This document shows positions 1 through 64,000 of a stretch of 64,000 nucleotides of DNA, in pieces (the stretch's first letter is position 1; every line of letters starts with the position of its first letter). Made by a program: the position numbers and the translations under genes. The stretch is taken from positions 1 to 64,000 of the forward strand of contig CAIMTJ010000048.1 of the NCBI GenBank assembly GCA_903844385.1. The letters run 5' to 3'. The stretch is from an uncultured Burkholderiales bacterium. GTDB lineage: Bacteria; Pseudomonadota; Gammaproteobacteria; Burkholderiales; Burkholderiaceae_C. The notes under the pieces were generated by a model that saw only the letters and a list, made by a program, of their open reading frames with translations, did no database searches and was not told the DNA's origin.

Positions 1-154
1 ATTTATAACTAACTTTTTATTTCTTTAATATTAATTTACAATATTTTAGATGTATCTTTAATAATTAATATTTAATATTACCGATTTAAAGCTATAATAC
101 GATCAAGTTTTTGATAAAATTTAACTCAAACATTTATTCCATAAAACGTCCCAT
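1..154. promoter_or_regulatory. AT-rich upstream region of winged-helix gene
   Basis: The first 150 bases are overwhelmingly A and T, unlike the rest of the window. A TATAAT hexamer lies at 93-98 with a weak TTTAAT-like -35 near 71-76, suitable for transcribing the gene that starts at 155. Runs of AT are typical of nucleoid-protein binding or of recently acquired DNA, but nothing here proves either. The region continues beyond the left edge. Confidence 0.4.
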
Positions 155-499
155 ATGAAAAACAATAGAATTTATCTGCGGTTTTTGAATCTTCTTGAAG
201 CTGTCGAAGACACACCAGGATTTCCCGATATTGACCTTGAGGCCAAAAAAATCCTTGAAGTCATTGCCATTCGCCATCAAAAGGAAGCCCCTTTGACGGT
301 CACTGAAGCCATGGCATTGAGCCACATTGCGTCTCCGGCCACCATCCACAGGAAACTCGATCAACTCAGAGAGATGGAGTTGATTGACTCTGTCTACCAT
401 GGCGACAACAGAAGAACCAAGTACATGGTGCCAACGGCTTCAGCACTTCAATATTTTGACCGTTTGGGCAAAATCATGACCAAGGCTTTTAAAGTCTGA
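155..499 (+). CDS. Small winged-helix DNA-binding protein
   Basis: This 114-residue protein looks like a winged helix-turn-helix domain with little else. Residues about 45-80 read as a helix-turn-helix (LTVTEAMALSHIASPATIHR) followed by a recognition helix and a charged wing (YHGDNRRTKY), the pattern of MarR-like and related regulators. There is no obvious ligand-binding or dimerisation extension except short flanking helices. It starts at ATG 155, stands alone, and sits directly behind a very AT-rich region, so autoregulation is possible. I cannot assign a target. The DNA-binding fold is fairly likely from the sequence pattern; the regulator role is inferred. Confidence 0.7.
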   Translation: MKNNRIYLRFLNLLEAVEDTPGFPDIDLEAKKILEVIAIRHQKEAPLTVTEAMALSHIASPATIHRKLDQLREMELIDSVYHGDNRRTKYMVPTASALQYFDRLGKIMTKAFKV

Positions 500-511
500 G
501 ACTGGATAGCA

Positions 512-545
512 GACAATTGTTCTCGCATGGCGTGCTTCAATTGTC
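512..545. repeat. Inverted repeat GACAATTG/CAATTGTC
   Basis: A perfect 8-nt inverted repeat (512-519 and 538-545) is separated by 18 nt and lies just behind the winged-helix gene and before the tRNA. There is no T-run after it, so a classical terminator is unlikely. It could be an operator or a weak hairpin. Confidence 0.35.
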
Positions 546-625
546 ATGCATACAGCCCTGAACGCCGCTGCAACTCCAAAGTGCTGAACGTCTAAGCCAA
601 GTACGTCGCGACTCGTCTATTTTTT

Positions 626-699
626 GCGGGTGTAGTTCAATGGTAGAACTTCTGCTTCCCAAGCAAATAACGTGGGTTCGATTCCCATCACCCGCTCCA
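626..699 (+). tRNA. glyU: tRNA-Gly (anticodon CCC)
   Basis: The 74-nt sequence folds as a full cloverleaf: acceptor GCGGGTG/CACCCGC, D arm GTTC/GAAC, anticodon loop TTCCCAA giving anticodon CCC, T stem GTGGG/CCCAT with loop TTCGATT, and an encoded CCA end at 697-699. It decodes the GGG glycine codon. The anticodon stem TCTGC/GCAAA contains one C-A mismatch (positions 28-42 in tRNA numbering), which is unusual. No integrase or duplicated 3' end was seen nearby, so it does not appear to be an occupied attachment site. Confidence 0.96.
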
Positions 700-774
700 C
701 AATTCCTGCCGGGTTATTGCGAGCCTAATTTGGCCTGATCTTAGATGCAAGACGCTCCATCAGCGTGACCCGCA

Positions 775-1416
775 TCAAGCGTGCAAGGTTGCACCAGTTT
801 TGCTTTGAACGTGGGCGAAATCTATACCACTGGCCAGCTTCACCACTTGTAGACCCTTGGGTGTCACATCAAAAACACCAAGATCGGTGATGATCCTGTC
901 GACCACGCCCACACCCGTCAGCGGCAAAGTGCACGAGTTGAGAATTTTTAAATCTTCAGTGCCGTCTTTTTTCTTGGCCACGTGCTCCATCAATACGATC
1001 ACGCGCTTGACTCCTGCCACCAAGTCCATAGCACCCCCCATGCCTTTGACCATTTTTCCGGGGATCATCCAGTTGGCCAAGTCGCCATTGGCGCTGACTT
1101 GCATCGCACCTAAGATCGATAAATTGATCTTCCCTCCACGAATCATGGCAAAACTGTCATGACTTCCAAAAATCGAGGAGCCTTTGATGGTGGTCACCGT
1201 TTGTTTGCCCGCATTGATCAAATCAGCGTCGACTTGATCTTCAGTGGGAAATGGACCAATACCGAGCATGCCATTTTCTGATTGCAGCCACACATCAATA
1301 TGGCTGGGCACATGGTTGGCCACCAAGGTCGGCAAACCGATCCCTAGATTGACATAAAAACCGTCCTCGAGCTCTTGGGCTGCATAGGCGGCCATTTCAT
1401 CGTGAGTCCATGCCAT
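775..1416 (-). CDS. scoB: 3-oxoacid CoA-transferase subunit B
   Basis: Beta subunit of succinyl-CoA:3-ketoacid CoA-transferase, which activates acetoacetate (or a related 3-oxo acid) with CoA from succinyl-CoA. The catalytic glutamate lies in the SENGMLG motif at about residue 47, and the glycine-rich [10 protein letters not shown] segment is near the N terminus. The ATG at 1416 is chosen because AGGAG precedes it by 7 nt; this places it 2 nt after the alpha-subunit stop, so the two subunits are co-translated. Length (213 aa) is normal. Substrate could instead be 3-oxoadipate (PcaIJ type); with an SDR dehydrogenase upstream and a thiolase elsewhere, ketone-body use is the more natural reading. 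Confidence 0.93.
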
Positions 1417-1418
1417 GA

Positions 1419-2126
1419 TCAAACTCCTGCTGTTTCTGTGATGGTGCGTTTTTCAATGCGTTTTTCTGGGTTGGGGTTCAACACCAAACGGTGAACATAG
1501 ACCCCAGGGAGGTGAATTTCATCGGGATGCATCTCCCCAAGGCCCACCATTTCTTCCACCTCCACAATGCACACTTTGCCTGACATCGCCACGGCAGGAT
1601 TGAAGTTTCGAGCGGTCAAGCGAAATTGCAAATTCCCAGAGGGGTCTGCCCGGTGGGCTTTCACCAAGGCGATGTCGGGCACCAAGGAGCGCTCCATCAG
1701 GTACACCTCACCATCAAACTCTCGAGTCTCTTTGCCTTCAGCAATAAGGGTGCCCACACCAGTTTTGGTGAAAAAAGCAGGAATTCCAGCACCGCCCGCT
1801 CTGAGCTTTTCAGCAAGGGTACCTTGCGGGGTGAACTCCAGCTCCAACTCGCCAGCCAAATACTGGCGCTCAAACTCTTTGTTTTCACCAACATAGGAGG
1901 CAATCATTTTTTTGACTTGGCGAGATTCAAGCAATTTGCCCAAACCAAAGCCGTCAACACCCGCATTATTGGAGATGACGGTGAAGCCACCCAATCCAGT
2001 GTCCTTTAATGCATCAATCAAGGCTTCAGGGATACCGCACAAGCCAAAACCACCCACGCCAATCAACTGATTGGCTGATACGACGCCCTGGAGAGCCGAA
2101 GCTGCTGAGGGATAAAGTTTATTCAA
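1419..2126 (-). CDS. scoA: 3-oxoacid CoA-transferase subunit A
   Basis: Alpha subunit of the two-subunit CoA-transferase completed by the downstream gene. The N-terminal [16 protein letters not shown] segment is the family glycine-rich CoA-binding signature, and the length (235 aa) fits. The start is a TTG at 2126: there is no ATG in the right place, and AGGAG lies 6 nt upstream, so the TTG is well supported. It is followed at once by scoB. Cytoplasmic; converts a free 3-oxo acid into its CoA thioester for thiolysis. Confidence 0.92.
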
Positions 2127-2258
2127 AATAGACTCCTCATAAAAAAGCCAAGCCCATTGGCTTCAAACCATTTTAATTTCTGGGACTCAACAATCCCAAA
2201 ACACATTGAAGACGACAGTTTAACCGCTTGCAAGCGCATCATCTGAGACATCGCGCCA

Positions 2259-3044
2259 TCAGATGGAGAAACCATCGTCCGCCGCAATGATGGAGCCGTT
2301 GATAAAGTGACTCTGCCCACTGCAGAGCATGACCAACAAGGCATCCAAATCAGACGGCACGCCCACACGTTTTCTGGGCAACATTTGGACGAGCTTCTTG
2401 CCTTGATCGGTTTGCCAGTGGTGGTGATTGATCTCTGTGTCAATATAGCCCGGGCAAATTGCGTTTACATTGATACCGTGTCGACCCCACTCCAGTGCCA
2501 TGGCCTTGGTCATGTGAATTATGGCCGCTTTGCTCATGCAATACACGCCAATTTGAGGCAAAACACGAAGCCCTGCTGTGGACGCAATGTTGACAATGTG
2601 CCCCGTCACTTGAGCTCCATGACCTTGAATTTCTTGAGACTTCTCCAACATGTGACGACCTACAGCCTGAGCCACAAAGAACGCCCCTCGAACATTCGTG
2701 TTGAAAACAAAATCAAAATCTTTGGCCGTGACGTCCTTGAGCTTTTGAGTTGAACTGACACCTGAGTTATTGATCAAAATATCAATGGCGCCCACTTCGG
2801 CATCGATGGTCTGAATCGCGGTTTCAATGCTCGTGAGCGAGGTGACGTCCAAGTTGCAAATATGCGCCTGCCCACCCTGGGCCTCAATCTCAGCTCGCAA
2901 GTCCTTGAGTTTGTCGGTTCGCCTTGACGCTAAAACCACCATCGCGCCGGCTTTGGCCAGGGTTTGGGCAAACTGCGCCCCCAAGCCACTCGAGGCTCCC
3001 GTGACCAAGGCCACTCGGCCGGAAAGATCAATGGTATAGGACAT
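2259..3044 (-). CDS. SDR-family oxidoreductase (FabG-like)
   Basis: A 261-residue classical short-chain dehydrogenase. It has the TGASSGLG cofactor motif near residue 16, NNSG in place of the usual NNAG near residue 92, and the YCMSK catalytic Tyr/Lys pair. The R-R-T-D segment after the second beta strand suggests NADP preference (inference). ATG 3044 has AGGAG 7-8 nt upstream. It precedes scoA on the same strand by 132 nt, so a 3-hydroxyacyl or 3-hydroxybutyrate type substrate is plausible but not shown by the sequence. Confidence 0.85.
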   Translation of the reverse strand: MSYTIDLSGRVALVTGASSGLGAQFAQTLAKAGAMVVLASRRTDKLKDLRAEIEAQGGQAHICNLDVTSLTSIETAIQTIDAEVGAIDILINNSGVSSTQKLKDVTAKDFDFVFNTNVRGAFFVAQAVGRHMLEKSQEIQGHGAQVTGHIVNIASTAGLRVLPQIGVYCMSKAAIIHMTKAMALEWGRHGINVNAICPGYIDTEINHHHWQTDQGKKLVQMLPRKRVGVPSDLDALLVMLCSGQSHFINGSIIAADDGFSI

Positions 3045-3309
3045 TTAAAGTGCTCCTCTGAAGGGTGTTTTGCACCCCATGTTGTGAACATTTGATGGAC
3101 CGACAATTGCGTTTGGGTCAACCCAGATTGGGACTGCTTGTCACCGACATACAGAAGCAACTGTAACGCATTGTGAACGCTGTTCTCAGGTCATCCCCTT
3201 ATCCCACGGGTCAACTGGGGCATGGCAGCTAAATATTATGGTGCTCGTGCCCGCTGATGAGATCCAACAGGACTAAAATTATTGTTCATTCAACCACCTG
3301 ACAGCCACC

Positions 3310-5007
3310 ATGAACGCCACAGACATTCTTTCCCAATTTGGTCCACGCGAATCGATGGCCTATGACGTTTTGATTGTAGGTGCAGGACCCGCGGGACTGG
3401 CTAGCGCCATTCACTTGAAACAATTGGCGCTGGCCAAAGGCCAAGAGGTTTCAGTCGCTGTCCTTGAAAAAGGCGCTGAAGCTGGGGCGCACACCTTGTC
3501 TGGGGCCATCATGGACCCCAAAGCGCTCAATGAGCTGTTTCCAGATTGGCGTGAGCGTGGTGCGCCTTTGCACCAAGCTGTGACTGAAGATGCGTTCATG
3601 TTCCTGTCGCAAAAGGGGGGGTGGCGCACACCCAATTGGTTGCTGCCCGCATGTTTTCAAAACCACGGGAACTACATCATCAGCTTGGGTGAATTGACGC
3701 AGTGGCTGGCCCAACAAGCGGAGAGCTTGGGGGTGGAGATCTTCCCAGGCTTTGCTGCGGCTGAGATTTTGTACAACGACGATGAGAGTGTGAAAGGCGT
3801 TGCCACAGGCAATATGGGTGTCGACAAAGACGGCAACCCAGGGAGTCAATTCCAACTCGGTATGGAAATCCACGCCAAGTACACCTTCTTTGCCGAGGGT
3901 TCACGTGGCCATTTGGGCCGCGAGCTGATGGCCAAATTTAAACTCAATGAAGGCAAAGACCCCCAAAGTTACGCCTTGGGCATCAAGGAATTATGGGAAA
4001 TTGATCCCGCCAGACACCAACCAGGGCTTGCTCTGCATTCAGCGGGATGGCCACTGGACTCCAAGACCTATGGCGGTTCATTCCTCTACCACCTCCCAGA
4101 TAACAAAGTGGCGGTCGGCTTTGTCGTGGGACTGGATTACCAAAATCCGTGGCTCAGCCCCTTTGAAGAATTTCAGCGATTTAAAACCCACCCCAACATC
4201 CGTTGGTATTTTGAAGCCCAAGACAGTCATGGCATCAAAGTGGGCAAGCGCTTGGCCTATGGTGCTCGCGCCATCACGGCAGGTGGGCTATTGAGTTTGC
4301 CGCAGACCGCTTTTCCAGGCGGGGTTTTGGTCGGATGTGAGGCCGGCTACCTCAATGCCAGCCGCATTAAAGGCTCGCACGCCGCGATCAAAACTGGCAT
4401 GCTGGCAGCTCAAGCAGCGTTTGACGCATTGCAAGCAGGTCGCTCACATGACACGCTCTCGCAGTATCCCGCCGACTTCAAAGCAAGTTGGCTCTATCAA
4501 GAACTCTACAAGGCTCGCAATTTCAAACAATGGTTCAAGAAAGGGCAATTCATCGGCACTTTGATGACCGGAATAGAGCAGTTTTTGCTGGGTGGACATT
4601 TCCCCTGGACACTGCGCCGCAAGTCGGCCGATCACGAGTCGCTCAAGGCAGCCCAAGACTGTACGCCCATTGCATACCCCAAGCCTGATGGTGTTCTGAG
4701 TTTTGATCGCTTGAGCAGTGTTTTTATCAGCAACACCAATCACGCTGATAATCAACCCATTCATCTGACGCTCAAGGATGCCAAAGTGCCGGATCAACTC
4801 AATTGGCCCAAGTATGCAGGTCCCGAATCACGCTACTGCCCAGCAGGTGTCTATGAGTACATTGAAGACGAGCACCACCAGCACAAACTGCACATCAACG
4901 CGCAAAACTGTGTTCATTGCAAGACCTGCGACATCAAGGACCCGAGTCAAAACATTGTTTGGGTCACACCCGAAGGCGGTGGCGGTCCCGTCTACAGTGG
5001 CATGTAA
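3310..5007 (+). CDS. Electron transfer flavoprotein-ubiquinone oxidoreductase
   Basis: Membrane-associated enzyme that takes electrons from reduced ETF (from fatty and amino acid dehydrogenases) and reduces ubiquinone. The FAD-binding GAGPAG is at residues 24-29. The C-terminal domain carries the [4Fe-4S] cysteines, from the CPAG near residue 518 to CVHCKTC near 540, and the protein ends in the family-typical GGGGPVYSGM. Length (565 aa) matches the family. The ETF subunits are not in this window. It is divergent from the SDR/scoAB operon, with about 265 nt between, and 59 nt ahead of gcvH. Confidence 0.95.
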   Translation: MNATDILSQFGPRESMAYDVLIVGAGPAGLASAIHLKQLALAKGQEVSVAVLEKGAEAGAHTLSGAIMDPKALNELFPDWRERGAPLHQAVTEDAFMFLSQKGGWRTPNWLLPACFQNHGNYIISLGELTQWLAQQAESLGVEIFPGFAAAEILYNDDESVKGVATGNMGVDKDGNPGSQFQLGMEIHAKYTFFAEGSRGHLGRELMAKFKLNEGKDPQSYALGIKELWEIDPARHQPGLALHSAGWPLDSKTYGGSFLYHLPDNKVAVGFVVGLDYQNPWLSPFEEFQRFKTHPNIRWYFEAQDSHGIKVGKRLAYGARAITAGGLLSLPQTAFPGGVLVGCEAGYLNASRIKGSHAAIKTGMLAAQAAFDALQAGRSHDTLSQYPADFKASWLYQELYKARNFKQWFKKGQFIGTLMTGIEQFLLGGHFPWTLRRKSADHESLKAAQDCTPIAYPKPDGVLSFDRLSSVFISNTNHADNQPIHLTLKDAKVPDQLNWPKYAGPESRYCPAGVYEYIEDEHHQHKLHINAQNCVHCKTCDIKDPSQNIVWVTPEGGGGPVYSGM

Positions 5008-5066
5008 ACATCCAGTCCCTTTAGAGTCTTAAAACCCCCACAACCCTCTCTTTTTATTCTTACACC

Positions 5067-5432
5067 ATGAGCTATTTATTTTCCGCGCAACACCAATGGA
5101 TCCAAGAGCAAAACGATCACCATGTGGTGGGAATTACCGAGCATGCACAAGAAACATTGGGCGACGTGGTCTTTGTGCAACTGCCTAAAGTGGGGGAGCA
5201 CTTTCAACAAAACGAGGTGGTCTGCGCAGTTGAATCGGTCAAGGCCGCATCCGATGTGTTTGCACCCGTATCGGGAACGGTCACCGAAGTCAACCCCAAG
5301 CTCACCCAAGACCCTTCGCTGGTGAACGCCGACCCAATGGGCCAGGCCTGGTTTTTCAAATTCGCCATTGACAACTCAGAGGAATTGAACGCCCTCATGG
5401 ATGAAAAAGATTACCTCAAAAGCCTGGGCTAA
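5067..5432 (+). CDS. gcvH: Glycine cleavage system H protein
   Basis: Lipoyl-carrier protein of 121 residues. The lipoylated lysine is K59 in the ESVKAASDV motif, within the usual beta-barrel sequence from the GITEHAQETLGDVVFVQLP segment to the C terminus. H protein shuttles the aminomethyl group between GcvP, GcvT and Lpd, and in some bacteria also serves lipoate transfer. Neither gcvT nor gcvP is adjacent, which is unusual; the gene follows the ETF-quinone oxidoreductase by 59 nt and may be co-transcribed with it. Identity is secure; why it is separated is unknown. Confidence 0.94.
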   Translation: MSYLFSAQHQWIQEQNDHHVVGITEHAQETLGDVVFVQLPKVGEHFQQNEVVCAVESVKAASDVFAPVSGTVTEVNPKLTQDPSLVNADPMGQAWFFKFAIDNSEELNALMDEKDYLKSLG

Positions 5433-5743
5433 ATAACACATCAGGACCTCGTCAGTGAGTGATTTCAGAAAAAATATTTATATTGAAATTGGCGTGAAAC
5501 ATTTTTTATTTTCTAAAAAAATTGCTCTTTTTTTCAGCCAAAGACTAAATAACGAGCACACCGACAGGATCATTGAAGATCAAGGCTTTTGCTGTTTTCA
5601 AGGCTGACTTACCCACAAATTCTGTGGATAACTTTTGCCCATTTTGGAAAATGTTTCACGACTCGCGACCAACAGGCCGCAAAAACAAGCTTGACTCCAG
5701 GGAAAATTATCCCTTTCAATTGCAATCATGAAGCCCATCTCGG
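5433..5743. other. Intergenic region, AT-rich, with one DnaA box
   Basis: These 311 bases separate two convergent genes. The first half is rich in A/T runs; no Rho-independent terminator is evident. The second half holds a perfect DnaA box (listed separately) and a CCACA-AATTC-TGTGG dyad. I see no open reading frame that resembles a protein and no recognisable RNA. Confidence 0.5.
5623..5631 (-). promoter_or_regulatory. Consensus DnaA box
   Basis: TTATCCACA on the minus strand exactly matches the strong DnaA-binding consensus. It is a single site without the cluster expected of oriC, in a convergent intergenic region rather than a promoter. A titration or control site is conceivable; chance occurrence of a 9-mer is also possible. 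Confidence 0.4.
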
Positions 5744-6949
5744 TCAAGGCAAATGAGCACCATACGCTTTTGCAAGTCGCTCAAGACCTTGCTCAATCAA
5801 GCTCACACTCGAGGTTGCGAACGACAACCTGAACGTACTCGCATCCGGATTGTTCGCGTAAAAAGGCGCCCCCGGCACAAAGGCCACACCATTGGCAATG
5901 GCACGCTTTGCAAACTCCACACCGTCAGCAAGTTGGCCTTGATGCCCAGTCAGTTTGGCCCAAAAGAATAAGCCACCTAGGGGTTGCGTGAACGACAGTG
6001 CTGGCCCAAAATGTTTAACCAACCCCTGGCCCATAGAGACCGCGCGCGCGCCATACACTTGCCGCACATGACTCAAAGTTTGAGGCATGCGACCGCTTTT
6101 TAAGTAAGAGGCAGCGGTGGCTTGTGCAAATGTGGAAGTGTGAGCATCGCTGAATTGTTTGCACATGGTGGCTTTGGCGAGCAAATCCGCAGGCGCCACC
6201 ATCCAGCCCACTCTCAAACCTGGGCTGAGCACCTTACTTAAGCTTCCGCAATAAACCAACCAGTCCCGGCTCCCGGGGACTTGATCACTCAAGGACAACA
6301 ATGTTGGCGGTGGCTCGTCATGGAAATACAAATCCCCATAAGGGTCATCCTCCACAATCAAGGTCTTGTACTTCACCGCCAACTCCAACACCTTGGTGCG
6401 GCGCTCGAGGCTTAGTAAGGCACCACTGGGATTGCCAAATGTGGGCACCAAATAAATTAATTTAGGCCGATGCGCGATGATCATTTCTTCCAAAAGGTCA
6501 ACCCTTACCCCGTGTTCATCGATCGGAACACCCAAGACCTGGGGCCCATACAATTTAAAGCATTGAATGGTTGCCAAAAATGTCGGTGCCTCCACCAGTG
6601 CAACATCCCCAGCTTCAAGCATGGTTTTACCCACCAAATCCAATGCTTGCTGACTCCCCGTGGTCACAATCAGTGAGTTAGCGCTCACATTTGAAATTCC
6701 TTTTTGCGAGAGAAAGTGTGCCAACTCCTCGCGAAGGGCTGGAAACCCTTCCGTCGCACCGTACTGCAGCGCACTGGCTGGCGCATCCCTTAAGACTTGC
6801 TCACTGGCTTGCTGGATGCCTTCCACATCAAACATGGCGCTGTCAGGAAAACCTCCTGCAAAACTGATGATGCCGGGTTGACCCAAGAGCTTGAACAGTT
6901 CTCGAATCGCTGAAGTCTCCACGAGGTCTAAACGTTTGGCAAATTGCAT
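5744..6949 (-). CDS. PLP-dependent aminotransferase, class I/II (LysN/AAA type)
   Basis: A 401-residue fold-type I aminotransferase of the group related to 2-aminoadipate aminotransferase and to the catalytic half of MocR regulators, but without a DNA-binding domain. Visible signatures are the N-terminal ISFAGGFPDSAMF, TTGSQQALDL in the cofactor region, VPTFGNPSG, EDDPYGDL, and the Schiff-base lysine in YCGSLSKVLSPGLRVG. Its substrate cannot be read from sequence; aromatic, branched or 2-aminoadipate-type amino acids are the family range. It starts only 34 nt from the divergent nth gene, so their promoters must overlap. Confidence 0.88.
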   Translation of the reverse strand: MQFAKRLDLVETSAIRELFKLLGQPGIISFAGGFPDSAMFDVEGIQQASEQVLRDAPASALQYGATEGFPALREELAHFLSQKGISNVSANSLIVTTGSQQALDLVGKTMLEAGDVALVEAPTFLATIQCFKLYGPQVLGVPIDEHGVRVDLLEEMIIAHRPKLIYLVPTFGNPSGALLSLERRTKVLELAVKYKTLIVEDDPYGDLYFHDEPPPTLLSLSDQVPGSRDWLVYCGSLSKVLSPGLRVGWMVAPADLLAKATMCKQFSDAHTSTFAQATAASYLKSGRMPQTLSHVRQVYGARAVSMGQGLVKHFGPALSFTQPLGGLFFWAKLTGHQGQLADGVEFAKRAIANGVAFVPGAPFYANNPDASTFRLSFATSSVSLIEQGLERLAKAYGAHLP

Positions 6950-6983
6950 GTAAAAATAAGAGAATGACTTCTCTGGTTAAAAA

Positions 6984-7646
6984 ATGAACAAACAACAGAT
7001 CGAGCCTTTTTTTGCAATCTTGCAAGCGGCCAATCCACACCCTCAAACAGAACTCGAGTATACGAGCGTGTTTGAACTCTTGTGTGCGGTCTTGATGTCG
7101 GCCCAAGCCACCGATGTGAGCGTGAACAAAGCCACTCGGGTTTTGTTCAAAGTGGCCAATACCCCAGAACAAATCGTCAAACTTGGCTTAACTCGGCTGG
7201 AGAACCACATCAAAACGATCGGACTCTACAAAAGCAAAGCCAAGCATTTGATTCAAACTTCAAACATATTGATCGACCAGTTCCAATCGCAAGTTCCCCG
7301 CACTCGCGAGGAACTCGAAAGCTTGCCAGGCGTGGGTAGAAAAACCGCGAATGTGGTGCTCAATTGTGCGTTCAACGAACCCACCATCGCCGTTGACACT
7401 CATATCTTTCGCGTGAGCAACCGTGTGGGACTGGCCAAGGGCAAAACCCCCCTGGAAGTCGAACTCGCTCTTTTGAAACGCGTGCCTCATGAGTACCAAC
7501 TGCACGCACACCACTGGTTAATTTTACATGGCCGCTATGTTTGCAAAGCGCGAACGCCCTTGTGTCAAGCCTGCGCATTGTCGAATTATTGCGATTACGC
7601 CAAGAAACTCAAGCCCCCAGCTCGCAAAGCACGTTCACCCCAATGA
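6984..7646 (+). CDS. nth: Endonuclease III
   Basis: Base-excision repair glycosylase/AP lyase acting on oxidised pyrimidines. The helix-hairpin-helix LPGVGRKTANVVLN carries the catalytic lysine K120 and the aspartate D138 lies in VDTHIF, the same numbering as the E. coli enzyme. The C-terminal [4Fe-4S] loop has four cysteines with the canonical spacing C-X6-C-X2-C-X5-C (from VCKARTPLC to NYC). Length 220 aa is normal. A short basic tail follows the cluster loop. Confidence 0.97.
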   Translation: MNKQQIEPFFAILQAANPHPQTELEYTSVFELLCAVLMSAQATDVSVNKATRVLFKVANTPEQIVKLGLTRLENHIKTIGLYKSKAKHLIQTSNILIDQFQSQVPRTREELESLPGVGRKTANVVLNCAFNEPTIAVDTHIFRVSNRVGLAKGKTPLEVELALLKRVPHEYQLHAHHWLILHGRYVCKARTPLCQACALSNYCDYAKKLKPPARKARSPQ

Positions 7647-7756
7647 GCCCGAGCTGCCAGTGCGGTGAACACCATGAGGCACCGGAGCGCTGAATTTCAT
7701 CGATTTCCTTGAAAGCCCAGCAGTAACAAGCGCAAAATAGCAATTTGCGCTTTAAA

Positions 7757-7987
7757 ATGAGCCCCATGCCTGCCCATCCCTTGCAAGAACAGATCGCTCA
7801 ACGCGTTGAGCGCTTACTCTTACGACACGAAGAGTTGCAACGCACCAATGCACTGTTGATCGAACAAATCGCTCAATTGACGCGTGAGCGCGACCAGTTC
7901 AAAAGCAGACTCGAGACCGCCAGGCACCGCATCGATGCACTTTTAGATCGACTCCCTGAAGAGGTCAATGCCAAGGAGAGCAAATGA
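7757..7987 (+). CDS. Small coiled-coil protein upstream of zapA (TIGR02449-like)
   Basis: A 76-residue protein that is almost one continuous amphipathic helix rich in Leu, Gln, Glu and Arg, with heptad-like spacing, i.e. a coiled coil. Small proteins of this type commonly sit just before zapA in beta- and gammaproteobacteria. Its stop overlaps the zapA start by 4 nt (ATGA), so the two are translationally coupled and a role in the Z-ring is a reasonable inference. The start could be ATG 7757 or ATG 7766; neither has a clear Shine-Dalgarno sequence. Confidence 0.75.
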   Translation: MSPMPAHPLQEQIAQRVERLLLRHEELQRTNALLIEQIAQLTRERDQFKSRLETARHRIDALLDRLPEEVNAKESK

Positions 7988-8304
7988 GTCAAATTGAAGT
8001 TCAAATCATGGGGCAAGGCTACGCCTTGGCATGCCCTGATGGCTCAGAAGAGCGTCTAGAAGCGGCGGTGAGCAATGTTGACTTGGCAATGTGCAAAATC
8101 CGTGATGCTGGAAAAATCAAAGCCCGCGAGAGAATTGCGGTTTTGGCGGCGATCAACATTGCCTTTGATTCGACCTCTCCCGCCGATGCCCCCGCGTCCA
8201 CCCCAACAGAAGACCTCAATACGAGCGCAGCTTCGAACGCGATGCTCGAGTCATTGTTAAAGCGCCTGGACGAAGTCTTGGCCGTCGATGGCCAACTGCT
8301 CTAA
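7984..8304 (+). CDS. zapA: Cell division protein ZapA
   Basis: Z-ring-associated protein that bundles FtsZ filaments at midcell. The 106-residue sequence shows the N-terminal beta-strand region (VEIQ-like QIEVQIMGQGYALACPDG) and a helical ERIAVLAAINIAFD segment, followed by an Ala/Pro/Ser-rich linker and a short final helix, consistent with the ZapA dimerisation architecture. It is coupled to the coiled-coil gene by a 4-nt overlap. A 6S RNA gene lies a little downstream, the arrangement known from many proteobacteria, though here one opposite-strand gene intervenes. Confidence 0.9.
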   Translation: MSQIEVQIMGQGYALACPDGSEERLEAAVSNVDLAMCKIRDAGKIKARERIAVLAAINIAFDSTSPADAPASTPTEDLNTSAASNAMLESLLKRLDEVLAVDGQLL

Positions 8305-8346
8305 CGCTTGAGCGGGCTGCGCCCGAGCACTTGTAGCCGTTGAAGC

Positions 8347-8826
8347 TCACCCACGAGTAAGCCAAAACGTTTGGTGCAACTGGGCAATCTCTTGTCGCAC
8401 TTCGGGTACAGGGCCAATGATTTCAAAGCGCTTTTGACCGCTTCCCAATACCACTCTGGAGCTCAGATCCATGGTGGGATTTTCTGAATGGTTACCCGTG
8501 TAGTCCAGCAGATCGCGCTCGCTCAAGCCATACACCAATCGACCAATATGGGCCCAATATTGTGTGCCCGAGCACATCGCGCAAGGCTCCACTGTGGTCA
8601 CCAAGGTGCATTGCCACAAAAATTCAGCCTCATAAGTGGCATAAGCCCTGGCCGCCAAGACGGATTCGGCGTGCTGCACAGTATCCAAGTTGCCTTGTTC
8701 ATCGAGCACAGTTGTTTGGTCTGGGGCCACCAAAATCGCACCAAAAGGGTGAGCGCCCGATTGCATGGCGCGACGCGCGACATCGTTGGCCGACAACAGA
8801 TGTGGGATGACCCAGTGGGGTGTCAT
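8347..8826 (-). CDS. Nucleoside deaminase (cytidine/guanine deaminase-like)
   Basis: A 159-residue zinc deaminase. The HAE motif (proton-shuttle Glu) is near residue 53 and the zinc-ligand PCAMC motif near residue 80; the layout matches the CDA/TadA superfamily. It is not TadA in an obvious way: the region after PCAMCSGTQYWAHIGRLVYG resembles guanine/nucleoside deaminases of the GuaD-like group. The base deaminated cannot be decided from sequence. It is convergent with zapA and separates it from the 6S RNA. Confidence 0.82.
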   Translation of the reverse strand: MTPHWVIPHLLSANDVARRAMQSGAHPFGAILVAPDQTTVLDEQGNLDTVQHAESVLAARAYATYEAEFLWQCTLVTTVEPCAMCSGTQYWAHIGRLVYGLSERDLLDYTGNHSENPTMDLSSRVVLGSGQKRFEIIGPVPEVRQEIAQLHQTFWLTRG

Positions 8827-9009
8827 GGTAGGTGTGCTCCGAGTTCAATCTCTCGCAATCACTTTATCACGAACTCACTGGGCCTCAATCGACCTTTGGC
8901 GCCGAGTCTCTCCAAGAGGCGTGAGTTGATGTCAAACAAACACCTTGATTTATTTTGCCCCTATGCACCATCGAGAAATGGCACAACCCCTTCAACTCGT
9001 TTAAAATGC

Positions 9010-9190
9010 AATGGTCTGCAATCCTCTAAGGCTTTATACTTCCTTGAACCAATGCTCGTATGAGCCAGGGCTTGGAACATCGTCCAATGAGCGTGATCAT
9101 CTCGCGTCAGATGAGCCCAACGTTGGTCTGACCTCGCCCACCTGAACCTTTGCGTTCAGGATGACGGCCTTAGCGGTTTTGCAGACACCC
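9010..9190 (+). ncRNA. ssrS: 6S RNA
   Basis: This stretch has the hallmarks of 6S RNA, which mimics an open promoter and binds sigma70-RNA polymerase. The closing stem GTCTGCAA (9014-9021) pairs exactly with TTGCAGAC (9179-9186), about 170 nt apart. Near the 3' side there is a perfect hairpin CCTGAAC/GTTCAGG (9141-9147 with 9154-9160) followed by TGACGGCC...GCGG, which parallels the E. coli 6S 3' segment in layout. A TAAAAT box at 9002-9007 precedes the 5' end and a terminator follows at 9227-9249. It lies one gene after zapA, the usual neighbourhood. The ends are approximate. Confidence 0.82.
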
Positions 9191-9226
9191 ATTGAACCAA
9201 TTCGTGCCCATCCATTTAGAGCGATC

Positions 9227-9249
9227 GACGTCGTTCTCCGACGTTTTTA
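9227..9249 (+). terminator. Rho-independent terminator after 6S RNA
   Basis: A 6-bp stem ACGTCG/CGACGT (9228-9233 and 9239-9244) with a 5-nt loop is followed by TTTT ATT. It lies about 40 nt after the 6S RNA and before the TauE gene, so it probably ends the RNA or its precursor. Confidence 0.7.
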
Positions 9250-9278
9250 TTCCTCCTTTTTTGCTCTGAGTTTTTCCC

Positions 9279-10094
9279 ATGGATGTTTCTTTTGTCGAAT
9301 TGATTTCCCTCTCCAGCCTTGGGATCGTGACGGGTTTTGCAGCAGGATTATTGGGCCTTGGTGGGGGCTTGATTTTGGTGCCCTTTCTCACCGTTATGCT
9401 CGAGCAGCATGGTGTGGCGCCGGAGCTCACTGTCAAGATGGCCATCGCCACCGCCATGGGCACGATTGTCTTCACGTCCATCGCCAGCGTGAGCGCTCAC
9501 CACAAACGGGGCAATGTGCGCTGGGACATCGTGCGCTCACTCTCACCTGGCATTGTGCTTGGCAGTTGGATCGCCAGCATGGGGCTATTTAGTCACATCA
9601 AAGGCGCGTATCTGGGATTGATTTTTTCCGCCTTCATCGCTTTTTCCGCTTACCAAATGTTTTTGGACAAACGCCCGGAACCTACCCGAGAGTTTCCAAA
9701 GACTTTTGTGCGCTGGATTGCTGGATTGGCCATTGGGTTGCTCTCCGGACTGGTGGGTGCGGGTGGTGGGTTCATCAGCGTGCCCTTCATGCTGTTTTGC
9801 AACATCCCTTTGCTCAACGCGGTGGCCACCAGTGCCGCTTTGGGTTTTCCCATCGCCTTGTCCAACGTGCTGGGCTACACGGTAAGCGGCTGGTCTGTGG
9901 AGAACTTGCCAGCCCACTCGATGGGCTACATTTGGCTGCCGGCCCTCGTGCTGATCGCCACGTTCAGCAGTACCACGGCCAGACTTGGCGTGCGGGCTGC
10001 GCAGACGTGGCCCGTCAAGCGACTCAAGCGCGTGTTTGCAAGCTTGTTGGTCTTTTTAGCCGCCTACATGATCTACAAAAGCCTCTCGATTTGA
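9279..10094 (+). CDS. Sulfite exporter TauE/SafE family permease
   Basis: A 271-residue inner-membrane protein with about eight hydrophobic segments in two repeated halves. Each half has the glycine-rich entry motif of the family: GFAAGLLGLGGGLILVPFL near the N terminus and GLLSGLVGAGGGFISVPFML in the middle. Family members export organosulfur or sulfur oxyanions; the actual substrate is unknown. ATG 9279 is the natural start, shortly after the 6S RNA terminator. Confidence 0.9.
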   Translation: MDVSFVELISLSSLGIVTGFAAGLLGLGGGLILVPFLTVMLEQHGVAPELTVKMAIATAMGTIVFTSIASVSAHHKRGNVRWDIVRSLSPGIVLGSWIASMGLFSHIKGAYLGLIFSAFIAFSAYQMFLDKRPEPTREFPKTFVRWIAGLAIGLLSGLVGAGGGFISVPFMLFCNIPLLNAVATSAALGFPIALSNVLGYTVSGWSVENLPAHSMGYIWLPALVLIATFSSTTARLGVRAAQTWPVKRLKRVFASLLVFLAAYMIYKSLSI

Positions 10095-10113
10095 GTCGGA
10101 TACGGCAAAGAGC

Positions 10114-11265
10114 TCACGGTTGTTGTAATAATAAAGAGGGATGTGCGCTTTTCATCTGCTCTAGATAGTTGAGCACTTGCAGTTGACTTTGTGGGTCATC
10201 GCAGTCAATGATCTTTCGTTGGGGCCAGCCTCTGAGCCAAGTCAACTGCCGCTTGGCCAATTGCCTGGTGGCGGTTTGAGCGATATCCACAAAATGCTGA
10301 TAAGCCACTTCGCTCTCGATATCTGGCATCAACAGCGGCTCAGACACAGCAGGATATTTTTGTTGGAGAGTGGCCCACAACTCATAAGCTTGTCGGTAGC
10401 CCACACTTTTCATACTGGGCAAGTCCGCACTCACCTGTGGCTTGGCCACCAAACCTTGAACCTCGGCCAAGAAGCCCGCGTCAAGCATTGCTTGAAAACG
10501 CCCATGGATTCTTTGGTGCAGCCAAGACCTCTTGGCCGGTTCAAGTGAGAGCAACAAAAAACGCTCACTTCCATTGGCTTGGAGGACAACACCCCCATCG
10601 ATTGGCGAGGAATGGGTGTGCTCACCCGTCAGCTGCTCCTCTGAACTTCCCACTTTCTCATGGTTGTCACTCTCTTGTGTCTGCCCACCCAGCGAATGGG
10701 GATCCTTGTACTTGGATTGAAACGCGGACAAGGGCTGCCCCGTGATGCGCCAGACTTCCAATGCACGCGAAATTCTTTGCGAGTCGCCAGGCGCCAAGCG
10801 AGTTGCCGTCTGTGGGTCAACTCGAGAGAGCTGTTCGTGCATGGCCGCCCATCCAAGCACTTGGGCTTCTTGGGCCAAGGCTTCACGCACTTTGGGGTCG
10901 CTTTTGGGCATCTCATCCAAGCCCTCACTCAGGGCCTTGAAGTAAAGCATTGTGCCGCCCACCAACACTGGTAAACGACGTCTTTCGCGAATCTGCCCTA
11001 TCAAGGTATTGGCGTCCCTCACAAATTCGGCTGCACTGTAAACTTGATCCAAACTTCTGATGTCTATCAAATGGTGAGGCACTTGTGACAAGTCAGCCGC
11101 AGAAGGCTTTGCCGACCCAATGTCCATACCTTGGTAAACCAAGGCCGAATCCATACTGATGATTTCGATGGGCCAACGCTTGGCCAAGGCCATGGCCAAA
11201 TTGGACTTTCCAGAAGCGGTGGGGCCCACCAAGGCCAAGCAAGTCCAATGCGGCAAGGCGGACAT
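10114..11265 (-). CDS. miaA: tRNA dimethylallyltransferase (with insertion)
   Basis: Adds the dimethylallyl group to A37 of tRNAs reading UNN codons. The P-loop GPTASGKS is at residues 14-21, with MDSALVYQGMDIGSAKP just after and the VGGTMLYFKAL and SVGYRQAYELW segments further on. At 383 aa it is well above the usual 300-320. The excess is a hydrophilic, Ser/Glu/His-rich insertion at about residues 187-231, just after the GQPLSAFQ segment, plus a longer C terminus. It lies 56 nt behind mutL on the same strand, the mutL-miaA order found in many proteobacteria. Confidence 0.94.
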   Translation of the reverse strand: MSALPHWTCLALVGPTASGKSNLAMALAKRWPIEIISMDSALVYQGMDIGSAKPSAADLSQVPHHLIDIRSLDQVYSAAEFVRDANTLIGQIRERRRLPVLVGGTMLYFKALSEGLDEMPKSDPKVREALAQEAQVLGWAAMHEQLSRVDPQTATRLAPGDSQRISRALEVWRITGQPLSAFQSKYKDPHSLGGQTQESDNHEKVGSSEEQLTGEHTHSSPIDGGVVLQANGSERFLLLSLEPAKRSWLHQRIHGRFQAMLDAGFLAEVQGLVAKPQVSADLPSMKSVGYRQAYELWATLQQKYPAVSEPLLMPDIESEVAYQHFVDIAQTATRQLAKRQLTWLRGWPQRKIIDCDDPQSQLQVLNYLEQMKSAHPSLLLQQP

Positions 11266-11321
11266 GAGACTTCAATCCCCGCTTGAAGCGAGCAGCTCTA
11301 AGCGCAAAGCCTGCCCAACCA

Positions 11322-13334
11322 TTAGCGACCTCGCATGAACAAGGCGTCCAGCGCTTTGATGCTCAATTGATGCCAAGTGGGGCGGCCATGGTTGCATTGA
11401 TCCGAGCGTTGGGTGACCTCCATTTGACGCAGCAAATCGTTCATCTCCCCTAGGGTGAGCTGACGGTTGGCCCTCACTGCCGAGTGGCATGCCATGCTGG
11501 CCAGCAAATCATTGCGGGCGCGCTCAATCACCCACTCGCCCTCATGCTGCGCCAAATCACTCAATACGCCACGAACCAAAGCCACCCAATCAGCGTCGCC
11601 CAAGGCCGCAGGAACAGCGCGGATGGCCAGGGTTTTGGCTGATAGGGCCGTCACCTCCAAACCCAATGTTGACAAGGTCGAGGCATGCTCCTGGGCGACC
11701 ACCATTTCCTCCTCTGTCGCGGCAAAGCTCACGGGAATGAGCAGTGTTTGACTGCTCAGGGTGTTGGCATCCCACTGTGTTTTGAGCCTCTCGTAAACAA
11801 TGCGCTCGTGCGCGGCATGGATATCGACCAACATCAAGCCTTGCGCGTTTTCTGCAAGCAAGTAAATACCGTGCAACTGCGCCAAGGCGCGTCCCATCGG
11901 CCAGTCTTGTGGAGCTTCTGGCAAAGCAAGCGATGGTGGAGGTGAAATGCCTCTTAAAGACCCATCGACCGATGCGGGCTGATTGAAGTCTTCGCGCTCA
12001 GGGGCTTGGGAGCGTTCAGCTTGAAGATCTCGCTCGTTCAAATCCGTCCCAACCAGTGCAGACGAAGTGGTGTCCTGAGCGCTGGAGGGATTCCACAAGG
12101 CTTTGAGACTGGCCATGGAGTCGACATTCAAATTCATGGTCGATTGACGCCACGCTGAAGGGGTGAATGCCGCTGCTTTGCCAGGACCATAAGAGCCCCC
12201 CCCAAAAAGGGCTTGATTGGGCAGTGGCGTGCGGGGCAACTGACTGGGCTCGCCAGAGCTTGCGACGGCAGCATGGTCATGGAAGGCGCTTTCTGAGACT
12301 CGCGGCTTACTGAGAGCTGCTTGCAATGCGTGAACAATGACTTGATGTATATCTCTGGAATCTCTGAAACGCACCTCAATTTTGGTGGGATGCACATTCA
12401 CATCCACGCGTTTTGGGTCCATTTCCAAAAAGAGAATGTACACAGGCTGACGTTGTCCGTGCAGTACATCTTGATAAGACGTGCGAATGGCGTGGGTGAT
12501 GACCTTGTCTCGAACAAAGCGTTGATTCACGTAAGCGAACTGATGGTCTCCTCGCGCTCGCGAGGCCTGGGGCAATCCAACGCGGCCATAGATCCTGACC
12601 CCCCGCTCTTCATGATCGATGGCCAAAGACTCGTCTAAAAAGTCCTGGCCCAATACATCGGCCATGCGCTGCTCGAGCGCAGACACGAGCGCCTGCTCGC
12701 TTGGCTTGTGAGCGCGCCACTGCTGCACCAACTTGCCTTCGTGCCAAACGGTAAAGCCCACATCGGGCCTGGCCAGGGCATGACGCCTGACAGACTCCAC
12801 GCAATGGGCGAGTTCAGTGGCGTCGGTTTTTAAGAATTTGCGTCTCGCTGGGGTGCTGAAAAAAAGCTCCCTCACCTCCACGGTTGTGCCCTTGGCGCGA
12901 GCGGCAGCACTCAACTCACCTGTGCGAGCTTGCAAAGACATCGCCACCGCTTGATCTTCAACTCGAGAGACGATGGCGAGTTCACTGATCGAGGCAATGG
13001 CCGCCAGTGCTTCACCGCGAAAGCCCATGGAAGCGACTTCTTCCAGGTCGTGCAAATTTTCAATTTTGCTGGTGGCATGGCGCTTCAAAGCCATGGCCAA
13101 TTGCTCACTGGGAATGCCGTTGCCGTCGTCTTCAACACTGATGAGTCTCACGCCACCGGCAAGCAAGCGCAAATCAATGTGTGTGGCACTGGCGTCCAAT
13201 GCGTTGTCAACCAACTCCTTGACAACAGAGGCCGGGCGCTCAATCACCTCGCCAGCGGCGATTTGGCTGATCAACTCGCTGGCCAACTCCTGAATGGGAC
13301 GAGGCTTATTGGATGGGGGCAGTGCTGTGTTCAC
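11322..13334 (-). CDS. mutL: DNA mismatch repair protein MutL
   Basis: GHKL ATPase of mismatch repair. The N-terminal half has ELVDNALDA, VEDDGNGI and SMGFRGEAL. The C-terminal half holds the motifs of nicking MutL proteins: DIHAAHERIVYE (a variant of DQHA-X2-E-X4-E), ACHSAVRA and CNHGRP. This suggests a MutH-independent system in which MutL itself cuts the strand. Between them lies a long low-complexity linker at about residues 345-470. The start appears to be GTG at 13334. Length is 670 aa. Confidence 0.95.
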   Translation of the reverse strand: MNTALPPSNKPRPIQELASELISQIAAGEVIERPASVVKELVDNALDASATHIDLRLLAGGVRLISVEDDGNGIPSEQLAMALKRHATSKIENLHDLEEVASMGFRGEALAAIASISELAIVSRVEDQAVAMSLQARTGELSAAARAKGTTVEVRELFFSTPARRKFLKTDATELAHCVESVRRHALARPDVGFTVWHEGKLVQQWRAHKPSEQALVSALEQRMADVLGQDFLDESLAIDHEERGVRIYGRVGLPQASRARGDHQFAYVNQRFVRDKVITHAIRTSYQDVLHGQRQPVYILFLEMDPKRVDVNVHPTKIEVRFRDSRDIHQVIVHALQAALSKPRVSESAFHDHAAVASSGEPSQLPRTPLPNQALFGGGSYGPGKAAAFTPSAWRQSTMNLNVDSMASLKALWNPSSAQDTTSSALVGTDLNERDLQAERSQAPEREDFNQPASVDGSLRGISPPPSLALPEAPQDWPMGRALAQLHGIYLLAENAQGLMLVDIHAAHERIVYERLKTQWDANTLSSQTLLIPVSFAATEEEMVVAQEHASTLSTLGLEVTALSAKTLAIRAVPAALGDADWVALVRGVLSDLAQHEGEWVIERARNDLLASMACHSAVRANRQLTLGEMNDLLRQMEVTQRSDQCNHGRPTWHQLSIKALDALFMRGR

Positions 13335-13435
13335 ACTCGCATTTTAGATGACAAGCTCGTGGCTGATCAAAACAACCCCCCAAGACAGTCCAAGACCGAC
13401 AGTCCAAGACCTCGAAATGAAGGGATAATCGAGCC

Positions 13436-14110
13436 ATGACCCTTTTGATGCAATATTTGGACCTACTCTTACACATCGATCGCACTTTGCAAGAGGTGGT
13501 TGCCAACTATGGCGATTGGACTTATGGATTGATCTTTTTGATCATTTTTCTAGAAACTGGGCTGGTCATCACTCCCATCCTACCTGGGGACTCTTTGCTC
13601 TTCATGGTGGGCACCCTGTGTGGCTTGGGGCTTTTGTCATGGCCCATCGCTTTCGGCCTATGCGTAGCGGCAGCCATCTTGGGCGACCAGTTGAATTTTT
13701 TGACAGGTCGCTATTTGAGTCCACGCCTCATGACAGGTCCGCTGGGCCGCTTGATCAATGCCAAGAACATTGCTCGAACACATCAATTTTTCAAAACCTA
13801 TGGTCCGGCCACCTTGGTATTGGCGCGCTTTATGCCACTCATTCGAACTTTTGCGCCCTTTGTGGCTGGATTGGGCGCCATGAACGCGAGCACTTTCACC
13901 CTCTACAACGCCAGTGGTGGCTTGTTGTGGGTGGCCAGCGTGCTGGCCTTGGGGCTTTTCTTTGGTCAACTCGAATGGGTGCGTACCCATTTAGAGATCA
14001 TCATTTGGGCTTTGATTTTGGTCCCGAGTGGTTTGGCCGTTTGGAGTGCCTGGAGAGCCCAAACTGGCCACGACAACGTTGCCCCAAACAGCAGCCCCCC
14101 TTTCAAATGA
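13436..14110 (+). CDS. DedA-family inner-membrane protein
   Basis: A 224-residue DedA/SNARE-associated (VTT) protein. It shows the early acidic-plus-glycine segment ETGLVITPILPGDSLLF, the central GRYLSPRLM... region, and the FARFMPLIRTFAPFVAG re-entrant arginine motif. DedA proteins are thought to flip lipids such as undecaprenyl phosphate or phosphatidylethanolamine and to support membrane potential. Several transmembrane helices are visible. Divergent from mutL, 101 nt away. Confidence 0.92.
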   Translation: MTLLMQYLDLLLHIDRTLQEVVANYGDWTYGLIFLIIFLETGLVITPILPGDSLLFMVGTLCGLGLLSWPIAFGLCVAAAILGDQLNFLTGRYLSPRLMTGPLGRLINAKNIARTHQFFKTYGPATLVLARFMPLIRTFAPFVAGLGAMNASTFTLYNASGGLLWVASVLALGLFFGQLEWVRTHLEIIIWALILVPSGLAVWSAWRAQTGHDNVAPNSSPPFK

Positions 14111-14208
14111 ATTCCACTTGGGCTTTGCTGCTAGAGCGCTCTTGCCTGGTTTAACATCGGGTATCAGTTTTTTTTCATGGTGACTATACCTTTGTGAGGT
14201 TTGACCGC

Positions 14209-15531
14209 ATGAACTCTCCCACCGATCCTTTACTGCGACCCCAAGTCGATTCATCGCGTGTGCCATTTTGGGCTTATACCGACCCCCAACTGCACGCCCA
14301 GGAATTGAATCGAATTTTTTATGGTGCTCACTGGAACTATGTGGGCTTGCTGGCCGAAATTCCCCAATTGGGTGACTTTAAAAAATCCCAAGTCGGCGAG
14401 CGTGAGGTGATCATGGTCAAAGACCATGTCCATCCCACTCAAAAAGACATCGATCACGGCATTCGCGTGGTCGAAAACCGGTGCGCTCACCGGGGCGTGA
14501 GGTTTTGCCAAAAAACCCATGGCAATCAACGCAGCTTTGTTTGCCCCTATCACCAATGGGCCTACAAGCTCAATGGCGATCTGGGCGGACTGCCATTCAA
14601 GGACGGGGTTGAGCGAGACGGTCAAATCCAAGGTGGGATGCCCAAAGACTTTGATTTAAAACAACACGGTTTGAATCGCCTCAAAGTCGAGGTGTTGCAC
14701 GGTTTGGTCTTTGCCACTTTTGACCACAATGCTCAACCGCTTCACGACTACTTGGGGCCGAAGATTTTGCCTTGGGTGGAGCGCATTTTCAAATCTCGTG
14801 AACTGACCCTTTTGGGCTACAACCGCCAGCGAATTCCGGGCAACTGGAAGCTGATGATGGAGAACATCAAAGACCCCTATCACCCAGGCTTGCTGCACAC
14901 TTGGTTTGTGACTTTTGGTCTGTGGCGAGCGGACCAGCGCAGTCGCATGGTCATGGATGACTTGGGCCGACATGCCGTGATGATCTCGCAAAGAAATGAG
15001 GGTGGTGGTGGCGCGGTCACCCAGGGCGTCACCAGTTTTAAGCCCAACATGAAACTTCACGACGATCGTCTGCTTGATATTGTTCAAGAGCCCTGGTGGA
15101 CCATCCCTGACCCCGCAGAGCTCAGCAAGTCCATCACCCCCAGCGTCACCATGATCACCTTGTTTCCCAGTTTGATCATTCAGCAACAAGTCAACTCGCT
15201 ATCGACTCGACAAATCATCCCCAATGGACATGGTCAATTTGATTTTGTATGGACCCATTTTGGCTTCAAGGACGATACGCCTGAGATGACGCGCAGACGA
15301 CTGCGACAAGCCAATTTGTTTGGTCCTGCGGGTTATGTGAGCGCTGACGACGGCGAAGTGATTGAGTTCAGTCAAGCCGGCTTTGAGCAATTCAACAGCG
15401 ATGGCTTGCGCCAAGGCGAAACTTTGTGTGAGTTGGGCGGCAAGGAAGTCGCCATGACCGATCACATGGTCACCGAAACTTTGATTCGCGGCATGTACCA
15501 GTATTGGAATGAGGTGATGGGCCATGCATGA
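14209..15531 (+). CDS. Rieske aromatic-ring dioxygenase, large subunit (anthranilate-type)
   Basis: Catalytic alpha subunit of a ring-hydroxylating dioxygenase, 440 aa. The Rieske [2Fe-2S] ligands are C92, H94, C112 and H115; the mononuclear iron histidines are H225 and H230 in DPYHPGLLHTW. The sequence around MRLRQANLFGPAGYVSADDGE-like positions resembles the anthranilate 1,2-dioxygenase (AndAc) and salicylate 5-hydroxylase group more than the naphthalene group, but this is from memory. ATG 14209 has GAGG 9 nt upstream. The small subunit overlaps by 8 nt. No ferredoxin or reductase gene is near, so electrons must come from elsewhere. Confidence 0.9.
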   Translation: MNSPTDPLLRPQVDSSRVPFWAYTDPQLHAQELNRIFYGAHWNYVGLLAEIPQLGDFKKSQVGEREVIMVKDHVHPTQKDIDHGIRVVENRCAHRGVRFCQKTHGNQRSFVCPYHQWAYKLNGDLGGLPFKDGVERDGQIQGGMPKDFDLKQHGLNRLKVEVLHGLVFATFDHNAQPLHDYLGPKILPWVERIFKSRELTLLGYNRQRIPGNWKLMMENIKDPYHPGLLHTWFVTFGLWRADQRSRMVMDDLGRHAVMISQRNEGGGGAVTQGVTSFKPNMKLHDDRLLDIVQEPWWTIPDPAELSKSITPSVTMITLFPSLIIQQQVNSLSTRQIIPNGHGQFDFVWTHFGFKDDTPEMTRRRLRQANLFGPAGYVSADDGEVIEFSQAGFEQFNSDGLRQGETLCELGGKEVAMTDHMVTETLIRGMYQYWNEVMGHA

Positions 15532-16099
15532 CAACACACCCCCCAACCGACTGGGAAATATCACCCCGGTTGATGATCAAGCAACACTGCAAAACTTGCA
15601 GCTCGAGATCAACCACCTCAACGCTCAATATGCTCGGGCCTTGGACGAGAAAGATTTTGAGCAGTGGCCTGAGTTCTTCATTCATGAAGGTCGTTACACG
15701 GTTCGATCACGAGAAAATCACGAGCGTGGTCTGCCCTTGGCCTTGATGGATTTGGAGAGTCAAGGTATGATGAAAGACCGCATCTACGGCGTGACCAACA
15801 CCATTTTTCATGCGCCTTATTACACCCGCCATGTGGTGAGCTGCACCTTGGTTGTGGGCAGCACCCCCACATCGAGCTTGAGCCCACCCGTCCAATCGAC
15901 CACACTGGGTCCAACCCTTTGGGTAAGCAGCACGTCTTACGCTGTATTCAGAACCAAGCCCACACAAGCCACCGAGGTTTTCAATGTGGGTCAGTACTTG
16001 GACCACTGGACAAGCACTCCAACAGGCCTGAAATTGGTCTCCCGGCTCTGTGTCTACGACAGTGAAATGGTCCTCAACTCTTTTATTTACCCGATTTAA
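15524..16099 (+). CDS. Aromatic-ring dioxygenase, small subunit
   Basis: A 191-residue beta subunit of the oxygenase started by the preceding gene. It has the SnoaL/NTF2-like fold signature of the family: an early helix with YARALDEKDFEQWPEFF, then the RTR-like HAPYYTRHVVSCTLV strand region. Its ATG lies 8 nt inside the alpha-subunit gene behind a GAGGTG sequence, so the two are coupled. The beta subunit stabilises the alpha3beta3 complex. A Pro/Thr/Ser-rich insertion (about residues 112-126) makes the middle somewhat irregular. Confidence 0.88.
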   Translation: MHDNTPPNRLGNITPVDDQATLQNLQLEINHLNAQYARALDEKDFEQWPEFFIHEGRYTVRSRENHERGLPLALMDLESQGMMKDRIYGVTNTIFHAPYYTRHVVSCTLVVGSTPTSSLSPPVQSTTLGPTLWVSSTSYAVFRTKPTQATEVFNVGQYLDHWTSTPTGLKLVSRLCVYDSEMVLNSFIYPI

Positions 16100-16114
16100 C
16101 GCTCGCTTGGCACC

Positions 16115-17842
16115 TCAAGTTCTCGTTCTGGCCAGCGGCGGGTTGCGAGAAAAATAGCGCACCAAGGCCAACACCAAGGCCTCGGCCATTTGCTTTTGAA
16201 ACCCCGGCGTCAACAACTGTTTCTCCTCTTGGGGGTTGCTGATAAAAGCGGTCTCCACCAAAACGCTGGGAATATCGGGGGCCTTGAGCACGGCAAACCC
16301 CGCTTGTTCAACTTGGCCCTTGTGGAGCATGCCGACCCTGGAGATTTGACCCAAGAGCTCATGGCCGAGCTTCAAGCTGTCGTTGATTTGGGCGGCCGTG
16401 CTCATGTCCAAGAGCGTCTTTTGCACCAACTCATCGCGGCTCTTGAGATTGACCCCACCCACCAAATCGGCTTTGTTTTCTTGATTGGCCATCCACATCG
16501 CCGCTGCACTGGAGGCCCCCCCCTGGCTCAAGGCAAATACACTGGCCCCACGCGCCTTGGGGGTCATGAATGCATCAGCGTGCAAGCTGATGAAGAGATC
16601 GGCTTGAACGCGTTGGGCCTTGATGACGCGTTGCTGCAAAGGGACAAAATAGTCATCGTCTCGCGTTAAAAAAGCGCGCATGGGTAGCACACCGCTTCGA
16701 GTCTTGACGCGGGTGGCATTGATGAGCGTTTGCAACTGCTGAGCAATGGCCAAAACCACATCCTTTTCACGCGTGCCATTGGGCCCAATGGCGCCAGGGT
16801 CTTCGCCTCCATGCCCGGGGTCGAGAGCGATCACGATAAAGCGGTCGACTTCGACTGCATGGGGCTCGCTGCCCAGGACTGAAGACCCCACCCCTGCTCC
16901 CGCACGGGGGCTCAAGCTGGCAAAGGGTGTTGCTTGGCTCGGTGGCAAGCTGGGTTTGGACAAGGGGGGAGCACTCGCAACGGCTGGGGGTGCGGTGCTG
17001 ATGCTGGCGTTGACGCTCGTGGCGGGCGTTTGACTCGGTGCTGGCGGCGCTGGATTGACGGGCGTGTTCTGACGCTCTGGACGGCTCGCCACCCCCTTGG
17101 CGGCGAGATTATCCAAGGCAGTCGATGGGTTGTTCGGTTTTTGTCCAAACACCTCACGACTCACCGCCTGGTCCACAGGCGTGTCCGACATCTTGGGGCT
17201 TTGGGCCTGGAGCCACTCGGTCAATGCGTCCTCTTTGCCCAACGCGGGTTTGGACGGCGTATCGAGCTTGGCTGAATTCGCTGCCTTGGAGCGGGCAGTA
17301 TCAACACTCAAATTGCCACCCTGCATCTTTTGAGCAATCAAGGCCTCCAAGGGGTCGATCTCTTTGAGAGGATACAAATCCAACACCAAGCGGTAGCCAT
17401 ACTGCACTTGATCAGCTCGGCTCGAACTCAAGGCGGTCAAATTGAACACCTGGGGGATGACCTCTTGGCGCAGATCAAAGACCAAGCGCACAACGCCTGG
17501 AGAAAACTGCCCCACGCGAACACCGGCAATGAAAGGGTCATCGGATTTGATTTTTCCAACCAACTCTTTGAGCGCCGGGTTCAAATCAACCCCCGTGATG
17601 TCCAGGGCCAAACGAGCGGGGTTCGCGACCAAAAAGGGTTGTGCGCCCAAGGGCACATCGGACTCGATGGTCACCCGGGTGTACTCTTTGGCTGGCCACA
17701 CACGAACCGCCATGATGTTGGCACCCCAAGCCAACTCTTGTGCGCCCAGCAACAGCACCAACGAGCCTGATTGCACAAAGCCTCGCCGAGTCAGCCGTCC
17801 TTGGGGGACGCGCACAAGATCCAAGTGACTTTTAACCTTCAC
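16115..17842 (-). CDS. amiC: N-acetylmuramoyl-L-alanine amidase AmiC (Tat-exported)
   Basis: Periplasmic amidase that splits septal peptidoglycan. The N terminus has a twin-arginine signal (LTRRGFVQSGSLVLLL) as in E. coli AmiC. An AMIN domain follows (about residues 45-150), then a long Ala/Pro/Ser-rich linker, then the zinc amidase domain with ALDPGHGGEDPGA, the metal His in SLHADAF, and the catalytic Glu in VETAFISN. At about 575 aa it is longer than usual because of the linker. GTG 17842 overlaps the tsaE stop by 4 nt; GTG 17854 is also possible. tsaE and amiC neighbouring is common in proteobacteria. Confidence 0.94.
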   Translation of the reverse strand: MKVKSHLDLVRVPQGRLTRRGFVQSGSLVLLLGAQELAWGANIMAVRVWPAKEYTRVTIESDVPLGAQPFLVANPARLALDITGVDLNPALKELVGKIKSDDPFIAGVRVGQFSPGVVRLVFDLRQEVIPQVFNLTALSSSRADQVQYGYRLVLDLYPLKEIDPLEALIAQKMQGGNLSVDTARSKAANSAKLDTPSKPALGKEDALTEWLQAQSPKMSDTPVDQAVSREVFGQKPNNPSTALDNLAAKGVASRPERQNTPVNPAPPAPSQTPATSVNASISTAPPAVASAPPLSKPSLPPSQATPFASLSPRAGAGVGSSVLGSEPHAVEVDRFIVIALDPGHGGEDPGAIGPNGTREKDVVLAIAQQLQTLINATRVKTRSGVLPMRAFLTRDDDYFVPLQQRVIKAQRVQADLFISLHADAFMTPKARGASVFALSQGGASSAAAMWMANQENKADLVGGVNLKSRDELVQKTLLDMSTAAQINDSLKLGHELLGQISRVGMLHKGQVEQAGFAVLKAPDIPSVLVETAFISNPQEEKQLLTPGFQKQMAEALVLALVRYFSRNPPLARTRT

Positions 17843-18324
17843 TTCAAATTCCACAACAAGGGATCAAAGTGCAGCTTCACGCTTCTGCTCTCGTCCAGAT
17901 TCACGACCATCTCCAGCTCTAGACTGGGCGCAGACAAAAGACCCATCACCCGATCTGGCCACTCGTAAAGTTTCAACCCCGAAGAGGCAAAAACATCCCT
18001 CAATCCGGCCTCCTCCCACTCCAGGGGATCGTTCATACGATAAAAATCCAGGTGCCAAATGTTCAATGGGGTTGGTCCTTGTTGGCCTTGGTAGGTCTCC
18101 ACCAAGGTGTAGGTGGGGCTTTTGATCACGCCGCTCACTCCCAAAGCCCTCAGCAAATGACGCACCAAGGTGGTCTTGCCCGCTCCCAAGTCGCCTCTTA
18201 AGGCAATTTCAGCGTTCAAGATGCTGGGCTCGAGCGCCAACTGTTGCGCAAAAACCTGGGTCTCACCCTCATCGGCCCATTTCATGCATACTGTGCGCTT
18301 GGCGTTATTCAAAGGGACACCCAT
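17839..18324 (-). CDS. tsaE: tRNA threonylcarbamoyladenosine biosynthesis ATPase TsaE
   Basis: ATPase partner of TsaB/TsaD in making t6A37 on ANN-decoding tRNAs. Walker A is GDLGAGKTTLV; the downstream SPTYTLVETYQG and HLDFYRMNDPLEWEEAGL segments are characteristic of the YjeE family. 161 aa if started at ATG 18324; an internal ATG at 18285 gives a more typical N terminus. It overlaps amiC by a few bases, and its start faces that of queG almost base to base on the other strand. Confidence 0.93.
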   Translation of the reverse strand: MGVPLNNAKRTVCMKWADEGETQVFAQQLALEPSILNAEIALRGDLGAGKTTLVRHLLRALGVSGVIKSPTYTLVETYQGQQGPTPLNIWHLDFYRMNDPLEWEEAGLRDVFASSGLKLYEWPDRVMGLLSAPSLELEMVVNLDESRSVKLHFDPLLWNLK

Positions 18325-18325
18325 C

Positions 18326-19573
18326 TTGCTAGATTCTTCGGCATTGTTAGACCAGATTAGGTCTTGGGGGCAAGACCTTGGATTTTCTCAAATCGGCATC
18401 TCTGGCGTTGATCTGAGCCAAGCCCAGGCGCCCTTGCTCGATTGGCTCGAGCAAGGCTTTCATGGTGAGATGGCCTACATGAAACGCCACGGTTTGCTGC
18501 GCACACAACCCCAGGCGCTGCACGCAGGCACCTTGAGCATCGTGACCGCAAGGATGAATTACCTGCCAACCCTCAACACCGAGCAAAATCCAGTCAGTCT
18601 TGCCAACGACTTGTTACCCTTGCATTCTAAAGAGTTTCCAAGACCTCAACCCCAACAAGACCACAACGCTGCGCCGACGTGGACCACGCGTGAATGGCAA
18701 AGACTTCAAAATCCGCAAGAAGCGGTGGTGTCCCTGTATGCCCGTGGGCGAGACTATCACAAAGTGATGAAACAGCGGTTGGGGGTTTTGGCTGAAAAAA
18801 TTCAAAACCAAATGGGGCCTCTGGGCTACCGTGTCTTTACCGACTCTGCGCCCGTGATGGAAGTTCAACTCGCCACCCAATCGGGTTTAGGCTGGCGCGG
18901 CAAGCACACCCTGGCACTCAACCGGGGGGCAGGTTCGATGTTTTTCTTGGGAGAGATTTTCATCAATCAGGACCTGACCCGGGCTTTGAGCCAAGAAGAC
19001 CGTGCTCGCTATGCCCAAGACTCGCAGAACCATTGCGGCAGTTGTCAGGCCTGCATCGACGTTTGTCCCACCCAGGCCATTGTGGCGCCCTATATGCTCG
19101 ATGCCAGGCGATGCATCTCCTACTTGACCATCGAACACAAAGGCTCCATTGATGAGGCTTTGAGGCCTTTGATGGGCAACCGCATTTATGGCTGCGATGA
19201 CTGTCAGCTCATCTGCCCCTGGAATAAATATGCCAAACGCGCAGTGGTGTCCGACTTTGATGTGAGAGAGCACTTGAACGACAAAACTTTGCTCGAGCTG
19301 TGGAACTGGCAAGCAGCAGATTTTGATCGGCTCACTCAAGGCCAGGCGATTCGGCGCATCGGATTTGAACAATGGGTGAGGAATTTGGCCATTGCGCTGG
19401 GCAACGCTTTGCGCCAAACGCATGACCCGGAGCAAACTCGACAACTTCAAAATGCATTGTCACAACGCTTAGACGATGCCAGCTTTTTGGTGCGAGAACA
19501 TGTGCAATGGGCACTGGAGCAACACACTCAAAAGCAAGCCTCCCAAGAAACACTGACTGCCCCCCAGCCATGA
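18326..19573 (+). CDS. queG: Epoxyqueuosine reductase
   Basis: Cobalamin- and Fe-S-dependent enzyme for the last step of queuosine formation at tRNA wobble position 34. Two ferredoxin-type [4Fe-4S] motifs are visible: CGSCQACIDVCPTQAI and CDDCQLICPWN. The frame is open further upstream, antisense to tsaE, but that part is unlike QueG. The TTG at 18326 is preferred: AGGGA lies 8 nt upstream and the protein then begins with the usual short helix before QDLGFSQIGISG. This gives 415 aa. Its stop overlaps the next gene, a ferredoxin-pseudouridine synthase fusion, by 4 nt (ATGA). Confidence 0.93.
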   Translation: MLDSSALLDQIRSWGQDLGFSQIGISGVDLSQAQAPLLDWLEQGFHGEMAYMKRHGLLRTQPQALHAGTLSIVTARMNYLPTLNTEQNPVSLANDLLPLHSKEFPRPQPQQDHNAAPTWTTREWQRLQNPQEAVVSLYARGRDYHKVMKQRLGVLAEKIQNQMGPLGYRVFTDSAPVMEVQLATQSGLGWRGKHTLALNRGAGSMFFLGEIFINQDLTRALSQEDRARYAQDSQNHCGSCQACIDVCPTQAIVAPYMLDARRCISYLTIEHKGSIDEALRPLMGNRIYGCDDCQLICPWNKYAKRAVVSDFDVREHLNDKTLLELWNWQAADFDRLTQGQAIRRIGFEQWVRNLAIALGNALRQTHDPEQTRQLQNALSQRLDDASFLVREHVQWALEQHTQKQASQETLTAPQP

Positions 19574-20565
19574 ATGCATCGCCGGACCCAGACTTGGGTT
19601 TCACCATCACGCTCAAAAACCGCCGGCTTTCATGGCATTGCTCACCGCATGAGAGCGTGATCCACAGCGCCAAGCGCCAAGGCATCGAGTTGCCCACGAG
19701 TTGCCAAAACGGCACCTGCCGCACGTGTTTAATCCCCTCCTCCAAGGGAGGCCTTGAGCACCTTATCGCTTGGCCAGGCTTGAGCTTGGAGGAAAAAGCA
19801 CAAGGCGCGCTCTTGCCCTGTGTGGCTTGTCCCACCTCTGACCTTGAAGTTGAAGACTCACACTGGGGGGATGCCCTGTTTGAACAAGCTTTTGATCTCT
19901 TGCACGAAGACACCGAACTTTTGGTGCTCAACAAACCCAGTGGCCTATTGGCAGTTCCTGGCAAAGGAGCTCACAAACTCGACAGCCTCTCACACCGAGT
20001 GCAGCAGTGGGATGCGAGGGCCTTGATCGTGCACCGCTTGGACCAGGCCACCTCTGGTCTGATGCTGATGGCAAGAAGCCCGCAGAGCCAAAAAGACCTC
20101 TCTCGTCAATTTGCTCAGCGACAAATCGATAAGCGCTACTTGGCCAAAGTGCAAGCCACGCTCACGCCAAGCGAGGTGTGGCACACCATCGACGCCCCGA
20201 TTTATGCGGACTGGTCGCTTCGCCCCAAGCGGGTCATTGATGCGTTGGGACAACCGAGCCAAACGCGCTGGCGCGTTTTGCACACTAGCGGCGGGTTCTC
20301 TTGGCTCGAACTCCAGCCTCTCACAGGGCGCACCCACCAACTTCGTGTGCATTTAAGCCATCAGGGCTGGCCCATTGTGGGAGACCGCCTGTACGCCCCC
20401 GAATCGGTTCAAGCACTCAGCGAGCGACTGCTCTTACACGCTTGGACCATCCAACTGCAGCATCCCAAAACACAATCGGTGTTGAAATTTGAAGCGCCTC
20501 CCCCCAGCGAGTTACTCATTGCTCAAACGTCGAGACACAACATCAGCTCGTTGCAACAACTGTAA
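19570..20565 (+). CDS. [2Fe-2S] ferredoxin fused to RluA-type pseudouridine synthase
   Basis: A 331-residue two-domain protein. Residues 1-95 form a plant-type [2Fe-2S] ferredoxin: C45, C50, C53 and C84 have the classical spacing C-X4-C-X2-C-X30-C. Residues about 105-320 form an RluA-family synthase: NKPSGLLAVPG, catalytic HRLDQATSG with D158, the RPKR segment and GRTHQLRVHL. The RPK region resembles RluA itself, whose E. coli version modifies 23S rRNA 746 and tRNA position 32. The ATG at 19570 overlaps the queG stop by 4 nt, so both are made together. Fusion of an electron carrier to an enzyme whose reaction needs no electrons suggests the ferredoxin serves another protein, perhaps QueG. Confidence 0.9.
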   Translation: MNASPDPDLGFTITLKNRRLSWHCSPHESVIHSAKRQGIELPTSCQNGTCRTCLIPSSKGGLEHLIAWPGLSLEEKAQGALLPCVACPTSDLEVEDSHWGDALFEQAFDLLHEDTELLVLNKPSGLLAVPGKGAHKLDSLSHRVQQWDARALIVHRLDQATSGLMLMARSPQSQKDLSRQFAQRQIDKRYLAKVQATLTPSEVWHTIDAPIYADWSLRPKRVIDALGQPSQTRWRVLHTSGGFSWLELQPLTGRTHQLRVHLSHQGWPIVGDRLYAPESVQALSERLLLHAWTIQLQHPKTQSVLKFEAPPPSELLIAQTSRHNISSLQQL

Positions 20566-20721
20566 CCCTAGAGTTTTCATCCTTTCGAATTTCTTGTCTC
20601 AGACCAAAAAGGTGGCAAAAATCAGCTCTACAAGGGGTCGATCGGGAGCGCCCTTGGTCATCAATTGGGTTAGACTTTGTGGCAAGAAAAAGTTTTGTGA
20701 CCCGCCGAAAAGGATTTGGAT

Positions 20722-21903
20722 ATGCGTGAAGTCGTCGTCGTGAGTGCATTAAGAACGGCCATTGGCACCTTTGGGGGAAGTCTGAAGGACACCCCACCCA
20801 GCGTGCTGGCCACCACCGTGGTCAAAGCGGCCATAGAGCGTGCTGGGCTCTTGCCCAGTGATGTGGACCAAGTGGTGATGGGCCACGTCATCAACACCGA
20901 AGCGCGGGACCTTTATCTCTCGCGCGTGGCGGCCATCCAAGCCGGTTGCGACCATCGCGTCACCGCCTTCAATGTCAACCGTCTGTGTGGCTCTGGTCTT
21001 CAAGCGCTGGTGTGCGCCGCGCAATCCATTCAACTCGCCGACACCCGCATTGCTGTCGCCGGGGGTGCGGAAAACATGACCCGCGCACCTTTTCTCAACA
21101 ACGCCCAACGCTTTGGTCAACGCATGGGCGACGTGCAACTCGTTGACATGATGATCGGCGCCTTGCACGACCCCTTTGAAAACATCCACATGGGGGTGAC
21201 CGCCGAAAATATTGCTAAAAAGTGGGGAATCACTCGCCAAGAGCAAGATGCACTGGCCTTGGAGAGCCATCAGCGCGCTCAGCACGCCATCGCCCGTGGC
21301 TATTTCAACCAACAAATCATCCCCATCCCCCTCAAAACCCGAAAGGGCCCGGTACAGTGGGCCAGCGACGAACACCTTCGCATGGACGCCAAGGCCGAGG
21401 ACTTCTCACAACTCAAGCCCGTGTTCATCAAAGAAAATGGCACGGTGACGGCTGGCAACGCCTCTGGAATCAACGATGCTGCGGCCGCTTTGGTCTTGAT
21501 GGACAGCCAAGAGGCCCACTCCCGCCACCTCAAGCCCATGGCTCGGTTGGTGAGCCACGCTCACAGTGGCGTTGAAGCGGCTTATATGGGAATTGGACCT
21601 GTGCCCGCGACCCTGGCTGCACTCAAAAAAGCGGGATTAACGGTCCATGATTTGGATGTGATCGAAGCCAATGAAGCCTTTGCCGTCCAAGCCTGTGCGG
21701 TCATCAAAGATTTGGGGCTTGACCCGGCCAAGGTCAACCCCAATGGGTCTGGCATTTCACTGGGTCACCCCATTGGAGCGACCGGCGCCTTGATCACCGT
21801 GAAGGCCTTGCATGAGCTCGAGCGCATCCAAGGCCGCTACGCTTTGGTGACCATGTGCATCGGTGGCGGACAAGGGATCGCGGCCATCTTTGAGCGTCTC
21901 TAA
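20722..21903 (+). CDS. Acetyl-CoA C-acetyltransferase (thiolase)
   Basis: A 393-residue thiolase. The acyl-accepting cysteine is C89 in NRLCGSGLQAL; the C-terminal signature includes the histidine in the SGISLGHPIGATGA region and the second cysteine in MCIGGGQGIA. It condenses two acetyl-CoA or cleaves acetoacetyl-CoA, and could work with the CoA-transferase of the window. ATG 20722 is chosen over the in-frame TTG at 20716 because AAGGA lies about 8 nt upstream. It stands alone on the plus strand, 156 nt after the pseudouridine synthase. Confidence 0.93.
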   Translation: MREVVVVSALRTAIGTFGGSLKDTPPSVLATTVVKAAIERAGLLPSDVDQVVMGHVINTEARDLYLSRVAAIQAGCDHRVTAFNVNRLCGSGLQALVCAAQSIQLADTRIAVAGGAENMTRAPFLNNAQRFGQRMGDVQLVDMMIGALHDPFENIHMGVTAENIAKKWGITRQEQDALALESHQRAQHAIARGYFNQQIIPIPLKTRKGPVQWASDEHLRMDAKAEDFSQLKPVFIKENGTVTAGNASGINDAAAALVLMDSQEAHSRHLKPMARLVSHAHSGVEAAYMGIGPVPATLAALKKAGLTVHDLDVIEANEAFAVQACAVIKDLGLDPAKVNPNGSGISLGHPIGATGALITVKALHELERIQGRYALVTMCIGGGQGIAAIFERL

Positions 21904-21974
21904 GAGCTCAGAGAGAACACTCGACAATCTTCAGCGCTCTCACAACGCCCGCGTGCTTGACGCGGCGCAAAACC

Positions 21975-23012
21975 TCAAGCGGCCAAGCGAGGCTTCAAGT
22001 GAGCCCGCCCCATCAGGCCCAACTCTTGGGCCAACAAGGTGTAGGACTGTTCTTGAACTTGGGGGTCATGGGCCCAGGTGATCACCACGATCTCATCCAA
22101 GCCATAACGCGCAGCCAAGGCCTCCAAGCGAAGCGCCACACTTTGCGCCGTCCCAATCAAGGCTTTGTCTTGCATGGCCTTCACCAAGGGCCACTCTTGT
22201 TCGGTGAAGGAAGCCTGCGCCTCCTCAGGCGACAGCAGTGGACCGATTTTGCCGGTGTTGCGATCGAGTTTCCACCGCGCACGCCCATAGAATTGGCGCA
22301 ACGCCTCTTCATGGGTATTCGCCGCCAAGGCCCATACACACAAAGTGGCCTGGGGCTGGCTGCCCAATGCCGAGGGTTTAAAGCCCGAAAAATACAACTC
22401 CATGGCCTGATCGACCCCAGCGCCATCGGTGATGAAGTGTGCAAACGCATAGGGCAGTCCAAAATGAGCGGCCAACTGAGCCCCGTAGTCCGAACTGCCC
22501 AACATCCAAATGTCGGGCTGTGTGCTCGACTGCGGGTAAGCAAAGACGCCCGCGCCTGGGTGAGTCGCGGGCAGCGGGGTGCCGCTGAGCCACGCGCTCA
22601 GTTCTAAAATTTGCTGGGGGAAGTTGTCCGATGCATAGCGGTTGGGGTTGAGCAGTTGTGCCGTTCTTTGGTCGCTGCCGGGTGCGCGTCCCACACCCAA
22701 ATCAATGCGCCCAGGCGCCAAGGCATCGAGGACGCGAAACTGCTCAGCCACTTTGAGTGAAGCGTAATGGGGCAACATGACACCGGCACTGCCGATGCGG
22801 ATCGTTTGGGTTTTCATGGCGATGGCGGCCATCAAGATCTCAGGCGCCGAGCCCAAGATACTGGGGTGTGAGTGGTGCTCGCTCACCCAAAAGCGGCGAT
22901 ACCCCAGCCGTTCGGCAGTTTGCGCCAACTGCACAGTTTGTGCGATGGTGTCTTGGTGACTGCGCCCTTTGGGATTGACGGTTTGATCCAATACGGACAA
23001 TTGAATGCGCAT
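21975..23012 (-). CDS. LLM-class flavin-dependent oxidoreductase
   Basis: A 345-residue luciferase-like monooxygenase of the group that includes the E. coli LuxA-like YhbW. It starts at ATG 23012 with MRIQLSVLDQT, and the FWVSEHHSHPSILGSAPEIL segment is the family signature, followed by RIGSAGVMLPHYASLKVAEQF and DLGVGRAPGSD. Such enzymes use reduced FMN supplied by a separate reductase; the substrate cannot be inferred. It is convergent with the thiolase gene. Confidence 0.9.
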   Translation of the reverse strand: MRIQLSVLDQTVNPKGRSHQDTIAQTVQLAQTAERLGYRRFWVSEHHSHPSILGSAPEILMAAIAMKTQTIRIGSAGVMLPHYASLKVAEQFRVLDALAPGRIDLGVGRAPGSDQRTAQLLNPNRYASDNFPQQILELSAWLSGTPLPATHPGAGVFAYPQSSTQPDIWMLGSSDYGAQLAAHFGLPYAFAHFITDGAGVDQAMELYFSGFKPSALGSQPQATLCVWALAANTHEEALRQFYGRARWKLDRNTGKIGPLLSPEEAQASFTEQEWPLVKAMQDKALIGTAQSVALRLEALAARYGLDEIVVITWAHDPQVQEQSYTLLAQELGLMGRAHLKPRLAA

Positions 23013-23170
23013 GGCTTGACTCTGGTTTGTTGAGCAATGGGGGGGAAAGTTGTTGAGAGCCATCATAGTCGAAGGGCGTGCACGCGACAACCCTGTGGGC
23101 CCCCAAAGACCCCACCTCTGACCAAGTCCATCCTCTGGGGGCGAGGCCCGCCGCCACCCAGCAAGAGCCT

Positions 23171-24832
23171 TTACTTGAGCGCTTTGAATCGCATGCGGTG
23201 CGGCTTGGCGCCCTCTTCACCCAGGCGTTTTTTCTTGTCGGCTTCGTACTCTTGATAGTTGCCATCAAAAAAGACCCACTGGGAGTCGCCTTCGCAGGCC
23301 AAGATGTGGGTGGCAATGCGGTCCAAGAACCAACGGTCATGGCTGATCACCATGACACAACCGGCGAACTCCAAAAGCGCATCTTCCAGCGCCCGCAAGG
23401 TTTCCACATCCAAGTCGTTGGAAGGCTCATCGAGCAGCAGCATATTGGCGCCGGCAATCAAGGTCTTGGCCAAATGCAAGCGACCGCGCTCACCGCCCGA
23501 GAGTGTGCCCACGCGTTTTTGCTGATCTCCACCATTGAAGTTAAAGCGACCACAATAGGCTCTTGAAGCCATCTCGAACTTGCCCACGGTCAAAATGTCC
23601 AAACCACCAGAGACATCCTCCCAAACCGTTTTGTCGTTGCTCAAATCGTCTCGGGTTTGCTCGACAAAAGCCAACTTCACTGTGCTGCCAATCTTCACCT
23701 CGCCTTGATCGGGCTGTTGGTGGCCTGCAATCATGCGAAACAATGTCGATTTACCCGCACCATTGGGTCCAATGATGCCAACGATGGCACCAGGCGGCAC
23801 CTTGAAACTCAAATTATCAATCAGCACCCGGTCTCCAAAAGACTTGCTCACATTGATAAACTCAATGGCCTCGTTGCCCAGGCGTTCGGCCACGGGAATG
23901 AAAATCTCTTGGGTCTCGTTTCTTTTTTGGTACTCAAAGTCTGACAACTCTTCAAACCGCGCAATCCTCGCCTTGCTTTTGGCTTGACGCCCTTTGGGGT
24001 TTTGGCGTATCCACTCCAACTCCTTTTTAAGGGCTTTGGCACGGGCCTCTTCGCCTTTATTTTCTTTCTCCAAACGATCTTGCTTTTGACTCAACCAGGT
24101 GCTGTAGTTGCCCTTCCATGGAATGCCATGTCCGCGGTCGAGCTCCAAAATCCACTCGGCCGCGTTGTCCAGAAAATAGCGGTCATGGGTGATGGCCACC
24201 ACGGTGCCGGAAAAGCGTTGCAAAAACTGCTCGAGCCAATCGACGGACTCCGCATCCAAGTGATTGGTGGGCTCATCGAGCAGCAACATATCGGGCTTGC
24301 TGAGCAACAAGCGGCACAAAGCCACACGGCGTTTCTCACCACCCGACAGCACACCTATGACCGCATCCCAAGCGGGAAGTCTCAGCGCATCGGCTGCAAT
24401 TTCAAGCTGGTGCTCACTGTCTGTACCGGCGGCCGAAATGATGGCCTCCAACTCCCCTTGCTCGGCCGCCAGTTGGTCAAAATCCGCATCGGGCTCGGCG
24501 TAGGCGGCATAAATCTCCTCCAATCGGTTCTTGGCGGCGAGCACTTCACCCATGGCGCCTTCGACAGCTTGGCGCACGGTCTCTTCGGGGTTCAACTCGG
24601 GCTCTTGGGGCAGATAGCCAATTCTCAAACCCGGCATGGGGGTCGCTTCGCCCTCGATCTCTTTGTCCACCCCAGCCATGATTTTCAAAAGGGTAGATTT
24701 GCCTGATCCATTGGTGCCGAGCACTCCGATTTTGGCGCCCGGGAAAAAACTAAGGGATATATCCTTGAGAATTTGGCGCTTGGGTGGGACGATTTTCCCA
24801 ACGCGGTTCATCGTGAAGACATATTGAGCCAT
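23171..24832 (-). CDS. ettA: Energy-dependent translational throttle protein EttA
   Basis: ABC-F ATPase that binds the ribosomal E site and gates the first elongation steps according to ATP/ADP. Two ABC cassettes are clear: Walker A GTNGSGKST and GPNGAGKST, with signature motifs LSGGEKRRVAL and LSGGERGRLHL and Walker B segments LLLDEPTNHLD and LLLDEPSNDLD. The arm and the P-site linker lie between them. 553 aa matches EttA, and the start MAQYVFTMNRVGK is the family start. No membrane segment, as expected. Confidence 0.96.
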   Translation of the reverse strand: MAQYVFTMNRVGKIVPPKRQILKDISLSFFPGAKIGVLGTNGSGKSTLLKIMAGVDKEIEGEATPMPGLRIGYLPQEPELNPEETVRQAVEGAMGEVLAAKNRLEEIYAAYAEPDADFDQLAAEQGELEAIISAAGTDSEHQLEIAADALRLPAWDAVIGVLSGGEKRRVALCRLLLSKPDMLLLDEPTNHLDAESVDWLEQFLQRFSGTVVAITHDRYFLDNAAEWILELDRGHGIPWKGNYSTWLSQKQDRLEKENKGEEARAKALKKELEWIRQNPKGRQAKSKARIARFEELSDFEYQKRNETQEIFIPVAERLGNEAIEFINVSKSFGDRVLIDNLSFKVPPGAIVGIIGPNGAGKSTLFRMIAGHQQPDQGEVKIGSTVKLAFVEQTRDDLSNDKTVWEDVSGGLDILTVGKFEMASRAYCGRFNFNGGDQQKRVGTLSGGERGRLHLAKTLIAGANMLLLDEPSNDLDVETLRALEDALLEFAGCVMVISHDRWFLDRIATHILACEGDSQWVFFDGNYQEYEADKKKRLGEEGAKPHRMRFKALK

Positions 24833-25170
24833 GAGCGAAACTTTCCTAATTCAATTCAAACGAGCAGAGTACTCTAACACCATTGCCCACCCAGCTTCAC
24901 GGCGCTGGCTCTTAAATTTAGAACAAAAGTGAGCGGCAAGTGTTGGTTTTTTTGTGATCTCGGGCGTTAATTTGCACGCTTGGGGCGAAATCATGAGACA
25001 ATTGAGGCGGTTTAGGCAACCAGTCGCCTAAACACCAGCATTTCTGCTCGGGCTTTGCACCGGTGACACCACTCGGTTTTTGCGCCCACTTTTTGTTCCC
25101 CGGTCTCTTACTGGTTGCCCCTATCAATGGCAATGATGACCGATCCATGCGCCGGACTAGGCGCTCCACT
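24833..25170 (+). promoter_or_regulatory. Promoter and long structured leader of rhlE
   Basis: These 338 bases between divergent ettA and rhlE contain a plausible promoter: TTGGTT at 24943-24948, a 17-nt spacer, GTTAAT at 24966-24971. Transcription from there would give a leader of about 190 nt. Within it lies a perfect 8-bp hairpin GTTTAGGC/GCCTAAAC (25010-25017 and 25026-25033, 8-nt loop). Long structured leaders are typical of cold-inducible or autoregulated RNA helicase genes. No other gene was seen. Confidence 0.45.
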
Positions 25171-27042
25171 ATGAAATTTGAAGAACTCCATTTGGCTCCT
25201 GCCATCTTAAAAGCTGTCCAAGAACAGGGCTATGAAACACCCACTCCCGTTCAAGAACAAGCCATCCCCATTGTCCTAGAGGGGCATGATTTGCTCGCAG
25301 GGGCTCAAACCGGAACGGGCAAAACCGCAGCGTTCACCCTGCCCATGCTGCACAAGTTGACCATGTCACGCAGCACACCCAATAAATTTGGGGTCTACGG
25401 CATTCGCGCCTTGGTGCTCACCCCCACGCGGGAATTGGCCGCCCAGGTTGAAGAGTCGGTCCGAACTTATGGCAAATACTTGCAACTGAGCTCTTGCGTG
25501 ATTTTTGGTGGCGTTGGGATGAAACCCCAAATCGATCGCCTCAAACGGGGCGTGGATATTTTGGTGGCCACGCCAGGGCGCCTCCTTGACCTGCAGCAAC
25601 AAGGCTATGTGGATTTGGGCACGATCCAAATGCTCATTTTGGACGAAGCCGATCGAATGCTCGACATGGGTTTTATCCATGATGTGAAAAAAATATTGGC
25701 CCTGATTCCTGCAGAAAAGCAAAGCCTTTTGTTTTCTGCCACGTTCAGCCAAGAGATCAAAGATTTAGCGCAAAATCTTCTTAAAAATCCACAGAGCATC
25801 CAAGTCACCCCCCCGAACACAACGGTGCAACGCATCAAACAACTCGCGCACCCGGTGGGTCGCGGCAAGAAAAAGGCACTGCTCGCCCATATCATTCAAA
25901 CCCACGACTGGAGTCAAGTCTTGGTGTTCACCCGCACCAAATTTGGCGCCAATTCGGTGGCCGAGTACTTGAACAAACAAGGCATCAGCGCCATGCCACT
26001 GCACGGCAACAAAAGCCAGTCGGCCCGCACCCAAGCGCTCGAAGGCTTCAAGAGCGGTGAAGTTCGCGCCTTGGTGGCGACCGACATCGCTGCTCGCGGC
26101 ATCGACATCGATGAGTTGCCGCATGTGGTGAACTACGAGATTCCCAATGTTTCTGAAGATTATGTGCACCGCATTGGGCGCACCGGGCGCGCTGGCTCCG
26201 ATGGACAAGCCGTGAGCTTGGTCTCTTTGGATGAAGAAGGTTTTATGCGCGACATTGAGCACTTCACCCACCAAACCATCGAAGTTCAAGTGGTAGAAGG
26301 CTTTGGCCCAGAACCCGACGAAAAAGCCGAGCCCATCGCCATGGGGCGTCAAACCATTTGGGGCGGCATTGGCCGTGCACCCTCTAGAGACGTGATGGCC
26401 GCGGCGGCCAAGGCCGCGCGCTTTGAGATGATGGAGCGCATCAAAGACAAAAAACTGGCCAGTCCCAACAAAGCCCGTCCTTCTCAAAACAATGGCCCCT
26501 CCAGGAGCACCCGCCCCTCCAGGCCCAACGGTGACGTCAACCGTGAACGGGTCTTTGATCCCAATCAACCCTCCAGTCCATACGCTCGCCCATCCAACCC
26601 CGGCGCTCGTGACGGCGCTCACCCTGCCCACAAACCCAGTGGCGCTGGTCGTGGCGCTCCCCCCAGGAACAATGAGCAACGGGGTAGCCTCAAGCCGCGT
26701 GGGCCTGCACGCCCAGGACCGGGCCAATCCCAGCCGCGTGAAGGCGCCCATGATGCCCATCACGTGCCCCATGCACCGCGTGCGCACATGATGGACGAGG
26801 ATTACCAACCCCGCGAAAACGCCCACTTGGGCACGCACAATGGGGTCAACGCCTTTGGTCACAAGAATCAAAACAAGGGAACCAGTATCCCCGATCCGAC
26901 CCGTACGAGCGTCGACCTCATGAGCGAGAGACGTGGTGGCGGTGGCAATCGACCCCGTGGTCCCAAGCCCGCCGGTGGTGGCTTTGGGGGCAAACGCAGC
27001 GGTGGCGGCGGCGGTGGAGGTCGTGGGGGCTTTGGCCGATAA
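25171..27042 (+). CDS. rhlE: DEAD-box ATP-dependent RNA helicase RhlE
   Basis: A 623-residue DEAD-box helicase. The start at ATG 25171 gives the family N terminus MKFEELHLAPAILKAV. The core (to about residue 380) shows the Q motif, AQTGTGKT, PTRELAAQ, VATPGRLLD, LDEADRMLDMGF, SATFSQEI, the ARGIDIDELPHVVNYE region and HRIGRTGRAG. The C-terminal 210 residues are a long disordered tail rich in Pro, Arg, Gly, Asn and His ending in a poly-Gly/Arg run, typical of RhlE RNA-binding tails but long. A second DEAD-box gene lies at 44.4-46.2 kb. Confidence 0.94.
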   Translation: MKFEELHLAPAILKAVQEQGYETPTPVQEQAIPIVLEGHDLLAGAQTGTGKTAAFTLPMLHKLTMSRSTPNKFGVYGIRALVLTPTRELAAQVEESVRTYGKYLQLSSCVIFGGVGMKPQIDRLKRGVDILVATPGRLLDLQQQGYVDLGTIQMLILDEADRMLDMGFIHDVKKILALIPAEKQSLLFSATFSQEIKDLAQNLLKNPQSIQVTPPNTTVQRIKQLAHPVGRGKKKALLAHIIQTHDWSQVLVFTRTKFGANSVAEYLNKQGISAMPLHGNKSQSARTQALEGFKSGEVRALVATDIAARGIDIDELPHVVNYEIPNVSEDYVHRIGRTGRAGSDGQAVSLVSLDEEGFMRDIEHFTHQTIEVQVVEGFGPEPDEKAEPIAMGRQTIWGGIGRAPSRDVMAAAAKAARFEMMERIKDKKLASPNKARPSQNNGPSRSTRPSRPNGDVNRERVFDPNQPSSPYARPSNPGARDGAHPAHKPSGAGRGAPPRNNEQRGSLKPRGPARPGPGQSQPREGAHDAHHVPHAPRAHMMDEDYQPRENAHLGTHNGVNAFGHKNQNKGTSIPDPTRTSVDLMSERRGGGGNRPRGPKPAGGGFGGKRSGGGGGGGRGGFGR

Positions 27043-27185
27043 AAAAGCCAAAGATCACCCTTGAGCAGGGGCACCTGCCCCGAGGCCGCTCTTGAGCCCA
27101 CTTTATGCTTCAGAATCGAAAAACTGCAGCCTCAAGACAAGGATGTTGATGTCTGCACTCGCGTGAGCACTGGCGAGTGGGGTTT

Positions 27186-28136
27186 TCAGGGCCAAGGGGT
27201 CAACAAGGGCCTGTCTTGAAAATGAGCGTGCAAATTGGCCAACAACAATTCGCCCATGGCCAATCGTGATTCTTGCGTTGCGCAAGCGATGTGGGGCGTG
27301 AGCAGCACATTTTGAAGGCTTTTGAATTCCGGGGCCACTTTGGGTGCCTGCGGAAAAACATCCAGGGCGGCTCCACCGATTCTTTTGGACTGCAGCGTCT
27401 TGATCAAGGCGGCTTGGTCAACCCAAGACGCATGCCCGACATTGATCAAATACCCCTTGGAGCCCAGCGCGTCGAGCACCGCTTGATTGATCAATGGACC
27501 TTGAGGCGCAGGGGTCGTTTTGCCCAACACCAAAAAGTCCACTTGTGAGGCCAAGTCCGTGATGGATTTGACAAAGGGTAAATCACAACTCGCGTCACTT
27601 TCAGAGTCGTGATAACTCACCTTCAATTGAAATCCTGAGGCTCGAGCCGCCAACGCTCGCCCCAAGTCGCCCATGCCCACCAACCCCAAGCGCAAACCGC
27701 TGAAGGTTTTGGTCAAGGGGAACTCCCCCTCCACCCAGTCGAGGTTGCGCACAAAACGATCGGCTTGCGTGATCTTGCGAGACGCATTGATCATCAAACC
27801 AAAGGCCAAGTCGGCCACGTCATGGGGCGAATGCTCCGGGGTATAGGTCACAGGGATGCCACGCGAGCGGGCGGCTTTCACATCGATCTTGTCGAGTTGA
27901 GTGCCCATGATGGTGATGATCTCAACATTGGGGTAAGTGGCGAGAAGCTTGGCATCGATGGTGGTCTCATCGCCGCCGACCATGGCACGCACACGCGTAA
28001 AGGCAGCCGGGTCGGTGATGTGGTGGTGGTCGTGCAACTCGTAAAGCGCTTGCAAACCATTCATCACAAAATTGGGCAGCGCGGTGAGCAGCAACACGTC
28101 AATGTGTTCTTGTTGGGGTGAGTCACTTTCAGACAT
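27186..28136 (-). CDS. D-2-hydroxyacid dehydrogenase-like protein lacking catalytic Arg and Glu
   Basis: A 316-residue member of the D-2-hydroxyacid dehydrogenase family. The NAD-binding GLVGMGDLGRALA is at residues 151-163 and the substrate-domain His is H282 in LTPHIACATQE. However, at the position of the catalytic arginine (N-x-ARG motif) the sequence is INVGHASWVD, with H235, and the catalytic glutamate of the DVFxxEP motif is A264 in DVFPQAP. Two of the three catalytic residues are thus replaced. The rest is well conserved, so a changed reaction or a non-catalytic NAD-sensing role is possible. It converges with rhlE. Confidence 0.85.
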   Translation of the reverse strand: MSESDSPQQEHIDVLLLTALPNFVMNGLQALYELHDHHHITDPAAFTRVRAMVGGDETTIDAKLLATYPNVEIITIMGTQLDKIDVKAARSRGIPVTYTPEHSPHDVADLAFGLMINASRKITQADRFVRNLDWVEGEFPLTKTFSGLRLGLVGMGDLGRALAARASGFQLKVSYHDSESDASCDLPFVKSITDLASQVDFLVLGKTTPAPQGPLINQAVLDALGSKGYLINVGHASWVDQAALIKTLQSKRIGGAALDVFPQAPKVAPEFKSLQNVLLTPHIACATQESRLAMGELLLANLHAHFQDRPLLTPWP

Positions 28137-28345
28137 TGGGTCATCCTCGAAAATTTTTTTGAACTGACTTGGGCATGGACCCAGTCTAATCGCAAACCCA
28201 CTGCGTAATCAAGAGCAGCGGGGGCTGAAAGTCTGCCGCATGATCAAAAACAAGACTCGACTCAATAAACGAGGCTGCCCCTGCGTGACTGGGATGAAAG
28301 GCCGCTAAAATTCATCCTTACCAATAGAATTTTTTATATATTCCC

Positions 28346-28750
28346 ATGCTTTTTTTACACACCATGCTGCGCGTTGGACATTTACAGCGTTCCATCGATT
28401 TCTACACCCACGTCATGGGCATGACCTTGCTCAGAACCACTGAACGCCCCGAGCAAAACTACAGCTTGGCGTTTTTAGGCTATGGCAGCAACCCCGAGCA
28501 AGCTGAATTGGAATTGACCCACAACCACGGCGTGGAGCACTATGAACTTGGGACGGCCTATGGCCACATTGCTATCGGTGTGGCCGACATTGTCGCCACT
28601 TGCAACAAGATCCGAGCCTCTAGCGGCGCCATTACTCGAGAACCTGGCCCAGTCAAGGGCGGCGACACCATCATTGCGTTTGTCACCGACCCCGATGGCT
28701 ACAAAATTGAATTGATCCAAAAAGAATTTCTACACCCCCACTCGGCTTGA
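28346..28750 (+). CDS. gloA: Lactoylglutathione lyase (glyoxalase I)
   Basis: Converts the methylglyoxal-glutathione hemithioacetal to S-lactoylglutathione. The metal ligands are H5, E56, H74 and E122, identical in numbering to the Ni-dependent E. coli enzyme. MRVGHL-like [20 protein letters not shown] and the C-terminal [11 protein letters not shown] are family signatures. 134 aa is normal. Monocistronic on the plus strand, 121 nt before pdxH. Confidence 0.97.
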
Positions 28751-28870
28751 CGGGAGGTGGTTTCAGAGAAGACATCTTGACACCCCACCCACCAAGATCA
28801 AGACCCAGCCGCCCCCCCAAAGCTGGCGCTCAGCCAGCGGCACGGCGTGATTGAAACCAAGGACGACCCA

Positions 28871-29530
28871 TTGACTATCAACCCGTTAGCAGACATGCGC
28901 AAAAGCTACGAGCTCGCTGAGCTTGACGACGCCCATCTCAAAGACACGCCCCATGCATTTTTCAAGCTTTGGCTTGAAGAAGCGTTGAAGGCCCAGATCC
29001 CAGAGCCCACGGCGATGACCTTGGCCACGGTGGACAGCCACATGAGACCGAGCACGCGCATCGTGCTGCTCAAGGGCTTGGAGAGCGAGGGCTTGATTTT
29101 TTACACCAACTACCTCAGCCGCAAAGGCCAGGAATTAGCCGGCAACCCCCATGCGGCTTTGCAGTTTCATTGGGTCGAGCTCGAACGCACCGTGCGCATT
29201 GAAGGTTTGATAGAAAAAACCAGCGACGCTATGAGTGACGACTATTTTCACTCCCGCCCCAGAGGCTCACAAATCGGAGCCTGGGCCAGTGCACAAAGCC
29301 AAGTGCTCCAAAGTCGCGAGCAACTCCAAAACGAGGTCAGCCGACTCGAGCATCTGTATGACCAGCAACCCATCCCACGCCCGGCGCATTGGGGTGGTTA
29401 TCGTTTGATTCCAGAGTGTTGGGAGTTTTGGCAAGGACGCCCCAGTCGTTTGCACGACCGGATTCGCTACCAACGTCATGGCGAGCCGGGCGCGAGTGCC
29501 CAGTGGCACGTCGAGCGCTTGGCGCCCTAG
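28871..29530 (+). CDS. pdxH: Pyridoxamine 5'-phosphate oxidase
   Basis: FMN enzyme that oxidises pyridoxine or pyridoxamine phosphate to PLP. Visible signatures are [40 protein letters not shown] and the C-terminal [12 protein letters not shown] ending in RLAP. The TTG at 28871 is preferred as start because AAGGA lies 7 nt upstream, giving 219 aa; the in-frame GTG at 28847 has no Shine-Dalgarno. It ends 17 nt before convergent msrA. Confidence 0.95.
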
Positions 29531-29547
29531 ACCCAGTAACGCCAGGC

Positions 29548-30084
29548 TCAGACTTTCAGTCGGGAGGCAAAGGTCTGGGTGAATTTGGCCACTTTGGGCG
29601 CCACCACATAGGCACAATAGCCCTGATTGGGATGGTTGACAAAATAGTCCTGGTGATAGTCTTCGGCGCGACTGAAATTCTTGAGCGCCAGCACTTCGGT
29701 GGTGATGGGTGAAGCATAGGCGCGCTGGTCTTTGAGCTCAGCCAACACCTTTTCAATGACCTCGAGATCGGACTCATCTTCCCAGTAAATACCACTGCGG
29801 TATTGGGTTCCTTCGTCATTGCCTTGGCGATTCAAGGTGGTGGGGTCATGGATCACAAAAAAGACTTGCAGCACCTCTTCCAAACCAATGATGCTGCTGT
29901 CGTAGCGCAATTGAACGACCTCCACGTGACCGGTTTGACCCGAACAAACCGCCTCATACGAGGGGTTCAAGGTATGGCCATTCGAATAGCCAGACACCAC
30001 ATCGACGACGCCTTGAAGCCGATCAAAAACCGCCTCCAGACACCAAAAGCACCCGCCCCCTAAAGTGATGGACTTGATCGACAT
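29548..30084 (-). CDS. msrA: Peptide methionine-S-sulfoxide reductase
   Basis: Repairs methionine-(S)-sulfoxide in proteins. The catalytic cysteine is C12 in LGGGCFWC, followed by GYSNG and the GHVEVVQLRYD and TQYRSGIYW segments. From ATG 30084 it is 178 aa, with GAGGTG about 10 nt upstream; the longer upstream reading is unlike the family. No N-terminal signal, so cytoplasmic. Lies 79 nt downstream of the porin gene on the same strand. Confidence 0.95.
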   Translation of the reverse strand: MSIKSITLGGGCFWCLEAVFDRLQGVVDVVSGYSNGHTLNPSYEAVCSGQTGHVEVVQLRYDSSIIGLEEVLQVFFVIHDPTTLNRQGNDEGTQYRSGIYWEDESDLEVIEKVLAELKDQRAYASPITTEVLALKNFSRAEDYHQDYFVNHPNQGYCAYVVAPKVAKFTQTFASRLKV

Positions 30085-30163
30085 GGATGAACACCTCGTT
30101 AAAAAATTCAACTCTTCCAGCTCATTGAGCCCGATCAAAGCAAGCGTCAAGTCTGCTGCTGGG

Positions 30164-31012
30164 TCAGAAACCTTTGGTAAAACCCAGTGTCAAACCGGGC
30201 TTGCCAGCAGAACGCACACCATAGGCATCGGTCTGAAAATAACCGCGCTTGGAGGTGCTGTAGTAATAGGCTGAAACCACCGCGTTCCCACCAAAATCCT
30301 TGCCAATACTCAATTTGTAATCGGCAACGGAGGGGGTGAGTGCAACGGAGCCGACGTCAGAGGCTTGCAAGAACTGGTTGTATTTTTTGAGCGACAACAG
30401 GCCCACGTGCGCACCAAAAACCAAGCCCACAAACTGTTGCGAATACCCCAGGTCAATGTAGGTGGTGCCCTTGGTTGACAAATGAGAACCCACGCTGGAG
30501 GCCATTTTGAAATAGTCGGCCGTGGCGAGGTTCACCTTCAAAGACAAGGGGCCATTGCTCAAGCCCACATACACTTCGGTGTTGTTGATGGCCGTGTTGT
30601 TGGTGAGGAGGGAGTTTTGTGCAGAATTGGAGCCACTCTTGGGATAACCATAATAAATGGCACCGATGTCGTAACCTGTCCCCATGAGGCTGGCCCACTC
30701 GCCTTTCAAGCCGCCATAGAAGTCCATCTCCAAGGACGCTCCGTTGTACAAGTCTTGGGCCACATTGGAGTTCCAGTTGCCCACATACAAGCCATTGCGG
30801 TGCTCCCAGTCCAGTCCCCCTTGCAGGGCTGGACCGAAATTGGTTTGGGTAAACCCACGAAAGCGGTAGTCGCTCATGATCGACATATTGCCCGTCACTT
30901 TGGATTCGGGCTCTTGATCTGCCAAGGCCCATTGAAAGGCGCCACAAAGCATGCAAGCGCCCAAAGCGAGTTGAGCAAGACCTAGGACGCTGGTGTTGAT
31001 TGTTTTTCTCAT
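30164..31012 (-). CDS. TorF-family putative outer-membrane porin
   Basis: A 282-residue protein with a signal peptide (hydrophobic segment about residues 11-28, likely cleavage after WALA) and a mature part of alternating beta strands with aromatic girdles. The opening VTGNMSIMSDYRFRGFTQT is the characteristic start of the TorF/TIGR02001 group of gammaproteobacterial and betaproteobacterial outer-membrane proteins. The last residues (TLGFTKGF) end in phenylalanine as in many barrels. Substrate unknown. Confidence 0.82.
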   Translation of the reverse strand: MRKTINTSVLGLAQLALGACMLCGAFQWALADQEPESKVTGNMSIMSDYRFRGFTQTNFGPALQGGLDWEHRNGLYVGNWNSNVAQDLYNGASLEMDFYGGLKGEWASLMGTGYDIGAIYYGYPKSGSNSAQNSLLTNNTAINNTEVYVGLSNGPLSLKVNLATADYFKMASSVGSHLSTKGTTYIDLGYSQQFVGLVFGAHVGLLSLKKYNQFLQASDVGSVALTPSVADYKLSIGKDFGGNAVVSAYYYSTSKRGYFQTDAYGVRSAGKPGLTLGFTKGF

Positions 31013-31127
31013 GGCACATCCCTTGTTTTTTTACTTTTGATCTAGAACATATTTTAATTGAAAACCCTCACCAGGCCTGTTTCTCCAGACCCCGCGGTTG
31101 AAGGCGGTCCGCTCAAGCGTCTTATTT

Positions 31128-31146
31128 TGACACCGTAACAGTGTCA
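31128..31146. promoter_or_regulatory. Palindrome TGACAC-N7-GTGTCA
   Basis: A perfect 6-nt dyad with a 7-nt spacer in the divergent region between the porin and the isoaspartyl methyltransferase genes. Size and symmetry suit a dimeric repressor or activator, but no regulator is identified. Confidence 0.35.
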
Positions 31147-31181
31147 CGCTCCCAAAAAGACTACTTAACTACTCTTATTTG

Positions 31182-31226
31182 TCATTGCTGTGGTCATTGC
31201 TGTGGTCATCGCACTGGCTGCACTGG
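31182..31226. repeat. 12-nt tandem repeat (about three units)
   Basis: Units TCATTGCTGTGG (31182-31193), TCATTGCTGTGG (31194-31205) and TCATCGCACTGG (31206-31217), then a 9-nt partial unit. The stretch beginning TGGTCATTGC... is closely similar to the repeat inside the purM tail at 60901, which suggests a dispersed minisatellite family. Confidence 0.8.
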
Positions 31227-31415
31227 CTTGAGTGCCCGCTCAGGACGGACAAGGACACCTGGCTGAGCGCCACACACCCGCGAGAGTCAGCCACTTCAAA
31301 GGGGGGCCGCCAGCGTGAGCACTCACGCGCAGCAGCCCAACACAGTGCACGCGCAGGGGCGTTAAAATAAGCCCCAAGCAGCAGCCCGCCTTGGGCGCGC
31401 ACAAAGGAGTGGTCT

Positions 31416-32069
31416 TTGAACGCACAACAAGCTCGATTCAACATGATCGAGCAACAAATCAGAACCTGGCACGTGCTCGAGCCCCAAATCTTGGACACAT
31501 TCAAGTTAATCGAGCGAGAGCGTTTTGTGCCCGTGGCTTACCAAGCCTTGGCCTACACAGAAAGTCCCATTCCTATCTCAAGCCATGAGCACATGCTCAG
31601 CCCCATCATTCAAGCCAGGTTGGTGCAAGACCTGGGGGTCAAGGCTCATGAGCGTGTGCTCGATGTCGGTTGCGGCACAGGCTACACCACCGCCTTATTG
31701 GCGCACCTGGCAAAACAAGTCGTGGGGCTGGAAATAGACCCCCAACTGGCACAAACGGCGCAGGCGACCTTGAAGCTTGAAGGCCTGAGCAACGCGCACG
31801 TGCTCACCCAAGATGCGAGCTCAAAGGACGCCGTGAACCAGCGCTTTCATGCCATCTTGATGGGTGGCTCGACCGCACATGCGCCTGAGCATTTGCTCCA
31901 AGCGCTGGAGATTGGCGGCAGGCTGCTTGGTATTTTTGGCCAAGAACCCCTCATGCAAGCCACCTTGGTGACCCGACAAAGTGAGACCCAATGGGATAGC
32001 GTGCCCCTGTGGGATACCATGGCACCTCGCTTGCACGGTTTTGCAGAATCCTCGGCCTTCCATTTTTAA
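31416..32069 (+). CDS. pcm: Protein-L-isoaspartate O-methyltransferase
   Basis: A 217-residue SAM methyltransferase of the isoaspartyl repair type. The N terminus NAQQARFNMIEQQIRTW is typical of the Burkholderiales version. SAM motif I is DVGCGTGYTTALLA, followed by VVGLEIDPQL and a late VPLWDTM segment. The start is a TTG at 31416 with a strong AAAGGAG 6-7 nt upstream. A downstream ATG at 31443 would remove conserved residues. It precedes a rhodanese gene and a tolC gene on the same strand, a set seen together in related bacteria. Confidence 0.9.
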   Translation: MNAQQARFNMIEQQIRTWHVLEPQILDTFKLIERERFVPVAYQALAYTESPIPISSHEHMLSPIIQARLVQDLGVKAHERVLDVGCGTGYTTALLAHLAKQVVGLEIDPQLAQTAQATLKLEGLSNAHVLTQDASSKDAVNQRFHAILMGGSTAHAPEHLLQALEIGGRLLGIFGQEPLMQATLVTRQSETQWDSVPLWDTMAPRLHGFAESSAFHF

Positions 32070-32091
32070 ATGTCACAACGCCCCACCCACC

Positions 32092-32436
32092 ATGATTGAG
32101 CAATTGAGCCCCAAAGCTTTTTTAGATTGGGTGCAATCGCACCATTCGAGCAGTCCCTTGCCCTTGTTGATTGATGTGCGTGAAGGCTGGGAGTTCGAAG
32201 CCGCTCACGTTCAAGCCCAGGGCTTTGACATGGTGCACTGGCCCATGCAAACGGTGCCGCAAGAAGCTGCCACCTTGGACACGCAAAGACCGCTGGCCTT
32301 GCTGTGTCACCATGGATCGCGCAGTTTTGCAGTGGCGAGCTATTTGGAGAAACAAGGCTTTCAAACCTTGATCAACATCCAAGGGGGCATTCATGCTTGG
32401 TCTCAAGAAATCGATCCTCAAATTGCCCAATACTGA
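32092..32436 (+). CDS. Single-domain rhodanese-like protein
   Basis: A 114-residue sulfurtransferase domain. It has LPLLIDVREGWEFEAAHV near the N terminus and the active cysteine in LLCHHGSRS, a CxxGxR variant loop, then the NIQGGIHAWSQEIDP end. The start ATG at 32092 is 22 nt after the isoaspartyl methyltransferase stop. Sulfur transfer or thiosulfate metabolism is possible; the physiological acceptor is unknown. Confidence 0.9.
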   Translation: MIEQLSPKAFLDWVQSHHSSSPLPLLIDVREGWEFEAAHVQAQGFDMVHWPMQTVPQEAATLDTQRPLALLCHHGSRSFAVASYLEKQGFQTLINIQGGIHAWSQEIDPQIAQY

Positions 32437-32452
32437 ACCCACGTCTTGGTGG

Positions 32453-32488
32453 CACCATCACCATCACCACCACCACCACCTCCTCCAC
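32453..32488. repeat. CAC/CAT-rich trinucleotide tract
   Basis: A run of CAC and CAT triplets, then CTC, between the rhodanese stop and the tolC start. Simple-sequence tract of about 12 triplets in the leader or spacer of the outer-membrane gene; its length could vary by slippage. Confidence 0.75.
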
Positions 32489-32520
32489 CTCTCGCCTCAC
32501 ACCTGTATGGAAAATTCCTT

Positions 32521-33876
32521 ATGAAGCGCATCCTTTGGGCCATCACCCTGCCCTTGGCCTTGGTCATGGCCTCGCCCGCGTCAGCTCAAAATTTGGTGAG
32601 CTTGTACGATGCAGCGAAAAATTTTGACGCTTCCTATCTCTCGGCATCGGCCCAATACCGTGCCAACCGGTTCAAAGCCGATCAAGCGTGGGGAGCACTC
32701 CTGCCCAACATCAACTTTGTGGCGAACTCGGCGCATACTTTGACCGACTACACCCCCGACACCATCTCGATGAGCCAAAATGTGGTCCCCTACCAGCGCT
32801 GGTATGGCACTCATGTGGGCACCTTCTCGGCCATCCAACCGCTCTACCGTCCAGGCTTTTATGACTCTTACTTACAAAGCAGGAGCCAACTCGCCCAGTC
32901 GGTTGCACAGTTGGTCGCGGCGGAGCAAGATTTGCTCTTGCGTCTGAGCCAGGCCTACTTTGACGTCTTGGCCTCCCAAGACAGCTTGGCGTCAATTCGA
33001 GCACAAAAGACCGCGATCACGGAACAATTCGCCTCGGCCAAACGCAATTTTGAAGTGGGCAGCGCCACCATCACCGACACCCAGGAGGCGCAAGCGCGCC
33101 TGGACTTGATCAAGGCGCAAGAAATCTCTTTAGAAAACGACCAGCGCGTCAAAAAACTCGCATTGGATCAAGTTGTGGGTCAAAGCAATACCCAACCGGT
33201 TGCCTTGGCGCTGTCGGCCGCCATTGAATCGTTGACGCCGCAAAATTTGGAGTCTTGGGTGAACACTTCCCTAGAAGCCAGCCCCAATATTCAAATCGCC
33301 CAACTTGCCCTGGAGATCGCCACCTTGGAAGTTGACCGGGCCAAATCGGCCCACCTGCCCACCTTGGACTTGGCCGCGAGCATGGGGGGCACACGCAATG
33401 TGGGTGGCACATCCAATTCGGGCACCTCCTCACTGAGCTCGCACATCCAGAACAAATCGATAGGCGTGGTGTTGAACGTGCCCTTGTTTGCAGGATTTAC
33501 CACCACCAACCGTGTGCGTGAAACTGCCGAGTTGATGGACAAGGCCCATCACGACTTGGATTTCGCCAAACGTGCAGCGGCCCAATCCACGCGCGCCGCC
33601 TATTTGAACCTCCTGTCTGGCATTGGCCAAGTCGGCGCGCTCAAAGCGGCGTTGAACTCGAGTCAACTCGCCTTGGAATCGAACTTATTGGGCTACCGTG
33701 TAGGCGTTCGCATCAACATTGATGTGTTGAACGCACAAAGCCAGCTCTATCAAACACAACGCGATTTGGCCACCGCCAAATACTCGGTATTGATGGGACA
33801 ACTCAAGCTCAAACAAGCCAACGGCACCTTAGAGCCCAAGGATTTGCTTCAATTGAACAACATGCTCACCCCTTGA
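32521..33876 (+). CDS. tolC: TolC-family outer-membrane efflux channel
   Basis: A 451-residue type I secretion/efflux outer-membrane protein. The signal peptide is residues 1-22 (ending ASPASA) followed by QNLVSLYDAAKNFD. The usual two repeats of helical and beta segments are visible: AYFDVLASQDSL, then the second repeat from ETAELMDKAHHDLDFA, with YRVGVRINIDVLNAQSQLYQTQRDLA near the C terminus. It provides the outer-membrane duct for multidrug pumps or secretion; no inner-membrane partner is in the window. Confidence 0.93.
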   Translation: MKRILWAITLPLALVMASPASAQNLVSLYDAAKNFDASYLSASAQYRANRFKADQAWGALLPNINFVANSAHTLTDYTPDTISMSQNVVPYQRWYGTHVGTFSAIQPLYRPGFYDSYLQSRSQLAQSVAQLVAAEQDLLLRLSQAYFDVLASQDSLASIRAQKTAITEQFASAKRNFEVGSATITDTQEAQARLDLIKAQEISLENDQRVKKLALDQVVGQSNTQPVALALSAAIESLTPQNLESWVNTSLEASPNIQIAQLALEIATLEVDRAKSAHLPTLDLAASMGGTRNVGGTSNSGTSSLSSHIQNKSIGVVLNVPLFAGFTTTNRVRETAELMDKAHHDLDFAKRAAAQSTRAAYLNLLSGIGQVGALKAALNSSQLALESNLLGYRVGVRINIDVLNAQSQLYQTQRDLATAKYSVLMGQLKLKQANGTLEPKDLLQLNNMLTP

Positions 33877-33900
33877 GCACCAACGGCCTCACCTCGCGCC

Positions 33901-35271
33901 TTAAGACTGGGGCAAATACACGGCCAAAGCGTCCACCAAGGACTCGCTAGCCCCTTGGTGGGCTTGTATGAAGTCCACACAACGCTCGCTCGCGTCTAGC
34001 CACTCCTCACGAGCCTTCACCCAGTTCAAGGCCGTTTGCAAGCCCTCTTGCATGCTCAAGCTCGAGCGTGCCACACCCGCCTTCACGGCCATGGTGGAGG
34101 TGTCTTGAAAATTAAAGGTGTGCGGACCCAGGACCACGGGACACGCGTTGGCCAAAGCTTCAATCAAGTTTTGACCACCCAAGGGCTTGAAGGTGGCCCC
34201 CATCAATGCAACGTTGGTCAATGCATAGTAGAAATTCATCTCTCCCATGGAGTCCCCCAAAAACATTCGAGGCCGCTTGCGCGCAGAGCCCTCATGCGCT
34301 TGATGGTCGAGGAGACAGGATTGGTGAATCAAGGCGGCAAACGCTGGCAAGCTGTGCAAACTGCTGCGACGCACCACCTCAAACCCCAAGTCCTCCATGG
34401 CCTTGGCAACACTGTCAAAGCGCTCGGGGTGTCGCGGCACCACGAGGTAAGTTGCCCGGTGGCCAATCTCCATGGGCCAGGCCACGAGCGTCTCTAAAAA
34501 CAAAGCCTCTTCGCCCTCACGTGAGCTCGCAAGCGTGATCACAGCACCGCCTTCCTGCGCTCTCGCCCCTCGTGCATCGTGCCCCATCCGGGCTTGCTCG
34601 GCATTCGGTTTGGCATCAAATTTGAGGTTGCCAAGCACCCCAACAACAGGAGCACCCAGGGACTTCAGACGCTGGGCATCGGCTGAGGTTTGTGCCCACA
34701 CCGCTGTCAACCCTCTGTAAGCTGGCTTGGCCAACCAAGCCAAACGCTGGGCCGAGCGAGCACTTTTTTCACTCAATCTGGCATTGACCAAACACAGGGG
34801 AATGCCACGCACCTGGCACCCATGTACCCAGTTGGGCCACACTTCAGTCTCCATCATGAGGGCGAGTTGGGGCTGAAAGTGGTCCAAGAAGCGCTCTACA
34901 CCTGCAAGCGCATCCCAAGGCTGCCAGACTTGCAAGTCACCCGGACCCAGCAAGCCCTCGCCTTCTGCTCGACCGGTGGCGCTGCTGTGGGTGAGCAAGA
35001 ATCGAACCTCGGGGTTCGCGTGTCTGAGCGCACGCATGAGCAGCCCCGCTGCGCGTGTCTCGCCCAAGGAGACCGCATGCACCCAGATGCGAAAAGCCTT
35101 GCCCCCATTGTCTGAAAAGCGCTTGTCGTAGACCCCAAAGCGCTCTTGCACTTGCAAAGCCAACAAGGGTTGACTCACCGCACGACGGGCCAAACGGCGC
35201 TTGACCCAGGGGCAAAGCAGACGCATCATCACGCCGTAGAGTTCAAAAGTCAGGCGCTCCAGTGCGGACAT
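33901..35271 (-). CDS. waaA: 3-deoxy-D-manno-octulosonic acid transferase
   Basis: Inner-membrane-bound glycosyltransferase that adds Kdo to lipid IVA. Features: N-terminal hydrophobic anchor, HAVSLGETRAA, the central glycosyltransferase segment TLASSREGEE, and C-terminal HPERFDSV, GDSMGEMNFYYALTNVALMG and PLGGQNLIEALANACPVV. The ATG at 35271 is chosen because GGAGAG lies 6 nt upstream; a more upstream ATG at 35277 overlaps the waaC stop. About 456 aa, normal to slightly long. Third gene of the hexomutase-waaC-waaA operon. Confidence 0.93.
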   Translation of the reverse strand: MSALERLTFELYGVMMRLLCPWVKRRLARRAVSQPLLALQVQERFGVYDKRFSDNGGKAFRIWVHAVSLGETRAAGLLMRALRHANPEVRFLLTHSSATGRAEGEGLLGPGDLQVWQPWDALAGVERFLDHFQPQLALMMETEVWPNWVHGCQVRGIPLCLVNARLSEKSARSAQRLAWLAKPAYRGLTAVWAQTSADAQRLKSLGAPVVGVLGNLKFDAKPNAEQARMGHDARGARAQEGGAVITLASSREGEEALFLETLVAWPMEIGHRATYLVVPRHPERFDSVAKAMEDLGFEVVRRSSLHSLPAFAALIHQSCLLDHQAHEGSARKRPRMFLGDSMGEMNFYYALTNVALMGATFKPLGGQNLIEALANACPVVLGPHTFNFQDTSTMAVKAGVARSSLSMQEGLQTALNWVKAREEWLDASERCVDFIQAHQGASESLVDALAVYLPQS

Positions 35272-35273
35272 CT

Positions 35274-36461
35274 TCATCTCTCCAAGGGGCTGGGTGCGAC
35301 TCTTGCAACGCCAGTTGAAAGCGCGCTTGCCGCCTTGGCGTCCAGACATTGGCACCAGGTGAGCCACACCTCATCCACTGCAACGCTCGGTAAGCGTTGC
35401 GACGCTTTGTGAGCCTGGTGAGCCTGGTGAGCCGGGTGAGACTGATGGGCATTCTCAGCCGCTTCACCCTCGCAAGAGGTGACTTGACGACTCGCCTGTG
35501 AGCACACTTGGGGCTGAAAAACACTGCGTTGATAAGCACAATCCAAGGGTCCCGTTCTCCAAGCTGTATCAAAACGGTAAATTTGCACGTGCACCAAATC
35601 CAGCGCCACCGACAAATGGCTCAAGCCACTGTCCACGCCCACAGCACCCACGGTTTGCATCAAGCCTTGCGCGAGCTCAATCAATGTGGACCGCGGCCAA
35701 ATGGTGGCCCTCACCAATTGAGCCGCGACTCGCTCACACTGCTCTAGCTCGCTTTGGCTGCCATGCACGAAGCAAACTTCAAAGCCGCTGGCATTGAACC
35801 GCTCGCCCAGCTCAACCCAGTGCGACAAGGGCCAGGTTTTGTCGCTGCGAGAAGTGCCCATCAAAAAGGCCACCCGACGCTCCAGTGTCTGGGGAAAACC
35901 TGGCGAGGCAGCGGCGCTTGTATGGGCGCGGGCATTGGCGCGAGGAACCACCAAGCCGTAGCTCGAGACCCCTGGCAAGTTGTAGTGAAGCGCCTGGGCG
36001 CACAGCTGCCTGGCGCGCTGCAGGGCATGCAGCCGCGGGTTCAGGGCAATCGACTGCTGCGCCAGCCAACGCGTGAGCGGCTCATAGGACGAGCCCAAGG
36101 TGCGATTGGCCATGGCAAACCGCACCCCCTGAGGCGAGAGTTTGGCCACTCTGGCCACCAGGGCCGATTTGCTCAGGCCTTGCAGATCAAACACCGCGTC
36201 ATAACTCTCTTGCCGCAGGAGAGACCAAAACGCTCGCATTTGAGCGCGTGCTGTGGCGTTAAAGCGTGCTCGTCGCCACTCTCTTAAGGCACAAGGCACG
36301 ATTCGACGCAAACCCGGATGCATTTGAAGCACACTGGCAAAGGACGGCTCCACCACCCAATCGATCTCAATGCCAGGAAAGGCCTGGTGCAAATCATGGA
36401 CAACAGGCAAGGTGTGGATCACATCTCCCAAGGAGGAGAGCTTGACCAACAACACCCTCAA
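35274..36461 (-). CDS. waaC: LPS heptosyltransferase I
   Basis: GT9-family enzyme adding the first heptose to Kdo2-lipid A. The N-terminal KLSSLGDVIHTLPVV and DWVVEPSF, the FLMGTSRSDKTWPLSHW nucleotide-sugar region and the GVDSGLSHLSVALD motif are clear. At 395 aa it is longer than usual because of a hydrophilic C-terminal insertion containing a histidine-glutamine-alanine repeat encoded by a 9-nt tandem repeat. It begins with TTG 36461, overlapping the hexomutase stop by 4 nt (TTGA), and is followed by waaA. Confidence 0.92.
   Translation of the reverse strand: MRVLLVKLSSLGDVIHTLPVVHDLHQAFPGIEIDWVVEPSFASVLQMHPGLRRIVPCALREWRRARFNATARAQMRAFWSLLRQESYDAVFDLQGLSKSALVARVAKLSPQGVRFAMANRTLGSSYEPLTRWLAQQSIALNPRLHALQRARQLCAQALHYNLPGVSSYGLVVPRANARAHTSAAASPGFPQTLERRVAFLMGTSRSDKTWPLSHWVELGERFNASGFEVCFVHGSQSELEQCERVAAQLVRATIWPRSTLIELAQGLMQTVGAVGVDSGLSHLSVALDLVHVQIYRFDTAWRTGPLDCAYQRSVFQPQVCSQASRQVTSCEGEAAENAHQSHPAHQAHQAHKASQRLPSVAVDEVWLTWCQCLDAKAASALSTGVARVAPSPLER
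35409..35444 (-). repeat. 9-nt tandem repeat inside waaC
   Basis: Four 9-nt units on the plus strand: GTGAGCCTG twice (35409-35426), then GTGAGCCGG and GTGAGACTG. The length is a multiple of three, so each unit adds three residues (His-Gln-Ala type) to the waaC protein without a frameshift. Confidence 0.85.
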
Positions 36462-37879
36462 TGTTGCGCCTCTAAAATGCGCACATCGGGCAACACGTGC
36501 CTGAGCAAGTGCATCATGTCGTGCTCAATGCGAGCGAGGGATGCCTCGCTGTGCCCTTCAAAACGAAGCACCAAGACGGGGGTGGTGTTGGAGGCGCGGA
36601 TGAGACCAAAGCCATCGTCCCAATCGATCCGCACGCCATCAATAGTGAAAAGATTGGGCTGATGATCAAGCGAGGGTAGGCCCTGTTCTTCAAGCCGCAA
36701 GAGCAAGGCTGCAATGAGCGCAGGCGCTTGGCCTTCTTGGATGGCCACGTTGAGCTCAGGCGTTGAGCAACTGCTGTCCAAGGCATTGAGCACGGCGCTC
36801 GCGTGCGGTGAGCGTGACAAAATCTCGAGCAAGCGTGCTCCCGCATAGGTCCCGTCATCAAACCCGTACCACCGCTCTTTGAAGAAAATGTGACCGCTCA
36901 TCTCTCCGCCCAAAGCCGCGTCGAGCTCCTTCATTTTGGCTTTGATGAGCGAGTGACCGGTCTTGTACATCAAGGGCTTGCCACCCGCACGGGCAATGGC
37001 GGGTCCCAAGCGCTGGGAGCATTTGACATCAAAAATAATGTGGGCACCGGGCACGCGCTCGAGCACATCTTGGGCAAACAACTGCATTTGCCGGTCGGGG
37101 TAAATGTTGTGTCCTTCGCGCGTCACCACCCCCAGTCGGTCACCATCGCCATCAAAGGCAAAGCCCAACTCAGCGCCATGCAGCTCAATGGCCGCGATCA
37201 AATCTTTGAGATTCTCGGGCTTACTCGGGTCAGGGTGGTGATTGGGAAAATTCCCATCGACTTCGCTAAAGAGCTCAATCACCTCCGCACCCAGGGAGCG
37301 AAAAATAGCCGGCGCCGTTGCGCCCGCGACCCCATTGCCCGAGTCCACCACAATTTTCATGGGGCGGCTCAAATGGATGTCGCCCAAGATGCGTTTGCGG
37401 TAACTGGGCAGCACGTTCACCTGATGCTCAAAACCGTGGCCCGTGGGGGCACTGTCGGAGGCCAGTTCAGCCAAGCGGCTCAACTGCATGGTTTCTTGAA
37501 GGTTTTGGATATCCTCGCCGTAAAGCGCACGCCCCTTGGCCACCATCTTAAAGCCGTTGTAGTCTTTGGGATTGTGGCTGCCCGTGATTTGAATACCACT
37601 CTCGCTCAAGGTGTGCGCAGCAAAATAAAGCATGGGGGTGGTGCACTGGCCGATATTGATCACCTCCAAGCCCGCTTGCACCAAGCCGCTGGACAAGGCC
37701 GAGAGCAATGACGGCCCACTCAAGCGACCATCCCGCCCAACACAAACCTTCTCTTCGCCCAGGGATTTGACCAAAGTACCAAAGGCCAGCCCCAAGTGAA
37801 AAGCGAACTTTTCATCAATTTGAGCGGGAACGACACCACGAATATCGTAGGCCTTGAAGACATGGGGGTTGAATTTCAT
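36458..37879 (-). CDS. Phosphomannomutase/phosphoglucomutase
   Basis: Alpha-D-phosphohexomutase of the AlgC/ManB type, 473 aa, interconverting hexose 1- and 6-phosphates for surface polysaccharide. The phosphoserine loop is ITGSHNPKDYNG with S101, the metal loop is AFDGDGDRLGVV, the sugar-recognition loop is GEMSGHIFFKE, and the C-terminal phosphate loop is VRIDWDDGFGLIRASNTTP. It overlaps waaC by 4 nt, placing sugar supply with LPS core assembly. Confidence 0.93.
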   Translation of the reverse strand: MKFNPHVFKAYDIRGVVPAQIDEKFAFHLGLAFGTLVKSLGEEKVCVGRDGRLSGPSLLSALSSGLVQAGLEVINIGQCTTPMLYFAAHTLSESGIQITGSHNPKDYNGFKMVAKGRALYGEDIQNLQETMQLSRLAELASDSAPTGHGFEHQVNVLPSYRKRILGDIHLSRPMKIVVDSGNGVAGATAPAIFRSLGAEVIELFSEVDGNFPNHHPDPSKPENLKDLIAAIELHGAELGFAFDGDGDRLGVVTREGHNIYPDRQMQLFAQDVLERVPGAHIIFDVKCSQRLGPAIARAGGKPLMYKTGHSLIKAKMKELDAALGGEMSGHIFFKERWYGFDDGTYAGARLLEILSRSPHASAVLNALDSSCSTPELNVAIQEGQAPALIAALLLRLEEQGLPSLDHQPNLFTIDGVRIDWDDGFGLIRASNTTPVLVLRFEGHSEASLARIEHDMMHLLRHVLPDVRILEAQH

Positions 37880-37978
37880 GCCCTGATTGTAGAGCGAGTT
37901 CGAGACGCTCGAGCATGGCCAGATGCAAAATCCAATACACTGCGTATCGATGTGTTTAGCCCTAGAAAGTTGTTCGCC

Positions 37979-38515
37979 ATGAAGCGTTCTTTGACCCTCA
38001 CACCCAGCATTTCTCGCGTCTCATCGCCACTGGGAGACCTGTTGCTCGCTTGCACCTCCATGGGAGTGTGCGGCTTGTGGTTCAAGCACCAAGCCCATTT
38101 CCCGTTGAACGCTCGGCTTTGGACCCCGGCCGGACCCCATCACCCCGACCGCTTACTGCATGATCGGGTTCAGTCTTGGGTGGACGACTACTTCGCCAAG
38201 CGCCCACCCTCCACGCCACTGCCACTCGATTGGAGTGCTTGGGGGACGGCTTTTGAACACCAGGTCTGGCGCGCACTCTTGGACATCCCTTGGGGGCAAA
38301 AAGTGAGCTACGGTGAATTGGCCCGACAAATCGCCCGCCCCTTGGCCGCTCGCGCCGTTGGTTCGGCGGTCGGCAAAAACCCCTGGGCGTTGGTGGTGCC
38401 TTGTCACCGCGTTGGGGGCTCCAACGGCAGCCTCACCGGATACGCCGCTGGAGTGGACAAAAAAACGTATCTCTGGACGCTGGAAGCCCACCCACAGGCT
38501 GAGCCCCACGCGTGA
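37979..38515 (+). CDS. ogt: Methylated-DNA-protein-cysteine methyltransferase
   Basis: Suicide repair protein removing alkyl groups from O6-guanine. The alkyl-acceptor cysteine is C142 in VVPCHRVGGSNGSLTGYA, with the RAVGSAVGKNPW DNA-binding helix just before. From ATG 37979 it has 178 residues, including a short Ada-like N-terminal domain. It is divergent from the hexomutase gene about 100 nt away and converges with the esterase gene. Confidence 0.94.
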   Translation: MKRSLTLTPSISRVSSPLGDLLLACTSMGVCGLWFKHQAHFPLNARLWTPAGPHHPDRLLHDRVQSWVDDYFAKRPPSTPLPLDWSAWGTAFEHQVWRALLDIPWGQKVSYGELARQIARPLAARAVGSAVGKNPWALVVPCHRVGGSNGSLTGYAAGVDKKTYLWTLEAHPQAEPHA

Positions 38516-38530
38516 GCGAGAAAGCGCTCT

Positions 38531-39436
38531 TCACAGTCGCAAGGACTCCTTGAGCAATTCCATCAACCGCGAACGCGGGTCTGAAAAACTCTCCAAGATG
38601 GAGAAGTGGTGCAGGCCCTGGAGCTGCTCACTCACGGGCACCACCGCCTTGCCCCAACTCGATTGGATCAACTGGCATTGGCGCTTGAACTCCTCGCTCT
38701 CCAAACTGCCCACCACACTCACCAGCCGATTCCCTTGGGGAGCGGGCAGCATGGCCGGGCTGAGCGCCAAGGCATCGGCGGCACTTAAGTGCAGGGTTTC
38801 GTTCAAAAATGGGGTCAACCGAATCGACTCGAGCTCGTGCAAGCCTGAAATGGACATGGCACTTTGAATCAAGTGCGTGGGCAAATGCACTCCTAAGTGT
38901 GCGCCCACTTCGGCCCAGCGTGTTGTCAACAAAAGCGCTGCCAAATGGCCACCAGCCGAGTGTCCCACCACATGGATGTTGTCAGGGTCACCCCCAAATT
39001 GATCGATGTGCCGGTAGATCCAAGCCAAGGCATTGACCATTTGCACAGCAATGTGCTTGATGCTCACACTCGGACACAAGGCGTAGTTGGGCACCACGCT
39101 CACCACACCCAGTGCGGACCAATACGGCACCAAAAATGACTGGTCCTCTTTGCTCAAACTGCGCCAATAGCCACCATGGATAAAGACCAACACGGGGCGC
39201 TTTCTAGCGCCTAAGCGCGCAGGACTGATACCACGACCGGTTTTGAATTCCGGGGTGAAAATATCCAAATTTTCATGCTCTGCATGGCCATAGGCCAACT
39301 CGATACGGGGGTGGGCACGATCGGCCAAAACGCGGCGCGAGGACTCTTGCCACCACTGCAAATGCTCCACGGACTTGGGTACCAAATCACGGTTGTTGTA
39401 CATGGCGTTGAACCATTCGGGACTGTGTGGCTTCAA
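38531..39436 (-). CDS. Alpha/beta hydrolase (esterase/kynurenine-formamidase-like)
   Basis: A 301-residue hydrolase of the esterase/HSL type. It has the oxyanion-hole HGGYW (FIHGGYWRS), the nucleophile elbow GHSAGG, and a likely catalytic His in LQGLHHFSILE. HGGxW plus GHSAGG is the pattern of kynurenine formamidases and related esterases. The start is TTG 39436, with AGGAG 7 nt upstream. It follows the HTTM gene by 59 nt on the same strand and may be co-transcribed with the membrane pair. Substrate unknown. Confidence 0.85.
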   Translation of the reverse strand: MKPHSPEWFNAMYNNRDLVPKSVEHLQWWQESSRRVLADRAHPRIELAYGHAEHENLDIFTPEFKTGRGISPARLGARKRPVLVFIHGGYWRSLSKEDQSFLVPYWSALGVVSVVPNYALCPSVSIKHIAVQMVNALAWIYRHIDQFGGDPDNIHVVGHSAGGHLAALLLTTRWAEVGAHLGVHLPTHLIQSAMSISGLHELESIRLTPFLNETLHLSAADALALSPAMLPAPQGNRLVSVVGSLESEEFKRQCQLIQSSWGKAVVPVSEQLQGLHHFSILESFSDPRSRLMELLKESLRL

Positions 39437-39495
39437 AACAATTCTCCTGGTTGTTGGCGCTCACGTGAGACTTCACCCCGGCGCCGGATCGATCA

Positions 39496-40314
39496 CTAAA
39501 AACTGGCGGCCCATCCTGAACAATACACCAAGGCGGGAAAGGTCACCATCCAAGCCCAAAAAAAACGGTTCAAGCCGAAATACCAAAACACCAAGAAATG
39601 AAACACCGTGGCCACCGCGCAAAACAAGAGCGCAGCCATCGGTCCTATCAAGATCGCGGGCGACAAGGCCTCCCAGAGCATAAAACTCCAACTGCACAGT
39701 CTGGCCACATGACGATGGCGAAAAACGCTGTTGCGCCCCAAGGGTCCGTAAATACCGGCGTCGAGAAAAATCACCAAGGCTTCTCCGCTGCGCCACTCGG
39801 CACGTTTGAGTTTGACCCAACCGGAGACAAAGTAAGACGACAACGCATGCAGCGCGATGTACCACAGGGCCGCATGGTGAGCGCTCTCGCCTCCTACCCA
39901 TGGCGCGAAGGCGTCGGATAAAAAAAGTCCGCTCACCACCACCAAGGTCATGAAGTCACTCCCGCCATTGAAGGCCCCTCGGAAGCGAAACAGCAGCAGC
40001 ACGGTGCTGACAAACAAGAAGGCCATCAGCACGACACCCGTGAGCCCCACCATCAAGCACAGGGCACTCAAAGCCCTCAGCCAAAACAAGACCTGGAGCT
40101 GAATAGGCGCAAAAAGCCAACCCACAGATGACAAAAACCATGGCGCACGGGTTGGCATTTCCCGCTCCTGCAGCGACCAGCGCCATACCCCTTGTTCGCC
40201 AAAAGCCTGCAAAGCCGATTGCATTCTCAGGTACTCCACGCTTTGAATGAGAACGCTCCAGCCCAAGAGCAGCTGCACGCCTCGGATGGCGCTCTCCAGG
40301 CTCAAGGTCACCAT
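39496..40314 (-). CDS. HTTM-domain integral membrane protein
   Basis: A 272-residue polytopic membrane protein with about six hydrophobic segments. The YFVSGWVKLKRAEWRSGEAL segment after a cluster of helices matches the HTTM group (vitamin K-dependent gamma-carboxylase-like membrane domain) found sporadically in bacteria. The ATG at 40314 shares one base with the stop of the upstream gene (TGATG), so the two are translationally linked. Function unknown; the family annotation is an inference from the motif pattern. Confidence 0.65.
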   Translation of the reverse strand: MVTLSLESAIRGVQLLLGWSVLIQSVEYLRMQSALQAFGEQGVWRWSLQEREMPTRAPWFLSSVGWLFAPIQLQVLFWLRALSALCLMVGLTGVVLMAFLFVSTVLLLFRFRGAFNGGSDFMTLVVVSGLFLSDAFAPWVGGESAHHAALWYIALHALSSYFVSGWVKLKRAEWRSGEALVIFLDAGIYGPLGRNSVFRHRHVARLCSWSFMLWEALSPAILIGPMAALLFCAVATVFHFLVFWYFGLNRFFWAWMVTFPALVYCSGWAASF

Positions 40315-40892
40315 CACCTTGGCAACGGGCCTGAGGCCAGCATCACTTGGGTGTCTCGGGGTGAATCCCCAAAGGCCAAAGCGGGCAACTCCATCCTGAG
40401 CTCAAACTCAAAGGCCTCAACAACGGGACCATTCGGATGGGGATGGGGGTGGAGATCGTGAGTTTGCCGATCCAAATCAACGCGCACTCGGTTCTCCACC
40501 ATTTGGTAAATCACCAAGGGCCTGGCATCTTGCCCATCGGCCAAGGCATTGAGATCGGCGACCAAGTGCTCCACCAGGTTTTGTGAAGCGAGCTCAAGGT
40601 TGACATTCGGGTTATGAAAGAGGTGGTGCCAGCGCCGGGTCTGTCTGGGGTACATCAGCTGCCAAGGACCCCAGGAGCGGTCTGTCGCCATTGCTCTCAT
40701 ATAGAGGCGCGGCGCATAACCCACGGCATGGAAGAACTTCCAATTCGGAAAGAACGCCCTTAAAAAGAACCACCACCGCCCATTGACCTCACGCGTTTTA
40801 TAGCGAATGGCAAGCGCAAGAATGGAGAAATAAACGATCAAAAATAAGAGGGCCATGGAACCTGGTGAGCTGATCTGCCAAAGTGCTGTCAT
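40314..40892 (-). CDS. Uncharacterised membrane-anchored protein, partner of HTTM gene
   Basis: About 192 residues: a short N terminus, one strong hydrophobic helix (about residues 12-30), then a soluble domain rich in aromatic and basic residues (RWWFFLRAFFPNWKFFHA, WQLMYPRQTRRWHHLFH) and a C-terminal beta-rich half. I do not recognise it. The ATG at 40892 is conservative; alternative GTG or TTG starts extend upstream by up to 15 residues. It is joined to the HTTM gene by a one-base stop-start overlap and is transcribed divergently from the CoA-transferase gene. Confidence 0.75.
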   Translation of the reverse strand: MTALWQISSPGSMALLFLIVYFSILALAIRYKTREVNGRWWFFLRAFFPNWKFFHAVGYAPRLYMRAMATDRSWGPWQLMYPRQTRRWHHLFHNPNVNLELASQNLVEHLVADLNALADGQDARPLVIYQMVENRVRVDLDRQTHDLHPHPHPNGPVVEAFEFELRMELPALAFGDSPRDTQVMLASGPLPR

Positions 40893-41063
40893 TATCTCGC
40901 AAGTGTGAATGGCCCAGTCAAATGCACCCACGAGCAAGAATTGGGGAAAAACCTTGCTCCCAAAAACGAATGCGCTCTGTTAGCATCGTCGGCAGGATCG
41001 GCGCGCGACCGATTGTTCATTGTTTGACTTTTTTGAACGAGTCCATTTCTTTAGATTCTTCTC

Positions 41064-42341
41064 ATGACCACCGCCCCTACTGCTGACACCCCTCACCCAT
41101 CAACCTCCCCTCAGGGCACTGCAGGACCCTTGAGCGAGCTCAAAGTACTCGAGCTCGGTCAACTGATTGCAGGCCCTTTTGCTGCCAAAACACTCGCCGA
41201 TTTTGGTGCGCAGGTTTTGAAAATTGAATCCCTCAACACCGGGGACCCTTTGCGCCAATGGCGCGTCTTGCACGAGGGCACCTCGCTTTGGTGGCAAGTG
41301 CAGTCGCGCAACAAAAAGTCCCTGAGCATGGATTTGCGTCACCCCAAAGCGCAAATGATCGTCAAACAGTTGATCATCGACACGGACGTCATGATTGAGA
41401 ATTTTCGACCTGGCACGCTCGAAGAATGGGGACTCGGGCCCGATGAATTGCAGCAGATCAACCCGCGCTTGATTGTGCTGCGCATCAGTGGCTACGGACA
41501 AACCGGTCCCTACAAAGACAAACCCGGGTTTGGGGTCATTGCCGAAGCGATGGGAGGGCTGCGTCATTTGACAGCCGAGCCCGGTCGAGTGCCCGTGCGG
41601 GTGGGCGTCTCCATTGGTGACACCTTGGCGGCTTTGCACGGGGTGATCGGTGTGCTGATTGCACTGCACGAGCGCGAGCGCTCTGGTTTGGGCCAAGTCA
41701 TTGATGTGGCTTTGTACGAAGCGGTCTTCAATTGCATGGAGAGCTTATTGCCCGAATACAGCGCCAAGGCACTCGTGCGTGAAGCGGCAGGCTCGGCGCT
41801 GCCAGGCATCGCCCCGACCAACGCCTACCGCTGTCTTGAGGACCGCTATGCCTTGATTGCAGGCAACGGGGACTCTATCTATAAACGCCTCATGAGTGCC
41901 ATCGGACGTGACGATCTCGCTCAAGACCCGGCATTGGCGAGCAACACTGGACGCGTCAAACGGGTGGCAGAAATTGATGCGGCCATCCAAGAGTGGAGTC
42001 AAACCCGCACCGTGGGCGATGTGCTTGAAACCCTTGAGCGCGCGCAAGTGCCAGCGGGACAAATTTACACCGTGGCCGACATTGCCAAAGACCCCCACTA
42101 CCGCGCTCGCGGCATGCTGCAAAACCTCACCTTGCCCGATGGAACGAGCTTTGAAGTGCCTGGCATCGTCCCCAAACTCAGCCGCACACCTGGCGTGCAC
42201 ACCCAATTGGCTCCACAATTGGGCGAGCACACCTTAAAGACCCTCGAGGGGCTTGGTCTCACCGCCAGCCAAATCCAAGGGCTCTTGGACCAAGGCATCA
42301 TTTCGGCTCCCCACACCCACCCCACCGCGGCAAGAAGTTGA
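41064..42341 (+). CDS. Family III CoA-transferase (CaiB/BaiF type)
   Basis: A 425-residue CoA-transferase of the class that moves CoA between carboxylates through an aspartyl-CoA intermediate. Signatures: LKVLELGQLIAGPFAAKTLADFGA near the N terminus, SMDLRHPKAQ, and the KPGFGVIAEAMGGL region with the catalytic aspartate-bearing segment close by. Acceptor and donor acids unknown. It overlaps the following methyltransferase by 4 nt (TTGA), and that in turn overlaps another methyltransferase: a three-gene unit. Confidence 0.9.
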   Translation: MTTAPTADTPHPSTSPQGTAGPLSELKVLELGQLIAGPFAAKTLADFGAQVLKIESLNTGDPLRQWRVLHEGTSLWWQVQSRNKKSLSMDLRHPKAQMIVKQLIIDTDVMIENFRPGTLEEWGLGPDELQQINPRLIVLRISGYGQTGPYKDKPGFGVIAEAMGGLRHLTAEPGRVPVRVGVSIGDTLAALHGVIGVLIALHERERSGLGQVIDVALYEAVFNCMESLLPEYSAKALVREAAGSALPGIAPTNAYRCLEDRYALIAGNGDSIYKRLMSAIGRDDLAQDPALASNTGRVKRVAEIDAAIQEWSQTRTVGDVLETLERAQVPAGQIYTVADIAKDPHYRARGMLQNLTLPDGTSFEVPGIVPKLSRTPGVHTQLAPQLGEHTLKTLEGLGLTASQIQGLLDQGIISAPHTHPTAARS

Positions 42342-43663
42342 GCACCATCACCTCCGGGGCTGACCGCCCGACGCGGCCCCTGCCAGACGAGGGCTTCAAG
42401 CGGCTTGACGCCTTGCCAGCGTGTTGGCAATGGAAAACCGAGAGCAATGCCGCTCCTGCCCAGGCCTGGATGCTCATCACGCGCGAGATCAATGCCAACA
42501 CGGCACTGCAGTGGGCGCGTCAAAACGTCGCCATGGTGTGGTTGTGCGATTTTCAAAATGCCAAACAATTGCTGGTGGCACTGCAAAAACGGCTGGAACC
42601 ACGCCCCTCGAAAAAACCTGCCCAACCCAGTGGCAGCGACGATCTCGCTAGCACCGCTCAGGCGTTTCAAGTGCAGCGCCTTCACCGCTCGCAGCAGTTG
42701 AACCTCCTGAACAAACTGCTCATCCCCGTGCGAGTCGATTACACAATAGGATTGAATCGCGCGCCAACGGTCCAAGACGCATTGAGTGCCGTTTGGGGGC
42801 GAAGCGATGCAGTGACTCCCACCGATGCGTTGCCCCTTGAGCAAACACCCCTCTTGCTGCTGTCCTTGAAGGAGCTCTTGGGATACATCGGTGCGCACGA
42901 GTGGCGCAAAAAAGGCCTATCGATTCCAGCCTTGATAAAAGACCCCTCACCCCATTCAGGCGCACTTGCACCCGAGCTCGAGGCCCCTCGCATACACCCC
43001 CACTATGGTGTCTTTGCACCCGTGCGAGGCGAGTACCTCCAGCTGGTGAAAACAGCCCCCTTGCCAAGCGCACTGCTGGCCCACTCCACCGCGCAAGACG
43101 TGGGTGTGGGCACTGGGGTGCTCAGCGCCATCTTGTTGTCGCGGGGTGTCGAGCGGGTCATTGCCACCGATACCCAAGAGCGAGCCTTGCAGTGCGCAGC
43201 CGATAATTTCAAACGCTTGGGACTCACCGATCGCGTGCAACTCCTGCACACCTCTCTCTTTGCCGATGAAGCGAGCGCGTTGATTGTGTGCAATCCACCA
43301 TGGCTGCCGGGCAAAGCCAGAAGCCACCTGGAGCGGGCAGTTTTTGATCCTGAGAGTGCCATGCTCAAAGGCTTTCTCAATGGCCTGTCTGCACATTTGA
43401 CACCCCAAGGGGAAGGCTGGCTGATCATGTCGGACTTGGCCGAGCGACTCGGTCTTCGTGCCCCAGGCGAGCTCGCGCGTTGGATTGAAGCAGCAGGACT
43501 CGAGGTCGTGGGACACTTACAGACACAAGCCACTCACCCCAAATCTGCCGACACCCACGATGCGTTTTACCAAGCGCGTCACCGTGAGATCACTTCACTG
43601 TGGCGACTCCAATCGCGTGCAAGCGCCCCACCGCAAAACCACCCCCATGTCCAATCCCTCTGA
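42338..43663 (+). CDS. Two-domain SAM-dependent methyltransferase
   Basis: A 441-residue protein. The first 200 residues are of unknown type; the C-terminal half is a class I methyltransferase with motif I DVGVGTGVLSAIL, the acidic ATDTQERALQCA and motif IV NPPWLPG, typical of N-methyltransferases acting on base or glutamine amides. It starts at a TTG overlapping the CoA-transferase stop (TTGA) and extends 17 nt into the next gene. YGVFAPVRGEYLQL before motif I is a recurrent lead-in of this group. Substrate unknown. Confidence 0.82.
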   Translation: MSTITSGADRPTRPLPDEGFKRLDALPACWQWKTESNAAPAQAWMLITREINANTALQWARQNVAMVWLCDFQNAKQLLVALQKRLEPRPSKKPAQPSGSDDLASTAQAFQVQRLHRSQQLNLLNKLLIPVRVDYTIGLNRAPTVQDALSAVWGRSDAVTPTDALPLEQTPLLLLSLKELLGYIGAHEWRKKGLSIPALIKDPSPHSGALAPELEAPRIHPHYGVFAPVRGEYLQLVKTAPLPSALLAHSTAQDVGVGTGVLSAILLSRGVERVIATDTQERALQCAADNFKRLGLTDRVQLLHTSLFADEASALIVCNPPWLPGKARSHLERAVFDPESAMLKGFLNGLSAHLTPQGEGWLIMSDLAERLGLRAPGELARWIEAAGLEVVGHLQTQATHPKSADTHDAFYQARHREITSLWRLQSRASAPPQNHPHVQSL

Positions 43664-44351
43664 ACACCCAACTCACCACCCCCATCCTCAGCCACAGGGG
43701 GCACCCCCCTTAAATAGCTCCCAAGCCCAGTTCTGGGATGAGCGCTATGCGTCGCTGCCTTGGGCCTATGGCCAAGAGCCCAATGATTTTTTACGCCAAG
43801 AGGTCGACGCCTTGCGCACAACTTGGGGGCATTTCAAGGGTCGACGCGCCTTGTGCTTGGCCGACGGTGAAGGCAGAAATGGGGTTTATTTGGCTCAACT
43901 TGGGTTCGAGGTCACCAGCCTGGACTTCTCCGCCCAAGCGCGCAAGAAGGCTTTGCAATGGGCCCAAACGTGTGGGGTCGCTCTCCAATACACGCTCATG
44001 GACTTGAACGATTACGACTTCAATTCGAATGACTCGCTGGCGCTTGAGGCGGTGGGCAAGAGCTGGGACTTGATCGTGGCGATTTTCTTTCAGCCGAGCA
44101 AACCCACCCGAGAGCGGTTGTATGCGGGATTGAATCAGGCATTGAGTGCGCAGGGCCACTTCATCTTGGAGACCAAGCATGAGAGATCAAGCCCCGAGAG
44201 TGAACGCTACCCAGGATTGGCCACCTTGGTGCGCGATATTGAACCGCTGCTGCTGGTGACGGGCCAAGAGTGCGCGCGCGAATTGAACGAAGGCACCTAC
44301 CATCAGGGGATGCACGAGGTCACACAACTGCACGCCAAAAAAATGGCCTGA
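43647..44351 (+). CDS. Small SAM-dependent methyltransferase
   Basis: A 234-residue class I methyltransferase with a His/Pro-rich N-terminal tail. FWDERYASLPWAYGQEPNDFL precedes motif I (ALCLADGEGRNGVYLA), then VTSLDFSAQA; this is the layout of TehB/thiopurine-type small-molecule methyltransferases. Starts at ATG 43647, 17 nt inside the preceding gene. Converges with the DEAD-box helicase gene. Substrate unknown. Confidence 0.85.
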   Translation: MSNPSEHPTHHPHPQPQGAPPLNSSQAQFWDERYASLPWAYGQEPNDFLRQEVDALRTTWGHFKGRRALCLADGEGRNGVYLAQLGFEVTSLDFSAQARKKALQWAQTCGVALQYTLMDLNDYDFNSNDSLALEAVGKSWDLIVAIFFQPSKPTRERLYAGLNQALSAQGHFILETKHERSSPESERYPGLATLVRDIEPLLLVTGQECARELNEGTYHQGMHEVTQLHAKKMA

Positions 44352-44374
44352 AACACAAAGGCTCAGGCCATCAG

Positions 44375-44397
44375 TCAAAGGCCACACAGGCCTTGAG
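44375..44397. terminator. Hairpin between convergent genes
   Basis: AAGGCC (44378-44383) and GGCCTT (44389-44394) form a 6-bp stem extended on both sides with one bulge. It lies between convergent genes, where a bidirectional stop is expected, but lacks a T-run. Confidence 0.4.
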
Positions 44398-44435
44398 CAC
44401 TTCTCTCAAGAGCGGCATGGCAAGAGCCGCCAACC

Positions 44436-46232
44436 TTAATGGCTCTTGGGCTTGAAGCTTTTAGACGGTCCGCCCTTGTGAGCGCCAGGCTTGTGGGCTT
44501 GAGCACCTCGTGGGGCTTGGGGGCGAGGGGCAAACACATCCCGAGGCGCGAAGTCTCGACCTGCGCTCGAGCGAGGTGCGCCGTCCCTGGGTGCATGATC
44601 TCTGGGGGCCGCATCTCTGAAGCCGCCTTCTCTGGGACCCGCATCTCTAAAGCCACCGTCTCTGGCGCCGGCAAAGCCGCCGCCACCGCCACCGCCAAAG
44701 GGTCTGCCGCGACCTCTTGGAGGTGCACCACGGCGAGCGTCATCAAAGCCCCGCGGTCTCTCGCTGCGCTGTGAGGGCTCGAGGCCCGCAATCACTTCGG
44801 TGGGCAAGGGTTGGCGGGTGAAATGTTCGATGTCTTGAATTTTGCGGCGATCCCTGAACTCAGCAAAAGTCACGGCCAGGCCGTCGCGTCCCGCACGGCC
44901 CGTACGGCCAATGCGGTGGGTGTAGTCTTCGCTTTTCATGGGCAAACCATAATTAAAGACATGCGAGATGGAGGGCACATCAATGCCACGGGCTGCCACA
45001 TCGGTGGCGACCAAGAACTGCACCTGACCATTGCGCAATGCCATCAAGCGGCGATTTCTCAAGCCTTGGCTCAAAGCGCCGTGCAAAGCGACCGCTGAAA
45101 AACCAGTTTGCTGCAAATCAGCCGCCAAGCCATCGCACTCGACTTGAGTGCTGGCAAAAACGATGGCCTGCTCAATGCTGGTGTCGCGCAACCAATGGTC
45201 CAAGAGTTTTCTTTTGTGCTGAGAGTTGTCAGCCCAAAACAACAATTGTTTGATGTTGTTGTGGCGCTCTTGGGGAGTGTCGATTTGAATGTGTTGGGGC
45301 TTTCTCATCACGCGCGCGGCCAGACTCTGGATGCGAGGTGCAAAGGTGGCACTGAACATCATGGTTTGACGCCGCTCAATGGTGAGCTGGTTGATCTCAG
45401 CCAAGTCATCCGAGAAGCCCAAGTCGAGCATGCGATCGGCCTCATCGACCACGAGGAACTGAACGTCCTCGAGTTTGATGTGCATGGAGCGTTGCAGATC
45501 GATTAAACGACCTGGAGTGGCCACCACCAAATCGGCATTTTGCAATTTTGCAATTTGCAACGCATAGGGCATACCACCGACCACCGTGGCCACGCGAATG
45601 CCTTTGCAGTGCTTGACCAATCCAATCGCGTCGTGCGCCACTTGCTGCGCGAGCTCGCGCGTGGGACACAGCACCAAGGCACCTGGGGTGGCAGCCTTGA
45701 AGTGACGCGGGTTGGTGGGGTCTTTGCGCTTGGCGCGCTTGGGGGCAGGCGTACCTGCAGCCAGTGCAGCTGCGACTTGCGCATCAAACGCTTGTGCCTC
45801 GGCCACTTCGCGCTCACGCGCTTGCTCGAGCAAAGTTTGAATCACAGGCAACAAAAACGCCGCTGTCTTGCCGCTGCCTGTTTGGGACGACACCATCAAA
45901 TCAGTGTGTCCACCATCGTGCGAGTTTTTCATCGCCAAAGGGATGACCTTCACTTGGACTGGGGTCGGTGTGGTGTAGCCGAGGTCAAACACAGCGGCCA
46001 AGAGCTCGCGCTTCAAACCCAATTGTTGAAATGGATTGGGTTTGGTTTCTTGAGGAGGGGTGGGTTCGGACACCGCTTCTACACTGGCGTGTTGGGTGTG
46101 CTCTGGGTGTGCCGTACTTTGGATCGCCTCACCCATTGGCTCATCGAGCAAGGGTGTCTTGGCATGATCTTCACGGGGAAAGGATTCAGATTGGGCAATA
46201 GCGTTGCTATCGATCTCGAGAGACTCGTACAT
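44436..46232 (-). CDS. DEAD-box RNA helicase
   Basis: A 598-residue DEAD-box helicase, the second in the window. An acidic N-terminal extension of about 60 residues precedes FQQLGLKRELLAAVFDLGY. Core motifs SQTGSGKT, PTRELAQQ, VATPGRLIDL, VDEADRMLDLGF, SATFAPRI and HRIGRTGRAG are intact. The C-terminal tail has tandem degenerate repeats of the GGFRDAGPRE/DAAPRDHAP type and Gly/Arg runs. ATG 46232 has GGAG 5 nt upstream. A cold-shock or ribosome-assembly role is likely by family. Its leader begins with a strong hairpin. Confidence 0.93.
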   Translation of the reverse strand: MYESLEIDSNAIAQSESFPREDHAKTPLLDEPMGEAIQSTAHPEHTQHASVEAVSEPTPPQETKPNPFQQLGLKRELLAAVFDLGYTTPTPVQVKVIPLAMKNSHDGGHTDLMVSSQTGSGKTAAFLLPVIQTLLEQAREREVAEAQAFDAQVAAALAAGTPAPKRAKRKDPTNPRHFKAATPGALVLCPTRELAQQVAHDAIGLVKHCKGIRVATVVGGMPYALQIAKLQNADLVVATPGRLIDLQRSMHIKLEDVQFLVVDEADRMLDLGFSDDLAEINQLTIERRQTMMFSATFAPRIQSLAARVMRKPQHIQIDTPQERHNNIKQLLFWADNSQHKRKLLDHWLRDTSIEQAIVFASTQVECDGLAADLQQTGFSAVALHGALSQGLRNRRLMALRNGQVQFLVATDVAARGIDVPSISHVFNYGLPMKSEDYTHRIGRTGRAGRDGLAVTFAEFRDRRKIQDIEHFTRQPLPTEVIAGLEPSQRSERPRGFDDARRGAPPRGRGRPFGGGGGGGFAGARDGGFRDAGPREGGFRDAAPRDHAPRDGAPRSSAGRDFAPRDVFAPRPQAPRGAQAHKPGAHKGGPSKSFKPKSH

Positions 46233-46379
46233 GTTTACTCCGCCCACCAACAGGTGAGGGCTCCATCAAAGGTTGTGACAACATCAACCTTCAAACAGAG
46301 CACAGCGCTAAAGGATGTTCGATCCAAGCGATTTTGGTAAACCAGTTCGGAATACCCAAGGTGTGAGGTAGATGCGCGA

Positions 46380-46434
46380 GTTCGTCATCAAGGACGAACC
46401 CATGGATTATGGCACAGGCTCGGGTTTTTACCAA
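46380..46434 (-). promoter_or_regulatory. Promoter and 5' hairpin of DEAD-box helicase mRNA
   Basis: On the minus strand TTGGTA (46429-46434), a 17-nt spacer and CATAAT (46406-46411) form a good sigma70 promoter. The predicted start, about 46398, falls at the base of a perfect 7-bp hairpin GTTCGTC/GACGAAC (46380-46386 and 46393-46399). This gives a leader of roughly 165 nt headed by a stem-loop. Confidence 0.5.
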
Positions 46435-46518
46435 GCACTATTTGTGTTGACGCTCTTGAACGCTTGCGATCCGAGGACATGGAGGCAGACCCGTCAAGAC
46501 AACAGATGGGGCCGCTGC

Positions 46519-47163
46519 CTAGAGCTGAATAAAGTGCTCACGGTAGTGAATCAGCTCTTCAATGGACTCGTGCACATCGGCCAAGGCCGTGTGCTTTTGT
46601 TGTTTTTTAAACGAACTGTAAGCCGATGGTTTCCAGCGTTTGGCCAACTCTTTCAAGGTGCTCACATCCAAATTGCGGTAGTGCAACCAGCCCTCCAATT
46701 GAGGCATGTATTTCACCAAAAATCGACGATCTTGGCTGATGGTGTTGCCACACAAAGGCGAGGAGGACTTGGGCACGAAGCGCTTGATGAAGGCGAGCAA
46801 CTCTTGCTCGGCGTCTTGTTCATTCAAGGTGGAGGCGCGCACGCGCTCGATGAGGCCACTCTTGCCGTGGGTGGATTTATTCCAAGCGTCCATCTTAGAC
46901 AAAATGTCCTCGGATTGGTGGATCACCAAGACAGGGCCCTCAATGCGAGGGATGAGCTGTGGGCCGGTGATGACCACCGCAATCTCAATGAGGCGCTCAC
47001 GCTCTGGGTCTAGCCCCGTCATCTCACAATCGACCCAGACCAGATTCTGATCCGATTTGGTGAGCTCCATCACAGGAGACTCGACGGTGTTGCTCACCTC
47101 GCCATTGGTGAACGGTGTTGGGGGGGTGTCTTTTACTGGGTTCATGGGGGCATTGTCGCGCAT
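46519..47163 (-). CDS. orn: Oligoribonuclease
   Basis: DEDDh 3'-5' exonuclease that finishes RNA decay by degrading di- to pentaribonucleotides, including pGpG. It has the [25 protein letters not shown] start of the catalytic core, the [15 protein letters not shown] central motif and the [17 protein letters not shown] end. At 214 aa it has about 37 extra N-terminal residues; ATG 47145 or the internal ATG before ELTKSDQNL could be the real start. The 268 nt to the helicase gene hold that gene's leader. Confidence 0.95.
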
Positions 47164-47290
47164 CCCACTGGCTCTTTTTTTTGCAGGCTCAAAAAAAAAT
47201 CACACCGCTCAAGGCCATGAGATGGGTGCGCAACGAAGCGCCAAATCCCTGCGGCTTGGTGAGAAGGGAATTTGCCCTTAAACTTCAGGG

Positions 47291-48559
47291 ATGAACCCAT
47301 CCCTGAACATGACCTTGGCCTTCGCTGTGGCCCTACTTTTAAACCTCGTGGTCAAGATTGGCCTCATGACGCGTCAAAACCACTGCGTTTTGAAAAACCG
47401 CGCACACGTCCCGCAGGCGTTTGAGAGCACCATCAGTTTGGCAGCTCACCAAAAAGCGGCCGACTACACCTTGGCCAAGTCAAAAATAGCTTTCTGGGAT
47501 TTGTTTTTAGAAACCCTGGTGATGGTGGGCTGGACGCTGCTGGGTGGGATCAATGCGCTCAACCAATCCTTGGCATCGTGGCTCGGTTTGGGACTGCTTC
47601 AAGAGACGGTCTTCATCTTGGCTTTTGTGTTCATCTCTTCCTTGATCAACTTGCCCTTGTCATGGATTCAAACTTTTGTCATTGAAGAGCGTTTTGGGTT
47701 TAACAAACTGAGCGTGAAGTTGTGGCTCCTCGACATGATCAAAGGCGTCACCCTCGGTTTGGTACTGGGGGTTCCCTTGATTGCACTGATTTTGTGGCTC
47801 ATGCAAGCCGGTGGCGTGACTTGGTGGATCAAAGCGTGGCTGGCCATGGTGGGTTTTCAGTTGTTGATGATCTGGATTGCACCGACTTTTTTGATGCCTC
47901 TCTTTAACAAGTTCACGCCATTGAATGACGAGACCCTCAAAGCGCGCATCTCTTCGCTCATGGATCGCTCGGGCTTTAAAGCCAAGGGATTTTTCGTCAT
48001 GGACGGCTCCAAACGATCGGCCCATTCCAATGCTTTTTTCACCGGCTTGGGCAGCAGCAAGCGGGTGGTGTTTTTTGACACCTTGCTCGAACAATTGAGC
48101 GCCGATGAGATGGAAGCCGTGCTGGCCCATGAGTTGGGGCATTTCAAGCACAAACACCTGTTGAAGATGATGGCGACCAACTTTTTGTTAACGCTCATGG
48201 GCTTTGCACTCTTGGGTTTTCTCATGCAGCAAGCTTGGTTCTACACGGGACTGGGGGTCACACCGAATGTTCAAGCCTTCAGCCCCGCGGGCAACAATGC
48301 ATTGGCTTTGATCCTCTTTACCTTGGTCACCCCTTTGGTGACCTTCATGAGCACCCCTGTGTCGAGTTGGCGCTCACGGGTTCAGGAATTTCAAGCCGAT
48401 GCCTATGCCAGCGAGCACGCCAACGCGGCGCACTTGGCCAGCGCCCTCACCAAGCTCTACAAAGATAATGCCTCCACACTCACCCCTGACCCTTGGTATG
48501 CGGCCTTTTATTACTCCCACCCCCCAGCCACTGAGCGTTTGGCGCGCATGCGCGCATGA
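47291..48559 (+). CDS. M48-family membrane metallopeptidase (Ste24-like)
   Basis: A 422-residue integral-membrane zinc protease related to eukaryotic CAAX protease Ste24. The zinc motif HELGH is at residues 280-284, with several membrane helices before and after it, the FVMDGSKRSAHSNAF segment upstream and the third-ligand region EFQADAYASEH downstream. Bacterial members degrade membrane proteins. Coupled to rsgA by a 4-nt overlap, as in related genomes. Confidence 0.93.
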   Translation: MNPSLNMTLAFAVALLLNLVVKIGLMTRQNHCVLKNRAHVPQAFESTISLAAHQKAADYTLAKSKIAFWDLFLETLVMVGWTLLGGINALNQSLASWLGLGLLQETVFILAFVFISSLINLPLSWIQTFVIEERFGFNKLSVKLWLLDMIKGVTLGLVLGVPLIALILWLMQAGGVTWWIKAWLAMVGFQLLMIWIAPTFLMPLFNKFTPLNDETLKARISSLMDRSGFKAKGFFVMDGSKRSAHSNAFFTGLGSSKRVVFFDTLLEQLSADEMEAVLAHELGHFKHKHLLKMMATNFLLTLMGFALLGFLMQQAWFYTGLGVTPNVQAFSPAGNNALALILFTLVTPLVTFMSTPVSSWRSRVQEFQADAYASEHANAAHLASALTKLYKDNASTLTPDPWYAAFYYSHPPATERLARMRA

Positions 48560-49449
48560 AGCAACTCGGCTTGGTCGTGTCGGGCCACGGCCGGCACGTG
48601 ATGGTAGAGAGCCCCGATGGGAGCCGACGCATCTGTCGCTCCAGAGGCAAAAAATCCCTGGCCTTGGTGGGAGACCGAGTTTGGTGGACCCCCACTGAAG
48701 ACGAAGGCACCATCGACAGCGTTGAGACGCGGCGCAACGAATTTTTTCGTCAAGATGAATTGCGCACCAAATCTTTTGCAGCCAACATTGATCAGCTGCT
48801 CATTTTGATCGCCGCTGAGCCCGAGTTCTCCGAGACCCAACTCACCCGCGCATTGATCTCTGCCCAAGCCGCTCAGATCAAAGCCCTCATCGTGCTCAAC
48901 AAATCCGATCTCACCGTGCCCTTTGATCAAGCGTGGAGGCGTTTGCAAATTTACCGCACCATGGGATACGATCTTTTTTCCTTGTCCTTGAAACACGACC
49001 ACCCCTCCTATGAGGTCTTATTTCAGTCGCTCAAGGGTCAAATGACCTTGATTTTGGGGCCCTCGGGCGTGGGCAAGAGCACCTTCATCAACACCGCCAT
49101 CCCCAGCGCTCAAATCGTCACCCAAGAGATCTCGCAAGCCCTCAACTCAGGCAAGCACACCACCACATCCACCAATTTGTATTGGGTCGACAAGGCTCAT
49201 CACACCGCACTCATTGATTCCCCGGGATTTCAGTCTTTTGGCATTCATCAAATTGCGGCCAATGAGTTGAGCCACTTCATGCCCGACTTCAAAACACCTG
49301 CGCAGGATTGTCGCTTTTACAACTGCACGCACTTGCACGAACCCAACTGCGGCGTGCGAGAGGCACTGGCGCAAGGGCTCATTGAGGCCTCGAGATACAA
49401 AATTTATCAACAGTTGTTTGAAGAATTGAGCAGCGCTCGCAGCTTTTGA
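48556..49449 (+). CDS. rsgA: Ribosome small-subunit GTPase A
   Basis: Circularly permuted GTPase that helps mature the 30S subunit and checks the decoding centre. After an OB-fold N terminus it has G4 (LNKSD) before G1 (GPSGVGKST) and G3 (DSPGF), the permuted order of the family. The C-terminal zinc motif is DCRFYNCTHLHEPNC. 297 aa is normal. Starts inside the stop of the M48 protease gene (ATGA). Confidence 0.95.
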   Translation: MKQLGLVVSGHGRHVMVESPDGSRRICRSRGKKSLALVGDRVWWTPTEDEGTIDSVETRRNEFFRQDELRTKSFAANIDQLLILIAAEPEFSETQLTRALISAQAAQIKALIVLNKSDLTVPFDQAWRRLQIYRTMGYDLFSLSLKHDHPSYEVLFQSLKGQMTLILGPSGVGKSTFINTAIPSAQIVTQEISQALNSGKHTTTSTNLYWVDKAHHTALIDSPGFQSFGIHQIAANELSHFMPDFKTPAQDCRFYNCTHLHEPNCGVREALAQGLIEASRYKIYQQLFEELSSARSF

Positions 49450-49453
49450 GCCG

Positions 49454-49471
49454 GCACTGCTCGCGCAGTGC
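49454..49471. terminator. Hairpin between convergent rsgA and cobD-like genes
   Basis: GCACTGC (49454-49460) and GCAGTGC (49465-49471) form a perfect 7-bp stem with a TCGC loop, exactly in the 25-nt gap between two convergent genes. No T-run on either side; probably a bidirectional, Rho-aided stop. Confidence 0.5.
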
Positions 49472-49474
49472 GAC

Positions 49475-50491
49475 TCAGCCCAAGAGCCTGGCCAAGCTGA
49501 GCAAGGTCAAGAGCACAAACCACATCACAACGGTTCTCCAGACCAAGCCCACCACGCTCTTTAAATGATGGACTTGAGGATCTTGTCCTGAGGCGGCCTC
49601 TGCGCCAGCGTCACCCACTGGCAACCACGCGCCCCCGCCCAAACGCAGTCCCAAGGCACCCGCGGTAGCCGCCACCACCACTGCATCGCTATCATCGGGG
49701 TCCAAGCCAGTGCGCGCGCGCCAGTTCTCAATGGCATCTTCAAAATTACCCACCACCGCAAAGGACAGCGCCGTGGCCCTCGACGAGAGCCAATCCAAGC
49801 GCTTCCACGCCTGCGCGCTCCACTGCTGCAAGGGCTCACTCACCCACTGATCGTCCAAAGAGCCAGCGCGGCCCAACTCGACCGGGTCAAATGGGAGCGA
49901 GCCTTCGGAGTGGCTGACAGCGAGATCAGGGGGTTGGCTCGACCACAATCTGGCGAGCAAATGACTCATGCGATACACCACGGCGCCGCTCGGTCCCAGC
50001 CCGACGCTGGCGAACAAAGAAAACCAAAACAACACCCCAAAGACATGCTGATGCGCCGCCAAGACCGAGTACTCAATGGCCAAACGGATGACCTCGGGTT
50101 TGCTCAAATGGTCCGTGTCAGCGCGTTGCCACATGGCAAGCCTTTGACGAGCCAGTGTGTCGTCGCCCGCCTCAAGTGCGTCGCGAATCTCGGTGAAATG
50201 GTGGCTGAACTGTCGAAATCCCAAAGTGCCATACAGCACCAAGACGCTCCAGAGCATGGCAACGATCCAGCCAAGGCTCCACCAAAGGATCCAGTGCATG
50301 AGCAGGGCCAGCAAGGCAGGTGCGCCCACACTCAAGCTCCAAATCAGTCGCGCATGGTGAGATTGACCCACATCCAAATGCCTGCTCAGCCACTGCGCGA
50401 GACGAGCGCACACGCTTTGCACCCAGTTGCTGTCCTTGAGGGGACGAACTTGCTCAATCAGGAGTGCAAAAAGTAAAGATAAAAGCGTCAT
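49475..50491 (-). CDS. CobD/CbiB-family membrane protein
   Basis: A 338-residue protein with several membrane helices, from ATG 50491 (MTLLSLLFALLIEQVRPL). The ALEAGDDTLARQRLAMW segment and the later WRARTGLDPDDSDAVVVAATAGALGLRLGGGAWLP-type region recall CobD/CbiB adenosylcobinamide-phosphate synthases and their AmpE-like relatives. No other cobalamin gene is nearby, so its role may be regulatory or in envelope quality rather than B12. In related genomes it also neighbours the CoA Nudix hydrolase gene. Confidence 0.75.
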   Translation of the reverse strand: MTLLSLLFALLIEQVRPLKDSNWVQSVCARLAQWLSRHLDVGQSHHARLIWSLSVGAPALLALLMHWILWWSLGWIVAMLWSVLVLYGTLGFRQFSHHFTEIRDALEAGDDTLARQRLAMWQRADTDHLSKPEVIRLAIEYSVLAAHQHVFGVLFWFSLFASVGLGPSGAVVYRMSHLLARLWSSQPPDLAVSHSEGSLPFDPVELGRAGSLDDQWVSEPLQQWSAQAWKRLDWLSSRATALSFAVVGNFEDAIENWRARTGLDPDDSDAVVVAATAGALGLRLGGGAWLPVGDAGAEAASGQDPQVHHLKSVVGLVWRTVVMWFVLLTLLSLARLLG

Positions 50492-50514
50492 GACTTCATC
50501 ATAGCGCCAAGGCC

Positions 50515-51219
50515 TCAGTCCGTGCTCAAAGGTTGCGCCAAAAAGGCATAAAAACTGCGAATCATATTGGCCGTTACCCCCCAAATGAAGCGTTGTTGTT
50601 CACCTTGTTGGTAGGGCATGGCATACCACTCGCGCACGTGGCCATCGTGCTGCGTTTGTCGGCGTTGGTGGTGGGCGGGATTCATCAAAAAGGACAAGGG
50701 GACTTCAAAGACGTGGTCCACTTCAGCGGCGTTGGCACTGATCACATGCTGAGGATTGATCAAGGCCACCACGGGGTTGATGCGATAGGCCGTTCCGGTA
50801 ATCATGGGGTTGAGTTGACCCAAGACCGTGACGAGCTCCGGGTTCAAGCCCACCTCTTCATGGGCTTCTCGCAAGGCGGTGGCCTCGGCGCTCGCGTCTG
50901 CGGGGTCCACCTTGCCCCCTGGAAAGGCAATTTGGCCTGAATGGGAGGACAAATGCTGAGAGCGCTGGGTCAAGATCACGGTGAGCTCAGCGCGCTCAAC
51001 CAAACCCACCAAAACAGCCGCCGGCTTTAAGGGCTGTTGATTCAAACGCGGCTCATGGATTTCGGTGAGGGTCAACTCCAAGGCTTTGGGGTTGCCAAAG
51101 CGCGCTCGAATGAAGTCCACACTGAGCTCGTTTTCACTCAAAGCCCTCAGGTGATGATCCACGCCCACAATGGGCGCTGTCAAGGGATCAAAGCGGGGGA
51201 TTTTGGACAAGGGCAGCAT
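50515..51219 (-). CDS. CoA pyrophosphatase (Nudix hydrolase)
   Basis: A 234-residue Nudix enzyme of the CoA diphosphohydrolase group. The Nudix box is GGKVDPADASAEATALREAHEEVGL-like, with the REAHEEVGL core intact, preceded by RSQHLSSHSGQIAFPGGK, the NUDIX/CoA subfamily lead. It hydrolyses CoA or acyl-CoA to 3',5'-ADP and 4'-phosphopantetheine. Start ATG 51219. Co-directional with the CobD-like gene, 23 nt apart. Confidence 0.9.
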   Translation of the reverse strand: MLPLSKIPRFDPLTAPIVGVDHHLRALSENELSVDFIRARFGNPKALELTLTEIHEPRLNQQPLKPAAVLVGLVERAELTVILTQRSQHLSSHSGQIAFPGGKVDPADASAEATALREAHEEVGLNPELVTVLGQLNPMITGTAYRINPVVALINPQHVISANAAEVDHVFEVPLSFLMNPAHHQRRQTQHDGHVREWYAMPYQQGEQQRFIWGVTANMIRSFYAFLAQPLSTD

Positions 51220-51421
51220 GGCAATGAAGTTGAGAATGGGGTGAGGGCGTCTTCAAGGCCACAGCGACCAATGACTCGGGACTCGATGACGAGAGCTCAA
51301 CATAGCAAAAAGCCGAACTCGACAGGCGAGATCGGCTTCATGCAGTCCACTTGCAGCCCATGGGTCTCGTGCGCCAAGCTCTTTGCAGCGCTCAATCAAG
51401 ACCCAAGACCAGGGAGGAGGC

Positions 51422-51823
51422 TTACGCTTTGTTGGCGGCGGCGGCGGCGGAGGCCGCTTGAGCAAACTTGCTGACCAATTTTTCTTTGATCCGTGCAGAC
51501 TTGCCGCTGCGTTTGCGCAGATAGTACAACTTGGCACGACGAACGTCACCACGGCGTTTGACCTCAATGCTGGCGATCAAGGGGCTGTAGGTTTGGAAAG
51601 TCCGCTCAACGCCTTCACCTGAGGAGATTTTGCGAACAATAAAGCCACTGTTGAGTCCGCGGTTGCGCTTGGCAATGACCACGCCTTCATAAGCCTGGAC
51701 CCGTTTTCTGGCGCCCTCGACCACATTCACGCTCACAATCACGGTGTCACCTGGTGCAAAGTCAGGGATTTTTTTCCCCAAGCGAGCAATTTCTTCTTGT
51801 TCCAATATTTGGATTAAATTCAT
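51422..51823 (-). CDS. rplS: 50S ribosomal protein L19
   Basis: A 133-residue L19 at the 30S-50S interface. [36 protein letters not shown] and the [22 protein letters not shown] core are typical; an Ala-rich tail follows. ATG 51823 fits the family. It is last in the rpsP-rimM-trmD-rplS block, but here 321 nt after trmD, with its own promoter in between. Confidence 0.96.
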
Positions 51824-51986
51824 GATGTCCTCATTGACGATCTTGGATGCGCAACACAAAAGGCTTTGCCGCTGTCTTCATTGATGACAACGGTTGTAAG
51901 CGCGCGGACAGGGTCCAGCAACGCACTCAAAGCGGCCATCCAGAGGATCGAACCCACGATTATAGCGCCATTTTGCCCACATTCAA
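51824..51986 (-). promoter_or_regulatory. Promoter and foldable leader of rplS
   Basis: On the minus strand TTGAAT (51981-51986), a 16-nt spacer and a consensus TATAAT (51959-51964) make a strong sigma70 promoter. It gives a leader of about 128 nt. In it TGGATG pairs with CATCCA (51937-51942 with 51844-51849) and GCTTTG pairs with CAAAGC (51928-51933 with 51863-51868), forming a long composite stem. The rest of the trmD-rplS gap (51987-52144) has an A/T run but no gene. Confidence 0.6.
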
Positions 51987-52144
51987 TGCCTCTGCCCGCC
52001 AAGCCCCCTTGGCAGTGGCGAGGCGCGCGCTGCATCCCGAAGACAAGCCCCCGACTGGAGCACCTTTAAGTGTCGTTTTTTTTTAACAACTCAAGACCCC
52101 AGTGGGTTGCTAGGCTGGACCTCTGGGGGCCAGGTCTGAGCGTT

Positions 52145-52936
52145 TCACGTCTTTTTTTTCTGCTGCACGCACACCTGAGCGCCCGCGCTCAGTAAATCGG
52201 GACGATGCTCGGTGGTCAAGCGCAGCCGTTGCTGCTCGCGCCAGCGTTCAATGTGCACGTGGTGCCCGGAGAGCAAGACGCTGGGCACAGCCAAGTCCCG
52301 CCACGTTTCAGGCCGGGTGTAATGAGGACAGTCCAGCAGACCACCCAACTGGGGGTTAAAGCTGTCGAGCGCATGACTCTGGGCGTCGTGGAGGACGCCG
52401 GGCTGGAGCCTAGCGACCGCGTCCAACAGGGCCAAAGCGGCAATTTCGCCACCAGAGAGCACAAAATCTCCCAGACTCAGCTGGTGTGTCACGACTTCGT
52501 CGATAAAGCGCTGATCGACCCCTTCGTAGCGACCACACACCAAAATGGCACCCTCTCCCGCCCCCCAGTGCTCAACCCTGCCGTGGCTCAGGGGCTCACC
52601 CACCGGTGAGAACAAAATCACAGGTGCATCGGCCCGAGGATCTTCAACAGGGGTACCAGCGGTGTGGCGGTCTTGGTCATGGAGCTCCTTGCCAGCTTGG
52701 CGCCGCGCGGCCTGAATGGCCTGAACACACAAAGCCAGTGGCTCGGCCATCATCACCATACCGGGCCCGCCGCCAAAAGGTCGATCGTCCACACGCCGAT
52801 AAAGCCCTGTGGCATAGTCCCGGGGGTTCCAAAAATGCACGCTCACAAGTCCCGCCTCATAGGCTCGCCGAGTCACTCCCAGGCTCAAAAAGGGGGTGAA
52901 GAGTTCAGGAAACAGCGTCACGACATCAAATCGCAT
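52145..52936 (-). CDS. trmD: tRNA (guanine-37-N1)-methyltransferase
   Basis: SPOUT-class methyltransferase making m1G37 to prevent frameshifting. [13 protein letters not shown] starts the protein; the knot carries [31 protein letters not shown] and [12 protein letters not shown]. 263 aa is normal. It lies between rimM (94 nt before) and rplS. Confidence 0.96.
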
Positions 52937-53030
52937 GCAAGACAGTCCAATCTAAGGCAACCCGTGAGGGTCAAGAAACACGAAGCTGCAAGTTGCAAGT
53001 TGCGCTCACCTCAACCGCGCGCGCCCTCAA

Positions 53031-53678
53031 TCAATAGTCGGGCAACCAATCGACCAAGATTTTTTTCTCAGCGAGTCGCACGTCGTCGATGTATTGCGAG
53101 ACAAAGGGAATCATGCGAGAAGCTTCAGCCTTGGGGGAGGTGGTGTTCGCGGCAGTGGTTGGCGACGCAGGCGACAGCAGGGCGGCGTCGAGCACCGAAA
53201 CTGGCAAGACAAGGGGGGCGGCATGGGGCTCGATCACGAGCACGCTTTGTGCGCCCGAGCTCAATATCTCCACCACCAAGCCCAGCGATTCGCCTTGGCG
53301 ATTGATCACCTCCAGGCCCACCAAATCGACCCAATAAAACTCATCTTCAAGTGGGGTTGGGAAACTCGAGCGTGCCACATAAACGCGCGCACCTTTCAAG
53401 AGTTCGGCCGCATTCCTATCCAAGCAATCGTGGGCGCGTGCCACAACGTGGTCGCTGTGAATTTTGGCTTCTTGAATTCGAAGAATGGCCGTGCCCTCAA
53501 AGTGCTTGGCACCACGCTCAGACGGCTGAATGAACCATCTTTTGGAAGAAAAAAGCGCCTCGGGCTGGGCGCTGTAGGCTTGAACTCTGAACCATCCCTT
53601 GATGCCCCAGGCGTCCAAAATGCGCCCCACTTCGATGGCATCCTCTGACAAAGCAGCGGACTCGAGGAAGGGCAACAT
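53031..53678 (-). CDS. rimM: Ribosome maturation factor RimM
   Basis: Binds S19 and helps assemble the 30S head. EVGRILDAWGIKGWFRV opens the N-terminal RimM barrel, and the PRC-like barrel begins at EFYWVDLVGLEVINRQGESLG. The C-terminal end KKILVDWLPDY is typical. 215 aa, slightly long because of an Ala/Ser/Thr insertion near residue 180. Follows rpsP by only 6 nt. Confidence 0.95.
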   Translation of the reverse strand: MLPFLESAALSEDAIEVGRILDAWGIKGWFRVQAYSAQPEALFSSKRWFIQPSERGAKHFEGTAILRIQEAKIHSDHVVARAHDCLDRNAAELLKGARVYVARSSFPTPLEDEFYWVDLVGLEVINRQGESLGLVVEILSSGAQSVLVIEPHAAPLVLPVSVLDAALLSPASPTTAANTTSPKAEASRMIPFVSQYIDDVRLAEKKILVDWLPDY

Positions 53679-53684
53679 GGAAAC

Positions 53685-53936
53685 TTAAACGGTCTTGGCG
53701 GCCGCTTGCTTGATCAAGCGCTCAACCGTGGGTGACGCTTGAGCGCCCACACTTCTCCAATGCGAGAGACGATCAAGGGCAATGCGAATGCTCTCTTCTT
53801 GACCTCTGGCAATGGGGTTGTAAAAACCAATGCGCTCAATGAAACGTCCATCACGACGCAAACGCTTGTCAGCGACAACGATGTTGAAAAATGGGCGAGC
53901 TTTGGAGCCGCCTCTAGAGAGTCGAATGACGACCAT
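53685..53936 (-). CDS. rpsP: 30S ribosomal protein S16
   Basis: An 83-residue S16: [20 protein letters not shown] and the RIGFYNPIA...[19 protein letters not shown] body are textbook. ATG 53936 is the only sensible start. First gene of the rpsP-rimM-trmD run; its promoter lies about 80 nt upstream. Confidence 0.97.
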
Positions 53937-54014
53937 GGTGTTTATCCTTCGGGTGGTTGATTTTTTCAACGTTGAGACACGCGACTTGGCCACCCGGCCA
54001 GCGACACGCTGAAA

Positions 54015-54045
54015 ACCCACGATTCTAGCGCATTTGCACCCCAAT
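54015..54045 (-). promoter_or_regulatory. Putative rpsP promoter, similar to the rplS promoter
   Basis: TAGAAT at 54023-54028 on the minus strand is followed by CGTGGGTT. The sequence GCGCTAnAATCGTGGGTT is shared with the rplS promoter (n is G here, T there), including the likely start site. The -35 is not clear. Confidence 0.5.
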
Positions 54046-54125
54046 TGCACTTCTTTTTTGGCTTGCCGGTCTGCACAAAGGGCCGGCTCACCCTCAAATG
54101 AGGCGAAAGGACTATGATTGGAGTC

Positions 54126-54578
54126 ATGAAAAATAAAACTTTGGCCACCTGGCTCACCTGGCTTGGAGGCCCACTGGGGCTGCACCGCTTTTATTTGTAT
54201 GGCCCCCGAGACGTCCTCGCTTGGGGCCTGCCCATTCCCACCGCACTGGGGATGTGGGGGGTGACTCGCGTTCAATCCTATGGCTTAGACGATGTGCTCA
54301 GTTGGTGGCTTTTCCCGATTTTTGGCTTTAGCATGGCCGCTTGTTGCTTAAATGCCATTGTTTATGGCTTGATGACGACAGCGCAGTGGAATGCCCACTT
54401 CAACCCCAACGCACAGGAAGACGATGCGAGCGGCAACACCTCGTGGCTGACCATCTGGGGCGTGATCATCGCCTTGATTTTGGGCGCCACGGTCTTGATA
54501 TCGAGCATTGTCTACAGCTTTCAGCGCTACTTTGAAGTGCAAATTCAAGAAGCCCATCGCATCTCCATCGGCGAGTGA
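54126..54578 (+). CDS. Small TM2-like membrane protein
   Basis: A 150-residue membrane protein with a short N terminus, the [19 protein letters not shown] segment of TM2-type proteins (G-x-x-G-x-HRFYLG pattern), and about three further hydrophobic helices. Start could be ATG 54114 or 54126. Divergent from rpsP across a 180-nt promoter region and convergent with folK. Function unknown. Confidence 0.75.
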
Positions 54579-54616
54579 GCCCGACCACGCTCGAGCCAGA
54601 TCACACGACGCACGCC

Positions 54617-55162
54617 TCAGGCCTTTTGAAGGCGGGGGCTCCAGAGTTGAACGGCAGGATCGGCGCGTTCAATCACTTGATCCTCAACCCTTTGCAGCAT
54701 CGCTGGCGTCACCCAGCTCGGAACCAACTCCATCAAGGGCTTCAAGACAAAAGCGCGCTCAAACCAACGCGGATGCGGCACCACCAGGCGAGGACTTTGC
54801 ACCTGGGCTTGACCAAAAAAAAGCAAATCCAAGTCGAGGGTCCTGGGTTGGTGGTGGTACTCGCGCACGCGTCCAGCCTGTGCTTCGAGGTGCTGGAGCA
54901 CATCCAGGAGGGCTGGCGCGCACAAGCTGGTGGTGATGGAACACACCGCATTGAAATAAGGTGGGCCACTCGCTTCAAAGGGCTCGGAGCAGTAAAGGGC
55001 CGAGCATGACAGCACTTGCACGCCACGGGTTTGGTCCAGTCCCAAGAGAGCCGTGGTGAAGGCCTCCTCGGGTTGGCCCAGATTGGCGCCCAAAGCCACA
55101 TAACACACCACACTGTCGCGCTCAGGCCAGTTGGCTTGGGGCTCAGGCTTACTCTCGCTCAC
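54617..55162 (-). CDS. folK: 2-amino-4-hydroxy-6-hydroxymethyldihydropteridine diphosphokinase
   Basis: Pyrophosphorylates the pterin for folate synthesis. YVALGANLGQPEEAF, YFNAVCSI, and LDLDLLFFGQ with VVPHPRWFERAFVLKPLMEL are the HPPK signatures. 181 aa, started at GTG 55162. It follows pcnB by 21 nt, a widespread gene pair. Confidence 0.94.
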   Translation of the reverse strand: MSESKPEPQANWPERDSVVCYVALGANLGQPEEAFTTALLGLDQTRGVQVLSCSALYCSEPFEASGPPYFNAVCSITTSLCAPALLDVLQHLEAQAGRVREYHHQPRTLDLDLLFFGQAQVQSPRLVVPHPRWFERAFVLKPLMELVPSWVTPAMLQRVEDQVIERADPAVQLWSPRLQKA

Positions 55163-55183
55163 GGGTCAGTCACGCTTGAGCGT

Positions 55184-56761
55184 TCATTCGGGCGAATCGG
55201 CTCTTGGGGTGCGTCTTCGCCGGCGCCGGCGCGGTGCACTCGCTGGACCGTCTTGAGCGCCGCCGTCCTCGCTGGTGTGGTCTGAACTCGGCTGTGACGA
55301 TTCATGGCCTGATTGAGTAGCCCCACCGCCTGCCGCGTCCGCAGCTGGTAGGGCTCGCACGCGCTTGGGGCTTTTGCCCGCGGCCGACTGAGCGCTTTGA
55401 TGCTCCAGCCTCACCGCCTCGAGCATGTGTGTGCGCTCTTGGGGGTCTGCCAAACTGAAGGCCTCCCACCACTCGCCCAAGGCCACATCGACCTCTTGGC
55501 TCAATGCGCGCAAGCGCATGAAATCAAAGGCGGCACGAAAACGCGGTTGATCCAACAGTCCCAAGGGAGACTGGCCCGTGCGTTTTTCAAAACGCGGCTG
55601 CAAAGACCAGATCTCGCGCATGTCGGCGCCAAGTTTGCCCCGCCCCGAGACCTCGCCAATGTGGGCGTCAAAGACCTCATCTATGGCCCCTTGCAAGGCG
55701 GGGTAAAGAGGCTGGCGCTGGTGCATGCGCGCAACCCAGGCGTGCCTCACATCGCCCCAAAGCACGCAAGCGAGCAAAAAGCTGGGCACCACAGGCTTCA
55801 TTTCTTGAACGCGTCGATCGGTGTCGAGCAAGGCTTGATGAACCAAGGGATCAGCGGCTCGAGAAACAATCAAATCGAGCAGTGGATAAACGCCCGTGGC
55901 CAAGCCGTGGAGTTTGAGCTGCTCTATGCTGGCCAAGGCGTGGCCGGTTTGGAGGAGCTTGAGCATTTCATCGAACATGCGACTCGGTGGCACGTCGTGG
56001 AGCAGTTGCGCCATTTTCTTCAAAGGGGCAGCGGTTTTGCTCTCGAGCTTGAAGCCCAAGGGAGACAGTTTGGCCGCAAATCGAATGGCGCGAATGATGC
56101 GAATGGGGTCCTCGCGGTAGCGCACCGCCGGGTCACCAATCATGCGAAGCACGTGTTTTTTGGCGTCTTGAATGCCTTTGTGAAAATCCACCACCTCCTG
56201 CGTTTGAGGATCGTAGTACATGGCGTTGACGGTGAAGTCGCGCCGGGTGGCATCCTCCTCAATCGGGCCCCAGACGTTGTCGCGCAACACTCGACCACTT
56301 GCGTCCACGGCATGAGAGACCTGGGCCAAGGCATGGCGCGAGGTTTTTTCGTTGCCGGTGAACTGTTTGGCATCGGCCGACTCGAGAAATGCCCTGAAGG
56401 TAGAGACCTCGATCACCTCATGCTCGCGCCCACGACCGTAGACCACGTGCACGATGCGAAAACGTCGGCCAATGATAAAAGCGCGACGAAAACAGGCCTT
56501 GACTTGCTCCGGTGTCGCGTCGGTGGCCACATCAAAGTCTTTGGGCCGAAGACCGAGCAACAAATCGCGAACTGCCCCCCCCACCACATAGGCAATGTAG
56601 CCCCGGTCTTGCAAGGTGCGCACCACGTCATGGGCACGCTCATCAATCAAGCTGGGGTCGATGCGGTGATCCTTGAAGGGGATGCGTTTTTCTTGTCCAA
56701 ACTGGGTCTTGGGACTGGCGGGCGCTTTGCCCATGAGGCGATTGACAAAATTTTTGATCAT
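55184..56761 (-). CDS. pcnB: Poly(A) polymerase I
   Basis: Adds poly(A) tails to RNA and marks it for decay. The nucleotidyltransferase motif is VVGGAVRDLLLGLRPKDFDVATDA, with RRFRIVHVVYGR-type continuation and DFTVNAMYYDP further on. The C-terminal tail beyond about residue 430 is disordered and ends in an arginine run (PRRRRRRRT), a plausible RNA-binding tail. Started at ATG 56761, it overlaps the HAD gene by 4 nt. Confidence 0.95.
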   Translation of the reverse strand: MIKNFVNRLMGKAPASPKTQFGQEKRIPFKDHRIDPSLIDERAHDVVRTLQDRGYIAYVVGGAVRDLLLGLRPKDFDVATDATPEQVKACFRRAFIIGRRFRIVHVVYGRGREHEVIEVSTFRAFLESADAKQFTGNEKTSRHALAQVSHAVDASGRVLRDNVWGPIEEDATRRDFTVNAMYYDPQTQEVVDFHKGIQDAKKHVLRMIGDPAVRYREDPIRIIRAIRFAAKLSPLGFKLESKTAAPLKKMAQLLHDVPPSRMFDEMLKLLQTGHALASIEQLKLHGLATGVYPLLDLIVSRAADPLVHQALLDTDRRVQEMKPVVPSFLLACVLWGDVRHAWVARMHQRQPLYPALQGAIDEVFDAHIGEVSGRGKLGADMREIWSLQPRFEKRTGQSPLGLLDQPRFRAAFDFMRLRALSQEVDVALGEWWEAFSLADPQERTHMLEAVRLEHQSAQSAAGKSPKRVRALPAADAAGGGATQSGHESSQPSSDHTSEDGGAQDGPASAPRRRRRRRTPRADSPE

Positions 56762-57438
56762 GCGGTTGCAAAAAGCTCCAATATGGGCCACCCTTTTTGC
56801 GTGGCCAATGCCCGCAAAGCGTTATCAGGGTTGGTGGCCACGGGGAAATTAACGGCGCCAAGCAGTGGCGCATCATTGATGGAGTCGCTGTAAAAGGTGG
56901 TCGTCAACTCGCTCAAATGCAAGCCACGCTCGTCAAGCCACTGCACCAATCGGGTGAGCTTGCCTTGTCCCAAGGTGGGGGTGCCCTCAATCTCGCCGGT
57001 GATCCAGCCGTTGGCATCACGACTGAGCTGCAAGGCGATGAGCTCTTTCACCCCAAAGAGGTCGGCAATCGGGCGGGTCACCCACTCATTGGTGGCGGTG
57101 ATGATCATGACGGCCTCGCCTCGAGCTTGGTGTTGAGCCACCAAGGACAAAGCCTGGGGCTTGAGCGCAGGCGCAATCACCTCTTGGATGAAACGCTCGC
57201 GCATGGCGTTGGAGAGGGCCTCACCCTTGTCACGAATGGTTTGAGTGGTAAAGCGCACGTAGGCATGGATGTCCAATTCGCCGCGGCAGTAATCTTGGTA
57301 AAACGCCTCGTTTTTGAGCAAAAAATCCTCCCTCGAGGTCCACCCCACGTCGGTGGTGAAACGTCCCCAAGACTGATCTGAATCGATGGGCAAGAGGGTG
57401 TGATCCAAATCAAAGAGGGTGAGGTGTTCAATCTTCAT
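56758..57438 (-). CDS. HAD-family phosphatase (HAD-IB, SerB-like)
   Basis: A 226-residue phosphatase. Motif I is LFDLDHTLLP with the two catalytic aspartates, motif II/III regions MIITATNE and YSDSINDAPLL are present, and a helical cap lies at about residues 30-90. HAD-IB enzymes of this type often act on histidinol, phosphoserine or phospholipid-like substrates; substrate unknown. Coupled to pcnB by a 4-nt overlap. Confidence 0.88.
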   Translation of the reverse strand: MKIEHLTLFDLDHTLLPIDSDQSWGRFTTDVGWTSREDFLLKNEAFYQDYCRGELDIHAYVRFTTQTIRDKGEALSNAMRERFIQEVIAPALKPQALSLVAQHQARGEAVMIITATNEWVTRPIADLFGVKELIALQLSRDANGWITGEIEGTPTLGQGKLTRLVQWLDERGLHLSELTTTFYSDSINDAPLLGAVNFPVATNPDNALRALATQKGWPILELFATA

Positions 57439-57682
57439 TCAAAAGTCTGGCCGATGAGTGCCTGTTCATCCAGTGGTTTGCAAAAAAAAGCGAGTGGCCA
57501 TCGTTTGGACAGATCCCAGCTCGGTTGAGGAAATGGGCTCACCTGTCCAAAACGTCGCCCAAGGCGGTGGTGTTCGGTGTCTCGAGCTGCCAGCTCCAGA
57601 CGGAGCGCCTTTGGGACCTTTGGCGCAGTTGCCCAAGCGCTCTTGAGCTTGGAGTGTAATCGTTTGTGGATGAACTGCTGGC

Positions 57683-58426
57683 TCAGAGCTCATTCAACAT
57701 GTCTTTGATCAAGGGGATGGTGATGGCGCGCTGGGTTTGAAGAGAAAACGCATCGAGCTGATCGAGCCAGCCCACCAAATTCGACATATCACGGCTAAAG
57801 CGCGACATCATGAAGTCCAGCACATCGGGCTTGAGGCTGAGGCCGCGCAAGTGCGCTTGGGCTGTGAGCACCCGGCGACACGCTTGCTCATCAAGGGTTT
57901 TGAGGGTGAGGCACAGGCCCTGGGCCATGCGCGTGCGCAAGTCCTCGCGAACCGACAAGGACCCAACACTGGGCTGCGAGCTCATGAGCATCAAGCGAGG
58001 GGTGTGATCCCCCGGAGCACAAGCGTTGACAAACCAATTGAAGGCGGTGGCCTGCTCACTCTCGCTCATGAGGTGCACATCATCGAGGACCATGAGTCTC
58101 CAAGCCGGCTTGAACTCCGTGTGGGCTGGCAAGGCTTCGGGCCCGTTTGCCGCCACCCCAACGGGCCTATGCATCACCACCAGTCCCTGGGCACGGGCCC
58201 AGTGCACGCAGGCTTGGAGCAAATGCGTTTTGCCACTTCCCCTGTCTCCGCACAGCAACACACTCTCCAAATTCACCCAGGGAGCATCCCTCGCCGAGTC
58301 CCTGCCATGGGTCAAGCGCGCCAAGCTGTCTTTGAGCATTTCCAACAGCTCGGCGTTGGGGCCTGCATCAAAATTCGCAAAGTTCTGAGCGGGTGAACCC
58401 GCAATGTCCAAGCTGACTTGTTTCAT
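57683..58426 (-). CDS. hda: DnaA regulatory inactivator Hda
   Basis: AAA+ protein that, with the clamp, stimulates hydrolysis of DnaA-ATP. Walker A is LLCGDRGSGKTHLLQA, the Walker B-like LMVLDDVHLM follows, and the C-terminal lid is QARGLSLKPDVLDFMMSRFSRDMSNLVGWL-like. 247 aa, shorter than DnaA and without its DNA-binding domain. It overlaps the PerM gene by 4 nt. The 244 nt between hda and the HAD gene hold no credible gene. Confidence 0.93.
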   Translation of the reverse strand: MKQVSLDIAGSPAQNFANFDAGPNAELLEMLKDSLARLTHGRDSARDAPWVNLESVLLCGDRGSGKTHLLQACVHWARAQGLVVMHRPVGVAANGPEALPAHTEFKPAWRLMVLDDVHLMSESEQATAFNWFVNACAPGDHTPRLMLMSSQPSVGSLSVREDLRTRMAQGLCLTLKTLDEQACRRVLTAQAHLRGLSLKPDVLDFMMSRFSRDMSNLVGWLDQLDAFSLQTQRAITIPLIKDMLNEL

Positions 58427-59532
58427 GAGTGAGAGGAGCCTGGCCCCTGGGGGCCCGAGCCGTCATCGCGGTAAAAATCACTCTCCCAATAGGCCTTTTG
58501 CAGCCAACGCAAGGCCACACTGACCACGGCACTGGAGGGCAAGGCCACCATCACCCCAAAAAATCCAAACCACTGCCCGCCCACGAGCAAAGCAAAAATT
58601 ACCGCCACGGGGTGTAAACCAATGCGCTCACCCACCCATTTGGGCGTCAGGAAAAAACCCTCCAACACCTGGCCAGCCCCAAACACCACCAACACCATGA
58701 GCAAAGCATGGGACGCCTCAAACTGCAAGAGTCCGGCCAGAATGGTCAAGCCCAATCCGATGCAAAAACCCACATAAGGAATACAAATCACCAAACCGGT
58801 GAATACCCCGATGGGCAGCGCCAGTCCTAGACCAAAGAGCTTGAGCGCCACGCTGTAATAGGCGGCCATGGCCAGCATGACCCCCAACTGACCCCTCAAA
58901 TATTGCCCCAACAAATGGTCCACCTCTGAAGTGAAGCGCTCCACCGATGAGCGCCACCGCACGGGCACCCAAGCCAGAAGTCTTGTCAAAATCAGCGCCT
59001 GATCGGCCATGAAATAAAAGAGCAACAGGGGGGTCAAAATCAGGTTTCCAATGACCGCCACGGCGGCAGAACCCCCAATTTTGAGAGACCGCAGCACCTG
59101 GGCGAACCACTCACTCCAAGAGGCATCCAAGGATTTGAGCAGCATCTCTTTGATGCCTTGTGCATCCAAGCTCACGTCCAAGCCGAGCGCCAAAGCCCAT
59201 GGCGCCAAGAAGTGTTGAAGATTCTCCAGCATCAGCGGCAGCTGCGCCTTCAATGCCGGCACCTCTTGACTGAAAATAGGACTCAAGAGGGCCAACAGAC
59301 ACAACACGAGAGCGAAAAACCCCAACTCGACCACCAACACACTCACGGTGTGGGGCCAAAGACCTTGCCCCCAGCGTGTCATTCGCACCGCCCACGGGCC
59401 CAGTGCATAAGCCATCACCCACGCGGTCATGAAGGGCAACAAGATCGGTGCAAGGGAGTCAATGAGCCAGATCATCCCCACGGCCAACACGACTCCGTAG
59501 GCCAGGCGTTGTTGATGCACATTCATAGTCAT
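58423..59532 (-). CDS. AI-2E/PerM-family membrane protein
   Basis: A 369-residue polytopic membrane protein of the UPF0118/AI-2E transporter family, with about eight helices and the characteristic C-terminal LTPKWVGERIGLHPVAVIFALLVGG. In Burkholderiales it typically precedes hda and follows purM divergently. Substrate unknown; the AI-2 export name is inherited and uncertain. Starts at ATG 59532 or 59526. Confidence 0.88.
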   Translation of the reverse strand: MTMNVHQQRLAYGVVLAVGMIWLIDSLAPILLPFMTAWVMAYALGPWAVRMTRWGQGLWPHTVSVLVVELGFFALVLCLLALLSPIFSQEVPALKAQLPLMLENLQHFLAPWALALGLDVSLDAQGIKEMLLKSLDASWSEWFAQVLRSLKIGGSAAVAVIGNLILTPLLLFYFMADQALILTRLLAWVPVRWRSSVERFTSEVDHLLGQYLRGQLGVMLAMAAYYSVALKLFGLGLALPIGVFTGLVICIPYVGFCIGLGLTILAGLLQFEASHALLMVLVVFGAGQVLEGFFLTPKWVGERIGLHPVAVIFALLVGGQWFGFFGVMVALPSSAVVSVALRWLQKAYWESDFYRDDGSGPQGPGSSHS

Positions 59533-59556
59533 GGTGGGCTTGCCTTTTGGACGCTT

Positions 59557-59574
59557 TAGAATAGGAGCATTCTA
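59557..59574. promoter_or_regulatory. Palindrome TAGAAT-N6-ATTCTA upstream of PerM/hda
   Basis: A 6-nt dyad with a 6-nt spacer lies about 30 nt upstream of the PerM gene; on the minus strand each arm reads as a TAGAAT -10 box. It may be an overlapping bidirectional promoter or an operator. Confidence 0.35.
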
Positions 59575-59772
59575 TCGACACTGCGTGCGCTCAATTGGCC
59601 AGGTTGTGAGGGTGTCCATGCCCCAAGCGGGCGATGGGCGCATTTCACACCGAGCGCAGATCTAGAAAGACCATGAGAAACCTGCACCCGCGTCTAGGGC
59701 TTTCCCGCCGAGCGTGAAGCTTCTCAAGTCGCCACCCCTATTGGCCCCTCCAACTTGGATCATCTCTCGTTC

Positions 59773-61110
59773 ATGAGCTCACCTCTCACCTACAAATCCG
59801 CTGGCGTTGACATCCAAGCCGGAGACGACTTGGTCGAACGCATCAAGCCTTTTGCCAAAAAAACAATGCGCGACGGTGTTTTGGCGGGCATTGGCGGTTT
59901 TGGCGCCATGTTTGAAATCCCCAGTGGTTACCATCAGCCGGTTTTGGTGAGTGGCACCGATGGGGTGGGGACCAAACTCAAACTCGCCTTTGAATGGAAT
60001 ATGCATGATCACGTGGGCATTGATTTGGTCGCCATGAGCGTCAACGATGTCTTGGTCCAAGGTGCGGAGCCCTTGTATTTCTTGGATTATTTTGCCTGCG
60101 GCCGACTCGACGTCGACACCGCCAGCACCGTCATCGAGGGGGTGGCCAAGGGCTGTGAAATGGCCCACTGCGCATTGATTGGCGGAGAAACTGCAGAGAT
60201 GCCTGACATGTACCCCGTGGGCGAATACGATTTGGCAGGCTTTGCTGTGGGGGTGGTTGAAAAATCGAAAATTTTGTCGGGCGCCAACATCGTGGCTGGA
60301 GACCGCGTGCTCGGCCTGGCCTCCAACGGCGTGCACTCCAATGGGTTTTCTTTGGTGAGACGTGTCATTGCCAAGGTCGAACAAAGCCATGAGACGCTAC
60401 CCGCCTTCTTGGATGGCATGGCGTTTCGGCAGGCTTTGATGAAGCCCACGAGAATCTATGTGAGCGCGCTGCTTCAAGCGCTGAAGTCTCACCCGATCAA
60501 AGGCTTGGCGCACATCACGGGAGGTGGCCTGATCGAAAACTTACCCCGAATTTTGCCCGCCCACTTGGGTGCGCATCTGCACAGACAGCGTTGGCCCAGA
60601 ACAGAGCTTTTTACTTGGCTACAAAACAACGCTCAAATTGACGATATCGAGATGAACCGCACGTTCAACGACGGCATTGGTATGTGTGTGATTGTGGCCC
60701 CTGAGAGTGCACAAGCGCTCACGGCGTTTTTAGAAAACATGGGCGAGACGGTCTACGACATTGGCGAGGTCACGTCACTGCCCCACTCTGCCGCGTCTGA
60801 CCCTCATGTCAGCCGTGTCACACTCTCGTCTTGTGCCGATCAGTCAGGTGGGTCAGGTGGGCCGGATTGCAGGGGTTGCCTTGATCAACGACCCAAGCCT
60901 TGGTCATTGCCCTGGTCATCGCCCTCGTCTTGGCCCTCGTCTTGGCCCTTGAGGGGTCAGCGCTCAAGCACCGCGGCGCAAAATCCGCAAGCGCTCCATC
61001 ACCTGGTCCTCGCGCGGGCGGTCCTGTTGCCCGCGATAAAGGGTGAGCAAATTGTGCAGCATGCGCTCAACAATTTGACGCTCACTGGCCGGGCGCAAAA
61101 ACCGCTGTAA
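59773..61110 (+). CDS. purM: Phosphoribosylformylglycinamidine cyclo-ligase with C-terminal extension
   Basis: AIR synthetase of purine synthesis. From ATG 59773 ([14 protein letters not shown]) the first 350 residues are a normal Pur[70 protein letters not shown] and [10 protein letters not shown]. The usual C terminus is near VYDIGEVTS (residues 327-335). The frame then runs on for about 95 residues through a Ser/Gly/Cys and Trp/Ser/Pro-rich stretch, encoded by tandem repeats, and 147 nt into the opposite SirB1 gene. Whether the tail is made is unknown; the core is secure. Confidence 0.9.
60901..60948 (+). repeat. 12-nt tandem repeat inside the purM tail
   Basis: Four consecutive 12-nt units: TGGTCATTGCCC, TGGTCATCGCCC, TCGTCTTGGCCC and TCGTCTTGGCCC. 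Just upstream are two 9-nt units GTCAGGTGG. The first two units resemble the intergenic repeat at 31182. Confidence 0.85.
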
Positions 61111-61794
61111 GCGCCATTCCCAATCCAGACTGCCCAACCGATCTGTTGATTCTGGGTCTGAGGTCTTGTCCAACTCTTTGTCCAATTTCTGGCTCATGTC
61201 CTCGTCTGGCTCGGGGTCGGCTTCATGGGCGGGGCTGCCCTTGAAGGCATTCATGGCCTGGGCAATATCAGGAAACTCACACAGTCGCTCGAGCAAATCC
61301 TCTCGCGTGAGCGAGCGCCCGGCAAACACATCCAGCACCACCAAGCCCTCATTGGGATAGGTGAGGTTGATTTTGACCAAGAAGTGTCCTGGAAAATTCA
61401 CGCCTTTTGCTTGCAAGCCAATGGCCTGGGCGAGCTCGAGCCAGATCACCGACAAGCTGATCGGGATGCCTCGACGAGTTTGAAGCACCGCATTCAAAAA
61501 GCTGTTGTCTGGGTCATGGTAATGATTGACATTGCCTTGAAATCCCAACTCTTCAAAAAATAAACGGTTCAAAATTTTCAAGCGATGAAGTGCTGAGGCA
61601 TCGGGCGCCAATCGTCGCTTCAATCGAGCCAAAATCTGATCCACATCGGCCAGCACTTGCTGCACATCGCATTCGGGGTATTCATCTTGGGCAAGACTTG
61701 CCGCCGCTTCCAATAGCGGAAACTGCTCATCACTTTGCACCAAACTGGCAAAGTAAGACAGTTGCGTGGCCACAGGACCGAGGTTAAATCCCAT
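60964..61794 (-). CDS. SirB1-family transglutaminase-like protein
   Basis: A 276-residue protein of the SirB1 (transglutaminase-like) group. [43 protein letters not shown] and [11 protein letters not shown] are the family core. A Glu/Asp/Lys-rich insertion at about residues 195-225 precedes the C-terminal helical repeat [23 protein letters not shown] 61794 has GGAG 5 nt upstream. Its 3' end is overlapped by the purM tail on the other strand. Confidence 0.85.
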
Positions 61795-63382
61795 GCTCAC
61801 TCCCAGGCCACTGCGGGTTCAACATGGACTTCACCCGCCAACCCAACACAGTGAGAATAGCCAGATAGATCACCCCGCAAGCGGCCAAGACCGCGGCCAT
61901 CAAAGCGACTCGCGTGAGCGCGCTCTCACGCAGTCCCACCCAGTCCCAGTGCACTGAGCACCACCACAGTAAGCCGCCCACGCATGCGCTGGCCCAACCC
62001 ACTTGCCAGCCCAATGTGCCCCAACCCGGCAGCGGTGTGTAGCGCCCCGAGCGTTTCAAAAAGTACCACAAACCCGTGGCATTGAGCAAGGCGCCTAGAC
62101 CAATGGACAAAGCCAAGCCCGCTTGCGCCAAAACCGGCACCAGCACGCAATTCATCAACTGGGTGACGATGAGTACACCAATGGCAATGCGCACGGGTGT
62201 TCGGGTGTCTTGCGCGGCATAAAACCCAGGCGCCAACACCTTGATGGCCACCAAACCCATGAGTCCCACGCCGTAACCCGTGAGGGCCAATGCGGTTTGC
62301 TCCACATCGTGTGCTTGAAACGCACCGTAATGGTAGAGCACACTCACCAGTGGTTTGGCAAAGACCAGCAAGGCCAAGGCACAGGGTGTGCACAACAACA
62401 CCACCCATTGAAGTCCCCAGTCCAACAGGGCCGAGTAACGGGGCATGTCTTGGCTGGCGCGCGCGGCCGACAACTGAGGGGTGAGCACGACGCCCAAAGC
62501 CACGCCCAACAAAGCGGTGGGAAACTCCATCAAGCGGTCGGCATAACTGAGCCAACTCACACTCCCAGACGCCATGTGGGAGGCAATTTGGGTGTTGATC
62601 AACAGCGACAACTGCGCCACCGAGACACCGACCAAGGCTGGGCCCATGAGTTTCAAAATCCTTTGTGTGCCTTCCGATCGCCATGCCGCCTGGTAAGCCT
62701 GCCACTGCCAAGGCCAAACCATGCGAGGCGTCAGCCCCAGATGCACCAAGGCCCCCAACTGCACACTCAACTGCAATAACCCGCCCAGCATCACCCCCAC
62801 CACCATGGCATCAATGGCAGTCCAACCCAAGGTGACAAAAAGTGGAGAGACCCAGTAAGCGGCCCCGATCATGCACAAGTTCAGCAGCACCGGCGTCATG
62901 GCCGGTACTGCAAAGCGCCGCCAAGTGTTGAGCACCCCCGCGGCCAGGGCCACCAATGACATGAAGGCGATGTAGGGAAACATCAAGCGTGTCATGAAGA
63001 CTGCAGCCCCTTGGGCTTGCGGGTCACGCTCCAAGCCACTGGCCATGAGCCACACCAACAAGGGCGCACCCACCACCCCGGCGATCGAGGTGAGCAGCAA
63101 GACACTCAGGAGCACACTGGCGACTTGGCCAATGAGTTGCTGTGTGGCGTCTTCTCCCTTTTCTTGCAAGGTCGTGGCCAGCACCGGCACAAAGGCTTGG
63201 CTAAAAGCGCCTTCAGCAAACAAGCGACGAAACAAATTAGGAATACGAAAGGCCACATTAAAGGCATCCGTCATGGCGTTGGCCCCAAAAATAGAGGCCA
63301 TCAAAAGCTCTCGCACCATGCCGGTGATGCGTGACAAAAGGGTCAAAAAAGAGACCGTGGAGGCGGATTTTAAAATACTCAC
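61784..63382 (-). CDS. murJ: Lipid II flippase MurJ
   Basis: A 532-residue MOP-superfamily protein with about 13 membrane helices that moves lipid II across the inner membrane for peptidoglycan. [25 protein letters not shown] is the family N terminus, and [34 protein letters not shown] follows. Start is GTG 63382. Divergent from rpsT, a common pairing in betaproteobacteria. Confidence 0.96.
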
Positions 63383-63477
63383 CCAATAAGTGTAGCGCGC
63401 AGATCACACTTTGGATGGATCAATTTGCTATAATGTTGGGCTTTGCTGACATCATCCACAGACACCAAGGACATACC

Positions 63478-63777
63478 ATGGCTTCCGCCAAACCCAAGAA
63501 AAAAAACCCCCGACTGGCCTCAGGCCGTAAACGCGCACGCCAAGACGTCAAGCTCAATGCAGCCAACACCTCTTTGCGCTCCAAATACCGCACCGCTGTC
63601 AAGAACGTTGAAAAAGCCGTTCTAGCTGGTGACAAAACCAAAGCCAGCGAATTATTCGCCAGCATGCAAGCCGTGGTTGACACGATTGCAGACAAAGGCA
63701 TTTTCCATAAAAACAAAGCGGCCCGTGACAAGAGTCGTTTATCCACCAAAGTGAAAGCTTTGGCCCTCGCGGCCTGA
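63478..63777 (+). CDS. rpsT: 30S ribosomal protein S20
   Basis: A 99-residue S20 starting ATG 63478: [30 protein letters not shown] and the helical [21 protein letters not shown] body are clear. A TATAAT -10 at 63429-63434 precedes it by about 44 nt. Followed by a strong terminator. Confidence 0.97.
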
Positions 63778-63845
63778 TTCAATTCAGGTCTTCGCCCGGT
63801 CTGACCCTTCAGACCGCCGTTTGAGAGGGTGCGCTGTCAGCAAAG

Positions 63846-63876
63846 CAAAAAAGCCGCTTTTAAGCGGCTTTTTTGT
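63846..63876 (+). terminator. Rho-independent terminator of rpsT
   Basis: An AAGCCGCTT/AAGCGGCTT stem flanked by A-run upstream and TTTTTT downstream gives a long hairpin with a T-tract, active on the plus strand and possibly on both. Confidence 0.92.
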
Positions 63877-63937
63877 GTCTGAATGCAAAATCAACTGGGA
63901 GGAGATGTTCAATCTGAGCGATTGAACAGTGCTGGTC

Positions 63938-64000
63938 TCAGGCGTGGTGAAACTTCTCTTCGAGAGCCTGGGCCGAACAAGCGGGGGTGATTTGCAAATC
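63938..64000 (-). CDS. Partial minus-strand gene at the right edge
   Basis: Reading the minus strand from the edge gives DLQITPACSAQALEEKFHHA and a TGA stop at 63938-63940. Only the last 20 residues are visible. In related genomes a small conserved protein or argF lies here, but these residues alone do not identify it. A perfect 7-bp dyad GTTCAAT/ATTGAAC (63907-63927) lies just behind the stop. Confidence 0.45.
   Translation of the reverse strand, partial: DLQITPACSAQALEEKFHHA

Follow-up and report, generated by a model that had tools for sequence, protein, structure and literature searches.

The pseudouridine synthase reaction needs no electrons. What, then, does an electron carrier do in the same polypeptide as a pseudouridine synthase? 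This question is raised by a gene of an uncultured Burkholderiales bacterium, located on a stretch of 64,000 nucleotides (herein termed the window; contig CAIMTJ010000048.1 of assembly GCA_903844385.1). The gene encodes an N-terminal plant-type [2Fe-2S] ferredoxin domain and a C-terminal RluA-type pseudouridine synthase, and it overlaps queG, the gene of epoxyqueuosine reductase. According to the original prediction, the ferredoxin domain donates electrons to QueG, and donor and enzyme work on one tRNA loop. The comparison with relatives favors another explanation, the fusion of adjacent ferredoxin (fer2) and rluA genes, in which the ferredoxin is tethered and serves a soluble partner that is not specifically QueG; the chances of this explanation are judged to be about even. 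Each of the two parts, ferredoxin and RluA, is familiar by itself. Among the matches listed in a search of titles and abstract openings, which covered few subscription journals, no ferredoxin–pseudouridine synthase fusion is described. One article names both domains, in unrelated places of the text retrieved (PMC3063783).

Architecture of the fusion protein

The fused open reading frame lies on the forward strand (19570-20565) and encodes 331 residues counted from the ATG at position 19570. It is preceded on the same strand by queG (18326..19573; TIGR00276, 419.6 bits with a cut-off of 200). The TGA stop codon of queG and the ATG of the fusion gene share the tetranucleotide ATGA (19570..19573, +), which is read directly in the sequence and confirms the predicted overlap of 4 nt. 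The TTG start of queG, as given, is putative and sits one base from the ATG of the divergent tsaE gene.

Both Pfam domains exceed their cut-offs within this one reading frame. The Fer2 domain (PF00111, 37.6 bits, cut-off 21) spans residues 17-89 (19618..19836, +), and PseudoU_synth_2 (112.4 bits, cut-off 26.8) spans residues 117-264. The RluA catalytic domain covers residues 106-315 (19885..20514, +), as supported by the TIGR00005 stretch, the match to PDB 2i82 and Foldseek, and contains the sequence HRLDQATSG with the catalytic D158. The two halves are connected by a linker of approximately residues 99-106 (19864..19887, +). Since the AlphaFold2 model of the fusion is only moderately confident (pLDDT 74.5, pTM 0.65), the mutual docking of the two domains is not readable from it; the segment 98-106, with a pLDDT below 50, is probably a short, flexible tether. 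An assembly artefact is an unlikely source of the fusion, because the uninterrupted fused frame is present in 13 genomes of the genus, including that of the window. PADLOC returned no defence-system call for the fusion, and membership in such a system was set aside.

The ferredoxin half carries its four ligands in the spacing CX4CX2CX30C, in line with plant-type [2Fe-2S] ferredoxins (Pfam Fer2), and Foldseek matches it to the Synechocystis ferredoxin 1off and others. Unlike other plant-type ferredoxins, it belongs to a distinct orphan subfamily marked by the motifs CRNGTCRTC and WPGLSxEEK (the latter around W68-E75 of the fusion) and is here joined to an RNA enzyme. By profile comparison, it is a member of the superfamily that falls outside the TIGR02008 (fdx_plant) subfamily, scoring 36.2 bits with a cut-off of 81.15. 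Similarity is detectable to the YfaE-type ferredoxin (NF007985) and to the Fer2 domains that oxygenase reductases such as MmoC and BenC carry, which belong to the same superfamily; however, the fusion scores far under all of their curated cut-offs and contains no reductase module.

The ligands C45, C50, C53 and C84 and the catalytic D158 are found where the original prediction had placed them and are invariant across the 13-row alignment of fused proteins, as is the H155-D158 segment within HRLDxxTSG (13/13 rows). Herein, the rows of loci L107 and L110 begin at an internal start codon and thus omit their first residues; longer starts exist. A loss of the cysteines in most homologues, which would have refuted the original prediction, is not observed: all four are kept in 14/14 fused rows (13 genomes, one contig being represented twice) and in 33/33 separate ferredoxin loci, of which 31 are in the genus and two outside. 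Two of these 33 cores repeat others, leaving 31 different ones, and strongly decayed copies could be missed because the search was made by similarity to cysteine-bearing ferredoxins. Nine more distant fused rows are 46-53% identical to the protein of the window over their length and keep the ligands and the WPG..E signature; for the ferredoxin part alone, identity to that of the window is 32-49% in the four distant fused rows aligned. The dN/dS ratios of eight fused pairs (NG86; several dS values exceed 1 and are saturated) are 0.066-0.183 for Fer2 and 0.056-0.16 for RluA. With all cysteines kept and dN/dS low, purifying selection seems to act on the ferredoxin half after the fusion, and the persistence of the four cysteines in all copies examined together with a dN/dS of 0.07-0.18 suggests that the cluster, which they would assemble, matters.

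The synthase half is nearest to RluA among the NCBIfam models (PRK10158, 1.2e-46, vs RluD 9.9e-33, RluC 2.1e-31 and TruC 8e-27), and E. coli RluA (PDB 2i82) is the top match both by sequence (3.1e-45) and by Foldseek (rank 1). Like E. coli RluA, which synthesizes Psi32 in tRNA and Psi746 in 23S rRNA, it possesses the HRLDxxTSG catalytic domain and no further Pfam domain. Unlike E. coli RluA, the protein has the N-terminal [2Fe-2S] ferredoxin domain and reaches 159.2 of the 286 bits required by the equivalog model PRK10158. The subfamily cut-off of TIGR00005 is missed as well (190.3 of 192.7 bits). Three unfused relatives also stay under both cut-offs (165-225 bits on the E. coli-type equivalog), so these thresholds cannot part fused from ordinary copies here. 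On the basis of these scores, the synthase half is RluA-type, short of a proven RluA equivalog.

Distribution of the fusion and linkage of fer2 to rluA

The genus was represented by 84 genomes, including that of the window. A match to rluA (E ≤ 1e-35) is present in 67 of them, and all 68 matching loci were read. The fused gene occurs in 13 of the 84 genomes. Fourteen fused rows were obtained, one of which (L037) is a duplicate contig of L116 and was left out of trees and genome counts; likewise, a fused relative with 93% identity on contig CAISQQ010000038.1 agrees with G165:C38 in length (7981) and gene layout and was counted once. The draft genome of the window contains no further full-length fusion. 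Two other matches in it, with 36-37% identity, cover the synthase part only and are other RluA-superfamily genes.

Outside the genus, the fusion was sought at three taxonomic levels. Within the family, no listed match from beyond the genus spans the ferredoxin domain (120 genomes drawn, two of them from the genus). No full-length fusion besides that of the window is among the matches listed for the order (349 genomes, E ≤ 1e-65) or the phylum (398 genomes, E ≤ 1e-40), and, given these E-value floors and the phylum matches listed, a remote fusion of low score may have escaped detection. Ten listed rows of the order and phylum searches from outside the genus reach model position 80 or less, and one further row extends to position 83. 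The stretches of these eleven rows, which extend furthest into the N-terminal half, and of the family rows G005 and G013, whose matches run into the end of the ferredoxin domain, were fetched as candidates for independent fusions. By tblastn, none of these 13 stretches contains a ferredoxin. The cysteine pattern is matched by chance in two fetched stretches, L237 and L304. Beside queG, the fusion is found in 11 genomes of one genus.

The ferredoxin itself is more widespread than the fusion. A profile search detects it with at least 111 bits in 44 of the 84 genus genomes, the next matches scoring at most 74 bits. In each of these 44 genomes it accompanies rluA: 13 have the fusion, 26 have the ferredoxin gene as a close separate neighbor, and five have a transporter gene between the two (for G172, this arrangement was deduced from a pair of contig ends, L140 and L244). 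The separate neighbors, counted from the fer2 stop codon to the start of the rluA match, are 8-68 nt apart (27 loci in 26 genus genomes), and in seven of these 27 loci a single TAA separates two frames that are in register. The gene upstream of the ferredoxin varies within the genus and includes rluE-hyp92, miaA and queG. Conversely, rluA occurs without such a ferredoxin in 23 genus genomes, and only three of the 53 rluA loci examined in the family have this ferredoxin within approximately 5 kb. The ferredoxin is likewise missing from all 17 genus genomes in which rluA was not matched (E ≤ 1e-35). No weight is placed on this, since many of these are incomplete drafts, in which neighboring genes are lost together; in any draft genome, a missing ferredoxin or queG may be a gap.

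In other genera, the same ferredoxin subfamily stands alone, away from rluA and amid varying neighbors. An all-against-all comparison of the open reading frames within 1.5 kb on either side of 28 such loci revealed no neighbor common to more than six other loci and hence no constant partner.

Gene order and probable inversion of the queG block

The fusion is followed in the window by a BktB-like thiolase gene (20716..21903, +; PRK09051, 680.8 bits, cut-off 565), which is also found downstream of many separate fer2–rluA pairs. On the far side of queG lie tsaE (17839..18324, −; PF02367), an amiC-like N-acetylmuramoyl-L-alanine amidase gene (16115..17854, −; PF01520), a gene of a VTT/DedA-type membrane protein (13436..14110, +; PF09335), and two reading frames that are taken to be mutL (11322..13334, −) and miaA (10114..11265, −) by recognition of their sequences, without a family search. 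The former is linked to the relatives by tblastn, the latter by gene order. The tsaE, amidase, VTT protein and thiolase genes were checked with Pfam in the window; in the relatives, amiC, dedA, mutL, miaA, rluE, hyp92, MFS and LLM were assigned by tblastn to one reference gene each, itself named by eye.

Oriented on rluA, the relative G160 (locus L161) shows the order queG(−) tsaE(+) amiC(+) dedA(−) mutL(+) miaA(+) fer2(+) rluA(+) thiolase(+). Locus L244 has the same block up to fer2, and in some relatives mutL and miaA are separated by a transporter gene. The order in the window is miaA(−) mutL(−) dedA(+) Rieske oxygenase pair(+) amiC(−) tsaE(−) queG(+) fer2-rluA(+) thiolase(+). In the window, queG thus stands where these relatives have miaA, and the block from queG over tsaE-amiC-dedA-mutL to miaA is turned round relative to these relatives.

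This inverted, queG-adjacent state is present in 11 genomes. The remaining two fused genomes, G138 and G155, are un-inverted and have miaA directly upstream of the fusion. In a joint ferredoxin and RluA tree, the 11 inverted rows form one clade (99/96). In a tree of RluA alone (77 rows), nine inverted rows group together (95/92), with G159 and G151 in an open fork, and the fused state needs three changes. The best trees split the fusions and place G138/G155 apart; a single clade of all 13 fusions is not rejected (p-AU 0.215). From its narrow distribution, the inverted state would be the derived one. Judged by these gene orders and trees, the position of queG next to the fusion is most likely explained by one inversion and not by a purpose-built partnership.

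QueG as proposed partner and the tRNA targets

The genome counts point in the same direction. A queG gene is found in 76 of the 84 genus genomes (E ≤ 1e-40), and 34 of the 84 possess queG without such a ferredoxin, 12 of which have a completeness of 90% or more and a contamination of 5% or less. The proposal of a dedicated redox partner of QueG is not borne out by this co-occurrence: the ferredoxin is linked to rluA in 44/44 genomes, has queG beside it in 11 and has other neighbors in 33. Together with the inversion, these counts weaken queG as the constant partner. Since 34 genomes have queG and 23 have rluA without the ferredoxin, neither QueG nor RluA seems to need it.

The idea that donor and enzyme serve one tRNA loop was addressed with the tRNA genes of two genomes. 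RluA is reported to recognize UUxxAAA at positions 32-38 (PMC7822408), and queuosine is described to be inserted into GUN anticodons (PMC9508795). Read were 27 different tRNA genes in G000, the draft genome of the window, and 30 in G178 (30 of 31 tRNA matches). In both genomes, only Cys GCA, Leu CAA (one tRNA-Leu) and Phe GAA fit the RluA motif. The queuosine-type tRNAs do not, with UUGUGAU in His (both genomes) and CUGUCAC in Asp and CUGUAAA in Tyr (G178 only). The tRNA-Asn was not recovered, and its anticodon GUU puts U at position 36, which makes UUxxAAA impossible. As the recovered queuosine-type tRNAs lack the motif, the substrates of RluA and QueG are most likely different tRNAs, and joint work of ferredoxin and QueG on one shared loop is rejected from the tRNA genes of G000 and G178.

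Possible functions of the ferredoxin half

According to the preferred explanation, the gene of an orphan [2Fe-2S] ferredoxin that stood by itself directly upstream of the housekeeping rluA gene would have fused with the latter in some members of a single Burkholderiales genus. Such a fusion is easy, because the separate genes of seven loci are already in register with one stop codon between them. The block from queG to miaA (approximately 9.5 kb in the window) would then have inverted and placed queG where miaA had been. The RluA half would isomerize uridine to Psi32 in Cys/Leu/Phe-type tRNAs and probably also act on position 746 of 23S rRNA, and the ferredoxin half, on its short tether, would independently go on delivering electrons to some soluble redox partner, not to QueG in particular. 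As a point against such independence, the constant nearness of fer2 and rluA within the genus could reflect a functional link of the two halves.

Such a link is the essence of the main rival, in which the [2Fe-2S] cluster acts as a gate that senses redox state or iron and tunes the pseudouridylation of tRNA, 23S rRNA and mRNA by RluA. It is favored by the unbroken linkage of fer2 to rluA in all 44 ferredoxin-bearing genomes of the genus, which persists although the upstream neighbor changes, and it agrees with the retained ligands and low dN/dS after fusion. Targets would be at hand, because RluA is described as the major mRNA pseudouridine synthase of E. coli (PMC11421799). However, the ferredoxin is near only three of the 53 rluA loci of the family, 23 genus genomes have rluA without it, in other genera it is located away from rluA, and the constant linkage may be inherited synteny. 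The gate is considered rather unlikely, and the related claim that the synthase has in its [2Fe-2S] domain an integral sensor of redox or iron state, which sets the level of Psi32 (and of Psi in 23S rRNA and mRNA) in the cell, is judged to be improbable. No iron-sulfur-gated pseudouridine synthase is known to us so far or described among the papers listed; the fusion would be the first. Such a sensor would account for the constant association of this ferredoxin with rluA in the genus, and control of the synthase by the cluster would couple RNA modification directly to the iron and redox state.

Alternatively, the ferredoxin domain could be the electron donor of QueG, both being produced together by translational coupling, as originally proposed. 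In accordance, a start codon overlapping queG is on offer in 11/11 queG-adjacent genomes, including that of the window, and QueG should have its substrate, since tgt and queA are found in the genome of the window. The Discussion of a 2015 structural paper describes the redox partners of QueG as little known (PMC4646009), and plant-type [2Fe-2S] domains are reported to feed the reductive dehalogenases, class III enzymes that are sisters of QueG (PMC10463259). The self-sufficient forms of these dehalogenases likewise combine a plant-type [2Fe-2S] domain with a cobalamin/[4Fe-4S] enzyme of this class; they carry a fused reductase with a ferredoxin domain on the cobalamin enzyme itself (PMC10463259), whereas here the ferredoxin is joined to a pseudouridine synthase and shares with queG only a gene overlap. 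For one dehalogenase, the ferredoxins clustered with its gene are reported to have failed in vitro (PMC10463259). Given the genomes with queG and no ferredoxin, the 33 ferredoxin-bearing genomes in which queG is no neighbor, an adjacency that fits an inversion and the likely action on different tRNAs, this donor role is judged quite unlikely in general and possible within the inverted clade. If it applied, a redox partner would be named for a class III cobalamin enzyme.

Two further readings are less probable. The fusion might be accidental and neutral, with the ferredoxin half as a harmless passenger or a structural extension of RluA. The in-register gene pairs with a single stop codon and the lack of listed fusions outside the genus are compatible with such an accident; however, a passenger should lose its cysteines, and fused proteins with 46-53% identity retain both the ligands and the WPG..E signature at low dN/dS, which makes this reading very unlikely. 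Rieske oxygenases of the anthranilate-dioxygenase-like type need an electron donor, and a gene pair of this kind (14194-16099, +; AndAc 359 and AndAd 97 bits, both under the NCBIfam cut-off) lies 3.5 kb off. Its alpha and/or beta subunit is found beyond amiC in nine of the 11 inverted loci, the other two (L099, L107) ending inside amiC. The oxygenase is also present in G131 and G139, both without such a ferredoxin, and is absent from the stretches fetched around the fusions of G138 and G155. It is a weak candidate for the electron acceptor, and that the ferredoxin feeds it is regarded as highly improbable. For the gate and the QueG donor alike, the relatives with un-inverted, inverted, separate or ferredoxin-free arrangements constitute a natural series in which either can be tested.

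Distribution of the ferredoxin subfamily

The subfamily of [2Fe-2S] ferredoxins that forms the N-terminal half of the fusion is characterized by the signature CRNGTCRxC...WPGLSxEEK...LPCVA. Ferredoxins of this type occur in several further genera of the family (L069-L097, loci fetched from relatives). Their gene surroundings vary and at some loci include a VF530-like gene or one for an MFS transporter. Within the genus, gene order shows miaA followed by rluA with no ferredoxin in between at 18 loci (L058, L117, L121, L122, L133, L136, L141, L144, L145, L147-L149, L153, and L155-L159), which suggests that the ferredoxin was lost there or else gained elsewhere. At 23 genus loci, the separate ferredoxin gene is preceded upstream by hyp92, a small conserved protein of ~92 amino acids (6970-7248 of L111, minus strand; similar loci in other relatives) that had no match in Pfam at an E-value of 1e-4. 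At one locus, L125, hyp92 lies near rluA and the ferredoxin is absent.

Gene arrangement around queG and the inverted block

A single base separates the ATG of tsaE on the minus strand from the TTG given as the start of queG on the plus strand (18322-18328), so that a promoter would have no space between the two genes; the true start of queG may be located within tsaE. Between dedA and amiC, the window carries the alpha and beta subunits of an anthranilate-dioxygenase–like Rieske oxygenase (14194-16099, plus strand). One or both subunits are present in all eight other inverted loci extending that far, and the alpha subunit is also found in the genomes G131 and G139, both of which are devoid of the ferredoxin.
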